NCBI RefSeq assembly: GCF_028737315.1
Contig: NZ_JAQZAO010000004.1
Coordinates: 248,001-312,000 of the forward strand
Direction: 5' to 3'
DNA length: 64,000 nt
Origin: Actinomycetospora lemnae
Lineage (GTDB): Bacteria > Actinomycetota > Actinomycetes > Mycobacteriales > Pseudonocardiaceae
Part shown: positions 1 to 64,000 of the stretch, in pieces
Layout: the number at the start of each line of letters is the position of its first letter
How positions within the stretch are numbered: the first letter of the stretch is position 1
Program-made: the position numbers and the translations under genes
The notes under the pieces: generated by a model
Told to the model about the DNA's origin: nothing
Database searches by the model: none
Seen by the model: only the letters and a program-made list of their open reading frames with translations

Positions 1-1521
1 GGTGGCGAGGGGGTCGTGGGCTCGACGTGCGGCGGAGGTGGTGGCGATGGCGGCGGCGAGGTGCACGACGCGTGGGGTGGCCGGCGCCGGGGTGCGCAGG
101 TCGGCGTGGCGGTCGAGGAAGTCGGTGCGGGTGGCGCCGGCGAGGAAGCCGGGGTCGCGCAGGACGGCGACGAGCAGGTCGCGGTTGGTGGCCGGGCCGT
201 GGATCTCGGCGTGCGCGAGGCCGGCGGCGAGCCTGCGGGCGGCCGCCGTACGGGTCGGCGCGTGGGCGACGACCTTGGCGATCATCGGGTCGTAGAAGGC
301 GCTGACCTCGCCGGACGCGCCGAGGGCGTCCTCCCAACGGAGCGCGTCGTCGTGGCGGTAGCGGTGCAGGGTGCCGGGGCTGGGGCGGTCGCCGGCGGCC
401 GGGTCCTCGGCGTAAAGGCGCACCTCGATGGCGTGGCCGCGGGGTACGAGCTCGTCCTGGGCGAACGGCAGGGGCTCGCCGTCGGCGATCGCGAGCTGCA
501 GCGCGACCAGGTCGACGCCGTAGACCTCCTCGGTGACCGGGTGCTCGACCTGCAGCCGCGTGTTCATCTCGAGGAAGAAGAAGCTCGCCTGTGTCGGCGT
601 GGCGGCGGGCGGCACGGAGCGCAGCGGAGCTGCCGCGCCGGAGGCGTCGACGCTGCCGGCGTCAGACGCCGGGAGATCCGCATCCTCGAGCAGGAACTCC
701 ACCGTCCCGGCGCCGACGTACCCGAGCTTCTCCGCCAGCGCGACGGCCGTGGCACCCATCCGCTCGCGCAGCTCCGGCGTCACGACGGGCGACGGCGCTT
801 CCTCGACGACCTTCTGGTGCCGCCGCTGGATCGAGCACTCGCGCTCACCGAGGTGCACGACGTGCCCGTGCGCGTCGCCGAGCACCTGGATCTCGACGTG
901 CCGGGGCGCGTCCAGCAGGCGCTCGAGGAAGACGGTGTCGTCGCCGAAGCTGCGCGCGGCCTCGGCACGGGCGGAGCGGACGGCGTCGGCGAGCGCATCG
1001 GGCGACCGCACCTCCCGCATCCCGCTGCCCCCGCCGCCGGCACTGGCCTTGACCAGCAGCGGGAACCCGACGCCCTCGGCCGCGCGAGCCCAGTCGTCGG
1101 GGTCGTCGGTCGCGAGCAGCGCGTCCGGCAGCGTCGGCACGCCCGCCTCGCGGGCCAGGGCCTTGGCGGTGTGCTTGACGCCCATCGCCTCGATCGACGC
1201 CGGGTCCGGGCCGACCCACGTCAGTCCGGCGTCGATGCACCGACGAGCGAACGCCGCGTTCTCGGACAGGAAGCCGTAGCCGGGGTGCACGGCGTCGGCG
1301 CCCGTCGCGCGGGCGGCGGCGAGGACCTGCTCGGCGTCGAGGTAGGTCTCGGTGCTCGTCGACCCGCGCAGCGCCACGGCCCGGTCGGCCTCGACGACGT
1401 GCGGGGCGTCGGCGTCGGGCTCGGAGAACACCGCCACCGTGCGGACGCCGAGCGAGCGCGCCGCGCGGATCACCCGGCGCGCGATCTCCCCGCGGTTGGC
1501 CACGAGCAGCGTGCTGATCAC
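1..1521 (-). CDS. Acyl-CoA carboxylase biotin carboxylase (alpha) subunit, partial
   Basis: ATP-dependent carboxylation of biotin for an acyl-CoA carboxylase (methylcrotonyl/geranyl/propionyl type). The reading frame is open to the window edge, so the C-terminus with the biotinyl domain lies outside. It starts with GTG at 1521, preceded by GGAGGG, and begins VISTLLVANRGEIA, the classical biotin carboxylase N-terminus. ATP-grasp features follow: the glycine-rich SAGGGGSGM loop, [15 protein letters not shown], and [19 protein letters not shown]. Unusual: about 28-33 extra residues, rich in Ala, Ser and Pro, sit at about residues 280-315, between VEFLLE and FFFLEMN. They are partly encoded by a short repeat at 616-632. 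It pairs with the carboxyltransferase gene just upstream on the same strand (83-bp gap). Which acyl-CoA is used cannot be read from this half. Confidence 0.93.
   Translation of the reverse strand, partial: MISTLLVANRGEIARRVIRAARSLGVRTVAVFSEPDADAPHVVEADRAVALRGSTSTETYLDAEQVLAAARATGADAVHPGYGFLSENAAFARRCIDAGLTWVGPDPASIEAMGVKHTAKALAREAGVPTLPDALLATDDPDDWARAAEGVGFPLLVKASAGGGGSGMREVRSPDALADAVRSARAEAARSFGDDTVFLERLLDAPRHVEIQVLGDAHGHVVHLGERECSIQRRHQKVVEEAPSPVVTPELRERMGATAVALAEKLGYVGAGTVEFLLEDADLPASDAGSVDASGAAAPLRSVPPAATPTQASFFFLEMNTRLQVEHPVTEEVYGVDLVALQLAIADGEPLPFAQDELVPRGHAIEVRLYAEDPAAGDRPSPGTLHRYRHDDALRWEDALGASGEVSAFYDPMIAKVVAHAPTRTAAARRLAAGLAHAEIHGPATNRDLLVAVLRDPGFLAGATRTDFLDRHADLRTPAPATPRVVHLAAAIATTSAARRAHDPLAT
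616..632 (+). repeat. Intragenic repeat, copy A (core AGCGCAGCGGAGCT)
   Basis: The sequence GGAGCGCAGCGGAGCTG is shared with copies at 18306, 23451 and 28712. Here it lies antisense to the biotin carboxylase gene and is read as AAPLRS within an insertion between two core strands of the ATP-grasp fold. The match is shorter than for the other three copies, so membership is less certain. Confidence 0.55.
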
Positions 1522-1603
1522 CGTCGTCCCTCCGTGATCGAAGTACCGATACGGACACTCAACGTCTGCAACGGCACTTCGCTGACAACGCCGCGCACGC
1601 TCC

Positions 1604-3229
1604 TCACATCCGGAACGGCGCGAAGCGGGTCGCGCCGGTGATCGAGGCCGAGTGGACGGCCGAGAGGGCGAGGCCGAGGACCGTGCGGGTGTCGCGGGGG
1701 TCGATGACCCCGTCGTCCCACATCCGCCCCGACGCGTAGACGGCGTTCGACTGCGCCTCGACGGCGTCCTCGACGGCCTTGCGCGTCGCGCGGTCAGTGT
1801 CCTCGTCGTAGGGACGCCCCGCGCGCTCCGCCGACCGCCGCTGCACCATCGACATGACCCCGGCCAGCTGCGTCCCGCCCATGACGGCGATGCGGTGGTT
1901 GGGCCAGGTGAAGACGAAGCGCGGGTCGTAGGCGCGCCCGGACATGCCGTAGTTCCCGGCGCCGTAGGACGCACCGACCATGAGCGTCAGGTGCGGGACC
2001 TCGGAGTTCGACACCGCGTTGATCAGCTTCGCGCCGTCCTTGATGATCCCGCCGCGCTCGTAGGCCGAGCCGACCATGAACCCCGTGATGTTCTGGACGA
2101 ACAGCAGCGGGATCGACCGCGCGTTGGCGAGCTGGACGAACTGCGCGCCCTTCTGCGACTCCTCACTGAACAGGATCCCGTTGTTCGCCAGCACCCCGAC
2201 CGGGAAGCCGCCGATCGAGCCCCAGCCGCACACGAGCGTCGTGCCGTAGAGCGGCTTGTGCTCGTCGAAGCGCGAGCCGTCCAGCACGCGGGCCAGGACG
2301 TCGCGGACCTCGACGCTCCTCTTCGGGTCCGACGCCGCGCACGCGAGCAGCTCCTCGGCGTCGAACCGGGGCGGCTCCGCCGGCAGCGACGGCCCCGGGC
2401 CCGCCTTGCGCCAGCCCAGGTCGGCGACGATCCGCCGCCCGATCCGCAGGGCGTCGCGCTCGTCGGCCGCGAGGTGGTCGGCGAGCCCGGACTCGCGGGC
2501 GTGCATCTCCGCGCCGCCGAGGGTCTCGTCGTCGACGTCCTCGTTGATCGCCATCTTCACCAGCGGCGGTCCGCCCAGGTAGACGGTCGCCTGGCCGCGG
2601 ACGAACACCGTGTACTCGCTCATCCCCGGCATGTACGCCCCGCCGGCGGTCGAGGAGCCGAAGACCAGCGCGATCGTCGGGATGCCCTGGGCCGAGAGCC
2701 GGGTCATCTCGCGGAACGTGCGCCCGCCGGGGACGAAGAGGTCGGCCTGGCGGGGGAGGTCGGCGCCGCCGGACTCGACGAGTGCGATCACCGGCAGGCG
2801 GTTGCGCTCGGCGATCTCGAGGGCCCGCAGCTGCTTGGTGACCCCGATCGGGGTGATCGACCCGCCCTTGACCGTCGGCTCGTTGGCCACGACCAGGCAC
2901 TCGACGCCGCTGACGGCGCCGATGCCCACGACGAGGCCCGCACCCGGCGTCGTCAGGTCCGGCTCGTGCGCTCCGGCCAGCGCGCCGATCTCGAGGAACG
3001 CGGCGTCGGGGTCGAGCAGCAGGTCGACGCGCTCGCGGGCGGTCAGCCGGCCGCGGTCGTGGTGGCGGTCGACGTACTTCGCGCCGCCCGCGGCCAGCAC
3101 CGTCGCGGCGACCTCGTCGACGCCGGCGAGCGCGTCGAGCATCGCGGCGCGGTCGGCGGCGTACTCCGGCGACGCGGGGTCCAGGCGCGAGCCGAGGACG
3201 GCGGCGGGGGAGATGTCGCTGACCGTCAT
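1604..3229 (-). CDS. Acyl-CoA carboxylase carboxyltransferase (beta) subunit
   Basis: Transfers carboxyl from biotin to an acyl-CoA; partner of the biotin carboxylase encoded next. 541 residues, normal for the MccB/AccD family. Crotonase-fold halves are visible: GGAKYVDRHHDRGRLTARER at the N-terminus, the first oxyanion region FGSSTAGGAYMPGMSE (about residue 185), then the C-terminal half with [15 protein letters not shown]-like sequence and GASYGAGNYGMSGRAYDPRF. The start is ATG at 3229, whose ATGA overlaps the stop of the upstream gene, so translation is coupled. A longer frame upstream exists but would overlap that gene fully. Sequence type is closest to methylcrotonyl-CoA or geranyl-CoA carboxylase subunits; the substrate is inferred only. 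Confidence 0.93.
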   Translation of the reverse strand: MTVSDISPAAVLGSRLDPASPEYAADRAAMLDALAGVDEVAATVLAAGGAKYVDRHHDRGRLTARERVDLLLDPDAAFLEIGALAGAHEPDLTTPGAGLVVGIGAVSGVECLVVANEPTVKGGSITPIGVTKQLRALEIAERNRLPVIALVESGGADLPRQADLFVPGGRTFREMTRLSAQGIPTIALVFGSSTAGGAYMPGMSEYTVFVRGQATVYLGGPPLVKMAINEDVDDETLGGAEMHARESGLADHLAADERDALRIGRRIVADLGWRKAGPGPSLPAEPPRFDAEELLACAASDPKRSVEVRDVLARVLDGSRFDEHKPLYGTTLVCGWGSIGGFPVGVLANNGILFSEESQKGAQFVQLANARSIPLLFVQNITGFMVGSAYERGGIIKDGAKLINAVSNSEVPHLTLMVGASYGAGNYGMSGRAYDPRFVFTWPNHRIAVMGGTQLAGVMSMVQRRSAERAGRPYDEDTDRATRKAVEDAVEAQSNAVYASGRMWDDGVIDPRDTRTVLGLALSAVHSASITGATRFAPFRM

Positions 3230-4011
3230 GCCCGCACCGGGTCCTTCCCCGGCGTCCCCGCGAACGCCTGGCCGAGCACCATCCATTCGCGCGCGGCGTC
3301 GCCGGTGACCACCAGCGACGTGTCGTCGACGTGCCGCCGGCGCACGAGCACCAGGCAGAACTCCTCGGCGTCGCCGACGACCGCGTCCCCGTCGTCACGG
3401 CCCTCGTCCCACGTCCACACGTCGCCCGACGGGCCGGTGAGCTCGACGCGGACGGGCACCTCGGGGACGTCCATCCCCCGCACCCGGTAGCCCTGCGCGC
3501 GGGCGCGGACGGCGATGTCGGCCACGTGGCGCAGGCGGTCGGTCGGCGCGAGGCGCGCGCCGACGGCGTCGGCGATGTCGGTGCCGTGCGCCCAGGTCTC
3601 CATGATCCGGCTCGTGATCGCCGACCGCAGCGACATCGGCGGGCCGTACCAGGGCAGACGGGCCGTCGGGTCGCAGGCGCGCGCGGCCCGGTCGAAGGCC
3701 CGGGCCGCGTCCTGCCAGTAGGCCAGCGCGGCCGGGCCGACCTCGGGCACGTCGGAGAGCGTGCGCCCGACGAAGCCGTCGAGGTCGGTGATCGCGTCGC
3801 GCTCGGCGGTGAAGTCCTCGGGCGTCGAGATCGCCCGGGCGAACGCGCCGTCGAACCAGCCGAGGTGGGCGACCTGGTCGCGGACCGTCCACGGCTCGGC
3901 GCGCGTCGGCAGCGTCCAGGACGCGCGCGGGAGCGGGCGCACGATCGCCATCACCGCGGCGCGTTCGGCGTCGAGGTCGTCCAGCAACGACTCCACGGTC
4001 GGGGCGCTCAC
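3226..4011 (-). CDS. TIGR03084-type maleylpyruvate isomerase-fold protein
   Basis: 261-residue protein of the DinB/mycothiol-dependent maleylpyruvate isomerase-like superfamily, TIGR03084 type. The N-terminal four-helix bundle carries LTHL-like DQVAHLGWFDGAF (about residue 50) and METWAHGTDIADAVG (about residue 145), the two His-containing segments expected to bind a metal. A C-terminal SCP2-like region with GDVWTWDEG follows. GTG start at 4011 overlaps the TGA of the upstream acyl-CoA dehydrogenase gene; its own stop overlaps the carboxyltransferase start. From general knowledge, this family often sits with acyl-CoA carboxylase and acyl-CoA dehydrogenase genes in actinobacteria. Its chemical role there is unknown. 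Confidence 0.8.
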   Translation of the reverse strand: MSAPTVESLLDDLDAERAAVMAIVRPLPRASWTLPTRAEPWTVRDQVAHLGWFDGAFARAISTPEDFTAERDAITDLDGFVGRTLSDVPEVGPAALAYWQDAARAFDRAARACDPTARLPWYGPPMSLRSAITSRIMETWAHGTDIADAVGARLAPTDRLRHVADIAVRARAQGYRVRGMDVPEVPVRVELTGPSGDVWTWDEGRDDGDAVVGDAEEFCLVLVRRRHVDDTSLVVTGDAAREWMVLGQAFAGTPGKDPVRA

Positions 4012-5276
4012 CCGTCCAGCCCCAACCGCCCCGCCACGACCTCGTCCATGATCTCGGTCGCGCCGCCGCCGATCCCGAGGATCCGCGCGTCGCGGTAGTG
4101 GCGCTCGACCTCCACGCCGTGCATGTAGCCCATCCCTCCGTGCAGCTGGACGGCGCGGTCGACGACGGCGTCGCACGCCGCGACCGCGGTGTTCTTGGCC
4201 ATCGCCAGCTCGGTGACGACGTCGTGCCCCGCCTGCCAGCGGGCGAGGACGTCGCGCACGTAGGTGCGGGCGACGGTGGTCGTGCGCGCCATCTCGGCGA
4301 TCTGGTGCCGGACCACCTGGCGCTGCGCGAGCGGCGCCCCGAACGTCTGCCGGGTGCGCGCCCAGTCGATGGTCAGGTCGACGCAGCGCTGGGCGGTCGC
4401 GTAGGCCTGGACGGCCATCGACAGCCGCTCGGCCGCGAAGTTGACCATGATCTGGCGGAAGCCGGTGCCCTCGGCGCCGACGAGGTTCGCCGCCGGCACG
4501 CGCACACCGTCGAAGTGCAGCTCGGCGGTGTCGCTGCAGTGCCAGCCCATCTTGCGCAGCCGCGAGCGCGACACCCCGGGGCGGTCGGTCTCGATCACCA
4601 GCAGGGAGAGGCCGCGGTGCCCGGCGCCGCCGGTGCGCACGGCGGTGGTGACGACGTCCGCCCGGGTGCCCGAGGTGATGAACGTCTTGGCGCCGTCGAC
4701 GACGTACTCGTCCCCCTCGCGCCGGGCGCGCGTGGTGATCGCTGCGACGTCGGACCCGGCCCCGGGCTCGGTGATGCCGAGCGCGGCGATCATCCGCCCG
4801 GCCAGGGTCGGGGCCACGAAGCGTGCGATCTGGTCGGGGTCGCCGGCGGCGGCGATGTGCGGGACGCCGATGCCGTGGGTGAACAGGCCCGCGCAGACCC
4901 CGCTCGACCCGCCGGAGAGGATCAGCTGCTCGGCGACCAGGCAGGCGTCGAGGTGCTCGCCGACCCCGCCCGCGGCCTCGGGGAACCCCAGCTCGAGCAG
5001 GCCGAGCGCCCCGGCGCGCTCGTGCAGCGCGCGGGGCAGCGCGCCCTCGTCCTCCCAGCGCGCGAGGTGGGGCACGACCTCGCGGGTGGTGAAGTCGGCG
5101 ACGAGCTCGCGCAGCGCCCGGCGCTCCGGGGTCGCCCAGGCGTCGTGGGCGCTGACCGGTGTCGAGCGAAGGGCCCCTTCGCTCGATACAGCGGCCGAAG
5201 GGCGCCCGTCGCCAGAACCCGCTCCGCCCGGAGCCGAGCGAACGGACCCTTCGCTCGACACACCCGACGCCGTCAC
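4008..5276 (-). CDS. Acyl-CoA dehydrogenase with repeat-derived N-terminus
   Basis: FAD-dependent alpha,beta-dehydrogenation of an acyl-CoA. 422 residues. Family motifs: ALGITEPGAGSDVAAITTRA (about residue 165), FITSGTRADVV, FGAPLAQRQVVRHQIAEMA and QLHGGMGYMHG. The C-terminal motif reads IGGGATEIM, not the EGTSE of short-chain enzymes, so the catalytic base must lie elsewhere; this pattern is common in terpenoid-acyl and long-chain FadE types. The first 40 residues are abnormal: VSSEGSVRS (6-14) and VSSEGALRS (30-38) are read from two copies of a DNA palindrome. No in-frame ATG, GTG or TTG lies between the repeats and the conserved fold, so they must be translated. GTG at 5276 overlaps the ligase stop (GTGA); GTG at 5261 is the alternative. 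Confidence 0.9.
   Translation of the reverse strand: MTASGVSSEGSVRSAPGGAGSGDGRPSAAVSSEGALRSTPVSAHDAWATPERRALRELVADFTTREVVPHLARWEDEGALPRALHERAGALGLLELGFPEAAGGVGEHLDACLVAEQLILSGGSSGVCAGLFTHGIGVPHIAAAGDPDQIARFVAPTLAGRMIAALGITEPGAGSDVAAITTRARREGDEYVVDGAKTFITSGTRADVVTTAVRTGGAGHRGLSLLVIETDRPGVSRSRLRKMGWHCSDTAELHFDGVRVPAANLVGAEGTGFRQIMVNFAAERLSMAVQAYATAQRCVDLTIDWARTRQTFGAPLAQRQVVRHQIAEMARTTTVARTYVRDVLARWQAGHDVVTELAMAKNTAVAACDAVVDRAVQLHGGMGYMHGVEVERHYRDARILGIGGGATEIMDEVVAGRLGLDG
5162..5186. repeat. Coding palindromic repeat, copy 1
   Basis: Perfect inverted repeat: 12-bp arms TCGAGCGAAGGG and CCCTTCGCTCGA around one C, extendable by three more pairs including one G-T. It lies inside the acyl-CoA dehydrogenase gene and is read as SSEGALRS. 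A second, imperfect copy lies 48 bp away. Confidence 0.85.
5235..5257. repeat. Coding palindromic repeat, copy 2
   Basis: Arms CGAGCGAACGG and CCCTTCGCTCG around one A, with one internal mismatch. It is the same element as copy 1 at 5162 and is read as VSSEGSVRS near the acyl-CoA dehydrogenase start. Both copies are read in the same frame. Confidence 0.8.
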
Positions 5277-6775
5277 CGGGCGACCGCCTCGGCGTGCCCG
5301 GCGAAGCGCTCGCGCAGGACCCGCTTGAGGAGCTTGCCGGTGGCGTTGCGCGGCAGCTCGTCGACGACCTCGACGCGCCGGGGCGCCTTGAAGTGCGCGA
5401 TGCGCTCGCGCGTCCAGGCGATCACCTCGTCGCGGTCCAGCTCGCCGTCGGCGACGACGACCGCCAGCACCGTCTCGCCCCACGTCGCGTCCCCGATCCC
5501 GACGACGGCGACGTCGGCGATCGCGGGGTGGCGGTGGAGGACCTGCTCGACCTCGACCGGGTAGACGTTCTCCCCGCCCGTGATGATCATGTCCTTCTTG
5601 CGGTCGACCAGCGTGACGAAGCCCTCGGCGTCCCGGACGCCCAGGTCACCGGAGTGGAACCAGCCGTCGCGCAGCACCTCGGCGGTCGCCTCCGGGCGGT
5701 TCCAGTAGCCGGCGAACACCGTCGGTCCGCGCAGCACCAGCTCGCCGACCTCGCCCACCCCGACCTCGTCCCCGGTCTCGGACACCAGCCGCGCGTCCAC
5801 GTGCATGAACGGCCGGCCCACCGAGCCCGCGTGGGCGAGCACGTCGGCGGCGTCGAGGAAGAGCGCGGCGGGCGAGAGCTCGGTCATCCCGAAGCCCTCG
5901 GTGAACGTCCAGCCCCGGGCCGTGAAGTGCTCGATCACCGTGACCGGGCAGGGCGCGCCGCCGGAGATCGCCCACCGCAGCGACGGCTGGGGCGGCAGCG
6001 ACGGCAGCCGGGTCAGCGCCGCCCACATCGCGGGCACGAGGAACTGGGTCGTGACGCCCTCGTCGGCCATGAGCGCGGCGAACGCCGCCGGGTCGAACGA
6101 CGGCACGACGACGACCGTTCCGCCCGCGTAGAGCAGGGGGAGCGCGGAGAGTCCGAGCGCGCCGATGTGGAACAGCGGGGCCGCGGCGATCGTGACGTCG
6201 GTGCTCCCGATGCCCGGGCCGGCGGTGACCATGTTGACCGCGTTCCAGAGCATGTTGTCGTGCGTGAGCACCGCGCCCTTGGGGACGCCGGTGGTCCCCG
6301 AGGTGTACATGATCACGCAGGGGTCGTCGCCCGCGGCCGGGTAGGCGTCGACGGTGCCGTCACCGGGCTCGTCGGCCAGCTCCACGATCGCCGGCGCCGG
6401 CCCGTCGAGTGCGGCGATCGCGCCCTCGGCCAGGGCGGCGAACGTCGTCGAGCGCACGAGCACCGTCGCGCCGGAGTCGCCGAGCACGTGTGCGACCTCG
6501 GCGGGGGCGAGGCGGTGGTTGACCGGCACGGCCACCGCGCCGATCCGCGCCGCGCCGAAGAGCCACTCGAGGTAGGCGCCGGAGTTCTCGCCGAGCAGGG
6601 CGACGCGGTCGCCGACGTCGACGCCGCGGGCGGCGAGCGCCGCGGCGCGGGCGGAGACGCGGGCGTCGAGCGCGGCGTAGGTGTGGCGGGCGCCGGTGGC
6701 GACATCGACGAGCGCGGTGGCCCCGGGCCGGCGCAGCGCGCGCCGGGCGACCCAGTCGGCGATCCCACCGTCCAC
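5273..6775 (-). CDS. Acyl-CoA synthetase (AMP-binding, FadD type)
   Basis: Activates a carboxylic acid to its acyl-CoA through an acyl-adenylate. 500 residues. The P-loop-like motif MYTSGTTGVPKGAVLTH lies near residue 155, the adenylate motif TEGFGMTELSPA near 290, YWNRPEATAEV and HSGDLGVRDAEGF near 370-400, the hinge region DRKKDMIITGGENVYPVEVE, and the catalytic lysine in RNATGKLLKRVLRE near the C-terminus. Start GTG at 6775 has a GGAGG box eight bases upstream; the open frame runs far longer, but that part is antisense to the TetR gene. First gene of the leftward operon, so it probably feeds substrate to the dehydrogenase and carboxylase. Substrate unknown. Confidence 0.92.
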   Translation of the reverse strand: MDGGIADWVARRALRRPGATALVDVATGARHTYAALDARVSARAAALAARGVDVGDRVALLGENSGAYLEWLFGAARIGAVAVPVNHRLAPAEVAHVLGDSGATVLVRSTTFAALAEGAIAALDGPAPAIVELADEPGDGTVDAYPAAGDDPCVIMYTSGTTGVPKGAVLTHDNMLWNAVNMVTAGPGIGSTDVTIAAAPLFHIGALGLSALPLLYAGGTVVVVPSFDPAAFAALMADEGVTTQFLVPAMWAALTRLPSLPPQPSLRWAISGGAPCPVTVIEHFTARGWTFTEGFGMTELSPAALFLDAADVLAHAGSVGRPFMHVDARLVSETGDEVGVGEVGELVLRGPTVFAGYWNRPEATAEVLRDGWFHSGDLGVRDAEGFVTLVDRKKDMIITGGENVYPVEVEQVLHRHPAIADVAVVGIGDATWGETVLAVVVADGELDRDEVIAWTRERIAHFKAPRRVEVVDELPRNATGKLLKRVLRERFAGHAEAVAR

Positions 6776-6807
6776 GGCTGTTCCTCCCACGTCGGCGTGA
6801 CCTCGGC

Positions 6808-6831
6808 TACTCTGCCCGTACGTGCGGTCAG
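6808..6831. promoter_or_regulatory. Divergent TetR operator and promoter
   Basis: The 72-bp gap between the acyl-CoA ligase operon and the TetR gene contains a 20-bp imperfect palindrome, CTGCCCGTACGTGCGGTCAG (6812-6831, 16 of 20 positions symmetric). It overlaps a TACTCT -10-like box (6808-6813) directed at the TetR gene. This suits a repressor that controls itself and the operon; binding is inferred. Confidence 0.5.
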
Positions 6832-6847
6832 TCCACAAGGGGGCACG

Positions 6848-7531
6848 ATGACGGAGCCGGTGGTGGCCCCGGGTCGCGCCCGCGGCGGGCGGCGCGACGA
6901 GATCCTCACGACCTTCACCCGCCACGTCGCCGAGCGCGGCTACGACCGGGCCAACTTCGGCGACGTCGCCGCCGAGCTGGGCATGAGCAAGGGCACGATC
7001 GTCCACCACTTCGGCACCAAGGACCGCATGCTCGCCGAGGTGCAGGAGCGCTACATGCGCCGCCGCCTCGACGAGGCGCACGCGTTCCTCGGCCGGCTGG
7101 GCGCTCCCGACGAACGAGTGGCGGCGTTCGTCCACGCCGGCGTCCGGTACTCCACCCACGAGCCGGCGACCACGGTGGCGTTCCAGCGCGAGGTCGTGCG
7201 GCTCACCGACGAGCCGGGGATGGAGACCGCCCGCGCCCAGCGCGACGCCTACCGCGACCTCGTCGTGGCGGTGCTGCAGGACGGCGTCGAGGCCGGGGTG
7301 TTCGTGCCCGGCGACGCCCGGCTGCGCAGCCTGCAGATGTTCGGCTCGCTGCACTGGATGTGGACGTGGTTCGACCCGGCCGGGCGGCTGCGCCCCGAGG
7401 ACGTCGCCGCCGAGTTCTGCCGGACGCTGCTGCGCGGGCTCGGGGTCGGCGAGGAGCGCGTGTCCGCGGCTGCCGACCCCGCCGGCTCGGTCGCCCGCTG
7501 CGTGGCCGAGGTGTGCGCTCCGCGCTCGTGA
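6848..7531 (+). CDS. TetR family regulator of the acyl-CoA operon
   Basis: 227-residue TetR-type repressor. The N-terminal helix-turn-helix is clear: RRDEILTTFTRHVAERGYDRANFGDVAAELGMSKGTIVHHFGTKD, residues about 14-58. The rest is a helical ligand domain with several Trp residues (LHWMWTWFDP, about 168-178), which may line a hydrophobic pocket. ATG at 6848. It is divergent from the acyl-CoA ligase operon across 72 bp with a 20-bp dyad between them, so local repression relieved by an acyl-CoA is likely (inference from context). Confidence 0.88.
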   Translation: MTEPVVAPGRARGGRRDEILTTFTRHVAERGYDRANFGDVAAELGMSKGTIVHHFGTKDRMLAEVQERYMRRRLDEAHAFLGRLGAPDERVAAFVHAGVRYSTHEPATTVAFQREVVRLTDEPGMETARAQRDAYRDLVVAVLQDGVEAGVFVPGDARLRSLQMFGSLHWMWTWFDPAGRLRPEDVAAEFCRTLLRGLGVGEERVSAAADPAGSVARCVAEVCAPRS

Positions 7532-7570
7532 GCACGTTCGCAGGCCATAGCCCGCGAGAGTGCTCACGAG
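7525..7570. terminator. Bidirectional hairpin between convergent genes
   Basis: Perfect 11-bp arms CTCGTGAGCAC (7525-7535) and GTGCTCACGAG (7560-7570) with a loop containing GGCCATAGCC. It overlaps the TetR stop codon and ends just before the stop of the convergent reductase gene. No T-run follows. It is similar in design to the hairpins at 10038 and 28475. Confidence 0.7.
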
Positions 7571-7574
7571 CGCG

Positions 7575-8162
7575 TCAGCGCACCCGGCGGTAGGTGCCGA
7601 CCACCACGCCGGTCGCCGCCTGCTCGACCGACACGAGCTCGAGCGGGCGCGCGTTCCCGGACGTCGGGAAGACGCCCTTGCCGCCGCCGAGCAGGATCGG
7701 CTCGATCATCAGGCGGTACTCGTCGACGAGGTCGGCGTCGGCGAGCTGGGTGGCCAGCGGCGCGCTGCCCTGCACCAACAGGTCGCCGCCCTCTCGAGCG
7801 CGCAGGTCACGCACGGCGCCGACGGCGTCCTCAGCGGGCAGCAGGTGCGAGTTCTCCCACGTCAGGTCGGCCGCGGTGAGCGTGCGCGAGGCGACGTACT
7901 TGGTGATCCCGTTGATCCGCTCGGCGAACGGGTCGTCGGTCTGGTGCGGCCACACCGCCGCCGAGGCCTCCCAGGTCCGCCGGCCGAACAGCATGGCCTC
8001 GGCATCGCGCAGCGAGCGGTCCCACGTGGCGCCCAGGGTCTCGTCGAAGTAGGGCACGGACCAGCCGCCGTGGGCGAACCCGCCGTCGGTGTCCTCGTCG
8101 GCCCCGCCGGGGGCCTGGGTGACGCCGTCCAGGCTGGTGAACTGGGTGACGACGATGCGCAC
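7575..8162 (-). CDS. DHFR/RibD-like reductase family protein
   Basis: 195 residues with a dihydrofolate-reductase/RibD C-terminal fold. It starts MRIVVTQFTSLDGVTQAPGG, has MLFGRRTWEASAAVWP near residue 60, and GGDLLVQGSAPLATQLADADLVDEYRLMIEPILLGGGKGVF in the second half; all are typical of the YyaP/YwjB-type reductases. The usual substrate is unknown, and bona fide folate reduction is unlikely for this subgroup. Monocistronic, convergent with the TetR gene. Confidence 0.87.
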   Translation of the reverse strand: MRIVVTQFTSLDGVTQAPGGADEDTDGGFAHGGWSVPYFDETLGATWDRSLRDAEAMLFGRRTWEASAAVWPHQTDDPFAERINGITKYVASRTLTAADLTWENSHLLPAEDAVGAVRDLRAREGGDLLVQGSAPLATQLADADLVDEYRLMIEPILLGGGKGVFPTSGNARPLELVSVEQAATGVVVGTYRRVR

Positions 8163-8193
8163 GGTGCTCTCCTCGGGTCGCGGGACGCGTGGG

Positions 8194-8619
8194 TCAGCGG
8201 CGGGTGAAGGCGGGGATGAGGACGGCGGCGACGGCGAGGTGGGCGATCATCAGCCCGATGCGGGTGGACGCCGTGGCCTCGACCAGGCCGATCGGGGTCA
8301 TCGAGACGGCCAGCACGCCGACGGCGATGAAGGTCCAGGCCGTCCGGCCCCACGAGGCAACCCGCTCGAGCACGGCCAGCAGCGCCCAGCCGAGCAGGGC
8401 GACGACGATCGTGGAGCCGACCGTGGCCGGGATGTCGACGCGGGCGGTGCCCTGGACGTCGGTGATCCAGTAGTCGGCGCCCAGCAGCGCGCCGATCCCC
8501 CAGCCGCCGAGGGCCGCGAGGCCGGCGCCGGCGACGGCGATCCCGCGGGTCCGGGCCCGCGAGGAGGTGCGGGTGACGGTGACGTCGGTGCCGGTGGCGG
8601 GGGCGCTGGTGACGGACAT
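8194..8619 (-). CDS. DUF6069-like small membrane protein
   Basis: 141 residues with four predicted membrane segments: about 27-48, 65-90, 95-115 and 120-138. A Thr/Ser-rich N-terminus is followed by a GIAVAGAGLAALGGWGIGALLG helix. Composition and four-helix layout match the actinobacterial DUF6069 family; function unknown. A GGAGGTCACC ribosome site sits directly before the ATG. Downstream of it on the same strand, 31 bp away, is the reductase gene, so the two may be cotranscribed. Confidence 0.7.
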   Translation of the reverse strand: MSVTSAPATGTDVTVTRTSSRARTRGIAVAGAGLAALGGWGIGALLGADYWITDVQGTARVDIPATVGSTIVVALLGWALLAVLERVASWGRTAWTFIAVGVLAVSMTPIGLVEATASTRIGLMIAHLAVAAVLIPAFTRR

Positions 8620-8703
8620 GGTGACCTCCGAGGGGCGGTGGGGCGGTTCTCGCCCCCAGGTCGAACGGGCGTCACCGCTTTCGACACGCCTCCCGGAAAA
8701 TCT

Positions 8704-9168
8704 TCACTCCGGTCCGCCGATGTCCTCCAGCCACGCCTCGGGGTGGTCGGCGGCGAAGCGCTGCATGAGCGCCGCGCAGTCCGGGTCGTCGAGCACGGTG
8801 ACCTCGACGCCCTGCTCGGCGAGCCAGGCGTGCTGGCCCCCGAAGTTCTCGGCCTCGCCGACCACCAGGCGCGGGATGCGGAACTGGCGGATGAGCCCCG
8901 CGCAGAACCAGCACGGCGAGAGCGTCGTGACCATCGTCGTGCCGCGGTAGTGCGGCCGGCGCCCGGCGGCGCGGAAGGCGGCCGTCTCGCCGTGGGTGGC
9001 GGGGTCGCCGTCCTGGATGCGCCGGTTGTGGCCGCGCCCCAGCAGCTCGCCGTCGGGACCGAAGAGGGCGGCGCCGACGGGGACACCGCCCGCCGCGGCC
9101 CCGGCGCGGGCCTCGTCGAGGGCGACGGCGAGCATGGCGGAGGGACTGATCGGAGCGGGGCTCGGCAC
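8704..9168 (-). CDS. Nucleoside deaminase (CDA/tRNA-adenosine deaminase fold)
   Basis: Zinc-dependent deaminase of the guanine/cytosine/TadA superfamily. Signature motifs are intact: THGETAAFRAAG (His and catalytic Glu, about residue 68) and SPCWFCAGLI (PCxxC zinc ligands, about residue 93). GTG at 9168 gives 154 residues; ATG at 9135 (MLAVALDEAR) gives 143 and fits the family N-terminus equally well. Substrate not assignable. Divergent from the Fpg/Nei gene with only 33 bp between starts. Confidence 0.85.
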   Translation of the reverse strand: MPSPAPISPSAMLAVALDEARAGAAAGGVPVGAALFGPDGELLGRGHNRRIQDGDPATHGETAAFRAAGRRPHYRGTTMVTTLSPCWFCAGLIRQFRIPRLVVGEAENFGGQHAWLAEQGVEVTVLDDPDCAALMQRFAADHPEAWLEDIGGPE

Positions 9169-9201
9169 GCCGCCCACGCTCCCACGCCGCAGAATGGCCC
9201 G

Positions 9202-10041
9202 GTGCCCGAGCTGCCCGAGGTCGAGAACGCGCGCCAGGTCGTCGAGAAGGCGCTGGACCGGGTGATCGCGGGCGTCGACGACTCCGACGAGTACGTCTGC
9301 CGCCCCCACCACCCCGGCGAGATCGACCAGGCGCTCAAGGGTGGACGCCTCGTCGCGGCGCACCGGCGCGGCAAGACCATGTGGTGCGACACCGTGACCG
9401 CCGACGGCGAGGAGGGCCCGCACCTCGGCATCCACCTCGGCATGGGCGGGCGCATCTTCGTCACCGGCCCGACCGGTGACGAGGACTCCAGCCTCTACGC
9501 CGGCGGGGACCCGCACGTCGGGGGCATGCCGAAGAAGCCCGGCGAGCGGCCCGACAAGCCGGAGTGGGACCGGGTCCGGATCACGTTCGACGACGGCGGC
9601 GAGCTGCGGCTGTTCGACAAGCGCCGCCTGGGCCGCGTGCACCTCGAGCCCGACGTCGACGCCCTCGGACCCGACGCCGCCGAGATCTCCCGCGACGACT
9701 TCCGTGCCCGCGTCGGCAAGGGCACCGCCCCGATCAAGGCGCGCCTGCTCGACCAGTCGGTGCTCGCGGGCGTCGGCAACCTCCTCGCGGACCAGACCCT
9801 GTGGCAGGCGCGCCTGAGCCCGGCCCGACCCGCGGGCGACCTCTCGACCGAGGAGCTCGACGCCCTGCGCCGCGAGCTGCGCCGGGCGACCCGCAGCGCG
9901 ATCGAGAAGGGCGGCGTGCACACCGGCGAGGTCATCGCCCACCGCGGCAAGGACGAGACGTGTCCGCGGTGCGGCGCCCCGATGGAGCGAGGCACGATCG
10001 GGGGACGCACCACCTGGTGGTGCAGCGCTGAGCAAGAGTGA
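9202..10041 (+). CDS. Fpg/Nei family DNA glycosylase/AP lyase
   Basis: Base-excision repair enzyme. GTG start at 9202 gives PELPEVE, placing the catalytic N-terminal Pro and Glu correctly after removal of the first residue. The beta-hairpin Lys is in HRRGKTMW (about residue 59). The helix-two-turn-helix region is around APIKARLLDQSVLAGVGNLLADQTLW, and the C-terminal zinc finger begins CPRCGAP. The last metal ligand is missing: where Fpg has a second CxxC pair, this protein ends TWWCSAEQE, so only three Cys remain. 279 residues. Lesion preference (8-oxoG or oxidized pyrimidine) is not determinable. Confidence 0.88.
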   Translation: MPELPEVENARQVVEKALDRVIAGVDDSDEYVCRPHHPGEIDQALKGGRLVAAHRRGKTMWCDTVTADGEEGPHLGIHLGMGGRIFVTGPTGDEDSSLYAGGDPHVGGMPKKPGERPDKPEWDRVRITFDDGGELRLFDKRRLGRVHLEPDVDALGPDAAEISRDDFRARVGKGTAPIKARLLDQSVLAGVGNLLADQTLWQARLSPARPAGDLSTEELDALRRELRRATRSAIEKGGVHTGEVIAHRGKDETCPRCGAPMERGTIGGRTTWWCSAEQE

Positions 10042-10113
10042 CGCCACGCTGAGCGACCATGCTCCGCGTCACATATAGGCCGAACGAGTGATCTCACGCG
10101 AAAGTGGCGTCAC
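10038..10113. terminator. Long inverted repeat after the glycosylase gene
   Basis: Arms GTGACGCCAC (10038-10047) and GTGGCGTCAC (10104-10113) match perfectly. The left arm contains the glycosylase stop codon; the loop contains CATATAGGCC. This probably ends transcription, and it argues that the next gene starts downstream of 10113 and not at the GTG at 10088. Confidence 0.55.
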
Positions 10114-10141
10114 CGAGCGCTACTTCGGGCTTCTTTCGATC

Positions 10142-10870
10142 GTGCACAACCCAGCGCCCCGGCATCGCCGTCGCCGATCCTCGCCGCTCGCCGTCCTCCA
10201 GGACACCGTGCGGGCCTCGCGGGTGGACCTCGCCCTCGCCGCAGCGTTCGCCCTCGGGACACTCCCGGGTGCCGTGCTGCTCCTCGTGACCTGGCTGCCC
10301 GGCAGCTCCCTCCTCGGGCTCGCGCTGCTCCTGCCCGGAGCGGTCGCCGTCGGCGGCGAGCGCCTCAGCCGCCGGCCCGCGGGCCCCGACATCCACGACC
10401 GCCAGCTCGACCACATCGTCGCGGCCCTCGTGGCCGTCGCCGCGCTGACGCTCGTCGCCGCCGGGCTCGCGGCCGGCGGGACCACGCAGCGCTCCGCCCT
10501 CGTCCTCGCGACGCCGCTCTTCGCCGTCGGGCTCATCGCCGTCCTGCACGGCTCCCGACGGCTCTGGCAGCTGCGCGCCGCCCCGCTCCTGCTGCTCCTC
10601 GCGTGGCCCGCGCCGTGGGAGGTCGCCCTGTCCCGGATGGCCGCGCGGGTGGGGCGGGAGGACCTGGCGGTCGCGGTGACCGCCCTGGTCGTGGCCCTGC
10701 TCGTCGTGCTGCTCGTCGTGCCGCGCCGCCGCGCGGCGGCCGGGCGGGTCGCGCCGCCGGCCCCCGCCCGCGAGGCCCTCGCCCTCGTGGTGGCCCAGGG
10801 TGAGCCCGCCACGGTCACGCTGCCCCTGCCGGCCGCTGAGCCCGCCGCCGACGCGAGGGCCGCGGCGTGA
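10142..10870 (+). CDS. Exosortase-like polytopic membrane protein, lacking the catalytic half
   Basis: About 242 residues, five or six membrane helices and an Ala/Pro-rich tail. The segment HDRQLDHIVAALVAVAALT followed by LRAAPLLLLLAWPAPWEV (about residue 150) resembles the N-terminal part of exosortase/archaeosortase (EpsH) proteins, including the Pro-x-Pro turn after a hydrophobic helix. The protein ends before the place where the catalytic Cys, Arg and His would lie, and it contains no Cys. The resemblance is remote and judged by eye. First gene of a tightly overlapping cassette with two glycosyltransferases (GTGA overlap). The start is uncertain: GTG at 10088 or 10142. Confidence 0.55.
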   Translation: MHNPAPRHRRRRSSPLAVLQDTVRASRVDLALAAAFALGTLPGAVLLLVTWLPGSSLLGLALLLPGAVAVGGERLSRRPAGPDIHDRQLDHIVAALVAVAALTLVAAGLAAGGTTQRSALVLATPLFAVGLIAVLHGSRRLWQLRAAPLLLLLAWPAPWEVALSRMAARVGREDLAVAVTALVVALLVVLLVVPRRRAAAGRVAPPAPAREALALVVAQGEPATVTLPLPAAEPAADARAAA

Positions 10871-12357
10871 CCGGCCCGACCATTGCCGCCCGCTACGCCG
10901 TCGCGCGGCACACGAGCCCCGCCGACCAGCTCGCGCTCGCCGCGGACGGGTTCGCCGACGCCCACCCCGAGCTCTCCGCCCGTCCCCGGCCGGCGCGCCA
11001 CCGCGGACGCGCGGTGACCCTCGCCGTGCTGGCCGTGGCCGGGGTGTGCCTCGTCGTGTGGCCGGCGACGGTCGCCGCGACCTTCGTCGGGGTCTTCGTG
11101 CTGCTGCACTGCGCGACGACGCTGCACCGCCTCGAGCTCATCCGCCGCGCCGTGGCCGACGACCCGACGGTCACGGTCAGCGACGAGGACGCCCGGGCCG
11201 TCCCGGACGCGGCGCTGCCGCACTACACGGTGCTGGTGCCGGCCTACCGCGAGCCCGAGGTCATCGCCCGGGTCGTCGCGGGGATGACCGCGCTGGAGTA
11301 CCCCGCGGACCGGCTGGAGGTCATGCTGCTGCTCGAGGCCGACGACACCGAGACCCTCGCCGCCGCCCGGGCCGCGCTCGGCGGCGAGCGGCGGGGACCG
11401 ATCGCGGTCGTCGAGGTCCCGCCCGGCGAGCCGCGCACGAAGCCGAAGGCCTGCAACATCGGCCTGCTGCGCTCGCGCGGTCAGCTGGTGACGATCTTCG
11501 ACGCGGAGGACCGGCCGGAGCCGCTGCAGCTGCGCCGCGCGGTGGTCGCGTTCGCGCGTCTCGGCCCGCGCGTGGCGTGCCTCCAGGCCCGGCTGAGCTA
11601 CCACAACGCCGAGCAGAACCTGCTGACCCGCTGGTTCACCGTCGAGTACGACACGTGGTTCCGCTGGCTGCTCCCCGGGCTCATGGCCACCGGCGCGCCC
11701 ATCCCGCTGGGCGGCACGTCCAACCACATCCGGCGCGAGGCCCTCGTGGCGGTCGGCGGCTGGGACCCGTGGAACGTCACCGAGGACGCCGACCTCGGCC
11801 TGCGCCTGGCCCGCTGCGGCTACGAGGTCGCGATGCTCGGCAGCACCACCGAGGAGGAGGCCAACTCCGACGCCATCAACTGGGTCAAGCAGCGGTCCCG
11901 CTGGTACAAGGGCTACCTCCAGAGCTTCGCGGTGCACGTGCGGCACCCCGTGGCGCTGACCCGCGAGATCGGGGTCCGCGGCCTCGTCGGCCTCGTGCTC
12001 TTCGTCGCCGCGACGCCCGTGCTCGCCATGGTCAACCCGCTGTTCTGGGGCCTGACCGCCCTGTGGATCCTCGCCCGCCCCCCGGCCGTCGCGGCGGCGT
12101 TCCCGCCGCTCGTCTACTACCCGGGGCTCGCGGTGTGGATGGTGGGCGGCCTCGCCGCGATCGTCGCCGGCGTCGCCAACGCCCGCGCGGCCGGCAAGCC
12201 CCACCTCGCCGCCGCGGCGCTCGTCTCGCCCCTGTACTGGGTCCTCATGTCGCTCGCCGCGATCAAGGCGGGGGTGCAGCTGGTCGCCGCGCCCTCGTAC
12301 TGGGAGAAGACCACCCACGGCCTCGACGTCACGCCCGAGAAGGAGGTGGCGGCGTGA
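10867..12357 (+). CDS. Membrane GT2 glycosyltransferase (cellulose-synthase-like)
   Basis: 496-residue processive-type family 2 glycosyltransferase. Two N-terminal membrane helices (about 50-90) are followed by a cytoplasmic GT-A domain with VLVPAYREPEVI, LLLEADD, FDAEDRPEP (DxD-type metal site), TEDADLGLR (TED base) and QRSRWYKGYLQSF (QxxRW acceptor motif), then three or four C-terminal helices. All catalytic motifs are present, so it is probably active, transferring sugar from a nucleotide donor and perhaps extruding the product. GTG overlaps the previous stop, and its own stop overlaps the next gene: a coupled three-gene unit. Confidence 0.9.
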   Translation: MTGPTIAARYAVARHTSPADQLALAADGFADAHPELSARPRPARHRGRAVTLAVLAVAGVCLVVWPATVAATFVGVFVLLHCATTLHRLELIRRAVADDPTVTVSDEDARAVPDAALPHYTVLVPAYREPEVIARVVAGMTALEYPADRLEVMLLLEADDTETLAAARAALGGERRGPIAVVEVPPGEPRTKPKACNIGLLRSRGQLVTIFDAEDRPEPLQLRRAVVAFARLGPRVACLQARLSYHNAEQNLLTRWFTVEYDTWFRWLLPGLMATGAPIPLGGTSNHIRREALVAVGGWDPWNVTEDADLGLRLARCGYEVAMLGSTTEEEANSDAINWVKQRSRWYKGYLQSFAVHVRHPVALTREIGVRGLVGLVLFVAATPVLAMVNPLFWGLTALWILARPPAVAAAFPPLVYYPGLAVWMVGGLAAIVAGVANARAAGKPHLAAAALVSPLYWVLMSLAAIKAGVQLVAAPSYWEKTTHGLDVTPEKEVAA

Positions 12358-14060
12358 CCGACGTCGCGACCCGCCCGTTCCTGCCCGGCGCCCTGCCCCC
12401 GGCGCCCCGCACACGCCGGCCCCGGCGTCGCCCCACCGCCGCCGTCGGGTGGTTCGTCGGCGCCCTCGTGCTCTACGTCGCCGCCGGCGCCGTGCTCGTC
12501 CTGGTCCACGACGGGGTCATGGAGGACGCCCTCGCGCGGGTGTCCGCGGCCTCGTCGGTGTGGTCGTCGAGCGACCCCAAGCTCGCCGCGATCGGCTACG
12601 TGTGGACCCCGCTGCCCGCCCTGCTCATGGTGCCGTTCGCGCCGCTGCGCGTGCTGTGGCCGGCGCTGGTGTCCCAGGGCTGGCTCGCGGCGCTGCTGTC
12701 CGCCGTCGCGAGCGCCGCCGCGGTGGCCACGACCTGGGGGCTCCTGGGCGACCTGCGGGTCCGTCCGCTCCCGCGCGTGCTCACGACGCTGCTGTTCGCC
12801 CTGTCGCCGATGGTGCTGCTCTACGCCGGCAACGGGATGACCGAGGCGCTGCTCGTCGCGTTCCTGCTCGCCGCGGCCCGCCGCCTGCTCGCGTGGGTGC
12901 GCGATGGCGAGACCACGGCGCTGGTGGCCGCGGGGCTCTACCTCGCCCTGGGCTACCTCGCCCGCTACGAGGCGCTGGTGGCCACCCTGGGCGCCGCCGT
13001 GCTGGTCGCCGTGGTCAGCGCGCGCCGCACCGGCACCCTGCGCCGCCCGGCGCGTCGCCGGGACGCGGTCCTCGTCGACGTCGGGCTCGTGGCCGGGCCG
13101 CCGGCGGCCGCGTTCGTGCTCTGGGCCGTCGTGAGCTGGCTGGTGGTGGGCTCGCCGTTCGAGCAGTTCACGTCCGCCTACGGCAACGCGGCCCTGCTCG
13201 CGGGTGCCGACGCGGCCGCGGTGTCGATCGCCGTCCCCGCCCGTCAGCTGACGTGGCTCGCGCCCGCGCTCCTGCCCCTGCTGGCCCTGGTCCTCGCCCG
13301 GGCGCTGGGGCGGGCGCCCCGGGGCCGCGCCCTCGCCCGGCTCGCCGTGCCCGTCGCCCTGTTCGGCTCCGTGCTGGCGTTCGAGTGGGCGACCTACCTG
13401 TCCGGGAACCTCTTCGGCTTCCTGCGCTACCAGATCACCGCCATCCCGCTGGTGGTCGTGCTGCTCGGCCTGCTGCTGGCCCGCGAGAGCAGCGAGGGCG
13501 GCGAGGGCAGCACGGGCGACGCCGTGCCGGGCCGGGCGTCCGCCGTCCTGCGGGCCGCCACGGGCGCGCTGGTCGTCGTGGCGGTGCTCGGTGCGGGCAT
13601 CGCCACCTCGGCGCGGGCGATGGTCGCCGAGCCGGTGGACGCGACGCAGGAGTACCACCGCGTCGCCCCGCTGGTCGGCGCGCCGAGCGCGGAGTCCGCC
13701 CTGGGCATGTGGGCCTCCGACCGGGAGGTCGCCGAGCGCGTCGACGCGATGGACCTCCCGCCCGCCAGCGTGCTCGTCGACGCCGGCAGCGGCTTCGCCG
13801 TCGTCGCGGCGAGCCGGCACCCCGAGCGGTTCCTCATCACCTCCGACGACGGCTTCGCGGCGGCGCTCGCCGATCCGCCGTCGCACGGCATCCGCGTGGT
13901 GCTGCGCTCGGAGGGCGGCGGCGTCGACGCGGTCCGGGAGCGCTGGGCCTCCCTCGGCACGCCCGGGGGACCGGCGTGGGCCCGGTCGCTCGGACCGGTG
14001 GCCCCGGCCACCCCGTTCTCGCCCACGTGGACGCTGTGGGAGGTGATCGGGCGCCCGTGA
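12354..14060 (+). CDS. GT39/ArnT-like membrane glycosyltransferase
   Basis: 568 residues with about ten membrane helices from residue 30 to 410, then an extracytoplasmic C-terminal domain. The first external loop carries acidic and aromatic residues (SDPKLAAIGYVWTPLPAL, about 77-94), and NGMTEALLVAFLLA and YLARYEALVATLGA are typical of dolichyl-phosphate-mannose-type GT-C enzymes. It probably uses a polyprenyl-phosphate sugar donor outside the membrane. A linker with SSEGGEGS splits the last helices. The neighbouring GT2 may make or supply the glycan; the acceptor is unknown. Confidence 0.8.
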   Translation: MTDVATRPFLPGALPPAPRTRRPRRRPTAAVGWFVGALVLYVAAGAVLVLVHDGVMEDALARVSAASSVWSSSDPKLAAIGYVWTPLPALLMVPFAPLRVLWPALVSQGWLAALLSAVASAAAVATTWGLLGDLRVRPLPRVLTTLLFALSPMVLLYAGNGMTEALLVAFLLAAARRLLAWVRDGETTALVAAGLYLALGYLARYEALVATLGAAVLVAVVSARRTGTLRRPARRRDAVLVDVGLVAGPPAAAFVLWAVVSWLVVGSPFEQFTSAYGNAALLAGADAAAVSIAVPARQLTWLAPALLPLLALVLARALGRAPRGRALARLAVPVALFGSVLAFEWATYLSGNLFGFLRYQITAIPLVVVLLGLLLARESSEGGEGSTGDAVPGRASAVLRAATGALVVVAVLGAGIATSARAMVAEPVDATQEYHRVAPLVGAPSAESALGMWASDREVAERVDAMDLPPASVLVDAGSGFAVVAASRHPERFLITSDDGFAAALADPPSHGIRVVLRSEGGGVDAVRERWASLGTPGGPAWARSLGPVAPATPFSPTWTLWEVIGRP

Positions 14061-14083
14061 GCGGCGGCACCCGACTACGGCGC

Positions 14084-14099
14084 TCTACCCACGGGTAGA
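14084..14099. terminator. Short hairpin in the leader of gdhA
   Basis: TCTACCC-AC-GGGTAGA is a perfect 7-bp inverted repeat between the glycosyltransferase stop and gdhA. It is followed by three ACCGC units (about 14100-14116). It could be a weak terminator or an operator; the 2-nt loop favours a protein site. Confidence 0.35.
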
Positions 14100-14143
14100 A
14101 CCGCACCGCACCGCACGGGACGACGACGTACCGGAGGACCTCG

Positions 14144-15502
14144 ATGGCGCACGGGCAGGATGCCGAGCCGGACATGCCGGAGGCGGTGCGCGATGTGTGG
14201 CGCGACGTGCTGCGCCGCGACCCGCACCAGGAGTTCTTCCACTCCGACGTCCGCGGGGTTCTGCGCAGCATCGCGCCGGCGCTCGTCGAGCACCCGGAGT
14301 ACACCGACGTCGTCGGGCGGCTCTGCGAGCCCGAGCGGGTCGTCGTGTTCCGGGTCCCGTGGACCGACGACGCCGGCCGGGTGCGGGTCAACCGCGGGTT
14401 CCGCGTCCAGTTCAACTCCGCGCTCGGGCCCTACAAGGGCGGGCTGCGCTTCGCGCCGTCGGTCGACCTCGACGTGATCAAGTTCCTCGGTTTCGAGCAG
14501 GTGTTCAAGAACGCCCTGACCGGCCAGGACATCGGCGGGGGCAAGGGCGGGGCGGACGTCGACCCGAAGACGCTCTCGACGGGCGAGCTCATGCGGTTCT
14601 GCCAGTCGTTCGCCACGGAGCTGGTGTGCCACGTCGGCGCCGCGGTGGACGTCCCGGCCGGCGACATGGGCGTCGGGTCCCGCGAGATCGGCTGGATCTA
14701 CGGGCAGTACCAGCGCCTCATCGGCTACCACGAGCCCGGCGCGTTCACCGGCAAGCCGGCGGTGCTCGGTGGCTCGGCGCTGCGGCCGGAGGCCACCGGG
14801 TTCGGCACCGTCTACTTCACCCAGCGCATGCTCGCCGAGCAGGGCAAGGACCTCGACGGCGCCCGGGTCGTCGTCTCGGGCAGCGGCAACGTCGCGCTCT
14901 TCGCGATGGAGAAGGTGATCGCCGCGGGCGGCACCGTCGTCGGCTGCTCGGACTCGCGCGGCTCGGTGTCCGAGCCCGACGGCGTCGACGTCGACGCGCT
15001 GCGCGAGGTCAAGGGCCAGGGCGGCTCGGTCGCCGACTACGCCGAGAAGCGCTCCGGGGCGACCTCGGGGTCGGGCTCGGCGTTCCTGCTCGAGTGCGAC
15101 GTCGCGCTGCCCTGCGCCACGCAGAACGAGATCGGCGAGGACGAGGCCCGCGCGCTGGTCGACCACGGCTGCTGGGTGGTGGCCGAGGGCGCCAACGGCC
15201 CGGTGCGTCCGGAGGCGCGCGAGGTCCTGCGCGCGGCCGGCGTCGGCTTCGGGCCCGGCAAGGCCGCCAACGCGGGCGGCGTCGCGGTGTCGGCGCTGGA
15301 GATGCAGCAGAACGCGGGCCGCGAGCGGTGGACCGCCGAGGACGTCGACGCGCGCCTGTCGGCGATCATGTCCGACGCCTACGACCGGGTGCGCGACGCC
15401 GGCGAGCGCTACCACGGCGACCCCACCGACCTGGAGAACGGCGCGAACGCGGCGGGGTTCCTGCGGGTCGCGGAGGCGATGACGAGCCTGGGCGTCGTGT
15501 AG
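14144..15502 (+). CDS. gdhA: NADP-type glutamate dehydrogenase
   Basis: Reductive amination of 2-oxoglutarate to glutamate. 452 residues, the usual size of the hexameric bacterial enzyme. Substrate site PYKGGLRF with KFLGFEQVFKNALTG, the catalytic-lysine region GGGKGG (about residue 128), PAGDMGVG, the dinucleotide motif VVVSGSGNVALFA (about residue 242) and the C-terminal GPGKAANAGGVAVSALEM are all present. Good ribosome site (GGAGGACCTCG) before the ATG. Biosynthetic ammonium-assimilating role expected. Confidence 0.96.
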   Translation: MAHGQDAEPDMPEAVRDVWRDVLRRDPHQEFFHSDVRGVLRSIAPALVEHPEYTDVVGRLCEPERVVVFRVPWTDDAGRVRVNRGFRVQFNSALGPYKGGLRFAPSVDLDVIKFLGFEQVFKNALTGQDIGGGKGGADVDPKTLSTGELMRFCQSFATELVCHVGAAVDVPAGDMGVGSREIGWIYGQYQRLIGYHEPGAFTGKPAVLGGSALRPEATGFGTVYFTQRMLAEQGKDLDGARVVVSGSGNVALFAMEKVIAAGGTVVGCSDSRGSVSEPDGVDVDALREVKGQGGSVADYAEKRSGATSGSGSAFLLECDVALPCATQNEIGEDEARALVDHGCWVVAEGANGPVRPEAREVLRAAGVGFGPGKAANAGGVAVSALEMQQNAGRERWTAEDVDARLSAIMSDAYDRVRDAGERYHGDPTDLENGANAAGFLRVAEAMTSLGVV

Positions 15503-15524
15503 GTCGATCGGGTAGACCAGGCGC

Positions 15525-17093
15525 ATGCACAGCGCCGGCCACAGTGTCGAGGCCTCGGTCACCCCCGCCCCGTTCAGCTTCACCGAGCTGACCCCGACGG
15601 CGTTCCTCGACCGGTCCGCGCACGCGTTCGCCACCCGGGACGCGATCGTCGACGGCGGGCAGCGCTTCACCTACGCCGAGTTCGGCGCGCGGTCGCGGCG
15701 GCTGGCGGGCGCGCTGCACCAGCTGGGCGTCGAGCCGGGCGACCGCGTCGCCGCCCTCGCCACCAACAGCCACGTCATGCTCGAGTGCCACCACGGCGTG
15801 CCCTACGCCGGCGCGGTGCTCGTGCCGCTGAACACCCGGCTCTCGGTCGACGAGATGGTCCACATCGTCGAGCACTCCGGGGCGCGGCTGCTCATCGCGA
15901 CCCGCGAGCTCGTCGCGAACGCCCGCGCGGTGGCCGAGCGGACCGGCATCGACCTCGTCGAGGAGGGCGAGCGCTACGAGTCCCTGGTCGCGGACGCCCC
16001 CGAGCGCGTCGTGCCCGTCGCCGACGAGCGCGGCCTGCTCGCGATCAACTACACGTCGGGCACCACCGGGCGCCCCAAGGGCGTCATGTACCACCACCGC
16101 GGCGCGAACCTCCAGGCGCTCGCGATGGCCTTCCACATGCGCCTGCAGCCGGCGTCGCGCTACCTGTGGACGCTGCCGATGTTCCACTGCGACGGCTGGT
16201 GCTTCCCCTGGGCGGTCACCGCCGCGGGCGGGCTGCACGTGTGCCTGCGCGTGATCGACGCCGAGGAGATCTGGCGCCTGATCCGCAGCGAGGGCGTCAC
16301 CCACTACTGCGCCGCGCCGACGGTGCTGACGATGATCGCCCACGCCGAGGCGGCGAAGGAGGGCCCGGCGCCGGAGCGGGTCACGGTCGCGACCGGCGGC
16401 GCCCCGCCGTCGCCGACGCTGCTGGCGCGCATGGACGAGCTCGGGATGTCGATCACGCACCTCTACGGCCTGACCGAGACGTACGGGCCCGCCAGCGTCA
16501 ACGACTGGCACCCGGAGTGGGACGACCTCGACGCGAGCGAGCAGGCGCGGCTCAAGGCGCGCCAGGGCGTCGGGAACGTCGTTGCTCAGCGCCTGCGGGT
16601 GATCGACGAGCAGACCTGGCAGGAGGTCCCGTCCGACGGCGAGACGCTCGGCGAGCTCGTGCTGCGCGGCAACGACGTCATGCTCGGCTACTACCGCGAC
16701 CCCGAGGCCACCGCGGAGGTCGACGCGGACGGCTGGTTCCGCACCGGCGACCTGGGCGTCGTCCACCCCGACGGCTACGTCGAGATCCGCGACCGGAGCA
16801 AGGACGTCATCATCTCCGGCGGGGAGAACATCGCGTCGGTCGAGGTCGAGCGCGTCCTCGACAGCCACCCGGCCGTGATCGAGTCGGCCGTCGTCGGCGC
16901 GCCCGACGAGCGGTGGGGCGAGGTGCCGGTCGCGTACGTGACGGTCTCGCAGGAGGTCGACCCCGAGGAGCTGGTCGAGCACGTCCGGGTCCACCTGGCC
17001 CGGTTCAAGGCGCCGAAGCGGATCGTGTTCGGCGAGCTGCCGAAGACCTCGACCGGGAAGATCCAGAAGAACGTGCTCCGCGACCAGGAGTGA
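15525..17093 (+). CDS. Acyl-CoA synthetase (AMP-binding)
   Basis: 522 residues of the medium/long-chain acyl-CoA synthetase group. NYTSGTTGRPKGVMYHHRG (about residue 172), LYGLTETYGPASV (about 315), FRTGDLGVVHPDGYVEIRDRSKD, IISGGENIASVEVE and the terminal LPKTSTGKIQKNVLR with the catalytic lysine are all present. The QRLRVID and LKARQGVGN region matches the subgroup often annotated as long-chain-fatty-acid ligase FadD. No ribosome site is visible; GGTAGACC lies 6-7 bases before the ATG, so a leaderless transcript is possible. The S9 peptidase follows after 21 bp. Confidence 0.92.
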   Translation: MHSAGHSVEASVTPAPFSFTELTPTAFLDRSAHAFATRDAIVDGGQRFTYAEFGARSRRLAGALHQLGVEPGDRVAALATNSHVMLECHHGVPYAGAVLVPLNTRLSVDEMVHIVEHSGARLLIATRELVANARAVAERTGIDLVEEGERYESLVADAPERVVPVADERGLLAINYTSGTTGRPKGVMYHHRGANLQALAMAFHMRLQPASRYLWTLPMFHCDGWCFPWAVTAAGGLHVCLRVIDAEEIWRLIRSEGVTHYCAAPTVLTMIAHAEAAKEGPAPERVTVATGGAPPSPTLLARMDELGMSITHLYGLTETYGPASVNDWHPEWDDLDASEQARLKARQGVGNVVAQRLRVIDEQTWQEVPSDGETLGELVLRGNDVMLGYYRDPEATAEVDADGWFRTGDLGVVHPDGYVEIRDRSKDVIISGGENIASVEVERVLDSHPAVIESAVVGAPDERWGEVPVAYVTVSQEVDPEELVEHVRVHLARFKAPKRIVFGELPKTSTGKIQKNVLRDQE

Positions 17094-17114
17094 TCGACGC
17101 CTACGGTGACGGGC

Positions 17115-19130
17115 GTGAGCGCGCACCCCTACGGCTCCTGGCCCACCCCGATCACCTCGGAGCTCGTCGTGGCCGCCGCGGTGCGCCTCGACGACGTGCG
17201 CCCCGACGGGCGCGGGGGCGTCGTGTGGGGCGAGGGACGGGCGGCCGAGGGCGGGCGCACCCAGCTCGTCCACCGCTCCGCCGACGGGAGGATGACGGAG
17301 CTGCTCGGCGAGGGCGCCAACGCCCGCACGGCGGTCCACGAGTACGGCGGCGGCGCGTGGTGGGTGCACGAGGGTGTCGTCTGGTACGTCGACTGGGCCG
17401 ACCAGCGCCTGCGCCGCCTCGACCCCGCCGGCGAGCCCGTCGTCCTCACCCCCGAGCCCGAGGCCCCGCGCGGCGACCGCTACGCCGACGGCGACGTCGC
17501 CCCCGACGGCACGTGGCTGGTGTGCGTGCGCGAGCACCACCCGCGCGAGGGCGCCCCGGCGACGGAGGTGGTCAACGAGGTCGTCCGCCTCGACGCCCGG
17601 GCGCCGAGCGTGCCGGAGTTGCTCGTCACGGGCCCGGACTTCGTCGCCGCGCCCCGGCTGTCGCCGGACGCGACCCGCCTCGCCTGGGTGTCCTGGGACC
17701 ACCCGTCGATGCCGTGGGACGACACGGTGCTCACCGTGCGCGACCTGGCGACCGGCGCCGACACCGTGGTCGCGGGCGGGCCCGGCGAGTCGGTGGGCGA
17801 GCCCGTCTGGCAGGCAGGAGGGTCGTTGCACTTCCTCTCGGACCGCACCGGCTGGTGGAACCTCTACCGCTGGGACGGCAGCGCGGTGACCCCGCTGGTC
17901 GTCATGGACGCCGAGATCGGGCTGCCGGCCTGGCAGCTGGCCGGCGCGCGGCACGCGACGGTCGGGGACCGGGTGGTGGTCGCACGCTCATCGCAGGGGT
18001 TCGACGCGCTGGCCGTCCGGGACGCCGACGGGACGGTGACCGAGCTCGACACCCCGTTCACGGCCATCCGGTCGGTGCGCGCGGACGGCCCGGACGCCGT
18101 GGTCTGCATCGCCGGCTCGCCGACGGCCGAGCCCGGGGTCCACCGCGTCACCCTCGACGGGACCGTCACCACCCTGCGCCCGCCCCGCGACCTCGGCCTC
18201 GACCCCGCGACGATCTCGGTGCCGGAGCCGCTGACGTTCGGATCGACCGACCCGGCCGGCGCGCCGCGGGAGGCGCACGCGCTGTACTACCCGCCGGCGG
18301 GAGTCGGAGCGCAGCGGAGCTCGACCCGGGAGGCCGGCGAGGGCCCGGCGGGCGAGCGCCCGCCGCTGCTCGTCGTCATCCACGGTGGTCCGACCGGGTC
18401 GGCGACGCCGGTGCTGAGCCTCGGCCTGCAGTACTGGACCAGCCGCGGGTTCGGGGTCGTCGACGTCGACCACGGCGGCTCCACCGGCTACGGCCGCGCC
18501 TACCGCGAGCAGCTCAAGGGCGCCTGGGGGATCGTCGACGTCGCCGACTGCCTCGCCGCGGCCCGCGCGCTCGCCGACGCGGGGCGGGTCGACCCCGCCC
18601 GCCTGGCCATCCGCGGGGGCTCCGCGGGCGGCTTCACGACGCTGGCGGCGCTGGCGCGGGAGGACACCCCGTTCTCCGCGGGCGCCGACCACTTCGGGGT
18701 GGCCGACCTCGAGGCCCTCGCGCAGGAGACGCACAAGTTCGAGTCGCGCTACCTCGACGGCCTCGTCGGGCCGTACCCGCAGGCGCGCGACGTCTACGTC
18801 GAGCGCTCGCCGATCACGCACGTCGACCGGCTCGCCACGCCGCTGATCGTGCTCCAGGGCGACGAGGACACGATCGTCCCGCCGAACCAGTCGGAGATGA
18901 TCGTCGACGCCCTGCGCCGTCGGGGTGTGCCGGTGGCCTACCTGCTGTTCCCCGGCGAGCAGCACGGCTTCCGCCGGGCCGAGAACGTCCGCCGGGCGCT
19001 CGACGCGGAGCTGGCGTTCTACGCGCGGATGTTCGGTTTCGCGCTGCCGCCCGGCGAGGACATCGCGCCGGTGGAGGTCGCGGTCGGCGGATCCGGGCAG
19101 GCGAGGAGTCCGTCCGGCGGATGCGCCTGA
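17115..19130 (+). CDS. S9 family peptidase (acylaminoacyl/dipeptidyl peptidase type)
   Basis: 671-residue prolyl-oligopeptidase-fold serine peptidase. An N-terminal beta-propeller (about 1-390) is followed by an alpha/beta hydrolase domain. Oxyanion motif VVIHGGPTG (about 420), nucleophile GGSAGG (Ser about 503), Asp in QGDEDTIVP (about 583) and His in EQHGF (about 617). Cytoplasmic; no signal peptide. TACGGT seven bases before the GTG at 17115 suggests leaderless translation; GTG at 17106 is the alternative. Unusual: GAQRSST at about 398-404, just before the hydrolase domain, is encoded by a repeat element. The C-terminal 25 residues are low-complexity. Confidence 0.92.
   Translation: MSAHPYGSWPTPITSELVVAAAVRLDDVRPDGRGGVVWGEGRAAEGGRTQLVHRSADGRMTELLGEGANARTAVHEYGGGAWWVHEGVVWYVDWADQRLRRLDPAGEPVVLTPEPEAPRGDRYADGDVAPDGTWLVCVREHHPREGAPATEVVNEVVRLDARAPSVPELLVTGPDFVAAPRLSPDATRLAWVSWDHPSMPWDDTVLTVRDLATGADTVVAGGPGESVGEPVWQAGGSLHFLSDRTGWWNLYRWDGSAVTPLVVMDAEIGLPAWQLAGARHATVGDRVVVARSSQGFDALAVRDADGTVTELDTPFTAIRSVRADGPDAVVCIAGSPTAEPGVHRVTLDGTVTTLRPPRDLGLDPATISVPEPLTFGSTDPAGAPREAHALYYPPAGVGAQRSSTREAGEGPAGERPPLLVVIHGGPTGSATPVLSLGLQYWTSRGFGVVDVDHGGSTGYGRAYREQLKGAWGIVDVADCLAAARALADAGRVDPARLAIRGGSAGGFTTLAALAREDTPFSAGADHFGVADLEALAQETHKFESRYLDGLVGPYPQARDVYVERSPITHVDRLATPLIVLQGDEDTIVPPNQSEMIVDALRRRGVPVAYLLFPGEQHGFRRAENVRRALDAELAFYARMFGFALPPGEDIAPVEVAVGGSGQARSPSGGCA
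18306..18326 (+). repeat. Intragenic repeat, copy B
   Basis: GGAGCGCAGCGGAGCTCGAC and the next C match the copies at 23451 and 28712 over 19 or more bases. It is sense to the peptidase gene and read as AQRSST, in a loop between the propeller and hydrolase domains. The same peptide is read from copy C in a carboxylase. Confidence 0.8.
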
Positions 19131-19199
19131 TGCCTGCTTCCGTCCGGGGTCGGCCGGGTGCACTCTGGAACGCGTCACAGCGCGTGAGGAGGGATCGCG

Positions 19200-19595
19200 G
19201 TGGCTTCACGACTGGCCCGGCTCTTCGGGCGAGGACAGGACGACCGAGCGGCCGAGACCGCGCCGCCCGCGTACTCGGGGGTGGGCGCGCCACGGGAGTA
19301 CGCCCCACCGTCCGGGGCGCCGGGTCACGGCACCGCGCCCTACGGCCCGACGCCGATGCGCACGCCGTACGAGGAGGCGGTGCGCCGGCGGCGCGCGGCC
19401 GACCACCAGGTCGCCGAGTTCGAGCGCTTCGACGCCAAGCTCTCGGCGCAGATCCACGAGGCCACCGAGGCCGAGCGCACCGACTACGTGCGCGAGCTGC
19501 TCTCCCGCCAGCAGGCCGTCCGCGCCCGCCTCGAGGAGGCCACGCTGCGGCGCAACCGCCTGCTCGCCGCCGAGCAGGAGCAGCAGCGCCGCTGA
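19200..19595 (+). CDS. Small coiled-coil protein of unknown function
   Basis: 131 residues, not recognised. The N-terminal half is a Pro/Gly/Tyr-rich disordered stretch (PPAYSGVGAPREYAPPSG). The C-terminal half (about 60-131) is a highly charged amphipathic helix rich in Arg, Glu and Gln, ending AAEQEQQRR, which looks like a coiled coil. GTG start with GGAGGG six bases upstream. Convergent with the YbjQ-like gene at one-base spacing. Confidence 0.65.
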   Translation: MASRLARLFGRGQDDRAAETAPPAYSGVGAPREYAPPSGAPGHGTAPYGPTPMRTPYEEAVRRRRAADHQVAEFERFDAKLSAQIHEATEAERTDYVRELLSRQQAVRARLEEATLRRNRLLAAEQEQQRR

Positions 19596-19596
19596 C

Positions 19597-20031
19597 TCAC
19601 CGCTGGGTGTGCGGCACCACGTAGACCGCGGTGCCGTACGCGGCGATCTCGCTCGCGGTGTTCGCGATCTCGTTGCAGTCGAAGCGCAGCGCGAGCACCG
19701 CGTTGGCGCCGTGCGCCATCGCCTCCTCCGAGAGCCGGCCGAGCGCCTCGTGGCGGGAGTCGGAGAGCAGCTTCGACAGGCCCTTGAGCTCGCCGCCGGC
19801 CATCGCCTTGAAGCCTGCGCCCATGGTCGAGAACATGTTCCGGCTGCGGACCGTCAGCCCGAAGACCTCGCCGAACACGCGCACGACCTCGTAGCCGGGC
19901 AGGTCGTTCATCGTCGAGAGCAGGATCGGGTACCGCTGGCCCTGGAACTGGCCCTGGAACTGGCCCTGGAACTGGCCCTGGACCTGGCCCTGGACCTGCC
20001 CCGGCTGCTGGCCCTGCTGCTGCGGCTGCAC
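19597..20031 (-). CDS. YbjQ/DUF74-like protein with GQ-repeat N-terminus
   Basis: 144 residues. Residues about 35-140 match the YbjQ (UPF0145) pentameric fold: LPGYEVVRVFGEVFGLTVRS, AMAHGANAVLALRFDCNEI and AAYGTAVYVV. Function unknown; sometimes called heavy-metal-binding by family name only. The N-terminus is a low-complexity Gln/Gly tract (QGQVQGQFQGQ) from six 12-bp repeats at 19936-19998. Start GTG at 20031 lacks a clear ribosome site. Confidence 0.8.
   Translation of the reverse strand: MQPQQQGQQPGQVQGQVQGQFQGQFQGQFQGQRYPILLSTMNDLPGYEVVRVFGEVFGLTVRSRNMFSTMGAGFKAMAGGELKGLSKLLSDSRHEALGRLSEEAMAHGANAVLALRFDCNEIANTASEIAAYGTAVYVVPHTQR
19936..19998. repeat. 12-bp tandem repeat in the YbjQ-like gene
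   Basis: About four copies of CTGGCCCTGGAA followed by two of CTGGCCCTGGAC. On the coding strand these give FQGQ and VQGQ units. Such tracts are likely to vary in copy number between strains. Confidence 0.8.
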
Positions 20032-20091
20032 GGCGCGGACTGTAGCGGCCCGCGCCCGGTGGACCTGGCGTGGTCCAGGCGGCGCCGGAGC

Positions 20092-20661
20092 TCAGACGGG
20101 TGACGCCCGCAGCGCCGCCCGGGTCATGGCGACGAGCACCGGCGCGGCGACGTCACCGCGGGTGTGGCCGGCGCTGCGCGGCGTCGAGTTCATCAGCCCG
20201 AACGCGCCGTGCGCGGCGACGCGCGCGGCCTCCTCGCCCGCCGCGAGGTCGGCGCGCCGCAGGGCGTCCACCCAGATCTCCACGTAGGCCCGCTGCAGGC
20301 CGCGCACCCGGCGGCGCGAGGGGTCGGGGAGGTTCGCGAGGTCGCGGTCCTGGACGGTGATCAGCTCCGGCTGGCGCAGCGCGAAGTCGGTGTGGAAGGC
20401 GACGAGCGCGTCGAGCAGGGCCACCGGGTCGGCGTGCTCGGCCGCGAGCTCCTGCCCACCCGCGAGGAGGTGCTCGCTGATGCCGACGAGCATCTCGGCG
20501 AGCAGGCCCTCCTTCGACGGGAAGTGCCGGTACAGCGCCGGCCCGCTGACCCCGACGGCCGCACCGATCCCGTCGATGGACACGCCGTGGAAGCCGTGGC
20601 GCGCGAAGAGCCGGGCGGCCTCGGTGAGGATCTGCTCGCGGCGGGACGTGGTGACGGGCAC
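20092..20661 (-). CDS. TetR regulator, BkaR-like, of branched-chain acid catabolism
   Basis: 189-residue TetR repressor. The HTH spans about 5-50: RREQILTEAARLFARHGF, then GIGAAVGVSGPALYRHFPSKEGLL. The C-terminal domain is typical of regulators of acyl-CoA catabolism. GTG at 20661 lies seven bases after a TAGGGT box, so translation is probably leaderless; GTG at 20670 is the alternative. Divergent from a carboxylase/acyl-CoA dehydrogenase operon. The arrangement matches the mycobacterial Rv2506 (BkaR) locus with accD1, accA1 and fadE19, so derepression by a branched-chain acyl-CoA is inferred. Confidence 0.87.
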   Translation of the reverse strand: MPVTTSRREQILTEAARLFARHGFHGVSIDGIGAAVGVSGPALYRHFPSKEGLLAEMLVGISEHLLAGGQELAAEHADPVALLDALVAFHTDFALRQPELITVQDRDLANLPDPSRRRVRGLQRAYVEIWVDALRRADLAAGEEAARVAAHGAFGLMNSTPRSAGHTRGDVAAPVLVAMTRAALRASPV

Positions 20662-20668
20662 CCTCGGC

Positions 20669-20725
20669 ACCCTAACGCCCCTTGCCAGGGCGTGTGAACG
20701 GTCGCTAACGTGAACGCTCACTAAC
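20669..20725. promoter_or_regulatory. Divergent promoters with two tandem operator copies
   Basis: Two abutting 16-bp direct repeats, GTGAACGGTCGCTAAC (20694-20709) and GTGAACGCTCACTAAC (20710-20725), differ at two positions. Rightward: -35 TTGCCA (20682), 18-bp spacer, -10 TAACGT (20706-20711), overlapped by both repeats. Leftward: -35 TTCACA and -10 TAGGGT (20669-20674), 18-bp spacer. A repressor bound here would block both genes. Confidence 0.6.
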
Positions 20726-20757
20726 ACCACCCTGGCACGACGACGAGGAGGTCGAGC

Positions 20758-22340
<1,583 letters not shown>

Positions 22341-22344
<4 letters not shown>

Positions 22345-24392
22345 GCCCTGCGATGACTGCTCCGGTGTTCTCGAGTGTGCTGATCGCCAACCGCGGCGAG
22401 ATCGCCGTGCGCATCACCCGCACACTGCACGCGCGGGGCCTGCGCGCCGTCGCGGTGTACACCGACCCCGACGCGGGCGCCCCGCACGTCGCGGCCGCCG
22501 ACGTCGCCGTGCGCGTGCCCGACTACCTCGACGGCGCCGCGATCGTCGAGGCCGGCCGCGCGGCCGGCGCGCAGGCCGTGCACCCCGGCTACGGCTTCCT
22601 CGCCGAGAACGCGGCCTTCGCCCGCCGGGTCGCCGACGCCGGCCTGACCTGGATCGGCCCGCCGCCCGCGGCCATCGAGGCGATGGGCGACAAGATCCGC
22701 GCCAAGGCGACGGTCGGGCCGGCCGGGGTGCCGCTGGTGCCCGGATCCGACGGCTCGGGGCTGGACGACGCCCAGGTCGCGGCCGCCGCGCGGGAGATCG
22801 GCTTCCCGGTGCTGCTCAAGCCCAGCGCGGGCGGGGGCGGCAAGGGCATGCACGTGGTCACCCGCGACGCCGACCTCGAGGACGCGATCGCCGCGGCCCG
22901 GCGCGAGGCCCGCGGCAGCTTCGGCGACGACACGCTGCTCGTCGAGCGCTACGTCACCGACCCCCGCCACGTCGAGATCCAGGTGCTCGCCGACGCCCAC
23001 GGCACCGTCGTGCACCTCGGCGAGCGGGAGTGCTCGCTGCAGCGCCGGCACCAGAAGGTCGTCGAGGAGGCGCCCTCGGCGGTGCTCGACGGGCGGCAGC
23101 GCCACGCGATGGGCGAGGCCGCGGTCGAGGCCGCCAAGGCCTGCGGCTACGTCGGCGCGGGCACGGTCGAGTTCGTCACGAACGCCGACGCGAGCGAGTT
23201 CTTCTTCCTCGAGATGAACACCCGGCTGCAGGTCGAGCACCCGGTCACCGAGGAGGTCGTGCGCATCCGGGGGCGGCGCCTCGACCTCGTCGCCGAGCAG
23301 CTGCGCATCGCCGCCGGCGAGCCGCTGGACTACGACCAGGGCGACATCCGCATCGAGGGCCACGCCGTCGAGGTGCGGCTCTACGCCGAGGACCCGGCCC
23401 GCGGCTTCCTGCCCACCGGCGGGACGGTCCTCGACCTGGTGTGGCCCGGCGGAGACGCAGCGCAGCGGAGCTCGACCATCGACGGGGGCGCGCGGGTCGA
23501 CGCGGGCGTCGCGGTCGGCACCGAGGTCGGGTCCCGCTACGACCCGATGCTCGCCAAGATCATCACCAGCGGCCCGACGCGCGCCGCGGCGCTCGACCGC
23601 CTCGACGCCGCGCTCGCCGCCACCACCGTGCTCGGCGTGCGCACCAACCTCGCCTGGCTGCGCACGCTCCTCGCCGACGACGACGTGCGCGCCGGGCGGC
23701 TCGACACGGGGCTGATCGGCCGGCTGCCGACGCCGGCGGAGGACCTCCCCGACGACGTCCTCGCCGCCGCGGCGCTGGCCGGGCTGCTCGACCTCGCGGA
23801 TCGATCAGGCGGGGACGCCCCGTTCGACCGCATCGGCGGCTGGCGCCTCGGCGCCGACCCCGCGCCGGCGCGCTGGCGCCTCGTCCCGGCCGCCGGGGCG
23901 AGCGGCGACCCCGTCGACGTCGCCGTCGCGGGGCCGCCCACCGGCGCCACGGTCACCGTCGGAACCGAGGGCACCCCACGCCCGGTCGCCGCCCGCCGCG
24001 ACGGCGCCGAGCTGGTCCTCGTCCTCGACGGCACCACGCGCCGCTTCCGCACCGCGATGTCCGCGGGCGCCGACGGGGTCCGCTGGCTCGGCCGCGAGGG
24101 CGGCGTCTGGGCGCTGCGCGAGCAGGAGCGCCTGCGCGCCGCCCGCACCGCCACCGGCGGCGCGGACGGGCCCCTCACCGCGCCGATGCCCGGCACGGTC
24201 ACCGCCGTCGAGGTCGCCGAGGGCGACCACGTCACCGCCGGCCAGCGACTCGTCGTCGTCGAGGCCATGAAGATGGAGCACGTCGTGTCGGCGCCGACCG
24301 ACGGCGTCGTCAAGGACCTGGCCGCGAAGGCCGGCGCCGCCGTCGCCCTCGACGCACCCCTCGTCACCGTCGTGCCCGACCCGGGAGAATGA
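22341..24392 (+). CDS. Biotin-dependent acyl-CoA carboxylase alpha subunit (AccA1-like)
   Basis: Full-length biotin carboxylase plus biotin carrier, about 683 residues. [14 protein letters not shown] at the start, [39 protein letters not shown], and the C-terminal biotinyl motif VEAMKMEH (biotinylated Lys about residue 645). The BT linker region is Ala-rich. Residues about 370-378 (AAQRSST) come from a repeat element, in a loop of the carboxylase C-terminal subdomain. GTG at 22341 overlaps the previous stop; ATG at 22353 is an equally good start. Makes the holo-complex with the gene upstream. Confidence 0.93.
23451..23477 (+). repeat. Intragenic repeat, copy C
   Basis: 27 bp identical to copy D at 28712 (other strand): GGAGACGCA followed by GCGCAGCGGAGCTCGACC. 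Sense to the carboxylase gene, read as GDAAQRSST. Related carboxylases usually join the flanking segments with a much shorter loop (from family knowledge). Confidence 0.85.
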
Positions 24393-24394
24393 TC

Positions 24395-25537
24395 ATGCAG
24401 CTGTCCGACGAGCACGAGGCCCTCCGCGCCACCGTCGAGGACTTCGCGCAGAAGGAGGTCGCGCCGGTCATCGGCGACCTCTACATCCAGGAGAGGTTCC
24501 CGTACGACCTGGTCGCGTCGATGGGCGAGATGGGCCTGTTCGGCCTGCCGGTGCCCGAGGAGTACGACGGCATGGGCGGCGACTACGTCGCGCTGTGCGT
24601 CGCCCTCGAGGAGCTCGGGCGGGTCGACCAGTCGGTCGCGATCACCCTCGAGGCGGGCGTCTCGCTCGGCATCATGCCGCTGCTGCGGTTCGGGTCCGAC
24701 GAGCAGAAGCAGCGCTACCTGCCCGACCTCGCCACCGGCCGCCGGCTCGGCGCGTTCGGCCTCACCGAGGCCGGCGGCGGGTCCGACGCGGGCGCCACGC
24801 GGACCACCGCGAAGCTCGACGGCGACGGCTGGGTGATCAACGGGTCGAAGTCGTTCATCACCAACTCCGGCACCGACATCACCTCGCTGGTCACCGTCAC
24901 GGCCGTGACCGACCGCGGGGAGGACGGGAAGAAGGAGATCTCGGCGATCCTCGTCCCGTCCGGGACCGTCGGCTTCACGGTCGCCCCGAGCTACTCGAAG
25001 GTCGGCTGGAACGCCTCCGACACCCACGAGCTCGCCTTCGACGACTGCCGGGTGCCCGAGGAGAACCTCGTCGGGCAGCGGGGCCGCGGCTACGCCCAGT
25101 TCCTCTCGATCCTCGACGAGGGCCGGGTCGCGATCGCCGCGCTCTCCACCGGCGCCGCGCAGGGCTGCGTCGACGAGTCGGTGCGCTACGCCCGCGAGCG
25201 CGAGGCGTTCGGCGCCGCGATCGGGACCTACCAGGGCATCCAGTTCAAGATCGCCGAGATGGAGGCGCGCACCGTCTGCGCCCGCCTGGCGTGGCACGAC
25301 GCGGCCGCGAAGATGGCGGCCGGGCTGCCGTTCAAGAAGGAGGCGGCGGTCGCGAAGCTCGTGGGCTCCAACGCCGCGATGGACAACGCCCGCGACGCCA
25401 CCCAGATCTTCGGCGGCTACGGCTTCATGAACGAGTACCCGGTGGCCCGCCACTACCGCGACTCGAAGATCCTGGAGATCGGCGAGGGCACCAGCGAGGT
25501 CCAGAAGATCCTCATCGCCCGGCACCTGGGGCTCTGA
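24395..25537 (+). CDS. Acyl-CoA dehydrogenase (FadE19-like)
   Basis: 380-residue short/branched-chain acyl-CoA dehydrogenase. FGLTEAGGGSDAGATRTTA (about residue 125), FITNSGTDITSLVTV, REREAFGAAIGTYQGIQFKIAEM, GGYGFMNEYPVARHYRDSKILEIGEGTSEVQ with the conserved EGTSE Glu. Likely isobutyryl-, isovaleryl- or 2-methylbutyryl-CoA oxidation given the carboxylase context. ATG at 24395 has GGGAG seven bases upstream; ATG at 24389 overlaps the previous stop. The 3' end overlaps the convergent DUF2834-like gene by 26 bp. Confidence 0.92.
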   Translation: MQLSDEHEALRATVEDFAQKEVAPVIGDLYIQERFPYDLVASMGEMGLFGLPVPEEYDGMGGDYVALCVALEELGRVDQSVAITLEAGVSLGIMPLLRFGSDEQKQRYLPDLATGRRLGAFGLTEAGGGSDAGATRTTAKLDGDGWVINGSKSFITNSGTDITSLVTVTAVTDRGEDGKKEISAILVPSGTVGFTVAPSYSKVGWNASDTHELAFDDCRVPEENLVGQRGRGYAQFLSILDEGRVAIAALSTGAAQGCVDESVRYAREREAFGAAIGTYQGIQFKIAEMEARTVCARLAWHDAAAKMAAGLPFKKEAAVAKLVGSNAAMDNARDATQIFGGYGFMNEYPVARHYRDSKILEIGEGTSEVQKILIARHLGL

Positions 25538-25877
25538 GCAGTGCACGTTCCCGCAGGGCCAGGAACAGCGGGAACGTGAACGCCACGGCGACCACGAAGC
25601 TCAGGACGACGAGGAGCCCGACGACCAGGGGCCGGAAGCCGAGGCGACGGCCCTCGACGACCATCACCACGCAGGCCGCGACGGCCATGACGATGATGTC
25701 GACGGCGGCCGAGCTGCTCGCCGGGTTGGCGAACCAGCCGCCGAGGTAGTCGGTGCCACCGGCGGCGACGAACGCCAGGTTGAAGTACCAGGTCCCGACC
25801 AGGCCGACCACCGAGAGGACGGCGTAGACGGCGACGAGGACGGGGCTGCCCGTGCGGCGGGACGCGAGCGTGGTCAT
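25512..25877 (-). CDS. DUF2834-like membrane protein
   Basis: 121 residues with three membrane helices: VLVAVYAVLSVVGLVGTWYFN (about 14-34), SAAVDIIVMAVAACVVMVV and LVVGLLVVLSFVVAVAFTFPLFL. The layout and the YFNLAFVAAGG segment match DUF2834 proteins of unknown function. ATG overlaps the stop of the upstream membrane gene (ATGA), so the two are coupled. Its end overlaps a convergent gene by 26 bp. A hairpin with arms near GTTCCCGC and GCGGGAAC lies inside the overlap (about 25548-25576). Confidence 0.7.
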   Translation of the reverse strand: MTTLASRRTGSPVLVAVYAVLSVVGLVGTWYFNLAFVAAGGTDYLGGWFANPASSSAAVDIIVMAVAACVVMVVEGRRLGFRPLVVGLLVVLSFVVAVAFTFPLFLALRERALLRAPGAGR

Positions 25878-26860
25878 GACTGGGGCTCCAGGATCCGGTC
25901 GGGCGTGACGCGGGGGCGGGTGCCGCCGCGCAGGACGAGCAGGGTGGCCACGCCCGTCGCGGCCGCGAGGGCTGCGCCGGCGACGAGGGTGGTCGCGTCG
26001 GGGGCGATGATCGACTGACCGCGCAGCGCCTGCCAGGCCAGCAGCGCGGTCAGGGCGGCCCAGGCGGCCCCGGCGACGCCGACGAGCCGGGCGCGCACGG
26101 CGACGTCGCGCAGCACGGGGCGGCGGGCGGCGAGGACGAGCAGGGCCAGGGCGAGCAGCGGCAGGCCCTGCAGCGCGTGCAGTCCGACGAAGTGGGCGAT
26201 GCGCAGGTCGCCGCCGGTGGTGCTCCAGCCGACCAGCGGCAGGCCCGGCCCGCCGTCGGGCACCCCGATCGCGTGGGCGCCGGCCGTCGTCAACCGGCCG
26301 GTCTCCTGCGCCGCCGCGATCTGCGCCCCCGTCGGGCTGGTCATGAGGAAGGCGACGGCCATCCCCAGCAGCGTCACGGCGAGACCGAGGCGCACGGCCC
26401 ACGCGGTGTCGGGCGCCAGGGTCCGCTCGCGCAGCAGCAGGACGCCGATCCCGGCCGTCGCCACCCAGAGCACGACGATCGTGGTGCCCATGACCGACCA
26501 CACCGCGGTGTCCAGCGGCGTCGCGACGTTGAAGTGGCTGGCACGGCCGCGCAGCACCTGGCCGACGATGGCGACCATCTCGATCGTGCCCGCCGTCGCG
26601 ACGACGACGCCGCCGCGGCGGGCCCACCGCCGGGTGCGGGGCGTGCTGACCAGCGAGACCATCCACACGAGGGTGGCGGCGTAGAGGACGAAACTGACGG
26701 AGAACTTGAGCGGCTTGGCCCAGATCGGCTGGCCGCCCAGCAGGCGGGGGTCGAGCACGAGCCCCGCCAGGCACACGACCGCGAGCGCGGCCATGGCCAC
26801 GCCGAACACGGCGAGGGCCCGGGACTGCCGGACCATCGATCGGATAGTGACGCTGTCCAT
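25874..26860 (-). CDS. Polytopic membrane protein under MerR control
   Basis: 328 residues, eight or nine predicted helices. Not recognised as a transporter. It has a recurrent motif set: GGQPIWAKPLKFSVSF (about 41-56), GRASHFNVATPLDTAVW (about 104-120) and RIAHFVGLHALQGLPL (about 222-237). The paired His-Phe and His-Phe-x-x-x-His groups at helix ends suggest a metal or heme role (inference). TACTCT sits six bases before the ATG, fitting a leaderless transcript. Divergent from a MerR gene, with dyads over its own start. Confidence 0.65.
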   Translation of the reverse strand: MDSVTIRSMVRQSRALAVFGVAMAALAVVCLAGLVLDPRLLGGQPIWAKPLKFSVSFVLYAATLVWMVSLVSTPRTRRWARRGGVVVATAGTIEMVAIVGQVLRGRASHFNVATPLDTAVWSVMGTTIVVLWVATAGIGVLLLRERTLAPDTAWAVRLGLAVTLLGMAVAFLMTSPTGAQIAAAQETGRLTTAGAHAIGVPDGGPGLPLVGWSTTGGDLRIAHFVGLHALQGLPLLALALLVLAARRPVLRDVAVRARLVGVAGAAWAALTALLAWQALRGQSIIAPDATTLVAGAALAAATGVATLLVLRGGTRPRVTPDRILEPQS

Positions 26861-26882
26861 GTATGGAGAGTAGAGCTATCCG
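26841..26882. promoter_or_regulatory. Nested dyads between the MerR gene and the membrane operon
   Basis: Outer inverted repeat CGGATAG (26841-26847) and CTATCCG (26876-26882), 28 bp apart. Inner TCCAT-GT-ATGGA (26856-26867) covers the start codon of the membrane protein. Leftward -10 TACTCT at 26867-26872. The position is right for a MerR-type regulator acting on the divergent operon; not proven. Confidence 0.45.
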
Positions 26883-26907
26883 AGTTGGTCGTCCAGAGGG
26901 GAGAGCG

Positions 26908-27561
26908 ATGCGGATCGGGGAGCTGAGCCGCCGGACCGACGTGAGCGTCGCGTCGATCAAGTACTACCTGCGGGAGGGCCTCCTGGCGCCCGGCGAGCTG
27001 ACCAGCCCGAACCAGGCGCACTACGACGAGGCCCACGTCCGCCGGCTGCGCCTGATCCGCGCGCTCGTCGACGTCGGGGGCCTCTCGATCGCCGGCGCGC
27101 GCGACGTGCTGGCCGCCGTCGACGACGACCAGGTGTCGCTGTACGACGCGCTCGGGCGCGCCCAGGCCGCGGTGATGGCCCGGACCGAGCCCGTCGACGA
27201 CGACGCCACCGAGCGGGCCGGGAAGGCCGTCGCCGAGATGGTCGAGCGCCGGGGCTGGATCACCTCGGAGAAGAACCCGGGGTGGCGGGCCGCCGTCGAC
27301 GTGCTCGCCGCGCTCGACCGCCTCGGGGGCGAGCGGGTCGCCGGCCTGCTCGACGTCTACGCCGAGGCCATGGAGGGCGTGGCCGGGCACGAGGTCGAGG
27401 CCGTCGTCGACCGGGACGAGCGCGAGCGGTCGGTCGAGCGCGTGGTCACGGGCATCGTGCTCGGCGGCGCCCTCATCACGGCCCTGCGGGGGATGGCCGA
27501 GCAGTCGGCGTCCGCGCGGCGGTACGGAGCCGGGGCGGCGCCGGACGCCGGGGCGGTCTAG
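26908..27561 (+). CDS. MerR family transcriptional regulator
   Basis: 217 residues. The N-terminal winged helix is canonical: MRIGELSRRTDVSVASIKYY, then LREGLLAPGEL and HVRRLRLIRALVDVGGLSI, residues 1-65. A long C-terminal domain (about 75-217) has no Cys cluster, so a metal or redox MerR is unlikely; a ligand such as a small organic molecule is more probable. Strong site GAGGGGAGAG before the ATG. Divergent from the membrane protein pair, its likely target. Confidence 0.87.
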   Translation: MRIGELSRRTDVSVASIKYYLREGLLAPGELTSPNQAHYDEAHVRRLRLIRALVDVGGLSIAGARDVLAAVDDDQVSLYDALGRAQAAVMARTEPVDDDATERAGKAVAEMVERRGWITSEKNPGWRAAVDVLAALDRLGGERVAGLLDVYAEAMEGVAGHEVEAVVDRDERERSVERVVTGIVLGGALITALRGMAEQSASARRYGAGAAPDAGAV

Positions 27562-27572
27562 CGTCGCAGATC

Positions 27573-28478
27573 ATGGCTGCCCGGATCGACTTCCCGTCCC
27601 GCATCGGCGTCTGGTGGACCAGCGACACGTGGTCGATCCGGGACGCGCAGCAGGTCGCCCGCGACATCGAGGCGATGGGCTACGGCTCGCTGTTCTACGG
27701 CGAGGCCTACGGCAAGGAGACGCTGACCCAGGCGGGCGCGTTCCTCGCCGCCACCGAGCGCCTCGTCGTCGGCACCGGCATCGCCAACATCCACGCCCGC
27801 GACCCGATCGCCGCGGAGAGCGGCGGGCGCACCCTGACCGCCCTGCACCCCGGCCGCTTCGTCCTGGGGCTCGGCGTGAGCCACGCGCCGCTCGTCGAGC
27901 GCGGGCGGGGCGGCACGTACCAGAAGCCGCTGGCCACGATGCGCGACTACCTGCAGCGCATGGCCGCCGTGCCCGAGCAGGTCGAGCCCGGTGCCGGGCG
28001 GCCCGCCCGCCTCGTCGCGGCGCTCGGCCCGAAGATGATCGAGCTCGCCGGCGCCGAGACCGACGGCGTGCACCCCTACCTCGTCACGCCGGAGCAGACG
28101 CGCGTCACCCGCGAGGCGCTCGGGCCCGACAAGTGGGTCGTCTCGGAGCAGGCGGTGGCCGTCGGGGGCGACGAGGAGGACGCCATGCGCCGCGCCCACA
28201 CCCACCTCGAGATCTACTCGGGGCTGCCGAACTACCGGAACTCCTGGCTGCGCCAGGGCTTCGAGGAGTCCGACATGCCGCGCGGGGGCTCGGACCGGCT
28301 CAAGAAGGCGCTGGTCGGGATGGGCGACCTGGACACCATCGCCGCCTCGGTGACCGCCCACCTCGACGCGGGCGCGGACCACGTGCTGGTCCAGGCGCTG
28401 GGAGGCGGGGCGGGCGGGGGTGTCGCCGCCGACCCCCGTCCGGCGCTGCGGGAGCTGGCGGGCGCCCTCGGCTTGTGA
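27573..28478 (+). CDS. LLM class F420-dependent oxidoreductase
   Basis: 301-residue luciferase-like flavin/F420 enzyme (TIM barrel). FPSRIGVWWTSDTW at the start, ATERLVVGTGIANIHARDP (about 62-80), HPGRFVLGLGVSHAP (about 92-106) and GADHVLVQALGG near the end match the TIGR03620-type F420 group. It predicts that the host makes coenzyme F420. The start codon is eight bases after TAGCGT, which also contains the MerR stop. Substrate unknown. Confidence 0.88.
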   Translation: MAARIDFPSRIGVWWTSDTWSIRDAQQVARDIEAMGYGSLFYGEAYGKETLTQAGAFLAATERLVVGTGIANIHARDPIAAESGGRTLTALHPGRFVLGLGVSHAPLVERGRGGTYQKPLATMRDYLQRMAAVPEQVEPGAGRPARLVAALGPKMIELAGAETDGVHPYLVTPEQTRVTREALGPDKWVVSEQAVAVGGDEEDAMRRAHTHLEIYSGLPNYRNSWLRQGFEESDMPRGGSDRLKKALVGMGDLDTIAASVTAHLDAGADHVLVQALGGGAGGGVAADPRPALRELAGALGL

Positions 28479-28514
28479 GCAGTTGCCACGCCTATGGGCG
28501 TGGCAACTACTCAC
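28475..28514. terminator. Bidirectional hairpin between convergent genes
   Basis: 18-bp arms, GTGAGCAGTTGCCACGCC and its near-complement at 28497-28514 (one mismatch), around a TATG loop. The left arm contains the LLM stop and the right arm the glyoxalase stop, so one stem serves both genes. Confidence 0.8.
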
Positions 28515-28917
28515 GGAGGTCGGTGCGGATCGGGTGGCCCGGGGGCACCTCGACGAGCACGATCGCGCGGCCGTCGGGGTCGGCGATCCAGCACTCGTCG
28601 AGGCCCCACGGCTCGCGGCGGGGCTCGCGGATCGGCGTGACGCCGCGCTCGCCGAGCTCGGCCACCGCGTCCGGCAGCGAGCGCACCTGCAGCCACAGCG
28701 CGTCTCCCTCGGGTCGAGCTCCGCTGCGCTGCGTCTCCCCGTCGCCCGTGGTCACCGCGCCGGCCCGGGAGAGCTCGAGGTAGCCGGTGCCGAGGAAGAA
28801 CACCACGCCGCCGGGGAACTCCCGTGCCACCGCGAGACCGAGCGTCTCGGCGTAGAAGCGCCGCGAGACCTCCCAGTCGCGCGGGCGTACGAGGATGCGG
28901 CTCGACAGGATCTCCAC
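28507..28917 (-). CDS. VOC/glyoxalase family protein with repeat insertion
   Basis: 136 residues, two beta-alpha-beta-beta-beta modules of the vicinal oxygen chelate fold. SSRILVRPRDWEVSRRFYAETLGLAVA opens the first module; WGLDECWIADPDGRAIVLVEVP closes the second. Substrate unknown; could be a lyase, dioxygenase-like or resistance protein. Residues about 60-69 ([10 protein letters not shown]) derive from a repeat (copy D) in the inter-module loop. GTG at 28917 with GGAGGG seven bases upstream. Confidence 0.85.
   Translation of the reverse strand: MEILSSRILVRPRDWEVSRRFYAETLGLAVAREFPGGVVFFLGTGYLELSRAGAVTTGDGETQRSGARPEGDALWLQVRSLPDAVAELGERGVTPIREPRREPWGLDECWIADPDGRAIVLVEVPPGHPIRTDLRE
28712..28738 (-). 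repeat. Intragenic repeat, copy D
   Basis: 27-bp copy identical to copy C but lying on the minus strand. Sense to the glyoxalase-fold gene, but read in a different frame from copies B and C: ETQRSGAR instead of AQRSST. Shows that the DNA, not the peptide, is what is conserved. Confidence 0.85.
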
Positions 28918-28975
28918 GCTCGTCCCTCCGTCGGGGGTCACGATTGGCCGGTCGGGCACCGGGAAACTCGCAGGG

Positions 28976-30766
28976 GTGAGTTCTCCCGAGCCCGACCCCC
29001 GGCGCTGGCGTGCCCTCGCGGTCTGCCTCATCGCCGGGTTCATGACGCTGCTCGACGTCAGCATCGTCAACGTCGCCCTCCCGTCCATGCAGCGGGGGAT
29101 CGGCGCGTCGGCGGCGGAGCTCTCCTGGGTCGTCTCGGGCTACGCGCTGACGTTCGGACTGGTGCTCGTCGCGTCCGGGCGCCTCGGCGACGACCGCGGC
29201 CGCAAGAAGATGTTCCTCATCTCGCTGGCGCTGTTCACGCTGACCAGCGCCGCGGCCGGGCTGGCGCCGGACGCGACCTGGCTCGTGGTGTTCCGGCTGC
29301 TGCAGGGCGCGGCGGGCGGGATGCTGAACCCGCAGGTCATCGGCTTCATCCAGCAGCTCTTCCAGGGCCGCGAGCGGGGCCGCGCGTTCGGGCTGTTCGG
29401 CGCCGCGATCGGCATCTCGACGGCCATCGGCCCGTTGCTCGGCGGGCTGCTGCTCGAGTGGGGCGGCGAGACCGACGGCTGGCGCTGGGTCTTCTACGTC
29501 AACGTGCCGATCGGCATCGCCGCCCTCGTCCTCGGCGCGCGGCTGCTGCCGCGCGACACCGCGGCGGCGGAGGAGAAGCGGCCGCTCGACACGGTCGGGG
29601 CGGTGCTGCTCGGCGGGGCGGTGGTCTCGCTCATGGTCCCGCTGGTGCTCTCCGAGCGGGACCCGGCGAGCGCGCCGTGGTGGCTCGTGGGCGTCGCCGC
29701 GGTCCTGCTCGTGGTGTTCGTGCTCTGGGAGCGCCGGGCCCGCCGGACGCACGGCCACCCGCTGGTGAACTTCGCGCTGCTGCGCACCCGCAGCTACGCC
29801 CTGGGCACCTCGCTCGGCCTGCTCTACTTCGCGGGCTTCACCGCGATCTTCTTCGTCGTCACGCTCTTCCTGCAGAACGGGCGCGGCTACACCCCGCTCG
29901 AGGCCGGCCTCGCGCTGACGCCGTTCGCGCTCGGCTCGGCGGTGTCGTCGGCCATCGGCGGGCGGCTGGTGTCGCGCCTGGGCAAGCCGCTGGTCGTCGG
30001 CGGGCTCGTCGCGGTCGCGGTCGGGCTGCTCGCCGTCGACGTCGTCCTGCGCCTCGACCCGCAGCAGCTCGGCTGGGCCATCGCCGGGCCGCTGCTGCTC
30101 GCCGGCGTCGGCAGCGGCCTCGTCATCGCGCCGAACCAGACGCTCGCGCTCGAGGAGGTCCCGGCCCGCGAGGGCGGCACCGCGGCCGGCGTCCTGCAGA
30201 CGGGCCAGCGCGTGGGCTCGGCGATCGGCATCTCCGCGGTCGGCGCGGTGTTCTTCGGCCAGCTCTCGGCGACGGGCGGGGACTGGGCCCTGGCCATCAG
30301 TCGCGGGCTCGTCGGCGCGGTCGCGTTCGTGGTGCTCGCGCTTCTGCTGGGGATCGTCGACCTGCTGCTGGGGCGGCGGCGGGACAGGGCGGACGCCGAG
30401 CAGCAGGAGGCCGCACCGGTCGCGCACGTCCCGCACGTCGACGGCGACGGCCACGGCTCCGGGGACGCGGACGGCCACCCCGGGGGCGACCGCGCTCCCG
30501 CCCTGCGCGGGCGGGTCACCGACGGCGAGGGCGGTGCGCTGCCGGGCGCCACGGTCACGCTCGTCGGCGACGGCCGGGAGGCCGCGGTCGCCACCACCGA
30601 CGACGAGGGTGCCTTCCGCCTCGACCCCGGGGCCGCGGGCACGTTCCAGCTGGTCGCGCGCGCCGACGGCCACCGTCCCGAGGTCGAGTGGGTCGCGGTG
30701 CCGGCGTCCGGCGAGGTCGTGCGGGACGTCGTGCTGGGCGCCCCGGAGCGCTCCACGGCGGGTTGA
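28976..30766 (+). CDS. DHA2-type MFS exporter fused to a carboxypeptidase-regulatory-like domain
   Basis: 596 residues. Fourteen-helix drug-exporter (EmrB/QacA) core, residues about 10-475: motif A GRLGDDRGRKKMF (about 62), LLQGAAGGMLNPQ, GPLLGGLLLEWGG (motif C area). After a His/Asp/Gly-rich linker, residues about 510-590 (LRGRVTDGEGGALPGATVTL, GAFRLDPGAAGTFQLVARA) form a beta-sandwich of the carboxypeptidase regulatory/Ig-like type. Whether that domain faces in or out is not clear; with 14 helices the C-terminus would be cytoplasmic. The GTG at 28976 was chosen because an earlier start would overlap the glyoxalase gene. Confidence 0.87.
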   Translation: MSSPEPDPRRWRALAVCLIAGFMTLLDVSIVNVALPSMQRGIGASAAELSWVVSGYALTFGLVLVASGRLGDDRGRKKMFLISLALFTLTSAAAGLAPDATWLVVFRLLQGAAGGMLNPQVIGFIQQLFQGRERGRAFGLFGAAIGISTAIGPLLGGLLLEWGGETDGWRWVFYVNVPIGIAALVLGARLLPRDTAAAEEKRPLDTVGAVLLGGAVVSLMVPLVLSERDPASAPWWLVGVAAVLLVVFVLWERRARRTHGHPLVNFALLRTRSYALGTSLGLLYFAGFTAIFFVVTLFLQNGRGYTPLEAGLALTPFALGSAVSSAIGGRLVSRLGKPLVVGGLVAVAVGLLAVDVVLRLDPQQLGWAIAGPLLLAGVGSGLVIAPNQTLALEEVPAREGGTAAGVLQTGQRVGSAIGISAVGAVFFGQLSATGGDWALAISRGLVGAVAFVVLALLLGIVDLLLGRRRDRADAEQQEAAPVAHVPHVDGDGHGSGDADGHPGGDRAPALRGRVTDGEGGALPGATVTLVGDGREAAVATTDDEGAFRLDPGAAGTFQLVARADGHRPEVEWVAVPASGEVVRDVVLGAPERSTAG

Positions 30767-30786
30767 GAACCCGGTACCGCGGGTAT
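30762..30786 (+). promoter_or_regulatory. SigB/SigF-type stress promoter for csbD-like gene
   Basis: GTTG (30762-30765), 15-bp spacer, GGGTAT (30781-30786). This fits the actinobacterial general-stress sigma consensus GTTT-N15-17-GGGTAT in all but one base. It lies 50 bp before the CsbD start; CsbD is a classic SigB target in Bacillus. Confidence 0.65.
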
Positions 30787-30835
30787 CTGACTCCGTGCGA
30801 GGCGCCCAGCAGCGGCGCGCCCGGGAGGAGGCCTC

Positions 30836-31009
30836 ATGTCGACGGAGAAGAAGACCGACAACAAGATCCAGGAGTACAAGGGCAAGGTCAAGGAGTCGGT
30901 GGGCAAGGCCGTCGGCAACGAGAGCCTCGAGGCCGAGGGCAAGAAGGACCAGACCGCGGGCAGCCTCAAGAACGCCGGCGAGAAGGTCAAGGACGCCTTC
31001 CGCGACTGA
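30836..31009 (+). CDS. CsbD family stress protein
   Basis: 57 residues, easily missed because of size. The sequence DNKIQEYKGKVKESVGKAVG and ESLEAEGKKDQTAGSLKNAG shows the two-helix CsbD repeat with alternating charged and Gly residues. Function unknown; general-stress induced in other bacteria. GGGAGGAGG precedes the ATG, and a SigB/SigF-like promoter lies upstream. Confidence 0.92.
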   Translation: MSTEKKTDNKIQEYKGKVKESVGKAVGNESLEAEGKKDQTAGSLKNAGEKVKDAFRD

Positions 31010-31035
31010 CGCCAGTGGCGCCGCCGCCGTCCCCC

Positions 31036-31071
31036 GGAGTGCTCGGAGTGCTCGGAGTGCTCGGAGTGCTC
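31036..31071. repeat. 9-bp tandem repeat, four copies
   Basis: Four perfect copies of GGAGTGCTC lie between the convergent CsbD and DMT genes. The last copy runs into the DMT stop codon (31070-31072). No hairpin potential beyond the unit itself was seen. Confidence 0.9.
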
Positions 31072-31930
31072 AGAGCCTCTTGAGGGGCGGCGGCGCGACG
31101 CCGTCGTCGCCCGACAGCGACGCCTGCGCCGGCGAGCGGGCCAGCACGACCACCCCGCCGAGCGCGAGCACCAGCCCCAGCACGAACCACGGGACCCCGC
31201 CCGGCCGCACGGCGTCGCCCAGCGCGACGAGCCCGAGCAGGCCGGGCGCGAGGGTCTCCGTCACGGCGAGCACCGCCACCACCGGGCCGACCGCCCCGCG
31301 CCCCAGCGCCACCGTGTACAGCGCGAGCCCCAGGGCGGCGAACCCGAGCAGCGTCCAGACCACCGGGTCGGTCACCGCAGTCCGCGCCATCTCCTCGAGC
31401 GGGCCCTGCAGGTCGACCATCCGCACGGCCACCGCCGTCCCGCCGAAGGCGAGCCCGGCGAGGAACGACAGGAGCATCGCGCGCCGGCTGCGGATCGCCA
31501 CCGGCACCGACACGACCAGCAGCACCCCGAACGTCGCCACCAGCGCGACGACGCCCGCGGTCGACGTCGTCACCCGGTCGTCGGTGATGCTCGCGCTGGC
31601 CACCAGCAGCGCCAGCCCGACGAGGTTCGCGAGGGCGGCGGCGAGGTCGATCCGGCGCAGCGGGGTGTCGAAGACCCAGTGCGAGGCCACGACCGTGATC
31701 GCGACCTGGCCGGTCACGATCGCCTGTACCGCCACGATCGGCATGAACCGCAGCGCGAGGACGGTGAGCACCCAGCCGCCGATGTCGAGCGCCAGGCCGC
31801 CGAGGTACATGGGGTGCAGCACCACGGTCGCCGGGCGGCTGGCACGTCGGGCCGCGCTCGCCTCGAGCAGCGCGGCGCCGGCGTTGGCGCCCGCCGCGGC
31901 CAGGGCGGCGAGCAGCCCCAGGAGGAGCAC
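31070..31930 (-). CDS. DMT/EamA-like membrane transporter
   Basis: 286 residues, nine or ten helices. LLLGLLAALAAAGANAGAALLEASAARR at the N-terminus, then HPMYLGGLALDIGGWVLTVLAL, QAIVTGQVAITVV and PVVAVLAVTETLAPGLLGLVALGD: two related five-helix halves as in the drug/metabolite transporter superfamily. This subgroup is found with NIPA-like and unassigned exporters in actinobacteria. GTG at 31930. Substrate unknown. Confidence 0.8.
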   Translation of the reverse strand: MLLLGLLAALAAAGANAGAALLEASAARRASRPATVVLHPMYLGGLALDIGGWVLTVLALRFMPIVAVQAIVTGQVAITVVASHWVFDTPLRRIDLAAALANLVGLALLVASASITDDRVTTSTAGVVALVATFGVLLVVSVPVAIRSRRAMLLSFLAGLAFGGTAVAVRMVDLQGPLEEMARTAVTDPVVWTLLGFAALGLALYTVALGRGAVGPVVAVLAVTETLAPGLLGLVALGDAVRPGGVPWFVLGLVLALGGVVVLARSPAQASLSGDDGVAPPPLKRL

Positions 31931-32005
31931 GCACCCAGTCTGCCTTGGGATGATCGGGCCGGGCAGCGTCGCCGTCGGCGCGTCGCGTCCGCCGGAGGAG
32001 GTCAC

Positions 32006-32797
32006 GTGGCCCTCGACGCCACCGCCGTGTCGCTGATCGTGCTCGGCCTGCTGCTCGGTGGAGCGGTGCTCGCCGACCGCCTCGCGGGCGGCGCGCTGGC
32101 CGCCGTCCCGGGCGCGCTGCGCGACCTCGCCGTCGTCGCCGTGCTCGTCGTGGCCGCGGGCCTGGTGTTCACCCTGGTCGCGACGGACGAGGCGCTCGCG
32201 GCCGCCGACGGCCCGGTGCTCGGGTGGGTCCTCGGCGTCCGCACGTCCGGCCTGACCACGGCCGCCGAGGTGGTGTCGCTGGTCGGCGGCACGGTCGGCA
32301 CCGGGGGGCTCGCGGTGGTGTCGGCCGTCGTGCTCTTCGCGCGGGGGATGCGCCGCACCGCGGTGATCTGGGTGGTCGGCGTCGCCGTCGGGGCCCTGAC
32401 GATCCGGCTGGTGAAGCTCGCCGTCGAGCGCCCGCGCCCGCCGGAGGTGTCCCGGCTCGCCGAGGAGACGACGGCGTCGCTGCCGTCCGGGCACGCCCTG
32501 ATGTCGGCGCTCGGGCTGGGGCTCGCGGCCGCCGCGGTGATCGCGCTGGCCGTCGGGACGCCGCACGAGCGCCTCGTGCGTGGGCTCGCGCTCGCGCTGG
32601 CGGTCCTCGGCGCGCTGGTGATCGGCGCGAGCCGGGTGTACCTGGGGGTGCACTGGACCACCGACGTCCTCGCCGGCTGGCTGCTCGGCTCCGCCCTGGC
32701 CCTGACGTGCGTCACCCTCGCCCGCGTCCTCGACGCCCGCGACCGGCTCGGCGACGGCCGAGACACGTCGGCGACGTTGTCTCAGCCTGCCGAGTGA
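32006..32797 (+). CDS. PAP2 family membrane phosphatase
   Basis: 263 residues with six helices. The tripartite phosphatase signature is complete: KLAVERPRP (about 137), PSGHA (about 158) and SRVYLGVHWTTDV (about 211), in extracytoplasmic loops. Likely dephosphorylates a lipid pyrophosphate such as undecaprenyl-PP or a phosphatidic acid. GGAGGAG seven bases before the GTG. Divergent from the DMT gene (75 bp). Confidence 0.9.
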   Translation: MALDATAVSLIVLGLLLGGAVLADRLAGGALAAVPGALRDLAVVAVLVVAAGLVFTLVATDEALAAADGPVLGWVLGVRTSGLTTAAEVVSLVGGTVGTGGLAVVSAVVLFARGMRRTAVIWVVGVAVGALTIRLVKLAVERPRPPEVSRLAEETTASLPSGHALMSALGLGLAAAAVIALAVGTPHERLVRGLALALAVLGALVIGASRVYLGVHWTTDVLAGWLLGSALALTCVTLARVLDARDRLGDGRDTSATLSQPAE

Positions 32798-32907
32798 CGC
32801 CCGCGGACGCGTCGGACGGACGGGCGGACACGTACCGACGCCCGATTGCTCCGTCCGAGATGATCTGCCTAGGCTTGCCTCGTCTGCGCGGGTGAACGAG
32901 GTGAGCC

Positions 32908-34197
32908 GTGGTTGCCGTACCGCTGCTCGTGCTGGGCTCCCGGTTCGCCGGGCTGACCACGGCCCTCTTCCTCGCCCACCAGGGCTTCCCCGTCCACGTC
33001 CTCGAGCGCGACCGCCCGGAGGACGTCGACCGCGGCCTGGCGGTCCTGACGCCCGCGGCGCTCCGCGAGCTCGCGGCGCTCGGGCTCGCCGACCGGCTCG
33101 CCGTGCAGGCCTGGGAACCGCGCCGCCTCGTGCACGCCGACGCCGACTCCGGCGCGGTGCTGCGGGTGACCGAGCTCGGCCCGGTGGTGCGTGCCCGCTT
33201 CGGGCGGCCGTACCTCCTGGCGCCTCACGCCGCCCTGCGCGCGCTGCTGGTGGCGGCCTGCCGGGCCGACGAGATGGTCACGGTGACCTACGGGCGCAGC
33301 GCGGTGTCCGTCGAGGACCTCGGCGACGCCGTCCTCGTCACCGACGACACGGGCGCGCACTACCGCGCCGAGGCCGTCGTCGGGGCCGACGGGCCGGGCA
33401 GCCCGGTGCGGCCGCACCTCGGCGGCGGGCACGTGCTGTCCAGCCCGTACCTCGTGCACCGCGGGTCGGGGCCCGCCCCGCCGGACGACGTGCTGCGGCT
33501 GTGGTCCTCGCCGACGCTGCACGTCACGCAGTCGGCGGTGGGCTCGGGGGGCGAGGTCTCGGTGACCGTGCGGGTCGACGCCCTCGAGGACATGCACCGC
33601 GACGGGGTCGCCGCCGTGGTCCGCCGGCTGCTGGCACGCGCGGCGCCGGAGGTCCGCGAGGCCGTGGGCGACGCCGTCGTCACCGGGCCGTCGCGGGTGC
33701 ACCGCCACCACGCCCCGCTCGAGCGCGGCGCCCGGCACCGGCTCACCGCCGTCGGCGGGGCGGCGCAGCCGATGCTGCCGCACACGGCGCAGTCGGTGGC
33801 GCTGGAGATCGCCGACGCCGCGACGCTCGGGCGCGCCTTCGACCACGCCGACGGGCGGATCGTGCCCGCGCTGGAGGAGTACGCCGCCGTCCGGGCCGCG
33901 CCCCGCGCCGCGGTCGCCCGCCGCGCCGCCGACTTCGCGACCCTCTGCCACGCCGACGGCCTCGTCCGCCGGATGCGCGACCGGCTGTGGCGCACGGCGG
34001 GCATCGACGCGACCGCCGCCGTCGTCGACGCCGCCGGCGGCCCGGTCGGCGGCGGCCCGGTCGGCGGCGGGCCGCCCGGCTCCGACGGCGACGGGCACCG
34101 GCCGGGCCTCGTCGTGAGCCCGGCGACGGAGCCGGACACCCTCGGCCCGCCGACCGGCCCCGGTCCGCGGGGCCCCGCGGGGCCCATCGCCGGCTGA
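32908..34197 (+). CDS. Degenerate FAD-dependent monooxygenase-like protein
   Basis: 429 residues with the fold of p-hydroxybenzoate-hydroxylase-type flavoproteins, but key FAD motifs have decayed. The first motif reads VLGSRFAGLTTALFLAHQG (GxGxxG expected), the DG motif VVGADGPGSPVR is kept (about residue 155), and the GD motif, usually GDAAHP, reads GGAAQPMLPHTAQS (about residue 287). The His-to-Gln and Asp-to-Gly changes affect FAD ribityl contacts. A Gly/Pro/Asp-rich tail (about 375-429) is not part of the fold. Either a non-catalytic paralog or a divergent enzyme. GTG start after GAGGTGAGCC. Confidence 0.7.
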   Translation: MVAVPLLVLGSRFAGLTTALFLAHQGFPVHVLERDRPEDVDRGLAVLTPAALRELAALGLADRLAVQAWEPRRLVHADADSGAVLRVTELGPVVRARFGRPYLLAPHAALRALLVAACRADEMVTVTYGRSAVSVEDLGDAVLVTDDTGAHYRAEAVVGADGPGSPVRPHLGGGHVLSSPYLVHRGSGPAPPDDVLRLWSSPTLHVTQSAVGSGGEVSVTVRVDALEDMHRDGVAAVVRRLLARAAPEVREAVGDAVVTGPSRVHRHHAPLERGARHRLTAVGGAAQPMLPHTAQSVALEIADAATLGRAFDHADGRIVPALEEYAAVRAAPRAAVARRAADFATLCHADGLVRRMRDRLWRTAGIDATAAVVDAAGGPVGGGPVGGGPPGSDGDGHRPGLVVSPATEPDTLGPPTGPGPRGPAGPIAG

Positions 34198-34250
34198 GGC
34201 CATGGCGGCTGAGGCCCACCGCCGGGTGGGGCCGGGCAGGATGCCTGCTC

Positions 34251-35129
34251 GTGACCTCTGCCGCGCTGACCCCCGACACCGTCGTCGTCAACGGGATCCG
34301 GCTGCACCACCGCGTCGGCGGCTCGGGCCCGCCGGTCGTGCTGCTGCACGGGTGGCCGCAGACGGGGCACTGCTGGCGCCACGTCGCCGGCCCGCTCGCG
34401 GCGGACCACACCGTGATCGTCCCGGACCTGCGCGGCTACGGCGCCAGCGACAAGCCCACCACCGGCATGGACAAGCGCACGATGGCGTCGGACATCTCGG
34501 CGCTGGTGCGGGCGCTCGGCCACGAGCGGGTCGCGGTCGTCGGGCACGACCGCGGCGGACGCGTCGCGCACCGCTGGGCGCTGGACCGGCCCGAGGAGGT
34601 CACGCGGCTCGCCGTCCTCGACATCGCGCCGACGCGGGCGACGTGGCAGCGCATGGACGCCGCGCTCGGCGCGAAGTACTGGCACTGGCTCTTCCACCTC
34701 CAGCCCGACCTGCCCGAGCGCCTCGCCGGCGCCGACGTCGAGGGCTACCTGCGGTACTTCCTCGAGAAGTGGACCTACGCCCGCGAAGGCCTCGAGCCCG
34801 CGGCGATCGCGGAGTACGTGCGCGCGTTCTCGCAGCCCGGGGCGCTGCGGTGCGGGTTCGACGACTACCGCGCCGACGCCGTCGACTCGGGCCACGACGA
34901 GGAGGACCACGCCGCGGGGCGGCGGGTGACCCAGCCGCTGCTCGCGCTCTGGGGCGCCGAGGGCGTCATGGGGCAGACGCTGCCGATGCTCGACCTGTGG
35001 CGCGAGTACGCCGACGACGTCCGCGGTCGGGCGATCGAGCGGTGCGCGCACTTCGTGCCCGAGGAGCGCCCCGACGAGGTCGTCGAGGAGTTGCGGACCT
35101 TCCTCGCGGAGGCAGGATGGCGGGAGTGA
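34251..35129 (+). CDS. Alpha/beta hydrolase, fluoroacetate dehalogenase/epoxide hydrolase type
   Basis: 292 residues. Oxyanion motif LLHGWPQTGHCW (about 34-45), RGYGASDKP, nucleophile elbow GHDRGGRVAHR with Asp as nucleophile (about 99), which is the haloacetate dehalogenase pattern, and catalytic His in CAHFVPEERPDEV near the C-terminus. The middle cap contains WHWLFHLQPDLPE. Reaction could be C-F/C-Cl hydrolysis or epoxide opening. Overlaps the next gene. Confidence is high for the fold, moderate for chemistry. Confidence 0.85.
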   Translation: MTSAALTPDTVVVNGIRLHHRVGGSGPPVVLLHGWPQTGHCWRHVAGPLAADHTVIVPDLRGYGASDKPTTGMDKRTMASDISALVRALGHERVAVVGHDRGGRVAHRWALDRPEEVTRLAVLDIAPTRATWQRMDAALGAKYWHWLFHLQPDLPERLAGADVEGYLRYFLEKWTYAREGLEPAAIAEYVRAFSQPGALRCGFDDYRADAVDSGHDEEDHAAGRRVTQPLLALWGAEGVMGQTLPMLDLWREYADDVRGRAIERCAHFVPEERPDEVVEELRTFLAEAGWRE

Positions 35130-36370
35130 GCAGCCCCCTGAAGGTCGAGGCCGATCCCGAGGAGCTGGGCTTCGACCCGGCCCGTCTGACCCGCATCGAC
35201 GACCACTTCTCCCGCTACGTGGACGACGGCAAGCTGCCCGGGTGGCACATCGTCGTGGCCCGTGACGGGAAGGTCGTGCACTCGTCGACGGCCGGGCAGC
35301 GCGACGCCGAGGCCGGCCTGCCGGTCACCGACGACACGCGCTGGCGGATCTACTCGATGACCAAGCCGATCACCTCGGTGGCGGCGCTCATGCTGTGGGA
35401 GCGGGGGGCGTTCGAGCTCACCGACCCGATCAGCCGGTGGCTGCCCGAGTTCGCGGCACCGAAGGTCTACGTCAAGGGGTCGTCGGGCAAGCCGCTGCTC
35501 GAGACGGCCACCGAGCCCATCCGTGTCTGGCACCTGCTGACCCACACCGCCGGCCTGACGTACGGCTTCCACCACGCGCACCCCGTCGACGAGCTCTACC
35601 GGGCGGCGGGCTTCGAGTGGTCCGCCCCGCGAGATCGCGACCTCGCCGGCATGGTCGAGACCTGGGCGGGCCTGCCGCTGGTGCACCAGCCGGGCGCGGA
35701 GTGGAACTACAGCCACGCCACCGACGTGCTGGGCCGGCTGATCGAGGTCGTGTCGGGACGGTCGCTGGACACGTTCCTCGCCGAGGAGATCCTCGATCCC
35801 CTCGGCATGACGGGCACCGGGTTCGCCGTCGACGACGCCGAGCGCCTGGCCCAGCTCTACGTCCAGAACCCCGCCACGGGTCGCTTCCTGACCGCCGAGG
35901 CCGCCGGTCTGGGTGCGCTGGCCCGCGAGGTCCTGGAGCCCACGTGGCTCGGCGGCGGGGGCGGGCTCGTCTCCACGGCGGCGGACTACCACCGCTTCAC
36001 GCAGATGCTGCTCGGCCGCGGCGAGGTGGACGGTGTCCGCCTGCTCGGCAGCCGCACCGTCGACTACATGGGCCGCAACCACCTGCCCGGCGGCCTGGAC
36101 CTCGAGCAGGTCGGGCGGCCGCTGTTCGCCGAGATGCCGTTCGACGGGGTGGGCTTCGGCCTCGGCGTCGCCGTGGTGACCGACCCGGTGCGCTACCGCA
36201 CGCCGACCAGCGTCGGCGAGATGTCGTGGGGCGGCGCGGCGAGCACCGCGTTCTGGGTGGACCCCGTCGAGCGGGTCACCGCGATGTTCTTCACCCAGCT
36301 GCTGCCCTCGAGCGCCCACCCGATCCGGACACAGCTGCGGGGGCTCGTCTACCAGGCCCTCGTCGACTGA
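35117..36370 (+). CDS. Serine hydrolase, beta-lactamase/esterase class C type
   Basis: 417 residues of the class C beta-lactamase/penicillin-binding esterase family. SxxK in SMTKPITS (about residue 80), the Tyr motif is NYSHAT (about 197) and the third motif WGGAAST (about 372) replaces KTG. No signal peptide, so cytoplasmic esterase is more likely than a beta-lactamase. ATG at 35117 used; GTG at 35126 overlaps the hydrolase stop and is a good alternative. Confidence 0.88.
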   Translation: MAGVSSPLKVEADPEELGFDPARLTRIDDHFSRYVDDGKLPGWHIVVARDGKVVHSSTAGQRDAEAGLPVTDDTRWRIYSMTKPITSVAALMLWERGAFELTDPISRWLPEFAAPKVYVKGSSGKPLLETATEPIRVWHLLTHTAGLTYGFHHAHPVDELYRAAGFEWSAPRDRDLAGMVETWAGLPLVHQPGAEWNYSHATDVLGRLIEVVSGRSLDTFLAEEILDPLGMTGTGFAVDDAERLAQLYVQNPATGRFLTAEAAGLGALAREVLEPTWLGGGGGLVSTAADYHRFTQMLLGRGEVDGVRLLGSRTVDYMGRNHLPGGLDLEQVGRPLFAEMPFDGVGFGLGVAVVTDPVRYRTPTSVGEMSWGGAASTAFWVDPVERVTAMFFTQLLPSSAHPIRTQLRGLVYQALVD

Positions 36371-36372
36371 TC

Positions 36373-36389
36373 GCTGAGAGCCTCTCAGC
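36373..36389. terminator. Short palindrome after the serine hydrolase
   Basis: GCTGAGAG-C-CTCTCAGC, perfect 8-bp arms, immediately after the stop codon. It is followed by CCCCCC. No T-run. Confidence 0.45.
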
Positions 36390-36686
36390 CACCCCCCGTA
36401 CGGCGGCGTGCGCGGTCGGGAGTCATGGGGCCTCGCCGTGACCGTCCCGGCCCTGGACGGTCGCTCTGCGCAGCCGAATGCGGGCGAAGCGGGCGGAGCG
36501 AGATCGCCGGGCCCGTCACTCGGGAAGGGGGCTGCATCGTCGCGGGCGGCTGGGTAGCGTCGTCGCGACTCGGACGAGGGACGCCGACGGGCACGGACCG
36601 TGACCGGAGACGTCCCCGGATCGGGTCATCCCGCCGCGTGAGGTGTGGCAGCGGGTCGGGACCAGGCGGCCACCGGGAGCCAGCAG
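36390..36686. other. 297-bp stretch without a recognised gene
   Basis: No open frame with a family match, no tRNA and no convincing riboswitch. A run of six C follows the palindrome, but the second C-rich loop of 6C RNA was not found. The last 20 bases contain the ribosome site (GGGAG) for the small gene at 36687. Confidence 0.4.
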
Positions 36687-36932
36687 ATGAACGCGACGTC
36701 AGGACCTCGCCGACGACCGAACGGACCCCATCCGGAGCGGACGGCGGCCGACGAGCCGTCGGTGCCCGCGCAGCGCACCGCGGCCGACGTGTACGGGGTC
36801 ACCGACGAGCAGGTGCACCGTGCGCGCATCGCCGTCGCCCGCAACTCGCTCGACTCCGACGACTGCCGGGAGCTGCTGGACATGCTCGGGCTCATCGGGG
36901 AGGGCGGAGATCCTCCGCCGGTGCGGCGGTGA
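36687..36932 (+). CDS. Small conserved-looking protein of unknown function
   Basis: 81 residues. N-terminal 30 are Pro/Arg-rich; the rest (VYGVTDEQVHRARIAVARNS, CRELLDMLGLI) is an ordered helical segment with acidic and hydrophobic spacing, as in small regulatory or partner proteins. Not recognised. ATG has GGGAG seven bases upstream. Monocistronic. Confidence 0.55.
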   Translation: MNATSGPRRRPNGPHPERTAADEPSVPAQRTAADVYGVTDEQVHRARIAVARNSLDSDDCRELLDMLGLIGEGGDPPPVRR

Positions 36933-37011
36933 CACGGTAGATCGTCCGAGGCTGGACGAATACCGCGTGGGCGCCCGTCGGTGAAAGCGCCGACCGCTAC
37001 CGTGACCGCCG

Positions 37012-37749
37012 ATGTCCGACACCGCTGATCCTCCGCGGCCCCCGACCGGGGTCCGCGGCGACGCGCCGCGCCAGGCGCGGGCGGTGGCGACGCGTGGCGC
37101 CATCCTCGCCGCCGCCGCCGAGGAGTTCGCCTCCGGCTCGTACCACGAGGCCTCGCTGTCGCGGATCCTCGAGCGGAGCAAGGTCACGAAGGGTGCGCTG
37201 TACTTCCACTTCGTCTCCAAGGAGAGCATCGCGCTCGCCGTGGTCGACGAGATGGAGGTGCGGTGCCGCGCCATGGTCGAGCGGGCCGACGCGCTCGGCC
37301 TCGACCCGCTGCGCACGGCCGCCCAGATCGCGCGCGAGATGCAGGACGCCCTCGACGGCCCCGTGCTGCGCGCCGGCCAGCGGCTGTGCACGGAAGGGTT
37401 CGCCGGTCCGCAGCGGCCGGGGTGGCCCTTCCGTTTCTGGGAGGAGACGTTCACCGGCCTCTTCGAGCGGGCGGCCGCGGCGGAGCTCCTGCTGCCGTCG
37501 GTCGACCCGTCGTCGCTGGCCCGCACCATGGTCGACATGTCCGGCGGGGCCTTCGCCGCCTCGCTCGCGATCACCGAGCTCACCGACCTCGCCCAGCGCG
37601 TCTGCGAGAACTGGGAGCTGGTGCTGGGCGCGACGGCGGTGCCCGCGTGGCTCGCCGCGTGGCGCGCCGACGGGGGCATGCGGGCGGTGCTCGGACCCCA
37701 CGTCGTGCTCGGGGTCGCCGAGGGCAGGGGGTGGGTGCCGGGGGTCTGA
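37012..37749 (+). CDS. ScbR/ArpA-type TetR regulator (gamma-butyrolactone receptor family)
   Basis: 245 residues. PRQARAVATRGAILAAAAEEF at about 20-40 and the very characteristic VTKGALYFHFVSKESIALAVV (about 62-82) place it among gamma-butyrolactone-receptor-like repressors. The C-terminal domain has Trp residues (GWPFRFWEETF, about 138-148) where the receptor pocket lies. Its target is not obvious: no butyrolactone synthase (AfsA) is nearby. TACCGT lies eight bases before the ATG. It could be a pseudo-receptor. Confidence 0.85.
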   Translation: MSDTADPPRPPTGVRGDAPRQARAVATRGAILAAAAEEFASGSYHEASLSRILERSKVTKGALYFHFVSKESIALAVVDEMEVRCRAMVERADALGLDPLRTAAQIAREMQDALDGPVLRAGQRLCTEGFAGPQRPGWPFRFWEETFTGLFERAAAAELLLPSVDPSSLARTMVDMSGGAFAASLAITELTDLAQRVCENWELVLGATAVPAWLAAWRADGGMRAVLGPHVVLGVAEGRGWVPGV

Positions 37750-37776
37750 GACCCGTCGCCTATGATTGGCTCGCTC

Positions 37777-37795
37777 CCAACGGGTACGCCGTTGG
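37777..37795. promoter_or_regulatory. Hairpin in the leader of the tRNA cluster
   Basis: CCAACGG-GTACG-CCGTTGG, 7-bp stem and 5-nt loop, 29 bases before tRNA-Glu. TATGAT at 37760-37765 is a good -10 box for the cluster. The hairpin may be a processing site. Confidence 0.4.
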
Positions 37796-37823
37796 CGGGT
37801 AAGGTCCTCAGCCAGAGGGTCGC

Positions 37824-37896
37824 GCCCCCATCGTTCAGCGGCCTAGGACTCCGCCCTTTCAAGGCGGCAACGCGGGTTCGAATCCCGTTGGGGGTA
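37824..37896 (+). tRNA. tRNA-Glu (UUC)
   Basis: 73-nt cloverleaf. Acceptor arms GCCCCCA and TGGGGGT, anticodon stem CCGCC/GGCGG with loop CTTTCAA (anticodon TTC at 37858-37860), T-loop GGTTCGAATCC. CCA is not encoded. First of three clustered tRNAs. Confidence 0.95.
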
Positions 37897-37917
37897 CGGT
37901 GGTACCGCAAGATTCAA

Positions 37918-37991
37918 GGCCCAGTGGCGCAGTTGGTTAGCGCGTCGCCCTGTCACGGCGAAGGTCGCGGGTTCGAGTCCCGTCTGGGTCG
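37918..37991 (+). tRNA. tRNA-Asp (GUC)
   Basis: 74-nt cloverleaf with acceptor GGCCCAG/CTGGGTC, anticodon stem TCGCC/GGCGA, loop CTGTCAC (anticodon GTC), T-arm GGTTCGAGTCC, discriminator G. CCA is not encoded. 21 bases after tRNA-Glu. Confidence 0.95.
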
Positions 37992-38022
37992 CTCTCCGGT
38001 CGAGGTGGTCCCTCGGCCGTCC

Positions 38023-38096
38023 GGCCAGGTAGCTCAGTTGGTACGAGCGATCGCCTGAAAAGCGATAGGTCGGCGGTTCGACCCCGCCCCTGGCCA
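38023..38096 (+). tRNA. tRNA-Phe (GAA)
   Basis: 74-nt cloverleaf with acceptor GGCCAGG/CCTGGCC, anticodon stem ATCGC/GCGAT, loop CTGAAAA (anticodon GAA), T-arm GGTTCGACCCC, discriminator A. Glu-Asp-Phe clusters are common in actinobacteria. Confidence 0.95.
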
Positions 38097-38126
38097 CCTC
38101 TGGCCCCCGTCAGCGACGATCAGCCC

Positions 38127-38423
38127 GTGACGGGCGCCTACTGGATCAACACCTTCCGCGAGATCCGCGACGAGGCCAAGCTCGACCGGTACGTCGCGCT
38201 CGCCGGACCTGCGATGCGCGCCGCGGGGGGTCGCTTCCTGGCGCGGGGCTACCCGGCCGCGGCGTTCGAGAGCGGCACGACCGAGCGCACCACCCTCATC
38301 GCCTTCGACAGCGTCGAGGCAGCCGTCGCGGCCTACGAGAGCGACGCGTACCAGGAGGCCCTCCGCGCGCTCGGGGACGGCGCGGAGCGGGACATCAGGA
38401 TCATCGAGGGGCTGCCGGACTGA
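38127..38423 (+). CDS. DUF1330 family protein
   Basis: 98 residues of the dimeric ferredoxin-like alpha/beta-barrel fold. YWINTFREIRDEAKLDRYVALAGPAM and the RTTLIAFDSVEAAVAAYESDAYQEAL segment are the standard DUF1330 motif set. Usually a small stand-alone enzyme-like protein of unknown role. GTG start. 31 bp after tRNA-Phe; convergent with the HNH gene, with a 3-bp gap. Confidence 0.9.
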   Translation: MTGAYWINTFREIRDEAKLDRYVALAGPAMRAAGGRFLARGYPAAAFESGTTERTTLIAFDSVEAAVAAYESDAYQEALRALGDGAERDIRIIEGLPD

Positions 38424-38426
38424 CTC

Positions 38427-40544
38427 CTAGAACGGCGGCGGGTCGCCGTCGGTAGCGATCGTGACGGCGCCGGCGGGGGCGGGTGCGGGCCTCGGGTGGC
38501 CGCTCGTGCGACGGATGAAGCGCCGGCGCCAGTCGAGGTCGTCGGCGGCCTCGGTCTCGGGGTCATGGGCGTCGCCGGGCCCGAAGCCGTCGTCGGGCAG
38601 GGGACGGGGGCCCGGTCCGGGGCGCGGCTGGACGAGCGGCTCGAGCATGCGCTTCGGGTAGGTCGTGTGGTGCACGCCGGCGCGGGTGCGGAACCGGAAG
38701 CGGCCCGGGCGCGGCTGGTGGACCCGCCAACCGCCCCGGTGCTTGGCGCGGTGGTGGTGCCTGCAGAAGACGCCGAGGTTGCGCTCCGCGGTGGGGCCGC
38801 CCAACGCCCAATCCCTGGTGTGGTCGATGTCGGCGCGCCGGGCGGGGCGGTAGCAGCCCGGGACGACGCAGTGGCGGTCGCGGACGCGGACCCAGCGTTC
38901 GATCTCCGCGCGGGGGCGTCGCCGCGCGTGATCGGCGGCCGTCTCGGCGGGCGGCCGGCCGCGGTGCGGGCCGAGCTCGCGGAGGCGGAGCTGGAGCTCG
39001 GTGAGCAGCGCGGTCCAGGGCGGGTGATCGGCGGGACGCAGCGCAGCGAGCAGCGTCGTCGGGACCTGGAGCTCGACGATCGCGCTGCACCCCTGCCCCC
39101 GGGGTCGCTGCTCGCGGCCGCGGGGGCGTGATGGTCGTCGTCGGGCGAGCAGGAGGTTCTGGAGGCGGCCGTCGTCGTCGGTGAGGACGATGCGCCACTC
39201 ACCGGTGCGGTACCGGTCGAGCAGCGTGCGGGCGTGGTGGGCCAGCACGGTGCCGTAGCCGGGGACGGTGGCGGGGCTGCCGTCGAGGCCGAGGGCGGTG
39301 GAGAGGCGGAGCCGGAGCTCCGAGGTGCCGGTGCGGGGGCGGCCCGGACGGTGGTCGGGACCGGCGAGAGTCGGCGGCTCGAACGGCTCGAACGGCTCGA
39401 ACGGCTCGGGCGGCTTGCCGGACCCCCGCTCCTCGGCGGCGGGCCGCCCGGGCTGGTCGGGGAGGCCGGGATGGTCCAGGACCCCCTGGTCGTCGTCGGG
39501 CTGCGCGTCCCCGCCCGCGTCCGGGTCCGGCGGTCCGTCGCCCGGACCGTCGCCGGACTCGTCGCCCGGGCCGTCGCCCGGGCCGTCGTCAGGTCCGTCG
39601 TCCGGCCTGCGGTCGGGGCCACCGTCGGGGCCACCGTCGGGGCCACCGTCGGGGCCGTGTTCGGGGCCGCCATCCGGTCCGCCGTCGTCGCTCGGTCCGT
39701 CGCCGGGTCCGTCCTCGGGCCGGTCCTGCTGGTGGTACTCCGAGGCCAGGAGGAGCGCGACCTGGTGGTCGGTCATGCCCTCCACCGATCCGTCGAGCAG
39801 CCGCCCGGCGACCTCCGCGCGCAGTGAGCCGATCGGCGTCAGCACCCCGAGCCCGCGGACGAGGGCGGCGACCGCGTCGCATCGGTCGCGCATCGCCAGC
39901 CCGCGGGGCGCGGCGACGTCGCAGACCGAGAACGTGGCCGTGCCCGTCGGGTTCGGCGAGAGGATCACCCGCGCGTTCTTCTCGGCCCGGGCGGCGCGGC
40001 GGGCCGCCCAGTCGGGGTCGAGCTCGGTGGCGGTCTTCTCGATGCGCCGGATGAGCTCGGCCGGCGGGAGGGTCGGCGCCTCGGGGAGCAGGACCCGGGC
40101 GACGTGGCGGGCGTGGTCGTCGCACAGGTCGCGCGTCCACTCGCACAGCCGGGCGGCCTTGTGCTCGTCGATGACGCCGTGCCAGAGCGCGTCGCCGACG
40201 TCGGGGAGGCGATCGCGCAGGTCGTCGGCGAGGTCGAGCTTCCGGGCGACCATGGTGCGCCCCAGGGCCAGCACCGCGGCGACCTCGTCGCCCGAGAACT
40301 CGTCGAGGTCGGCGCGCCGCTCGACCCGGTCGGCCTGCGCGCGGCCGAGGTGGTGCATCGCGTCGAGCAACCGGGCCGTGCCGCGGTTCTGCACCCGGGC
40401 ACAGCCGCGCAGGTAGGCGGCCAGGTCCTCCCCGGTGAGCACCGCCGGCGACAGCCGGTCGAGGGCGGCGACCAGCTCCGCGCCCGGCGCGAGCGCGTCC
40501 AGCTCGGCGGCCACGTCGGGCCCCACGTGCTGGTCGATGCTCAT
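38427..40544 (-). CDS. DUF222/HNH endonuclease (13E12 repeat family) with long acidic linker
   Basis: 705 residues. N-terminal DUF222 (about 20-290) includes AAYLRGCARVQNRGTARLLDAM and AARLCEWTRDL. C-terminal HNH site is intact: HCVVPGCYRPARRADIDHT, NLGVFCRHHHRAKH (about 590-640), with two CxxC/CxxH zinc ligands. Between them is a linker (about 290-420) of PDG/GDGP repeats and an EPFEPF triplet, much longer than usual. Family members accompany mobile intein- or REP13E12-type loci; role here is unknown. Leaderless-looking: TACCGT six bases before the ATG at 40544. Confidence 0.87.
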   Translation of the reverse strand: MSIDQHVGPDVAAELDALAPGAELVAALDRLSPAVLTGEDLAAYLRGCARVQNRGTARLLDAMHHLGRAQADRVERRADLDEFSGDEVAAVLALGRTMVARKLDLADDLRDRLPDVGDALWHGVIDEHKAARLCEWTRDLCDDHARHVARVLLPEAPTLPPAELIRRIEKTATELDPDWAARRAARAEKNARVILSPNPTGTATFSVCDVAAPRGLAMRDRCDAVAALVRGLGVLTPIGSLRAEVAGRLLDGSVEGMTDHQVALLLASEYHQQDRPEDGPGDGPSDDGGPDGGPEHGPDGGPDGGPDGGPDRRPDDGPDDGPGDGPGDESGDGPGDGPPDPDAGGDAQPDDDQGVLDHPGLPDQPGRPAAEERGSGKPPEPFEPFEPFEPPTLAGPDHRPGRPRTGTSELRLRLSTALGLDGSPATVPGYGTVLAHHARTLLDRYRTGEWRIVLTDDDGRLQNLLLARRRPSRPRGREQRPRGQGCSAIVELQVPTTLLAALRPADHPPWTALLTELQLRLRELGPHRGRPPAETAADHARRRPRAEIERWVRVRDRHCVVPGCYRPARRADIDHTRDWALGGPTAERNLGVFCRHHHRAKHRGGWRVHQPRPGRFRFRTRAGVHHTTYPKRMLEPLVQPRPGPGPRPLPDDGFGPGDAHDPETEAADDLDWRRRFIRRTSGHPRPAPAPAGAVTIATDGDPPPF
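39375..39408. repeat. 9-bp tandem repeat in the HNH linker
   Basis: Three or more copies of GGCTCGAAC, read on the minus strand as the PFE units of EPFEPFEPFEPP. Confidence 0.85.
39611..39657. repeat. 12-bp tandem repeat in the HNH linker
   Basis: GTCGGGGCCACC repeated three and a half times, giving PDGG units on the minus strand. Slippage-prone and likely polymorphic. Confidence 0.85.
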
Positions 40545-40762
40545 GGGATGACGGTAGATCCGACCACCGACAACGCCGGGCGCTCGAGGCCTGGTCGGGC
40601 CCGGCGACGACGTCACGGTCCGGTCACGATCGGGGGCCCGCCGCGCGGAGGAGCACGACGACCACAGCGCCGTGCCGCCGAGCGCCGTCGGCCCGATCAG
40701 CCTCCGTCGCCGGGGACCTCCGACCCTCGCGGCTCCCGGCGGCGCCGCCGGAGGGTGGGTGC

Positions 40763-41389
40763 GTGGTCGTCCGTCTCCTCTGGATCCCCGTCGGCGCCGG
40801 CGGGCACGTGGTGCGGCACACGAGCCGCTGGTGGGAGCGGCTCACGGCCGCCCGCGGGCACCGGGCTGCGCGGCCGCTCGTCCACGGCGTGCTCGAGGTC
40901 GTCCTGGACGGCTCCACGTGGATCCTCGAGATGGCCCCGGCGTGGGGCGGCCCGCGGGCCGTCGACCGCGGCGTGGTGCGGACCGGCCCGGTCGGGCTCG
41001 CGCTCCTCGGACGGTCGCGGTGGTTCCGCTACGAGGTGCGTCGCTGGCGCGACGGCGTCCTGCCCGACCGTCGCTGGGCCGTGGGGGACCCGGTCGTCGT
41101 GAGCCGTGACGACGCCACCGCCCGCGCGCTGCTCCGCCACCTCGAGGAGGTGCCGGCGCTGACCTGGGGTCGCGCGGTCGGCGCGACCGGCGACATGTGG
41201 AACTCCAACTCCCTGGTCTCCTGGCTGCTCGCCGTGTCCGGTGTCCCCACCGCGGAGCTGCGACCCCCGGGCGGCGCGCGGGCCCCTGGCTGGGACGCCG
41301 GGCTCGCGGTCGCCGACCGCTCGGCCCGCCTCCCGCGCCGGACGGCGAGGGCCACGACCGCCGACGACATCACCCAGGCCGGCCGGTAA
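40763..41389 (+). CDS. Conserved-looking protein of unknown function
   Basis: 208 residues, not recognised. Residues about 10-140 are rich in aromatic and Arg residues (SRWWERLTAARGHRAARPLVHG, RSRWFRYEVRRWRDG). At about 145-190 is MWNSNSLVSWLLAVSGVPTAEL, then PPGGARAPGWDAGLAVA; the Asn-Ser-Asn-Ser helix resembles the second half of papain-like NlpC/P60 active-site neighbourhoods, but no Cys-His pair is visible. Start GTG at 40763 has GGAGGG eight bases upstream. Followed after 59 bp by a small membrane protein. Confidence 0.6.
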   Translation: MVVRLLWIPVGAGGHVVRHTSRWWERLTAARGHRAARPLVHGVLEVVLDGSTWILEMAPAWGGPRAVDRGVVRTGPVGLALLGRSRWFRYEVRRWRDGVLPDRRWAVGDPVVVSRDDATARALLRHLEEVPALTWGRAVGATGDMWNSNSLVSWLLAVSGVPTAELRPPGGARAPGWDAGLAVADRSARLPRRTARATTADDITQAGR

Positions 41390-41448
41390 CGCCGTCACCC
41401 GATCGAGCGACGTCCCGCGCGACGTCGGTCGCGGCAGGGGGGTTCGGC

Positions 41449-41634
41449 ATGGAGTGGGTTCTCGCGGTGGCGGTCTTCGCGGTGGTCTCGGTCCTGGTGA
41501 TCGGCCTACCGCTCTACCTGGCGATGCGGTCCTGGTCCGGGCGCGCCGACCGCAAGGCCGCCGAGGCCCGCCGCCGCGCCTCCGCCCACCCGCAGGCGCC
41601 GACGAACGGGAAGCGGCGCGTCCTCCAGCCCTGA
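41449..41634 (+). CDS. Small single-pass membrane protein
   Basis: 61 residues. One helix (about 3-24, WVLAVAVFAVVSVLVIGLPL) followed by a basic cytoplasmic tail with RADRKAAEARRRA. Not recognised. AGGGGGG lies five bases before the ATG. Probably cotranscribed with the gene before it. Confidence 0.55.
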   Translation: MEWVLAVAVFAVVSVLVIGLPLYLAMRSWSGRADRKAAEARRRASAHPQAPTNGKRRVLQP

Positions 41635-41659
41635 CGGGGCCTCGAGCCCCGACCGGGCC

Positions 41660-42487
41660 TCAGCCCGTGACGAGCCGGAGATCGTCGACGCCGTGCTCGC
41701 GGGCGTAGTCGAGCATCTTCGCCAGGTCGCTGACCCCGTTGCTCGCGGGCAGCGGCGCGAACTGCAGGGTCGAGAGCACCCCGAGCGCCCGGCCGTCCGC
41801 CGAGAGGAACGCGCTGCCCGAGTCGCCGGGGATGCCCGGGGTCACGGTGAGCACGTCGTGGCTCCAGCCGTCGCCCTGCGTGCCGGCGACCGTCCCGATC
41901 TTCGGGCTGAGCAGCGTCACACCGCCGCGCAGCTCGGAGTTCCCGTAGCTGCGCACCACCTCGCCGGCGCCCGCCCCGTCGGTGTCGACCCCGGTCGGGC
42001 CGCCGAAGAACGGCACCGCGCCGGACGCACCGGCCGCGTCCGCGGGGTCGAGCCGCACCAGCGCGAAGTCGTTGTAGGCGCAGGCGTCGGGGTCGGTCTC
42101 GCCGGCCTCCTGCATGGCGAGCCACGAGTTGTAGACGAGCGTCCCGGGCCGCGTCGCACCGCCGATCTCGACCTCGGTGCCGAGCGGCAGCGAGCCCGCC
42201 GTGCAGCCGTCGACCTCGGTCGCGCCGCCGGTGCCCGAGCAGTGCGCGGCCTGGCCGAGGTAGGTCGCCGACCCGTCGGTGAACAGGAAGTTGGCGGTGC
42301 ACTGCGCCCCGTCGGTGCGGGTCTGCACGCCGGGGTGGACGCCGGGGGCGGTGGGCGTGGGGGACGGCGGTGCCGGCGCCGCCGGTGCTGCGACGGCCGT
42401 CGCCCCGCCCAGCCACGCGGCCGCGGCGAGCGCCGCCCCGACCGTCAGGGTGGCCGTCGTGCGACGGGTCGTGCGTCCTGCTGCCAT
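41660..42487 (-). CDS. Secreted trypsin-like (S1) serine protease
   Basis: 275 residues. Arg-rich signal peptide (residues 1-36, cleavage near TAVAAPA), Pro-rich linker, then a chymotrypsin-fold domain. The triad is present: His in GQAAHCSG (about 78), Asp in YNDFALVRL (about 135) and Ser in PGDSGSAFL (about 216). Four Cys residues could form two disulfides. It lacks an obvious pro-domain. ATG at 42487 has GGGGAG with seven-base spacing; ATGs at 42505 and 42520 extend it. Confidence 0.87.
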   Translation of the reverse strand: MAAGRTTRRTTATLTVGAALAAAAWLGGATAVAAPAAPAPPSPTPTAPGVHPGVQTRTDGAQCTANFLFTDGSATYLGQAAHCSGTGGATEVDGCTAGSLPLGTEVEIGGATRPGTLVYNSWLAMQEAGETDPDACAYNDFALVRLDPADAAGASGAVPFFGGPTGVDTDGAGAGEVVRSYGNSELRGGVTLLSPKIGTVAGTQGDGWSHDVLTVTPGIPGDSGSAFLSADGRALGVLSTLQFAPLPASNGVSDLAKMLDYAREHGVDDLRLVTG

Positions 42488-42580
42488 GCCTCTGCTCCCC
42501 GTCATGCGGCGCTGCGTCACTCCGCGGTGTTCAACGGCGAGGTCACGGACGGGTGACGCGACGAAGGATCAGTGGGGCCC

Positions 42581-43354
42581 TCAGCGGGACTGCAGCGCCG
42601 CCCAGGTCGTCGCTGCTGCGACGCCCCCGTCGGCCGCGAGGGTCTGGCCGTTGACCCAGCGGCTCTCGTTCGACATGAGGAACGCGACCACCGACGCGAT
42701 CTCCGACGCCTCGGCGTCCCGGCCGGCGGCGGAGCGCTGGCGGGCGAGGCGCCGCGGGTCGGTGGAGCGCTCGACCTCGGGCAGCGACGGCGTCCGGACG
42801 GTGCCGGGGGCGACGGCGTTCATCCGCACCCCGTCGCTCCACGTCAGCGTCGACGACGCCGTCGTGTACGCGAGGACGGCCTCCTTCGCGACGTCGTACA
42901 CGGGCCGGTCGGGCCGCTGCTCGCGGCACCAGCGCATCCCCTCGGCGAAGGTCCGGGTGGCCAGCAGGGGCCGCAGCTCGGCGAGGTGCGCGACCCAGTG
43001 CCGCCCCTCGGCCGACGACACGTTGACCACCGACCCGCCGCGCCGGATGCGGCCGAGGACCCGCTCGGTGAGGTGGCGCATCCCGAGGAAGTTGACGGCC
43101 AGCACCGTCTCCACCGGTGCGGTGCCCGGGACCCCGGCGACGTTGGCCAGCGCGTCGACCTGGCCGTCGAGACGGTCGACGGCGGCGTCGATGGCACCCG
43201 GGTCGGCGAGGTCGCAGTGGACGTGCGCGATCTCGCGGTCCGGCGGCTCGCGACGGTCGAGCCCGATCACCGTCACGCCGTGGCGGGCGAGGAACTGCGC
43301 GAGTGCACGCCCCACGCCCGAGGAGGCGCCGCTGACCAGGAACACCGTGCTCAT
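42581..43354 (-). CDS. SDR family oxidoreductase (coniferyl-alcohol dehydrogenase-like)
   Basis: 257-residue classical short-chain dehydrogenase. NAD(P) motif SGASSGVGRALAQFL (about 8-22), NVAGVPG, active-site Tyr and Lys in YDVAKEAV (about 153-157), and catalytic Ser upstream in VNVSSAEG. The LxxHDRVRMNAVAPGTVRTP-like segment and NGQTLAADGG are typical of the coniferyl-alcohol/3-alpha-hydroxysteroid type. Monocistronic; convergent neighbours absent. Confidence 0.88.
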   Translation of the reverse strand: MSTVFLVSGASSGVGRALAQFLARHGVTVIGLDRREPPDREIAHVHCDLADPGAIDAAVDRLDGQVDALANVAGVPGTAPVETVLAVNFLGMRHLTERVLGRIRRGGSVVNVSSAEGRHWVAHLAELRPLLATRTFAEGMRWCREQRPDRPVYDVAKEAVLAYTTASSTLTWSDGVRMNAVAPGTVRTPSLPEVERSTDPRRLARQRSAAGRDAEASEIASVVAFLMSNESRWVNGQTLAADGGVAAATTWAALQSR

Positions 43355-43381
43355 GTCGAGGTGACAGTAGCGACGCCCGTG

Positions 43382-44398
43382 TCACCCCTTCGGTGGAGCC
43401 CCTCCCGCGCACCGCCGCACGAGCCTCGTCTCCTCGGCGGGGTCGAATCCGGCGGCCAGGGCAGGCGCGCCGCGCTCCCGGTGCCACGCGAGGACGTCGC
43501 GGGCGGTGTCGACGGCCGGCCGGAACCGCAGGCCCGCGGCCAGGGCGGCCGAGGAGTCGATGGCGTCCTGGGGGATCTGGTCCTCGGGGAACCACAGCGG
43601 CCGCTGCTCCTCCTCGACGTCGGCGAGCTCGGCGCGCAGGGACTCCTCGCCGGCCCAGGCCCACGCGACGTCGCCCGGCGCGCCGCCCGCGGCCTCGAGG
43701 CAGGCGTCGAGGACGGCCGACAGCGGCTGCGCGCGCCCGGGGCCGACCGTGTCGAACACCCCCGCGCGGCCCTCGGCGAGCGCCCGCACCGCGAAGGCGG
43801 CGATGTCGCGGGCGTCGCTGTACTGGACCGCGCGCGCCGGGTCGCCGGGCGCCAGGACGGTCCGGGGCGCCTCGCCGGCGAGCGCGCGGGCGAGGCGCAC
43901 CGGCCACCAGGTGAAGCGGTCGGACGGGTCGCGCGGGCCCACCATGATCCCGACCCGCAGCACGGTCACCGGGCCGTCGAACGTCGGCGTCACCGCGTCC
44001 TCGGCGGCGAGCTTGGCCAGCGAGCGCTCCTGGAGCGGGTCGCCCGCCGACGCCTCGCCGGGCCGGCGGACGGGCGCGTCCTCGCCGGGCACCGCGGGCC
44101 CGTCCGGGTGGTAGACGCTCATGCCCGAGACGTAGCCCAGCGCGCCCACCGCACCGCGCAGCTCCTCCGTCGCGGACCGCACGGCGTCGGGGTCGGAGAA
44201 CGTGTCGAGCGCGGCGTCGAAGGTGCGCCCGTGGAGGGCGGAGAGGTCGCCGTACCGGTCGACGGCCAGCGCCTCGACGCCCTCGAGCGGCGCCTCCCCC
44301 GACCGGCTCGCGACCGTCACCTCGTGGCCGGCACGGAGCGCCTCCGCCGCCACGTGGTAGCCGAGGAAGCCGCCGCCACCGAGCACGAGGAGTCGCAC
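43382..44398 (-). CDS. NAD-dependent epimerase/dehydratase (extended SDR)
   Basis: 338 residues. RLLVLGGGGFLGYHVAAEALR at the N-terminus carries GxxGxxG; the YxxxK equivalent is not canonical (SGMSVYHPDG with K later in SLAKLAAED), so this is an atypical SDR. PVTVLRVGIMVGPRDPSDR and DARDIAAFAVRAL are typical of the nucleoside-diphosphate-sugar epimerase-like group. Substrate unknown. GTG at 44398 used. 27 bp upstream of the SDR gene on the same strand, likely cotranscribed. Confidence 0.82.
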   Translation of the reverse strand: MRLLVLGGGGFLGYHVAAEALRAGHEVTVASRSGEAPLEGVEALAVDRYGDLSALHGRTFDAALDTFSDPDAVRSATEELRGAVGALGYVSGMSVYHPDGPAVPGEDAPVRRPGEASAGDPLQERSLAKLAAEDAVTPTFDGPVTVLRVGIMVGPRDPSDRFTWWPVRLARALAGEAPRTVLAPGDPARAVQYSDARDIAAFAVRALAEGRAGVFDTVGPGRAQPLSAVLDACLEAAGGAPGDVAWAWAGEESLRAELADVEEEQRPLWFPEDQIPQDAIDSSAALAAGLRFRPAVDTARDVLAWHRERGAPALAAGFDPAEETRLVRRCAGGAPPKG

Positions 44399-44712
44399 CC
44401 GGGCGGCTACCCCGTCGACGGCTCGTGACACGGACGTCGCTCCTCGTGGCGACGCTGGGCCGTCGGAGTGGTGATCCTTGGCATGCGGACGCCAACGATG
44501 TGACCGTGAGTGGCGAACACCGATCACGGGGAGTGGGTCATGACCGTCGCGACGCCGTTCCCCGCCCTCATCGGGAGCGCCCGCTGACCCCCCGGCGTCC
44601 CCGCCGGAACCCGATCCCGGGGCGTGGTGGGGCGGCCCACGCCCCGGGACGGCCCTGCGGCGAGCCGCGGACTCCGGCGCCCGGCTGCCCACCCGGGGGC
44701 GCACACGGCACC
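44399..44712. other. 314-bp divergent intergenic region
   Basis: Lies between the epimerase and PhzF starts. It contains TTGGC-N8-GCCAA (44478-44495) and CCGTGA/TCACGG half-sites about 14 bp apart. No gene recognised. The dyads suggest an operator for one of the two genes. Confidence 0.4.
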
Positions 44713-45552
44713 ATGGAGTCCGTGCAGCTCCACCTCGTCGACGCCTTCACGTCCGCGCCCTTCACCGGCAACCCGGCGGGGGTGTGCCTCACCGACGCCG
44801 ACGACGCGGCGTGGATGCAGGCCGTCGCGGCCGAGGTGAACGTCTCCGAGACCGCGTTCGTCGACCTCTCGACGCTCGCCGCCACGGGCGAGGTGGGCCT
44901 GCGCTGGTTCACGCCGAAGGTCGAGGTGGAGATCTGCGGGCACGCCACCCTCGCGAGCGCGCACGTGCTCTTCGAGCAGGGGCTCGCGACGTCACCGATC
45001 GCGTTCCGCACCGCCTCGGGCGTGCTGCGCGCCGAGGCGCTGCCCGGCGGCGGCATCCAGCTCGACTTCCCCGTCGACGAGCCGATCTCGGCGCTGCCCG
45101 ACGGGCACCTGGCCGACGAGTTCGCCGACGCCCTCGGCGCCGCGGTCGTCGAGCTCGCCCGCTGCCGCTACGACGTTCTCGTCGAGATCCCGTCGGCCGA
45201 GGAGGTGCGCGACCTCGAGCCCGACCTGTCGGTGCTCAAGGCCGCGAGCGGGCGCGGCGTCATCGTCACCGCCCGCGCCGAGGAGGACCCGGCCCCGGGC
45301 GCGCCCGACTTCGTCTCCCGCTTCTTCGCCCCGGCCGTCGGCATCGACGAGGACCCGGTGACGGGCTCGGCGCACTGCTGCCTCGCCCCGTACTGGGCCA
45401 AGCGGCTCGGGCGCGACCGGCTCGTCGGCGCCCAGCTCTCCCCGCGCGGCGGCGAGGTCGGCGTCGAGCTCGCCGGCGAGCGCGTGTACCTGCGCGGCGA
45501 CGCCGTCACCGTCAGCCGCGGCGAGCTGCTCGCCGAGGCCACCAAGATCTAG
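44713..45552 (+). CDS. PhzF family isomerase-like protein
   Basis: 279 residues of the diaminopimelate-epimerase-fold PhzF family. DAFTSAPFTGNPAGVCL (about 9-25), NVSETAFVD with the catalytic Glu (about 46), EICGHATLASAHVL (about 77-90), and DEDPVTGSAHCCLAPYW near the end. The real substrate is unknown; PhzF itself acts in phenazine synthesis, but no other phenazine gene is nearby. Convergent with the nitrilase gene. Confidence 0.92.
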   Translation: MESVQLHLVDAFTSAPFTGNPAGVCLTDADDAAWMQAVAAEVNVSETAFVDLSTLAATGEVGLRWFTPKVEVEICGHATLASAHVLFEQGLATSPIAFRTASGVLRAEALPGGGIQLDFPVDEPISALPDGHLADEFADALGAAVVELARCRYDVLVEIPSAEEVRDLEPDLSVLKAASGRGVIVTARAEEDPAPGAPDFVSRFFAPAVGIDEDPVTGSAHCCLAPYWAKRLGRDRLVGAQLSPRGGEVGVELAGERVYLRGDAVTVSRGELLAEATKI

Positions 45553-45577
45553 ACGTCCCGAAGATCTAGAGGTCCCC
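45544..45577. repeat. 17-bp tandem duplication over two convergent stop codons
   Basis: AAGATCTAGACGTCCCG (45544-45560) and AAGATCTAGAGGTCCCC (45561-45577). The PhzF stop TAG lies in the first copy and the nitrilase stop (CTA) in the second. Confidence 0.85.
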
Positions 45578-46423
45578 GCCCTCGTCCAGCAGGCGGTCGA
45601 TCTCGCGGCGCAGCAGGCCCAGGCGGGCCTCGCGCACGAGCGGGATGTCGCGGCGGCGCCGGCGCACGTCGGCGAGGTCGATGTCGATCGTGCAGGTCTC
45701 CTCGGCCTCGGCGCCCTCGCCGCACTCGCCGACGACCTCGCCCCACGGGTCGACGATGTGGCTGCCGCCCCAGAACGTCAGCCCGCCCTCGACGCCGACG
45801 CGGTTCACGAACACCACGAACAGCTGGTAGATGCGCCCGTAGAACGTGGTGATGTTGCGCCAGTACTCCTTGGAGTCGTAGCGCTCCGGCGACATCGACT
45901 GCGCCGAGTTCGCGGGCACGAGCAGCAGGTGCGCGCCGTCCTGCACCGACAGGAAGGCCACCTGCGGCTGCCAGGCGTCGTTGCAGATCAGCGTGGCCGC
46001 GCGGTGCCGCCCGCCCCGCACGCCGTAGGCGCGGGAGTGCTGGCCGGGCAGGAAGTGCTTGCGCTCCTCGAACGTCGAGTACGTCGGCAGGTAGAGCTTG
46101 CGGTGGGTGTGGACGAGGTGCCCGTCCTCGTAGTAGCCCGCGCTGTTGTAGGTGTGCAGGCCGTGCCCGCCGGCCTCCGGGAACCCGAGCAGCACCCCGG
46201 CGTGACCGGCCCGCTCCGAGATCTTGAGCAGGCGCGGGTCGTCGGGGGCGAGAGAGAGGTCCTGGGGCACCTCGCCGATCTGGTACCCGGACAGCGACAG
46301 CTCCGGGAACACGACGAGGTCGGCCTCGGCGTCGACGGCCTCGCTCACCACCCGCTCGGCGCGCTTGAGGTTGCCGTCGAGGTCGCCGAGCGCGGCGTCG
46401 GTCTGGGCGAGGGTGATGCGCAC
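45566..46423 (-). CDS. Nitrilase-superfamily C-N hydrolase
   Basis: 285 residues. Glu-Lys-Cys triad: Glu in VVFPELSLSGY (about 42), Lys in THRKLYLP (about 111) and Cys in TLICNDAWQPQ (about 150). LGDLDGNLKRAERVV and the WGGSHIVDPWGEVV motif match the NAD-synthetase-like/N-carbamoyl amidase groups. GTG at 46423 with GAGGAG six bases upstream. The end is rich in Arg (VRRRRRDIPLVREARLGLLR), as in the formamidase-like clade. Substrate not assignable. Confidence 0.88.
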   Translation of the reverse strand: MRITLAQTDAALGDLDGNLKRAERVVSEAVDAEADLVVFPELSLSGYQIGEVPQDLSLAPDDPRLLKISERAGHAGVLLGFPEAGGHGLHTYNSAGYYEDGHLVHTHRKLYLPTYSTFEERKHFLPGQHSRAYGVRGGRHRAATLICNDAWQPQVAFLSVQDGAHLLLVPANSAQSMSPERYDSKEYWRNITTFYGRIYQLFVVFVNRVGVEGGLTFWGGSHIVDPWGEVVGECGEGAEAEETCTIDIDLADVRRRRRDIPLVREARLGLLRREIDRLLDEGGDL

Positions 46424-46494
46424 GCGGGCTCCTCGGGGACGGCGCCGCACGCGGCGTGGAGGACGGGACGACACACCGGGCGACCCCGGCCGCC

Positions 46495-47901
46495 TCAGCG
46501 CGACCGGCGTGCCCGTCGCGCGACGAGGACGATGAGACCGGCCCCGCCCAACAGCACCCCGGCCACGGCGGAACCAGCCAGCGCCACGGTGCGCGATCCG
46601 GAGTGTGCATCCCGGGCGTCGCTCAGGTCGACCCGCCCCGCCCCGGCGGGGGAGACGGGGGCCGGTCCCGATCCGGTGAACTCGGCCGGACGGACGTCCG
46701 CGACGGCCGCCACGGGGTCGACGGTGCCCGCCCCCACCGCGTCGTCGCGGGCTCCCGGGACCGCCGACGCCCCGCCCGGACGGTCGGCCGACGAGGTGAC
46801 GCGCGCCATCACCTGCCGCGCGTCGAGCCCCGGGTAGCGGGCCCGCACGAGCGCCACGACGCCGGCGACGTACGGCGCGGCGAAGCTCGTGCCCTCGATC
46901 GGGATCGCACGGTCGGTGCCGATGGGCACGATCCGGTCGACCACACCGGGGCCCGTGGGGTCGAGCGAGACGATCTCCGAGCCGGGCGCGGCGAGCGACA
47001 CCCACGGACCGCGCAGGCTCTGGGGTGCGGCCAGCCCGTCGCGGCGCGTGTAGCCGACCGAGAGCACGTCGTCGCCGAACCAGGCGGGGGCGACGACCTG
47101 ACCGGGGCCCTGCCCCTCCGGGCCCTGGGTGCACGCCCCGGAGCCGGCGTTGCCGGCGGCGGCCACGACGACCACGTCGGCGTCCACCGCGGCGCGCACG
47201 GCCGCCCGGAGCCCGCCCAGGGCGAGCCCGGCGTCGGCGACGGGCACGCAGGCCGCCTCGGAGACGTTGATGACCGTCGCCCCGAGCCGCACCGCCCGCA
47301 GCACCGCCGCCGCGAGCGTGTCGACGTTGCCGCCGCCCTCGCGCAGCGAGCCGTCGGGCGCGCGCGTCGTCACCGTCGCGCTGGACTGGCGGATCGCGAG
47401 CACCCGCGCGTCCGGGGCGACGCCGACGAAGCCCGTCGCCGGGTCCGGGGCCGCGGCGATGATGCCGGCGACGAGCGTGCCGTGGCCGTCGCAGTCGGTC
47501 AGGCCGTCCTCGGTGCCCACGAAGTCGCCGCCGTCGACCAGGCGCCCGGCCAGCCGCGGGTGCCGGCTCACCCCGGTGTCGATCACCGCGACGGTCTGCC
47601 CGGCGCCGCGGGTGAAGCGCCAGGCGTCGGTGAAGCGCAGGCGCTGCTGGGACCACGGCGCTCCGGGGATCACCGTGCTCGCGCCGCCCGTCGGGCGCAC
47701 GCATCCGACGCGCGCGCTGACCCCGGGCAGCGGGCGGGGGTCGGGGTCGAGGCGGGCGAGCGCCGCGGGGTCGGGCGGGGGCGGCGCGGGGACGTCGCCC
47801 GGTGCGGCAGCGGACGGGACGGCCAGGCCCACCGCGAGCAGCGGGGCCACGGCCGCGCCGACCAGCGCGCGGGCCACCCGCCGCCCGAGGATCGCCCGCA
47901 C
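46495..47901 (-). CDS. Mycosin-type subtilisin-like protease (S8), orphan
   Basis: 468 residues. Signal peptide (about 1-35), Pro-rich pre-region, then a subtilase domain with DTGVSRHPRLAG (Asp about 112), DGHGTLVAGIIAAAPD (His about 140), AAGNAGSG (oxyanion Asn) and GTSFAAPYVAGVVALVR (Ser about 333). C-terminal helix VAGVLLGGAGLIVLVARRARRSR anchors it in the membrane. Matches type VII secretion mycosins, but no esx, ecc or PE/PPE-like genes lie nearby in the window. GTG start. Confidence 0.85.
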   Translation of the reverse strand: MRAILGRRVARALVGAAVAPLLAVGLAVPSAAAPGDVPAPPPPDPAALARLDPDPRPLPGVSARVGCVRPTGGASTVIPGAPWSQQRLRFTDAWRFTRGAGQTVAVIDTGVSRHPRLAGRLVDGGDFVGTEDGLTDCDGHGTLVAGIIAAAPDPATGFVGVAPDARVLAIRQSSATVTTRAPDGSLREGGGNVDTLAAAVLRAVRLGATVINVSEAACVPVADAGLALGGLRAAVRAAVDADVVVVAAAGNAGSGACTQGPEGQGPGQVVAPAWFGDDVLSVGYTRRDGLAAPQSLRGPWVSLAAPGSEIVSLDPTGPGVVDRIVPIGTDRAIPIEGTSFAAPYVAGVVALVRARYPGLDARQVMARVTSSADRPGGASAVPGARDDAVGAGTVDPVAAVADVRPAEFTGSGPAPVSPAGAGRVDLSDARDAHSGSRTVALAGSAVAGVLLGGAGLIVLVARRARRSR

Positions 47902-48079
47902 GCTGCGGATCGTAGGTCGACGCCGTCGCCCGGCGGGGCCGTTCGGCGGAACACGCAGCCCTGGTGGCGCGCAGTGTCGGTGATCATCGCCACCTCGGAC
48001 GATCATCCACTCGTTCGGCGTAGTAGTCGGACTTGTCGTGCCTCTGCGTAGCCACCAAGCTGACCGCCGGGAGGGAACG

Positions 48080-49039
48080 ATGACCGCGACGACGACGCGC
48101 GACGGCCACCCGGCGGGCGGCGGGCCGGCGCCCCGCTGGTCCCCGGCGCGGCTGGGCCACCACCGCTACCTGTGGTGGGGCGGCGCGCTCCTGCTCGCGG
48201 CGCTCGCGGCGGCCATCGCCATCGGCCTCGACACCTCGCCCGGCCCGGGGCTGACCGACGGCGGGGCGCTCACGGTCATGGTCGCGGTGTGCCTGCTCGC
48301 CCCCGTCCTCCTGTGGATGACCGTCCACGAGCTCGGCACCGCCGTGCGCCGCCGCGCCCGCGACGACGTCCGCGTCTACGGCACCGGGCAGGCCGCCCGC
48401 GGGGCCGCGCCCGACGCCGTGCCCGGCGAGCGCGTCTGGCCGCGACCGGCCGAGGAGGTCCTGCTCCACGTCGAGGTCGACCACGTGCCGGACGCCGCGC
48501 GGATCGTCGAGCGCGCCGTCCGCAACGGCCGGCACCGCTTCGTCGAGACCGGCCGGGAGGACCTGCGCCTGCGCAGCGGCCGCGGCACCCTCACCGCGAC
48601 CGGCCCGGACGGCCTCGTCCGCCACCGCGCCACCCGCGTCCCGCTGCCCGGGCGTCACCGCGCCCGCTGGGACCTCGAGCTCGACGGCCGTCGCCTGAGC
48701 TGCGAGGTCCGCGGCCTGCAGCAGGTGCCGCGCCGCACGCTGATCGAGCCGGACGGGACGGCGTGGCTCGTGCAGACCGGCACGCCCTCGCTGCTCGACC
48801 AGCTGCGGGGCGGTCGCGCCGCCCGCCTGCGTCCGCACGGCCGCCTGCCCGCGGACCTGGCGCCCGACGCCGTCGCCTTCTGCCTGTGGCTGTTCTGCGA
48901 GCTCGCCGAGCACCAGGACCGCGTGCGCAGCTACGGCCGCGAGTACGGGGCGAGCGAGCCCGAGCCGGTCGCCGACGCCTGGGCCGGGGCGGCCCCCGGT
49001 CCCCGCCGTCACCGTCACGACGAGGAGGCCCGGCCGTGA
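48080..49039 (+). CDS. Membrane protein of unknown function, paralog 1
   Basis: 319 residues. PRWSPARLGHHRYLWWGGALLLAALAAAIA at about 20-50 starts a two-helix N-terminus (second helix about 66-88, VAVCLLAPVLLWMTVHELG); the rest is cytoplasmic, with a beta-rich domain (LSCEVRGLQQVPRRTLIEPD). A near-twin follows at 49036. GGGAGGGAACG lies at the ATG. Function unknown. Confidence 0.65.
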   Translation: MTATTTRDGHPAGGGPAPRWSPARLGHHRYLWWGGALLLAALAAAIAIGLDTSPGPGLTDGGALTVMVAVCLLAPVLLWMTVHELGTAVRRRARDDVRVYGTGQAARGAAPDAVPGERVWPRPAEEVLLHVEVDHVPDAARIVERAVRNGRHRFVETGREDLRLRSGRGTLTATGPDGLVRHRATRVPLPGRHRARWDLELDGRRLSCEVRGLQQVPRRTLIEPDGTAWLVQTGTPSLLDQLRGGRAARLRPHGRLPADLAPDAVAFCLWLFCELAEHQDRVRSYGREYGASEPEPVADAWAGAAPGPRRHRHDEEARP

Positions 49040-49977
49040 CCGCCACGCTCGACCCGACCCGACCGGCGCACGGCGGCCCCGCGTCCCGGTGGTCCCCGCG
49101 CCGGCTCGGCCACCACCGCTACCTCTGGTGGCTCGGGGCGCTCGTGCTCGCGGGGGTCGCCGCCGCGATCGCGATCCGGGCCGACTCCTCCCCGGGCCCC
49201 GGCATCGCCGACGACGGCGCGGTCAACGTGCTGACCGCGGTCGTCGTCGTCACGCCCTTCCTCGTGTGGGGACTGCTCCACCAGGTCGTCTCGGCCGTGC
49301 GCCGCCGCGTCCGCGACGACGTGCGCCACTACGGCGTCGGCCAGCCCGTCGCGGTGCGCCCGGCGCCCCACCCCGGGGACGACACCGAGGACGACCGCGT
49401 GCGCTACCTCGTCGACGTCGACCACCGCCCCGGCGCCGTGGCCGTCCGCGACCGCCGGGCGCGCGGCGGGCCCTCGTCCTGGCTCGACGACGGCGAGCGC
49501 CGCCTGCGCCTGCGCGCCCGCTCGGGCCTCATGACGGCGAGCGAGGGCACCGGGCCGGTGTTCGTGGCCCGCCGCTTCGGGCCCGCGGGCCGGCGGCGCT
49601 GGGAGATCGCGGTGGAGGGGCGGCGGCTGCACTGCGAGGTGCGGGGCTCGCTGCCGGTGCCGCGGCGCACGCTCGTCGACGACGAGGGGACGGCCTGGCT
49701 CGTGCGGGTCGGGCGCGCCCGCCGCGGGCGGGTCCACCCGTCGGCCCGCGTGCCCGAGCGGCTCTCGCCGGCCGCGGCGGCGTTCGTCGTGTGGTTCGTC
49801 GCGGAGCTCGACGCGAAGATCCGCGCCGCGCGCGACGCCCCGCTCACCGGCGGCGGCGCGGCCGACAGCGGGGACTCGAGCGGGTGGGACACGGGGGCGT
49901 CCGGGAACGACGGCGGGAACGACGGCGGGAACGACGGCGGCAGCGACGGCGGCGACAGCGGCAGCAGCGGCGACTGA
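49036..49977 (+). CDS. Membrane protein of unknown function, paralog 2
   Basis: 313 residues, tandem duplicate of the preceding gene: RLGHHRYLWWLGALVLAGVAA, SAVRRRVRDDVRHYGVGQP and LHCEVRGSLPVPRRTLVDDEGTAWLVRVG align in order. Differs by a low-complexity Gly/Asp/Asn tail (about 280-313) from a 12-bp repeat (GGGAACGACGGC). GTG overlaps the stop of paralog 1. The pair may form a heteromeric complex. Confidence 0.65.
   Translation: MTATLDPTRPAHGGPASRWSPRRLGHHRYLWWLGALVLAGVAAAIAIRADSSPGPGIADDGAVNVLTAVVVVTPFLVWGLLHQVVSAVRRRVRDDVRHYGVGQPVAVRPAPHPGDDTEDDRVRYLVDVDHRPGAVAVRDRRARGGPSSWLDDGERRLRLRARSGLMTASEGTGPVFVARRFGPAGRRRWEIAVEGRRLHCEVRGSLPVPRRTLVDDEGTAWLVRVGRARRGRVHPSARVPERLSPAAAAFVVWFVAELDAKIRAARDAPLTGGGAADSGDSSGWDTGASGNDGGNDGGNDGGSDGGDSGSSGD
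49903..49945. repeat. 12-bp tandem repeat at the end of paralog 2
   Basis: About three copies of GGGAACGACGGC, read as GND-G units. Only paralog 2 has it. Confidence 0.75.
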
Positions 49978-50038
49978 CGGCGTCCGCGGTCCGCTCAATC
50001 GATCGAGAAGGCAGCGGGGAGGGCCTAGGCTCGTGACC

Positions 50039-51703
50039 GTGACACGTCCGGTGATCCTGACCGTGGACGACGACCCCGGGGTGTCCCGGGCGGTCGCCCG
50101 CGACCTGCGCCGCGAGTACGGCGAGCACCACCGCATCGTCCGGGCCGAGTCGGGGCCGGCGGCCCTGGAGGCCCTGCGCGAGATCGCGCTGCGCGGCGAG
50201 CAGGTGGCGGTGATCCTCGCCGACCAGCGGATGCCGCGGATGACGGGCGTCGAGTTCCTCGAGCAGGCCATGGACCTGTTCCCGCGGGCGCGCCGGGTGC
50301 TGCTCACCGCCTACGCGGACACCGACGCGGCGATCACCGCGATCAACGTCGTCGACCTCGACCACTACCTGCTCAAGCCGTGGGACCCGCCGGAGGAGAA
50401 GCTCTACCCGGTGGTCGACGCCATGCTCGCCGCGTGGCGCGAGGCGCCGGACCGTCCGTCGGCGACCATCCGGATCGTCGGGCACCGCTGGTCGGCGCGC
50501 TCCTACGAGCTGCGCGACCTCGTGGCCCGCAACCAGCTCTCGTACGACTTCCTCCGCGCCGACGAGCCCGAGGGCGCCCGGCTGCTCGAGGCGGCCGGCG
50601 TCGACGCCGAGCGCCTGCCGGTGGTCATCACCGAGGACGGCCGCGCGCTCGTCCAGCCCAGCGACGGCGAGGTGGTCGAGGCCGCGGGCCTGTCGACCAC
50701 GGCGTCCACCGACGTCTACGACCTCGTCGTGGTCGGCGGCGGGCCGGCGGGCCTCGGCGCGAGCGTCTACGGCGGCTCCGAGGGCCTGCGCACCGTGCTC
50801 GTCGAGCAGCGGGCCACCGGCGGCCAGGCCGGTACGTCGAGCCGCATCGAGAACTACCTGGGCTTCCCCAACGGCGTCTCCGGCGACCAGCTGACGACCC
50901 GGGCGCGCCTGCAGGCCGAGAAGTTCGGCACCGAGGTGCTCACCACCCGCTCGGTCACCGCCCTCGAGCCGCGGGGCCGGGCGCGCGTGGTCCGGTTCGA
51001 CGACGGCTCGGAGATCACCGCGCACGCCGTGGTGCTGGCGACCGGCGTCTCCTACCGGATGCTCGACTGCCCCGGCCTCGACGAGCACACCGGGCAGGGC
51101 GTGTTCTACGGCGCCGCGGCCACCGAGGCCGCCTCGTGCGCGGCGCAGGACGTCTACGTCGTCGGCGGGGCGAACTCCGCCGGCCAGGCGGCGATGAACT
51201 TCTCCCGGCACGCCAGCAAGGTCGTCATGCTCGTGCGCGGACCGTCGCTGACGGCGTCGATGTCGCACTACCTCATCGAGCAGATCGAGCAGAACCCGCG
51301 CATCGAGGTCCGCACCTGCACCGAGGTCGTCGGCGCGTCCGGCACCGACCACCTCGAGAAGCTGACGTTGCGTGACAGGAACACCGGCGACGAGGAGACC
51401 GTCGAGGCCTCGTGGCTGTTCGTCTTCATCGGCGCCGCGCCGCGCACCGAGTGGCTCGACGGCGTCGTCGCCCGCGACGCGCGCGGTTTCGTCCTCACCG
51501 GGCCCGATCTGCCGCGCGAGCCGGATTCCCGCGGCCCGGCGGGATGGGAACCGGAGCGGGATCCGTTCCACCTGGAGACCTCCGTGCCCGGGGTGTTCGC
51601 CGTCGGCGATGTCCGGGCCGAGTCGGTCAAGCGCGTCGCGTCCGCCGTCGGTGAGGGCGCGATGGCGGTCAGTCTGGTGCACCGATGGCTGGAGAACCGA
51701 TGA
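50039..51703 (+). CDS. Receiver domain fused to thioredoxin-reductase-like flavoprotein
   Basis: 554 residues. N-terminal response-regulator receiver (1-125): acidic DDDPG, phospho-acceptor Asp in ILADQRMP (about 61) and Lys in LLKPWD. A glutaredoxin-like middle segment (about 145-220). Then an FAD/NAD domain with VVGGGPAGLGASVYGGSEG (about 232), GGQAGTSSRIENYLGFPNG, VVGGANSAGQAAMNFS and a terminal VFAVGDVRAESVKRVASAVGEG. The redox CxxC of true thioredoxin reductase is absent; one Cys remains in TEAASCAAQ. GTG at 50039 is seven bases after TAGGCT; GTG at 50033 is the alternative. Overlaps the kinase gene. Confidence 0.9.
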   Translation: MTRPVILTVDDDPGVSRAVARDLRREYGEHHRIVRAESGPAALEALREIALRGEQVAVILADQRMPRMTGVEFLEQAMDLFPRARRVLLTAYADTDAAITAINVVDLDHYLLKPWDPPEEKLYPVVDAMLAAWREAPDRPSATIRIVGHRWSARSYELRDLVARNQLSYDFLRADEPEGARLLEAAGVDAERLPVVITEDGRALVQPSDGEVVEAAGLSTTASTDVYDLVVVGGGPAGLGASVYGGSEGLRTVLVEQRATGGQAGTSSRIENYLGFPNGVSGDQLTTRARLQAEKFGTEVLTTRSVTALEPRGRARVVRFDDGSEITAHAVVLATGVSYRMLDCPGLDEHTGQGVFYGAAATEAASCAAQDVYVVGGANSAGQAAMNFSRHASKVVMLVRGPSLTASMSHYLIEQIEQNPRIEVRTCTEVVGASGTDHLEKLTLRDRNTGDEETVEASWLFVFIGAAPRTEWLDGVVARDARGFVLTGPDLPREPDSRGPAGWEPERDPFHLETSVPGVFAVGDVRAESVKRVASAVGEGAMAVSLVHRWLENR

Positions 51704-53190
51704 GCACGGCAGAACAGACCGCCGAGCAGATCCCCGAGAAGCTCACCCGCGACGAGCTGCGCGGCCTCTTCCTGTTCGAGGCGCTGTCCGACGACCAGCT
51801 CGACTGGCTCGCCCGCCACGGCGACGTCGTCGCGTTCTCCGCCGGCGAGACCATCTGCCGTGAGGGCGAGCCCGCGCGCTGCTTCTGGGTCCTGCTGTCC
51901 GGCGAGATGGCGATGCTCCAGACCATGCGCGGCGACGAGGTCGAGACCACGCGCACGAGCCAGCGGGGCAGCTACGGCGGCTCGACGCAGGCCTACATCC
52001 CGGACGCCGAGCAGACCTACAAGCACACGCTGCGCGCCACCGCCGACTCCACGGTGTACGCCCTGCCCGCCACCGAGTGGGCCGACGCGTTGCGCTCCTG
52101 GTTCCCGCTGCCGATCCACCTGCTCGAGGGGCTCGTCGTCGGCATGCGGCGCACGTCGACGATCCAGAGCGAGCGCGAACGGCTGCTCGCCCTCGGGTCG
52201 CTGTCGGCCGGCCTGACCCACGAGCTCAACAACCCCGCCGCCGCGGCCCGACGCGCCACCGAGTCGCTGCGCAGCCGCGTCGCCGGCATGCGGCACAAGC
52301 TCGGCCTGCTCGCGTGCGGCAAGCTCGACGGCCCGACCGTCGCGCAGCTCGTCGAGCTCCAGGAGGACGCGGTCAACCGCGCCGAGACCGCGCCGGAGCT
52401 CTCCGCGCTCGAGGCGTCGGACGCCGAGGACGCGCTGGGCGACTGGCTCGACGAGCGCGGCGTCGGCGGCGCCTGGGACCTCGCGCCGGTCCTGGTCGCG
52501 GGCGGCCTGGACGCCGAGTGGCTCGACAAGGTCGAGCGCGCGGTGCCCGAGGGCTCGGTCGAGGCGGCGGTGCGCTGGATCGCCTACGCCGTCGAGACCG
52601 AGACGCTGATGGGCGAGATCACCGACGCGACCGCGCGCATCGCGAACCTCGTCGGCGCCGCCCGGCAGTACTCGCAGCTCGACCGGGCGCCGTTCCAGGA
52701 GGTCGACCTGCGCGACCTGCTGAAGTCGACGCTGGTGATGATGAACCGCAAGTTCGAGGGCATCCGGCTCGTCAAGGAGCTCGACCCCGACCTGCCGAAG
52801 ATCCCGGCCTACGCCGCGGAGCTCAACCAGGTCTGGACCAACATCATCGACAACGCCGTCGGCGCGATGCACGGCCACGGCGACGGCACCGGCACGCTGA
52901 CCATCCGCACGCGCCGCGACGGCCCGCACGCGATCGTCGAGATCGGCGACACCGGTCCCGGCATCCCCGACGACGTGCGTCCACGCATCTTCGAGCCGTT
53001 CTTCACCACGAAGGACGTCGGCGAGGGCACCGGCCTGGGCCTGGACATCTCCTGGCGGATCGTCGTGAAGAAGCACCACGGGGACATCCGGGTGCACACC
53101 GGCCCGCAGGGGACGACCTTCGAGATCTGCCTGCCGCTCGAGGGCCCCACCCGCGAGGGCGTGCCGGACGACGGCGACGACGAGGTGTGA
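51700..53190 (+). CDS. cNMP-binding-domain sensor histidine kinase
   Basis: 496 residues. Residues about 15-135 form a cyclic-nucleotide-binding beta-roll (ETICREGEPARCFWVLLSGEMAML), then a helix region with phospho-acceptor His in AGLTHELNNPAAAARR (about 176), a long helical spacer, and a GHKL ATPase domain with NIIDNAVGAM (N box), GDTGPGIPDD (G1), EPFFTTKD and GTGLGLDISWRIV (G2). No membrane segment, so cytoplasmic. ATG overlaps the stop of the flavoprotein; the pair is a two-component system with an unusual output. cNMP or redox-state input is inferred. Confidence 0.9.
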   Translation: MSTAEQTAEQIPEKLTRDELRGLFLFEALSDDQLDWLARHGDVVAFSAGETICREGEPARCFWVLLSGEMAMLQTMRGDEVETTRTSQRGSYGGSTQAYIPDAEQTYKHTLRATADSTVYALPATEWADALRSWFPLPIHLLEGLVVGMRRTSTIQSERERLLALGSLSAGLTHELNNPAAAARRATESLRSRVAGMRHKLGLLACGKLDGPTVAQLVELQEDAVNRAETAPELSALEASDAEDALGDWLDERGVGGAWDLAPVLVAGGLDAEWLDKVERAVPEGSVEAAVRWIAYAVETETLMGEITDATARIANLVGAARQYSQLDRAPFQEVDLRDLLKSTLVMMNRKFEGIRLVKELDPDLPKIPAYAAELNQVWTNIIDNAVGAMHGHGDGTGTLTIRTRRDGPHAIVEIGDTGPGIPDDVRPRIFEPFFTTKDVGEGTGLGLDISWRIVVKKHHGDIRVHTGPQGTTFEICLPLEGPTREGVPDDGDDEV

Positions 53191-53236
53191 CTCGCCGGCC
53201 GGACCGTCAGGCGGACCGACGACCTGCTCGGGAGGG

Positions 53237-53318
53237 GCGTCCCCCGGTCACCGTGGGGCAGCACGGCGACCGGGGGACGCGAGACCCCGTGCGGCCGGGC
53301 GCGGTCGGTCGCACGGGG
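53237..53318. terminator. Two tandem strong hairpins after the kinase gene
   Basis: Hairpin 1: perfect 13-bp arms GCGTCCCCCGGTC (53237-53249) and GACCGGGGGACGC (53268-53280), with an inner CCGTG/CACGG. Hairpin 2: CCCCGTGCG (53285-53293) and CGCACGGGG (53310-53318), perfect 9 bp. No T-run; tandem stem-loops are typical of high-GC terminators. Confidence 0.7.
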
Positions 53319-53648
53319 GACCGGGTCGTCCGCAACGGGACGGCTCGGGGTCGGCGGTGACGGATGGGTGCGTCGCCGCCCACGTCGTCCCGGGAGACCG
53401 ACGACCCTGACGGCCGTACGGCGACTCGGGCGCGAACAGTGGCGACAACGACACCAGTCCAACGAGCGACGTCGGTCGAGCGATACGCACTCTCGCTGTC
53501 CTGCCCGCGATTCGCGCCGGGCGGTGCCTCGGTTCACCCCAGCGGGGGACGGATGTGCCGTGACCCACGTCTCGTCCGTCCGGCCTCGACCCGTCGGCGG
53601 CGCTCGCTCGGCGCGGCGCCGCGCGGGGCCGGTGGGACACTGGAGGAC
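53319..53648. other. 330-bp region with no clear gene
   Basis: The frame of the DUF445 gene extends back to 53364, but that part lacks family similarity. No riboswitch or tRNA recognised. A possible -10-like GACACT lies eight bases before the GTG at 53649. Confidence 0.4.
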
Positions 53649-55118
53649 GTGCAGACCGCCCAGGGGCCGGACCCCTCGCCCGGGAGCTCGGCCGGGAGCT
53701 CGCTCGGGAGCCGTGCGGACCTCGACCCGCCGACCGAGCCCGTCCTGCGGCCGGTGCCCGCCGGTCGCGCTGATGCCGCCGGTGGTGCGGCCGATGATGC
53801 CCGGCCCGGTCCGTCCGCGCGGCGGCCGGGGGCCGGGAGCCCGAGCGGCGAGGCGAGCACGCCGACCGGCTTCGTCGACGACCCGGAGAAGCGCGCCCGC
53901 CTGCGCCGCATGAAGGCCGTCGCGCTGTCGTTCCTGCTCGGCGCCGCGGTCGTCTGGGTGGTCTTCCTGCTCTGGGAGCGCAACGGCGGCCCGGCGTTCA
54001 CGGGCTACGTGCGCGCGGCCGCCGAGGCCGGCATGGTCGGCGGGCTCGCCGACTGGTTCGCGGTGACGGCGCTCTTCCGCCACCCGCTCGGCATCAAGAT
54101 CCCGCACACCGCGCTCATCCCGCGCAAGAAGGACCAGCTCGGGGCGGCCCTGTCCGACTTCGTCGGCGGGAACTTCCTCGCGCCGCGGGTGGTCGGCGAG
54201 AAGCTGCGCGCGGCCCGGATCTCCGCGCGCCTGGGCGGCTGGCTCGCGACGCGGGGCAACGCCGAGCGGGTCACCGCCGAGCTCGCGACGGTGGTGCGCG
54301 GCGCGGTCACGGTGCTGCGCGACGACGAGATCCAGGCCGTGGTCGACCAGGCCGTGACGCGCCGGGTGGTCGCGCAGCCCTGGGGGCCGCCGCTGGGCCG
54401 GCTGCTCGCGGGCGTGCTCGCCGACGGGTCGCACCGCCGGCTCGTCGACCTCATCTGCGACCGCGCGTACGACTGGGTGCGCAACAACCACGAGACCGTG
54501 ATGGCGCTGGTCAGCAAGCAGGCGCCGAGCTGGTCGCCTCGGTTCGTCGACGGGCTCATCGCCGACCGGCTCTACGCGGAGGCGCTGTCCTTCGCCTGGG
54601 CGGTGAAGTCCGACCAGGACCACCCGCTGCGCAAGGCCATCGACCGCTTCCTCGTCTCCTTCGCCGCCGACCTGCAGGACGACCCGGAGACCGGCGAGCG
54701 GGTCGAGGCCATCAAGCAGCAGCTGCTCGAGCACCCCGACGTCCAGGCGCTGATCTCGCGGGCCTGGGCGACCGGCAAGGCGATGCTGCTCGACGCCGCC
54801 GAGGACCCGTCGTCGCAGCTGCGGCTGCGGGTCACCGACGGCATCGGCCGGTTCGGTGAGCGCCTCGACACCGACGCCGACCTCCGCGACAAGATCGACG
54901 GCTGGATCGTCGACGCCGCCTCCTACGTCGTCGGCCGCTACTCGTCGGAGATCTCGACGCTGATCTCCGACACGGTCGCGCGCTGGGACGGCCCGGAGAC
55001 CTCGCGCAAGGTGGAGCTGCAGGTCGGGCGCGACCTCCAGTTCATCCGCATCAACGGCACCCTCGTCGGCGCGCTCGCGGGGTTGGTCATCTACTCGGTG
55101 GGCGAGCTGCTGGTCTAG
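53649..55118 (+). CDS. DUF445 family membrane protein
   Basis: 489 residues. The first 75 are Pro/Gly/Ala-rich and disordered. The conserved part begins KAVALSFLLGAAVVWVVFLLWERNGG (helix about 90-110), then AGMVGGLADWFAVTALFRHPLG, the DUF445 signature, with a long helical middle and C-terminal helix GTLVGALAGLVIYSVGELLV. Function unknown. GTG 53649 follows a GGAGGAC box at short distance; leaderless is possible. Its stop TAG overlaps the CTA of the convergent CrcB gene (CTAG). Confidence 0.85.
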   Translation: MQTAQGPDPSPGSSAGSSLGSRADLDPPTEPVLRPVPAGRADAAGGAADDARPGPSARRPGAGSPSGEASTPTGFVDDPEKRARLRRMKAVALSFLLGAAVVWVVFLLWERNGGPAFTGYVRAAAEAGMVGGLADWFAVTALFRHPLGIKIPHTALIPRKKDQLGAALSDFVGGNFLAPRVVGEKLRAARISARLGGWLATRGNAERVTAELATVVRGAVTVLRDDEIQAVVDQAVTRRVVAQPWGPPLGRLLAGVLADGSHRRLVDLICDRAYDWVRNNHETVMALVSKQAPSWSPRFVDGLIADRLYAEALSFAWAVKSDQDHPLRKAIDRFLVSFAADLQDDPETGERVEAIKQQLLEHPDVQALISRAWATGKAMLLDAAEDPSSQLRLRVTDGIGRFGERLDTDADLRDKIDGWIVDAASYVVGRYSSEISTLISDTVARWDGPETSRKVELQVGRDLQFIRINGTLVGALAGLVIYSVGELLV

Positions 55119-55465
55119 CCGCCGAGGACCAGGCCCAGCGCCGCCGCGCCGAGCCCGACGAGCGTCGACGCCACCACGTAGACGAGGCCGGTGGCGCGGG
55201 CGTGCTCCTGCAGCAGCCGCACGGTCTCGGCGGCGAGCGTCGACCACGTCGAGAGCGCTCCGCAGAACCCGATGCCGACCAGCGCGACCACGCCGTGCGG
55301 GGCGGGACCGCCGAGCACGAGGCCGAGCACGAACGACGCCCCGACGTTGACGGCGAACGTCCCCCACGGGACCGCGCCGGCGCGGACGGGCGTCAGCAGG
55401 CGGCCGGCGAGGTAGCGGATCGGCGCCCCGACCGCCGCGCCGAGCGCGACGAGCAGCGCGGTCAC
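55115..55465 (-). CDS. crcB: CrcB/Fluc fluoride channel, subunit 2
   Basis: 116 residues, four helices. Conserved Asn in TFAVNVGASFVLG (about 41) and the pore region GFCGALSTWSTLAAE (about 70-84), where Trp replaces the first Phe-box Phe and Leu the second; so this is the degenerate half of a heterodimeric pair. GTG at 55465 overlaps the stop of the other subunit. Exports toxic fluoride by channel flux across the membrane. Confidence 0.93.
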   Translation of the reverse strand: MTALLVALGAAVGAPIRYLAGRLLTPVRAGAVPWGTFAVNVGASFVLGLVLGGPAPHGVVALVGIGFCGALSTWSTLAAETVRLLQEHARATGLVYVVASTLVGLGAAALGLVLGG

Positions 55466-55866
55466 GCGGTCACCCGCCGGGCGAGCACCGCGCCGAGAGC
55501 CGCCGCCCCGACGGCGGCGACGACCGTGGCGGCGAGGTAGGCGAGCGCGGTCGCCCGGTGCCCGCCGGCGAGCAGGAGGTCCGCGTCCACGGCGAACGTC
55601 GAGAACGTCGTGAAGCCGCCGAGGACGCCGACCCCGAGGAACGGGCGGGCGAGGGGGTGCGTCGTGCGGGCCGCGGCGACGACGACGAGCACGCCCATGA
55701 GCAGGCTGCCCAGGACGTTGACGCCGAACGTGGCCCACGGGAAGCCGCCGGGCGGGGTCGGCAGGGCGAGCCCGACGCCCCAGCGGGCGAGCGAACCGAC
55801 CACGCCACCGGCGGCGACGGTGGCCACGACGGGCCCCTGACCTGGGGCGAACGGGCTCTGCGGCAT
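55462..55866 (-). CDS. crcB: CrcB/Fluc fluoride channel, subunit 1
   Basis: 134 residues. TFGVNVLGSLLMG and the intact Phe-box GVLGGFTTFSTFAVD (about 80-95), expected for fluoride conduction. Four helices. GTGA overlap with subunit 2 suggests coupled synthesis and dual-topology heterodimers. No fluoride riboswitch was recognised upstream. Confidence 0.93.
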   Translation of the reverse strand: MPQSPFAPGQGPVVATVAAGGVVGSLARWGVGLALPTPPGGFPWATFGVNVLGSLLMGVLVVVAAARTTHPLARPFLGVGVLGGFTTFSTFAVDADLLLAGGHRATALAYLAATVVAAVGAAALGAVLARRVTA

Positions 55867-55923
55867 CGGCGGTCGAACCTAGCCCGTCACCCATCCGTGT
55901 GTGCGACAGGCCACGTGACCAGC

Positions 55924-55964
55924 GCAAGCAGAGTGCTTGCACGAGCTAGCACATGTGTTAGCGT
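55924..55964 (+). promoter_or_regulatory. Promoter and two dyads before the XRE gene
   Basis: -35 TTGCAC (55937-55942), 16-bp spacer, -10 TAGCGT (55959-55964). GCAAGCA-GAG-TGCTTGC (55924-55940) overlaps the -35; GCTAGCACATGTGTTAGC (55945-55962, one mismatch) covers the spacer and -10. Good positions for autorepression by the XRE protein. Confidence 0.6.
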
Positions 55965-55996
55965 GGGTGTCAGCGAGTTCGGAGGGGATGGTTCCG

Positions 55997-56461
55997 GTGT
56001 CGGGCACGGACGGGGTCGAGAAGATCGGCCAGGCCGTCGAGGACATCGGGGCCTACATCCGCCGGCAGCGCGAGGGCGCGGAGGTGAGCCTCCGTCAGCT
56101 CGCGAAGGTCGCGGGGATCAGCAACCCGTACCTGAGCCAGATCGAGCGTGGACTGCGCAAGCCGTCCGCCGAGATCCTGGCCCAGATCGCGACCGGCCTG
56201 CGGATCTCCGCCGAGGCGCTGTACGTCCGCGCCGGGATTCTCGAGCCCCGGGAGTCCTCACCGGTGCTGGACGCCGTGGCCGCGGACCCGGACCTGTCGG
56301 AGCGCCAGAAGCAGGTGCTCACCGACATCTACGAGTCCTTCCGCCGCGGCAACGTCGCCGAGACCAGTGCGGCCGTGAGCAGCGCCGCCACCGGGCCGCA
56401 GGACGCCGGGACCGACGTCGGGGGAGTCACACCCACCGACGCGGGGCGCCGGTCGTCCTGA
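55997..56461 (+). CDS. XRE family regulator (Rv0474-like)
   Basis: 154 residues. Helix-turn-helix in the first half: GAYIRRQREGAEVSLRQLAK, VAGISNPYLSQIERGLRKPS, ILAQIATGLRISAEALY (about 18-75). The C-terminal half is Ala/Thr-rich with no fold visible. GGAGGGG lies nine bases before GTG 55997; ATG at 55988 sits directly against that box and is less likely. Placement upstream of HbhA and DUF2516 genes matches the mycobacterial Rv0474-Rv0475-Rv0476 order. Confidence 0.88.
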   Translation: MSGTDGVEKIGQAVEDIGAYIRRQREGAEVSLRQLAKVAGISNPYLSQIERGLRKPSAEILAQIATGLRISAEALYVRAGILEPRESSPVLDAVAADPDLSERQKQVLTDIYESFRRGNVAETSAAVSSAATGPQDAGTDVGGVTPTDAGRRSS

Positions 56462-56509
56462 CCCACCAGACCACGTACCGCAGTACCCGAGACAGGAACG
56501 GAGACGACC

Positions 56510-57232
56510 ATGCCGGTCACCTTCCCGACCAAGTTCGACGTCCGCGAGGCCCGCGACCAGGCCAACAAGGTCGTCTCGGACGCCATCGACCCGCTGCGCC
56601 ACCCGGCCCTGGCCGTCCTCGGCCTCGGCGACGCCGCCGTCGCCGCCGCCCGTGACGCGGTCAGCCGCGTGCAGGCCGGCGCCACCGAGGTGCAGGCCCG
56701 CGTCGAGGACCTCCCGGCCGAGCTGCAGGAGCTGCGCTCCAAGCTGACCGCCGAGGACTTCCGTCGCCTCGTCGACAGCTACCTCGCCGCCGTCCGCAGC
56801 GTCTACGCCGACCTCATCAAGCGCGGCGAGGTCACCTACCACGGCATCAAGGCGCAGCCGCAGGTCAAGCAGGCGCTCGACACCGTGGACCAGGTCCAGA
56901 CCGAGATCGAGAGCCGTCTCGAGGACGCCGTCGAGGGTGTCCGCGTCCGCGGTGAGGACGCCCTCGCCACGGTCACGCGCCAGACCCGCTCGGTGGGCGA
57001 GCGCGCCGCCCGCACCGCCCAGCGCGTGAGCGCCGAGGCCGCCGAGAACGTGGCCGAGGCCGGCACCGAGCTCTCCGAGGAGATCAAGGAGGCCGGTGAC
57101 GAGGTCGCCTCCGAGACCCGGAGCACGACCCGCAAGGCCGCGGCCCGCACCGCCCCGAAGAAGCAGGGCCCGAAGAACGCCCCCAAGTCCGCGGCCACCG
57201 CGGGCGGCGCCAAGAAGGCCCCGAAGAGCTGA
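56510..57232 (+). CDS. hbhA: Heparin-binding hemagglutinin-like protein
   Basis: 240 residues. A long amphipathic helix/coiled-coil (about 1-170) from KFDVREARDQANKVVSDAID, then a Lys/Ala/Pro-rich tail (KKQGPKNAPKSAATAG, about 210-240) that binds sulfated glycans in mycobacterial HBHA. The tail is shorter and less Lys-rich than in M. tuberculosis, so adhesin activity is uncertain; roles in cell-surface or lipid-body binding are possible. GGAGACGACC before the ATG. Confidence 0.85.
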   Translation: MPVTFPTKFDVREARDQANKVVSDAIDPLRHPALAVLGLGDAAVAAARDAVSRVQAGATEVQARVEDLPAELQELRSKLTAEDFRRLVDSYLAAVRSVYADLIKRGEVTYHGIKAQPQVKQALDTVDQVQTEIESRLEDAVEGVRVRGEDALATVTRQTRSVGERAARTAQRVSAEAAENVAEAGTELSEEIKEAGDEVASETRSTTRKAAARTAPKKQGPKNAPKSAATAGGAKKAPKS

Positions 57233-57374
57233 ACCCCGCGCACCCGGCCGTGACGCCGTGGTGACACCGCTGGTCCGTACGGCCCCGGGACGCTCCGTCG
57301 TCCCGGGGCCGTCGTGTGTCCGCTCTCGGCCGCGCGCCTGTCGCCCATCCGAGGAGGGGACGTACTGTGGGGGC

Positions 57375-57674
57375 GTGTCGGTGCTCTACAACCTCGACGG
57401 CTACGTGCTGCTGGTGCTGTGGCTGCTGGGCATCCCGGTGGGTCTGTACGCCTTCGTGCACGCCCTGATGCAGCGCTCCGACGCCTTCACGGCCGCCGAC
57501 AAGCTGACCAAGCCGGTCTGGTGCGCGATCACCGGCGTCGGCCTCGCGATCCTCGCCATCTCCACCAGCGGGCCGTACAGCTTCCTCTGGCTGGTCGGCA
57601 TCATCGCCGTGCTCATCTACATCGTCGACGTGCGGCCGCGGGTCGTGGAGATCCAGCAGGGCCCGCGCTGGTGA
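57375..57674 (+). CDS. DUF2516 membrane protein (Rv0476-like)
   Basis: 99 residues. Three helices (YVLLVLWLLGIPVGLYAFV, VWCAITGVGLAILAIST and FLWLVGIIAVLIYIVDV). Conserved HALMQRSDAFTAADKLTKPVW between the first two. Function unknown; its link to hbhA is conserved in actinobacteria. TACTGT six bases before the GTG indicates a leaderless start. Overlaps the YbaK-like gene (GTGA). Confidence 0.88.
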   Translation: MSVLYNLDGYVLLVLWLLGIPVGLYAFVHALMQRSDAFTAADKLTKPVWCAITGVGLAILAISTSGPYSFLWLVGIIAVLIYIVDVRPRVVEIQQGPRW

Positions 57675-58231
57675 CCGCGGCGGCCGCCCGCGCCATCGCC
57701 GGGTCGCTCGCGCCGGAGCCCGCCCTCGACCGCCCCGACCTGCTCGCCGAGCCGGTCGCCGCCGCCCTGCGCGCGCTGCCCGCCGAGCAGGCCGCGGACT
57801 GCCTGGTCGCGGCCATCGACCCCGAGCTCGCCGACACCGCCGCCTTCTGCGCGGCCTACGGCTCGCCGCTCGAGGCGTCGGCCAACTGCGTCGTCGTCGC
57901 CGGCGCGCGCTCCGGGGAGCGCCGGTACGCCGCGTGCGTCGTCCTCGCGACCACCCGCGCCGACGTCAACACCGTGGTCCGCCGGCGCCTCGACGTGCGG
58001 AAGGCATCGTTCGCGCCGATGGACGAGGCGGTCGCGCTCACCGGCATGGCCTACGGCGGCATCACCCCGTTCGGCGCGCCGGCGGACTGGCCGGTGCTCG
58101 TCGACACCGCCGTCCTCGCCACGCCGGCGGTCGTCGTGGGCAGCGGAGTGCGCGCGAGCAAGCTCCTCGTGCCCGGCGCGGTCCTGGGCGAGCTGCCCGG
58201 CGCCGAGGCGACCGAGGGACTGGGTCGCTGA
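57671..58231 (+). CDS. YbaK/EbsC-type aminoacyl-tRNA deacylase domain protein
   Basis: 186 residues. The YbaK fold is visible in ASANCVVVAGARSGERRYAACVVLATTRADVN (about 65-95), VRKASFAPMDEAVALTGMAYGGITPFG (about 115-140) and PAVVVGSGVRASKLLVPG. It edits mischarged tRNA such as Cys- or Ala-tRNA-Pro in known relatives; the exact target is unknown. Starts on the stop of the DUF2516 gene. Confidence 0.85.
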   Translation: MTAAAARAIAGSLAPEPALDRPDLLAEPVAAALRALPAEQAADCLVAAIDPELADTAAFCAAYGSPLEASANCVVVAGARSGERRYAACVVLATTRADVNTVVRRRLDVRKASFAPMDEAVALTGMAYGGITPFGAPADWPVLVDTAVLATPAVVVGSGVRASKLLVPGAVLGELPGAEATEGLGR

Positions 58232-58237
58232 GCCGGC

Positions 58238-59674
58238 CTACCGCCCGCCCTCGACCCGCGCCCGCCACAGCACGCTGACCGACGCGCCGGGCTGGTCGTA
58301 GACGGGGTTGGGCGCGGAGGTCGGGAACGCCAGGTTCGACCCGGGGTCGGAGCGGAACGGGTGCCGGGCCACCTCGACGTCGTTGAGGGTGACGACGATC
58401 GTCCCGCTCGTGGCGAGGGTGCCGCTGTTGACCAGGCGCGCGGTGACGGTGCAGGTCGGGGTGCGGCAGGTGTTCTCGCCACCCTCGAGGGTCAGCGCGA
58501 TCTGCGGGCGCTCGGTGATGGCGACGATGTAGCTCTTCATCGACGGCACCTGGCCCACCAGCGTCTGCAGCTCCTGCAGCCGCGCGGGGTCGGCCCGCGC
58601 CACCGTCACCGGGCCCTCGCGGCCGCTGCCGAAGCCGGGGAGCTCGACGGCCACGAGCGCCGGCGGCTCGCCGTCGACCACCGTGACGCTGCGGCCGTCG
58701 GTGCCGGGCGTGAGGACGCGCGCCTCCCGCCCGTCGACCACGACGCCCTGCTCCTGCTCGCCCACGTCGGGGGCGGCGATGCGGTCCGCGAGCGCGCCGG
58801 GCGCCACCGCCCAGGTCGGCAGCCCGGCCGGCAGCTCGGGGTAGGCGTCGGAGAGCCACACGCCGTCGAGGCGCTCGGCGAGCTCGGGACGGCCGGCGGT
58901 GCGCCCCTCCCACCAGGCGCGGTCGCCGCGCAGGGCCTGCTCGTCGCCGGCGACGACGAACTCCGCGCGCCCGCCCGCGTCGCGGGTGACGGAGCCGGTG
59001 GCGTGGCCGGCGCTGTCGACGACGACCTCGAGCGTCGCCTGCCCGCCCTGGTCGTCGTCGATCCGCCCGCCGTACGTCACGCCCTCCCAGCCGCGCACGT
59101 CGGCGACCGTGGCCTCGAGCGTTGCCGACGGCGAGGCCGGGCGGGTGACGACGAACAGCACGGTGCCGAGGACGAGGAGCAGCACCACGGCCGCCGCGAC
59201 GGGGATGATCCACCGGCGCCGGCGCGGCGGCCCGCCCTGCTGGCCGGGCCCGCCCGGACCGCTCGGTGGCGGGCCCCACTGACCGGGCCAGCCGCCGGGA
59301 CCTCCCGGACCGCCGGGTCCGGGAGGTCCCGACGGTCCGGGGTAGCCGGCCTGCGGGCCGTAGCCGGTGAAGGGCGCCGTGCCCGGGTTCGTCGGCGGGC
59401 CGTATCCCTGCTGGCCGTAGCCCTGCTGGCCCGGGTAGCCGTGCTGGTCGCCCGGGACGGGGCCGGTGGACGAGGCGGACGAGCCCCACGGCGAGCTCGC
59501 CGCGCCGGCGGCACCGGCGGCGCCGACCGGGCCCGCCGCCCCGGGCGTCCAGGCGCCGGGCGGGGTCGCCGTGGTGGGCGCGCTGTCGGCGGTGGGGTGG
59601 ACCTCGGTGGCCCGGGAGTCGGGGCCCGGCGGGGCGGCCGGGCCGTCGTGCCGGATCTCGTCGTCGCCCGCCAC
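58238..59674 (-). CDS. Pro/Gly-rich single-pass membrane protein, unknown function
   Basis: 478 residues. First 150 are disordered (YGQQGYGPPTNPGT, SGPPGPGGPGGPGG), one helix RRRRWIIPVAAAVVLLLVLG (about 150-170), and a beta-rich extracellular domain (about 180-478). It has two Cys in NTCRTPTCTVTARL that may form a disulfide. The tail (SVSVLWRARVEGGR) is beta-sandwich-like. Common architecture in actinobacterial cell-surface proteins. GTG with GGGGGAGG upstream. Convergent with the YbaK gene by 6 bp. Confidence 0.75.
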   Translation of the reverse strand: MAGDDEIRHDGPAAPPGPDSRATEVHPTADSAPTTATPPGAWTPGAAGPVGAAGAAGAASSPWGSSASSTGPVPGDQHGYPGQQGYGQQGYGPPTNPGTAPFTGYGPQAGYPGPSGPPGPGGPGGPGGWPGQWGPPPSGPGGPGQQGGPPRRRRWIIPVAAAVVLLLVLGTVLFVVTRPASPSATLEATVADVRGWEGVTYGGRIDDDQGGQATLEVVVDSAGHATGSVTRDAGGRAEFVVAGDEQALRGDRAWWEGRTAGRPELAERLDGVWLSDAYPELPAGLPTWAVAPGALADRIAAPDVGEQEQGVVVDGREARVLTPGTDGRSVTVVDGEPPALVAVELPGFGSGREGPVTVARADPARLQELQTLVGQVPSMKSYIVAITERPQIALTLEGGENTCRTPTCTVTARLVNSGTLATSGTIVVTLNDVEVARHPFRSDPGSNLAFPTSAPNPVYDQPGASVSVLWRARVEGGR

Positions 59675-59809
59675 GGCCGCCTCCCCCGCCCACCCGACCT
59701 CGCCACGCGGACCGTAGCCCGATCGTGCGTGCCTGAGGAGACATCCGGCGCAGAATCCGTGATCTCGTCGCTCCGGGAATCGGCGCAGGCGAGGGGGCGT
59801 TCCGGACGC

Positions 59810-59825
59810 TACATTGAAGGTTCAA
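59810..59825 (+). promoter_or_regulatory. Pirin promoter -10 and dyad
   Basis: TACATT (59810-59815) overlaps the perfect dyad TTGAA-GG-TTCAA (59814-59825). AAGGAGGG follows before the ATG. The dyad suits a MarR- or TetR-type repressor near the transcription start. Confidence 0.5.
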
Positions 59826-59837
59826 CAAGGAGGGACG

Positions 59838-60803
59838 ATGCCCGCGCTGACGGTCGCCGACCTGACGGTCCTGCCCCGCATCCCCGAGCCCGACGGCCCC
59901 CGGGTCGGCGTCACCGAGCGGGGCGTCCACTCGATCACCACCGCCCCGCAGGGCTACGAGGGCGAGGGCTTCCCGGTCCGCCGCGCCTTCGCGGGCGTCG
60001 ACCTCGCCCTGCTCGACCCCTTCATCCACATGGACCAGATGGGCGAGGTGGAGTACGCGCCCGGCGAGCCCAAGGGCACGGCGTGGCACCCGCACCGCGG
60101 GTTCGAGACCGTCACCTACATCATCGACGGCACCTTCGAGCACGCCGACAACCACGGCGGCGGCGGGCTGATCACCAACGGCGACACGCAGTGGATGACC
60201 GCCGGCGGCGGCGTCCTGCACATCGAGCGGCCGCCGGAGTCGCTGGTCGCGTCGGGCGGGCTGTTCCACGGCCTGCAGCTGTGGGTGAACCTCCCGCGCG
60301 CGCAGAAGTGGGCGCAGCCCCGCTACCAGGACCTCCGCTCCGGCGCCGCCGCGCTGCTGACCAGCGCGGACGCCGGCACGCTCGTGCGCGTCATCGCCGG
60401 CGAGGTCGCCGGGCACGCCGGCCCGGGGTCGACGTACACGCCGATGACCATGGCCCACGCCTCCCTGGAGCCCGGCGCGCAGCTGCACCTGCCGTGGGAC
60501 CCCGAGCAGAACGCGCTGGTCTACGTGCTGTCCGGCGACGGCACGGTGGGCGCCGAGCGCCGACCCGTGCGCACCGGGCAGCTCGCGGTGTTCGGCCCCG
60601 GCGAGTCGCTGCGCGTGGCCGCCGACCCCGGTCAGGAGGGACGGCACCCGAAGCTCGAGGTGGTCCTGCTCGGCGGGCGCCCGATCCGCGAGCCGGTGGC
60701 GTGGGGCGGGCCGTTCGTCATGAACACCCAGCAGGAGGTCCGCGAGGCGATGGTCGACTTCCACGCCGGCCGCCTCGGCGCGATCCCCGCCGAGCGCGTC
60801 TGA
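59838..60803 (+). CDS. Pirin family bicupin protein
   Basis: 321 residues. N-terminal cupin with the metal site in AWHPHRGFETVTYIIDGTFEH (about 82-102) and a second His/Glu set (HIERPPE, LFHGLQLWVNLP). The C-terminal cupin is partial. May be a quercetin dioxygenase or a regulator of metabolism, as in other bacteria. ATG has GGAGGG five bases upstream. Good match to the whole family. Confidence 0.92.
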   Translation: MPALTVADLTVLPRIPEPDGPRVGVTERGVHSITTAPQGYEGEGFPVRRAFAGVDLALLDPFIHMDQMGEVEYAPGEPKGTAWHPHRGFETVTYIIDGTFEHADNHGGGGLITNGDTQWMTAGGGVLHIERPPESLVASGGLFHGLQLWVNLPRAQKWAQPRYQDLRSGAAALLTSADAGTLVRVIAGEVAGHAGPGSTYTPMTMAHASLEPGAQLHLPWDPEQNALVYVLSGDGTVGAERRPVRTGQLAVFGPGESLRVAADPGQEGRHPKLEVVLLGGRPIREPVAWGGPFVMNTQQEVREAMVDFHAGRLGAIPAERV

Positions 60804-60810
60804 CGGACCG

Positions 60811-61707
60811 CTACCGGAACACCACCGTCCGGCCCGCGTGCACCTGGACGCGGTCCTCCAGGTGGGCGCGCAGCCCGCGGGCCAGCACGAGCTTCTCGAC
60901 GTCGCGGCCCCGGCGGACCATGTCCTCCGGGGTGTCGGCGTGGTCCACGCGGCTGACGTCCTGCTCGATGATCGGGCCGGCGTCGAGGTCGGGCGTCACG
61001 TAGTGGCAGGTCGCCCCGACGAGCTTGACCCCGCGGGCGTGCGCCTGGTGGTACGGGCGCGCGCCCATGAACGAGGGCAGGAAGCTGTGGTGGATGTTGA
61101 TCGCCCGGCCCGCCCAGCGGTCGCACAGCGCCGGGGTCAGGACCTGCATGAACCGCGCCAGCACCACCGCGGCCGGATCGTGGGCGTCGACGATCTCGGC
61201 GACCTGGGCGAACGCGGCGTCGCGGCCGGTGCGCTGCTCGTCGTCCTCGGCGCGCGACGGGAACGGCACGTGGTGGAACGGCACGCCGTGCGCCGCGGCG
61301 ACCGGCCGCAGCACCTCGTGGTTGCCGACGACCGCCCGCACGTCCATGTCGAGCTCGCCACCCCAGACCCGTCCGAGCAGGTCGTGCAGGCAGTGCGACT
61401 CCTTGCTGACCAGGATGACCACGCGCGGCGTCTCGCTGGTGTCGCGCACCCGCCACGCGACCGGCTCGCCGCCGGGCACCTCGAGCTCGGCCGCGACCTG
61501 CCCGATCACGGCCCGCAGCACGTCGGCGCCGCCCGGCACGGACGCGGCGTCGACCACCTGGCGCGTCACGAACCAGCCGGCCGCGGTGTCGGCGTGGTAG
61601 GCCGCCTCGGTGATCGAGGCGCCGAGCCCGGCCAGCCGCCCGGTGATGGTGGCGACGATGCCGGTGCGGTCGGGGCAGCTCAGCGTGATGACGAGCCGGC
61701 GGCTCAC
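60811..61707 (-). CDS. purU: Formyltetrahydrofolate deformylase
   Basis: 298 residues. N-terminal ACT domain (LVITLSCPDRTGIVATITGRLAG, about 5-27), then a formyl transferase-like domain with RAINIHHSFLPSFMGARPYHQA (catalytic Asn and His region, about 203-224) and VGATCHYVTPDLDAGPIIEQD. It frees formate from 10-formyl-THF and balances one-carbon pools. GTG at 61707 overlaps the DUF2505 stop (GTGA). Confidence 0.95.
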   Translation of the reverse strand: MSRRLVITLSCPDRTGIVATITGRLAGLGASITEAAYHADTAAGWFVTRQVVDAASVPGGADVLRAVIGQVAAELEVPGGEPVAWRVRDTSETPRVVILVSKESHCLHDLLGRVWGGELDMDVRAVVGNHEVLRPVAAAHGVPFHHVPFPSRAEDDEQRTGRDAAFAQVAEIVDAHDPAAVVLARFMQVLTPALCDRWAGRAINIHHSFLPSFMGARPYHQAHARGVKLVGATCHYVTPDLDAGPIIEQDVSRVDHADTPEDMVRRGRDVEKLVLARGLRAHLEDRVQVHAGRTVVFR

Positions 61708-62210
61708 GAGCGGTCCCGGGCCAGCCGGCGGCGCGTGAAGTCGTCCTCGGCGTCGAGCAACTGGTCCACCTGCTCGACGACGACGCCCTCGATCCGCCCG
61801 CCGACCATCGGGACGTTCACCGCCGCCTCGCCCTCGACCTCGATGACCGACCCGCCGCCTGCGTCCTCGAGGCGCTGCTTCCCGGTCATCGACCCGGGCA
61901 GCCCACGCACCGTCACCTCGAAGGTGCCGTCGTAGCCACCGCCGCCGCGGGGGGTCCAGGTCTCGACGCGGTCGAGCACGAGGTCGTCGCCGGTGAAGCG
62001 GCGGACGGCCGAGGGCAGGAACTCGACGGGCACCGAGTGGCGTAGCCGCAGGCGCGCCCCGGCGTCGTCGACGTGGTGCTCGAGCAGCGCCGGGTCGTTG
62101 CCGCCCAGCTCGGCGAGGCGGGCGCGCAGGTGGTCGGCGTCGACCAGCAGCGCGTACACCTCCTCGGCGGGGGCGTCCCAGGTGGCGCGGTGGGCGATGC
62201 GGCGTGGCAC
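61704..62210 (-). CDS. DUF2505 family SRPBCC-like protein
   Basis: 168 residues. START/Bet-v-1-like fold: RIAHRATWDAPAEEVYALLVD at the N-terminus, then LRLRHSVPVEFLPSAVRRFTG, VETWTPRGGGGYDGTFEVTVRGLPGSM. DUF2505 proteins are common in actinobacteria and are of unknown function; ligand binding is likely. GTG start. Divergent from murB by 25 bp. Confidence 0.88.
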   Translation of the reverse strand: MPRRIAHRATWDAPAEEVYALLVDADHLRARLAELGGNDPALLEHHVDDAGARLRLRHSVPVEFLPSAVRRFTGDDLVLDRVETWTPRGGGGYDGTFEVTVRGLPGSMTGKQRLEDAGGGSVIEVEGEAAVNVPMVGGRIEGVVVEQVDQLLDAEDDFTRRRLARDRS

Positions 62211-62235
62211 GCGCGGCAGGTTACCGTCGGAGGGC

Positions 62236-63393
62236 GTGGCACCCGGTCCGACGGCAGCAGTGACACCAGCAGGGACACCAGCAGCGGCACCCGCGAGCAC
62301 GTCCGCCCGCTCCGAAGGGGGCGAGGTCGACCCCGCGACGCTGCTCGCGCCGCACACCACGCTCGGCCTCGGCGGGCCCGCGCGGCGGCTCGTGCGCGCC
62401 CGCACCGCCGACGAGGTCGTCGCCCGGGCCCGGGCCGCCGACGGGGCGGGCGAGCCGTTGCTGCTGGTGGGCGGCGGGTCGAACCTGGTCGTCGGCGACG
62501 CCGGGTTCGCCGGCACCGCGCTCGTGATCGACACGCAGGGGCACCACGTCGTGCACCGCGACGCCGACTCGGCGGTCGTGCACGTCGAGGCCGGCCACGA
62601 CTGGGACGCGTTCGTCGCCGACACCGTCGCCGAGGGCCTCGGCGGGCTCGAGTGCCTCTCGGGCATCCCGGGGCGCACCGGCGCGACGCCCGTGCAGAAC
62701 GTCGGCGCGTACGGCGTGGAGGTCGCCGACGTGCTCGTCGACGTCGACCTCTACGCGCGCCGGACCGGCCGCCGCGGCCCCGTGCCCGCCGCCGACCTGG
62801 GCCTCGGCTACCGCACGAGCCGCCTCAAGGGCGACCGCAACGTCGACGGCGAGATCGTGCTGGGCGTGCGGTTCCGGCTGACGACCGACGGGCTCTCGGC
62901 CCCGATCCGCTACGCCGAGCTCGCCAAGGCCCTCGACGTCGAGCCCGGGACCCGCGTGCCGGTCGCCGCGGCCCGCGAGGCGGTGCTGGGGCTGCGCCGC
63001 CGCAAGGGCATGGTGATCGATCCGGACGACGCCGACAGCCGCAGCGCGGGCTCGTTCTTCATGAACCCCGTCGTGGACGCGGAGACGGCGGCCCGGGTCG
63101 CGGCGCGCACCGAGGCGGCGGGCCAGCACCCCGTCACCGCGTGGCCGCAGCTCGACGGGCGCGTCAAGCTCTCCGCCGCCGCCCTCATCGAGCGCGCCGG
63201 CGTGCCCCGCGGGCACCCGGGGGAGCACGCCCCCGTGCGCGTCTCGACCAAGCACACGCTCGCCCTGACCCACCGCGGCGGCGGTACCACCGACGACCTG
63301 CTCGCGCTCGCCCGCGACGTCCGCGACCGGGTCGACGCCGCCTTCGGCCTGGTGCTGCAGCCCGAGCCCGTGCTGGTGTCCTGCGCGTTGTGA
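62236..63393 (+). CDS. murB: UDP-N-acetylenolpyruvoylglucosamine reductase
   Basis: 385 residues. Second step of cytoplasmic peptidoglycan precursor synthesis. FAD-binding motif LLVGGGSNLVVGDAGFAG (about 75-92), SGIPGRTGATPVQNVGAYGVEV (about 150-170), YRTSRLKGD, catalytic SAGSFFMNP (Ser about 273) and HTLALTHRGGG near the end. Type I MurB with the C-terminal extra loop. The first 35 residues are Ala/Thr/Pro-rich and not conserved. GTG at 62236; GTG at 62260 is possible. TACCGT lies eight bases before. Confidence 0.95.
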   Translation: MAPGPTAAVTPAGTPAAAPASTSARSEGGEVDPATLLAPHTTLGLGGPARRLVRARTADEVVARARAADGAGEPLLLVGGGSNLVVGDAGFAGTALVIDTQGHHVVHRDADSAVVHVEAGHDWDAFVADTVAEGLGGLECLSGIPGRTGATPVQNVGAYGVEVADVLVDVDLYARRTGRRGPVPAADLGLGYRTSRLKGDRNVDGEIVLGVRFRLTTDGLSAPIRYAELAKALDVEPGTRVPVAAAREAVLGLRRRKGMVIDPDDADSRSAGSFFMNPVVDAETAARVAARTEAAGQHPVTAWPQLDGRVKLSAAALIERAGVPRGHPGEHAPVRVSTKHTLALTHRGGGTTDDLLALARDVRDRVDAAFGLVLQPEPVLVSCAL

Positions 63394-63408
63394 CGCGTGC
63401 CCGGCGGG

Positions 63409-64000
63409 CTACGGCACGGTCGCGCCGTGCGCCCGGAGCGTGGAGGCGACGACGCCCGCGGTCCGGGAGCTGCCGGTGTCGGGCCGCTGCGCGAGCGCGG
63501 TGACCACGATGTCCGGGGCGTCGGCCGGGGCCACGGCGGTCATCCAGTCGTCCACGCCGCCGCCCGGGACCGAGGGGTCCTCGGCGGTGCCCGACTTCGC
63601 CGCCACCGTGATGCCGGCGCTGCCCAGCGCCCGGCCGGTCCCGGAGGTCACCACCGCCCGCATCCCGTCGCGCACCGGCCCGAGCCGGTCGGCGAAGGGC
63701 AGCGGGGTCGGGGCCGGGTGCGGCAGGACCGTCGCCGTCGGGCCGGTGCCCACCGCCATCCCGACGTGGGGCGTGACCAGCGCTCCGGTGGCGACGGCGG
63801 CCGTCCACCGCGCCGTCTGGAGCGGGGTCGCCAGGATCGGCCCCTGCCCGATGCCGAGGATGACCGTCGACCCGGGGTACCAGGTGCCGCCGGCGGCCGT
63901 GACGCTCGCGGGGGTGCCGAGGTAGCCGGGGCTCTCCCCGGGCAGGTCGATGCCGGTGGGCTGCCCGACGCCGAGGGCGCGCGCGGTGTCGATCATGGCG
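63409..64000 (-). CDS. Penicillin-binding protein transpeptidase domain, partial
   Basis: The C-terminal 197 residues only; the N-terminus lies beyond the window. IDTARALGVGQPTGIDLPGE and ILGIGQGPILATPLQTARWTAAVATGA are the region after the SxN motif of class B PBPs; KSGTAED is the KTG-box. PbpA-like shape, with no PASTA domain at the end. Divisome or elongation role unknown. Convergent with murB. Confidence 0.9.
   Translation of the reverse strand, partial: AMIDTARALGVGQPTGIDLPGESPGYLGTPASVTAAGGTWYPGSTVILGIGQGPILATPLQTARWTAAVATGALVTPHVGMAVGTGPTATVLPHPAPTPLPFADRLGPVRDGMRAVVTSGTGRALGSAGITVAAKSGTAEDPSVPGGGVDDWMTAVAPADAPDIVVTALAQRPDTGSSRTAGVVASTLRAHGATVP

Follow-up and report, generated by a model that had tools for sequence, protein, structure and literature searches.

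Organization of the fadD–ACAD junction

The window analysed here, a stretch of 64,000 nucleotides of the Actinomycetospora lemnae genome with a G+C content of 75%, carries on its minus strand an acyl-CoA dehydrogenase (ACAD) gene preceded by a gene for a fadD-type acyl-CoA ligase, with a composite palindromic element at the junction between the two (Table 1). The ACAD open reading frame, translated as VTASGVSSEGSVRSAPGGAGSGDGRPSAAVSSEGALRSTPVSAHDAWATPERR, begins with a GTG at 5276–5274 and is closed by a stop codon at 4008–4010; as the original prediction had noted, its start overlaps the stop of the preceding gene, the TGA of fadD at 5275–5273. The Pfam N-domain of ACAD begins at residue 49. 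Two in-frame GTG codons (5276 and 5261) are located directly ahead of the element, and the next in-frame ATG, GTG or TTG is found 87 nt past it, within the ACAD fold, so that in this genome there is indeed no alternative start of these three kinds between the palindromes and the fold. Among the matches listed, the closest ACAD comes from A. straminea, with 96% identity, and a plasmid search with the ACAD gene returned no match.

Table 1. Features of the fadD–ACAD junction, in window coordinates.
Feature	Position	Strand	Basis or remark
Acyl-CoA dehydrogenase (ACAD) gene, including the repeat-coded N-terminal tail	4008..5276	-	Pfam Acyl-CoA_dh_N/M/1
fadD-type acyl-CoA ligase (AMP-binding), upstream of ACAD	5273..6762	-	PF00501 and PF13193, segments of our own HMM; the 5′ end (6762) is the gene-finder's limit only
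GTGA, ACAD start overlapping fadD stop	5273..5276	-	Sequence; overlap shared by five clade-2 loci that lack the repeat
Composite palindromic element A-B-A, about 103 bp, ACAD residues 6–40	5159..5261	-	Arms 93% complementary; RNA predicted as one long hairpin
Palindrome A, 3′ copy relative to gene, reads VSSEGALRS	5162..5186	.	0 mismatches; one of 49 in genome
Palindrome B, GGCGCC-centred, between the A copies	5194..5213 (limits approximate)	.	Inverted repeat 5196–5211
Palindrome A, 5′ copy relative to gene, diverged, reads VSSEGSVRS	5234..5258	.	2 mismatches

The 25-bp palindrome and the diverged second copy that had been described at the start of ACAD are both real: the 25-mer TCGAGCGAAGGGNCCCTTCGCTCGA is matched exactly by the 3′ copy, itself a perfect palindrome, and with two mismatches by the 5′ copy. 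Shuffling the window 100 times yielded 0.00 matches, which rules out a chance palindrome. The two copies are close neighbours, as claimed, with starts 72 bp apart, but the gap between them measures 47 bp rather than 48 bp. Between them lies the third palindrome, B, and the outer copies pair with each other through arms at 5159–5185 and 5235–5261 (93% complementary over 27 nt); therefore, the feature is one composite A-B-A element. GGCGCC-centred stretches resembling B are also present between A copies at other loci (e.g. L013). The RNA of 5158–5262 is predicted to fold into a hairpin of −77.2 kcal/mol (z −6.78), the base of which would be situated about 11 nt past the overlapping stop and start codons. 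An intrinsic terminator, that is, a GC-rich hairpin followed by a T run, was rejected, with none found at 5000–5500 on either strand, and so was a known Rfam family, the single match (5394–5455) being below threshold.

The original prediction of a tail of about 40 residues, with both palindromes inside the coding sequence, was borne out. AlphaFold2, run on 30 aligned sequences, few of them spanning the tail, gave ACAD residues 1–40 a pLDDT below 50 and placed the first helix at residues 43–46, and the tail is accordingly modelled as disordered ahead of a confidently predicted fold. The repeat would add about 35 to 40 residues, which are probably floppy.

A dispersed palindrome family restricted to the genus

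A count of the palindrome across the 6.06-Mb A. lemnae genome (30 contigs), suggested together with the original prediction, recovered 34 copies at no more than two mismatches and 49 at no more than three, with no match to the reversed pattern. Like REPs, family A thus consists of many dispersed copies of a short consensus palindrome. It is present in 17 of the 18 Actinomycetospora genomes (0–87 copies each at no more than two mismatches) and in five of 279 other genomes of the Pseudonocardiaceae, with six matches in total there and one for the reversed control. Two further families were delineated, namely C (CAGCGAGGGTNACCCTCGCTG), found in 10 of the 18 genomes, all from clade 1, and E (CGAGGGGAACCCTCRTGC), found in eight of the 18, all from clade 2.

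The arrangement of A units was analysed in 105 clusters from six genomes, 28 of them from A. lemnae. Five relatives supplied the other 77, which were the best-matching ones listed, so that well-preserved copies are over-represented. Neighbouring units are most commonly spaced by 30 bp (71 cases), followed by 75 bp (23), 65 bp (9) and 76 bp (7), and the 72-bp spacing found at ACAD occurs twice. In 12 sequences of the 53-nt A-A unit from A. lemnae, both-side changes were found at six of the 24 pairs of a long stem versus none of the 20 pairs of a model with two separate hairpins, a pattern pointing to a fold of the unit into one long stem. The spacers of the 71 A-A pairs, read on either strand, contain TAGAT in 48 cases, GTAG in 27, CTAG in 17 and CGTC in one. 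Separately, three loci (L173, L183 and L191; A. straminea, G015) carry near-identical tandem duplicates of C/D type with spacings of 75, 86 and 76 bp, respectively, which suggests local duplication of whole C/D-type units at these loci.

Genomic placement of the copies

Gene context was assigned not from annotation but with a home-made HMM for which the window served as training data. Among the 94 clusters that were not scored as internal to genes, 37 are located between convergent and 53 between co-directional genes, with the remaining four in divergent intergenic regions; the copies are hence mainly extragenic and convergent or co-directional, as is typical of REPs. The first base of a stop codon lies 10–24 nt ahead of the palindrome core at 72 of the 127 adjoining gene ends. 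Consistent with this placement, 39 of the 47 usable co-directional clusters are nearer to the upstream stop, seven are nearer to the downstream gene and one is tied (sign test, p 1.8e-6; six of the 53 were left out). In A. straminea, for which a set of 32 clusters of C/D and A types was kept outside the 105, the C/D-type copies show a weaker proximity to stops (14 of 40 gene ends at 10–24 nt); one straminea cluster is inside a gene (L174) and another (L177) looks coding on both sides.

Ten of the 105 clusters are in frame inside genes, in nine ORFs; in addition, seven are located at C-termini and five at N-termini. The count of ten derives from 11 ‘internal’ scores, from which L022 was dropped as lying upstream of its gene, with L230 counted twice for one gene; L005, where the element at a start/stop overlap is in another frame, was left out because of its uncertain start. 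In G006, genes at three loci (L216, 1593–1615; L221, 1577–1599; L229, 1553–1575) run into an A palindrome and terminate just past its core, their products ending in SERRAPSLE or SERRAPSVG directly before the stop.

The ACAD site across Actinomycetospora

The comparison of orthologs proposed in the original prediction separated the two clades of the genus: ACAD of all 10 clade-1 genomes has an N-terminal tail of repeat type that stays open in its reading frame and is degenerate or partial in four of them, and the clade-2 ACAD loci that were read have short tails without the repeat. The unaligned stretch at this site measures 43–135 nt in eight of the 10 clade-1 genomes and 9–25 nt in seven of the eight clade-2 genomes; in genomes without an alignment row at the site, the junction was read directly. 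Five clade-2 loci without the repeat (L068, L069, L070, L071 and L073) share the overlap of the ACAD start with the fadD stop; this overlap is therefore probably older than the repeat.

Judged by eye, the tail is of type A in A. lemnae and A. succinea, with a single A unit in MAG54, of degenerate A type in A. callitridis, A. chibensis and one other MAG, and of type C in A. straminea, A. lutea, NBRC 106375 and A. cinnamomea. Sister species thus carry different families at the same site: the tails differ in type within the pairs A. lemnae/A. straminea (support 99) and A. succinea/A. lutea (support 97), in a tree built from the ACAD, RecO and Lnt proteins in which several other branches are weak. 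The genomes with C-type tails contain 32, 29, 19 and 32 copies of C, and those with A-type tails 4, 8, 1, 2, 15 and 20, so that the tail type tracks the genome-wide number of C copies as a trend with overlap. A concerted switch of type at all sites was rejected, given that the RecO elements of A. straminea and A. lutea are A-like despite the C-type ACAD tails of these species. In A. straminea (L062, 2842–3000), the tail site shows an additional in-frame expansion ahead of the C-type element, where a 12-bp unit, GGCGTGGCGAGC, which encodes GVAS, is present in five tandem copies.

The assertion that both palindromes must be translated holds for A. lemnae, A. succinea, A. callitridis and A. chibensis, but does not extend to all relatives. 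Only in these four of the 10 clade-1 genomes must the complete element be read by the ribosome, because the other six have an alternative GTG, inside the element in four C-type species and after it in two MAGs. In A. chibensis (L080, 2760–3001), the gene order is rearranged, since ACAD does not directly follow fadD, and the repeat is preceded by an ATG with a Shine-Dalgarno-like GAGGAGG in front of it; judging from the sequence, the start in this species would lie before the repeat, placed independently of the fadD overlap.

In-frame copies in other genes

ACAD is not the only gene to incorporate such repeats. N-terminal tails of the same kind are present in Lnt of A. lemnae, A. succinea, A. 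lutea and one MAG, and in degenerate form in A. straminea; in clade 2, the Lnt junction holds an element in three genomes (G006, G010 and G013), and other genomes are without one. A histidine kinase (L171) and the corresponding genes of two more clade-2 genomes, recognized by flank similarity (L231 and L247), likewise carry a tail, which follows a start codon overlapping the stop of the preceding gene. Repeat-coded C-termini of RecO were found in six of the 10 clade-1 genomes, with degenerate versions in two and none in two, and in clade-2 genomes G006 and G009. The CobT junction is a short sequence (e.g. EPDPADPL) in nine clade-1 genomes and contains a short A unit in the tenth, G014; in clade 2, this point is occupied by an A element in six genomes and by an E element in two. 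In A. termitidis, six of the 34 clusters listed are in frame in genes, namely, those for BluB-CobT, an FAD-binding protein, CopA, HldE, CydDC and UreF. We also noticed a single in-frame TGA in the matched part of BluB-CobT of the G014 MAG (L296).

E-type palindromes are located at the Lnt N-terminus of G008 (L284) and the RecO C-terminus of G009 (L262), and because of these, the two sites also seem to host more than one family. It is conceivable, if somewhat doubtful, that the ACAD and Lnt N-termini, the RecO C-terminus and the CobT loop represent ‘guest sites’ in metabolic and housekeeping genes, at which one of the families A, C and E gives way in frame to another when lineages diverge. If so, this would imply that insertion or conversion proceeds independently of RAYT, prefers certain sites and is linked to positions near stops; perhaps the hairpin or the tail would also have a role open to selection.

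Mobility, origin and possible function of the element

The REP transposase domain Y1_Tnp (PF01797), to which the search for a partner transposase was limited, was detected in none of the 18 genomes of the genus, some of which are incomplete; the same search was positive in five of 14 control genomes. A RAYT-driven REP was rejected accordingly. The elements possess inverted repeats, and the element-free sites are too diverged to display a target duplication. No fresh insertion was seen among the genus loci compared.

We consider it very probable that the palindromes at ACAD represent a single copy of a REP/MITE-like repeat, genus-specific and apparently non-autonomous, which became coding through the GTGA overlap and is tolerated as an N-terminal tail. 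Copies would arrive by transposition or gene conversion, and the palindromic element would have settled in its usual spot, 10–24 nt past a stop codon, in this case behind fadD; the ACAD copy is 18 nt from the fadD stop, a typical distance for A copies. The GTGA overlap would then place the element inside the ACAD reading frame, and the copy would be coding only because the ACAD start overlaps the fadD stop. The ACAD frame reads SEG..LRS and, as inspection of copies such as L020 suggests, would be left open by typical A copies. Ribosomes would start at GTG 5276 or GTG 5261 and turn the element into an unstructured extension of the N-terminus, tolerated by the enzyme. A ribosome that re-initiates at GTGA would have to unwind the hairpin; the latter may reduce or pace the synthesis of ACAD relative to that of fadD, and re-initiation or the first steps of elongation on ACAD may be slowed by it. 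Most likely, the element is a tolerated passenger.

The original prediction envisaged a different origin, in which the palindromes were duplicated within the coupled fadD–ACAD junction and kept as a tail, and the presence of two similar copies 72 bp apart at such a junction is compatible with this scenario. However, 49 copies are scattered over the A. lemnae genome, spacings of 30, 65 and 72–76 bp recur across the six genomes, a different palindrome, B, lies between the A copies, and sister species have another family at the site. In view of the dispersed copies and of the other family in the sisters, we rejected local expansion, which has to be regarded as extremely improbable. Scarcely any credence is due to the proposal that the repeat is untranslated, with the fold edge bearing the true start, a non-standard codon such as CTG, and the frame being open by chance. 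The N-terminus of ACAD is a prediction from the sequence, and the home-made gene-finder HMM scored 5160–5278 as non-coding in composition; yet, the distances from start to fold in the 10 clade-1 genomes take six values (69, 96, 99, 111, 141 and 159 nt), all multiples of three and all stop-free, and comparable in-frame copies lie within CobT, UreF and interdomain linkers, all of which are necessarily translated.

Rather unlikely, although deserving more weight, is a regulatory hairpin acting as a translation-sensitive attenuator or polarity element, which a coupled ribosome would open and which would otherwise block downstream expression. The predicted folding energy, the both-side changes in the long stem and the stop-proximal placement of A copies all agree with such a role, and in E. 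coli, REPs within 15 nt of stop codons have been linked to ribosome stalling (as cited in PMC12306157). Nevertheless, no terminator-like site is present at 5000–5500, clade 2 retains the start/stop overlap without having the repeat, four genomes have a degenerate or partial tail element, and the covariation in the long stem could also arise from snap-back copying or gene conversion. We favour the interpretation of the element as a dispersed repeat that is tolerated as part of the protein.

Relationship to known palindromic repeats

The Actinomycetospora repeats provide a case from high-G+C Actinobacteria of palindromic repeats turning into protein segments. The alternatives at the same place of a gene (none, A, C or E) across the 18 genomes amount to natural replicates, useful for following how hairpin repeats become protein tails, how stop-proximal hairpins might tune operon output and how REP-like elements move with no REP transposase found. 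Automatic annotation may trim or mis-start genes with such tails. The literature searched, which is thin on subscription journals, contained no title on Actinomycetospora repeats and no description of sister species that differ in the family occupying one coding site.

Among known systems, the mycobacterial MIRU are actinobacterial short repeats likewise tied to NTGA start/stop overlaps, in which the repeat has its own ORF coupled to the host gene (PMC12548453); by contrast, the ACAD element is read through, uses no in-frame stop of its own and extends the host protein. The E. coli REPs and BIMEs (cf. PMC12306157) resemble the Actinomycetospora repeats in being stop-proximal palindromes in inverted pairs, but differ in length and core, and no RAYT was found in the genus. 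Parallels are also offered by GTAG/CGTC REPs, small palindromes, often arranged as inverted dimers, which reside mostly between convergent or co-directional genes, with some located within ORFs and some supplying the stop codon (PMC3733652), although Y1_Tnp is found in none of the 18 Actinomycetospora genomes and GTAG occurs in only 27 of the 71 pair spacers. The Rickettsia palindromic elements (RPE) are short palindromic repeats located in frame within unrelated protein genes, where they yield a recurring peptide that is tolerated by the host protein (PMC10969869). The Actinomycetospora repeats, likewise present in frame inside protein genes, resemble RPE by description and belong to another phylum with high G+C; furthermore, most of their copies are intergenic, many just past stop codons, and different families occupy the same coding site across species. 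Collectively, these comparisons suggest that the Actinomycetospora family, which departs from RAYT-associated REPs and from the own-ORF organization of MIRU, works in a manner analogous to RPE and to REP-tagged genes.
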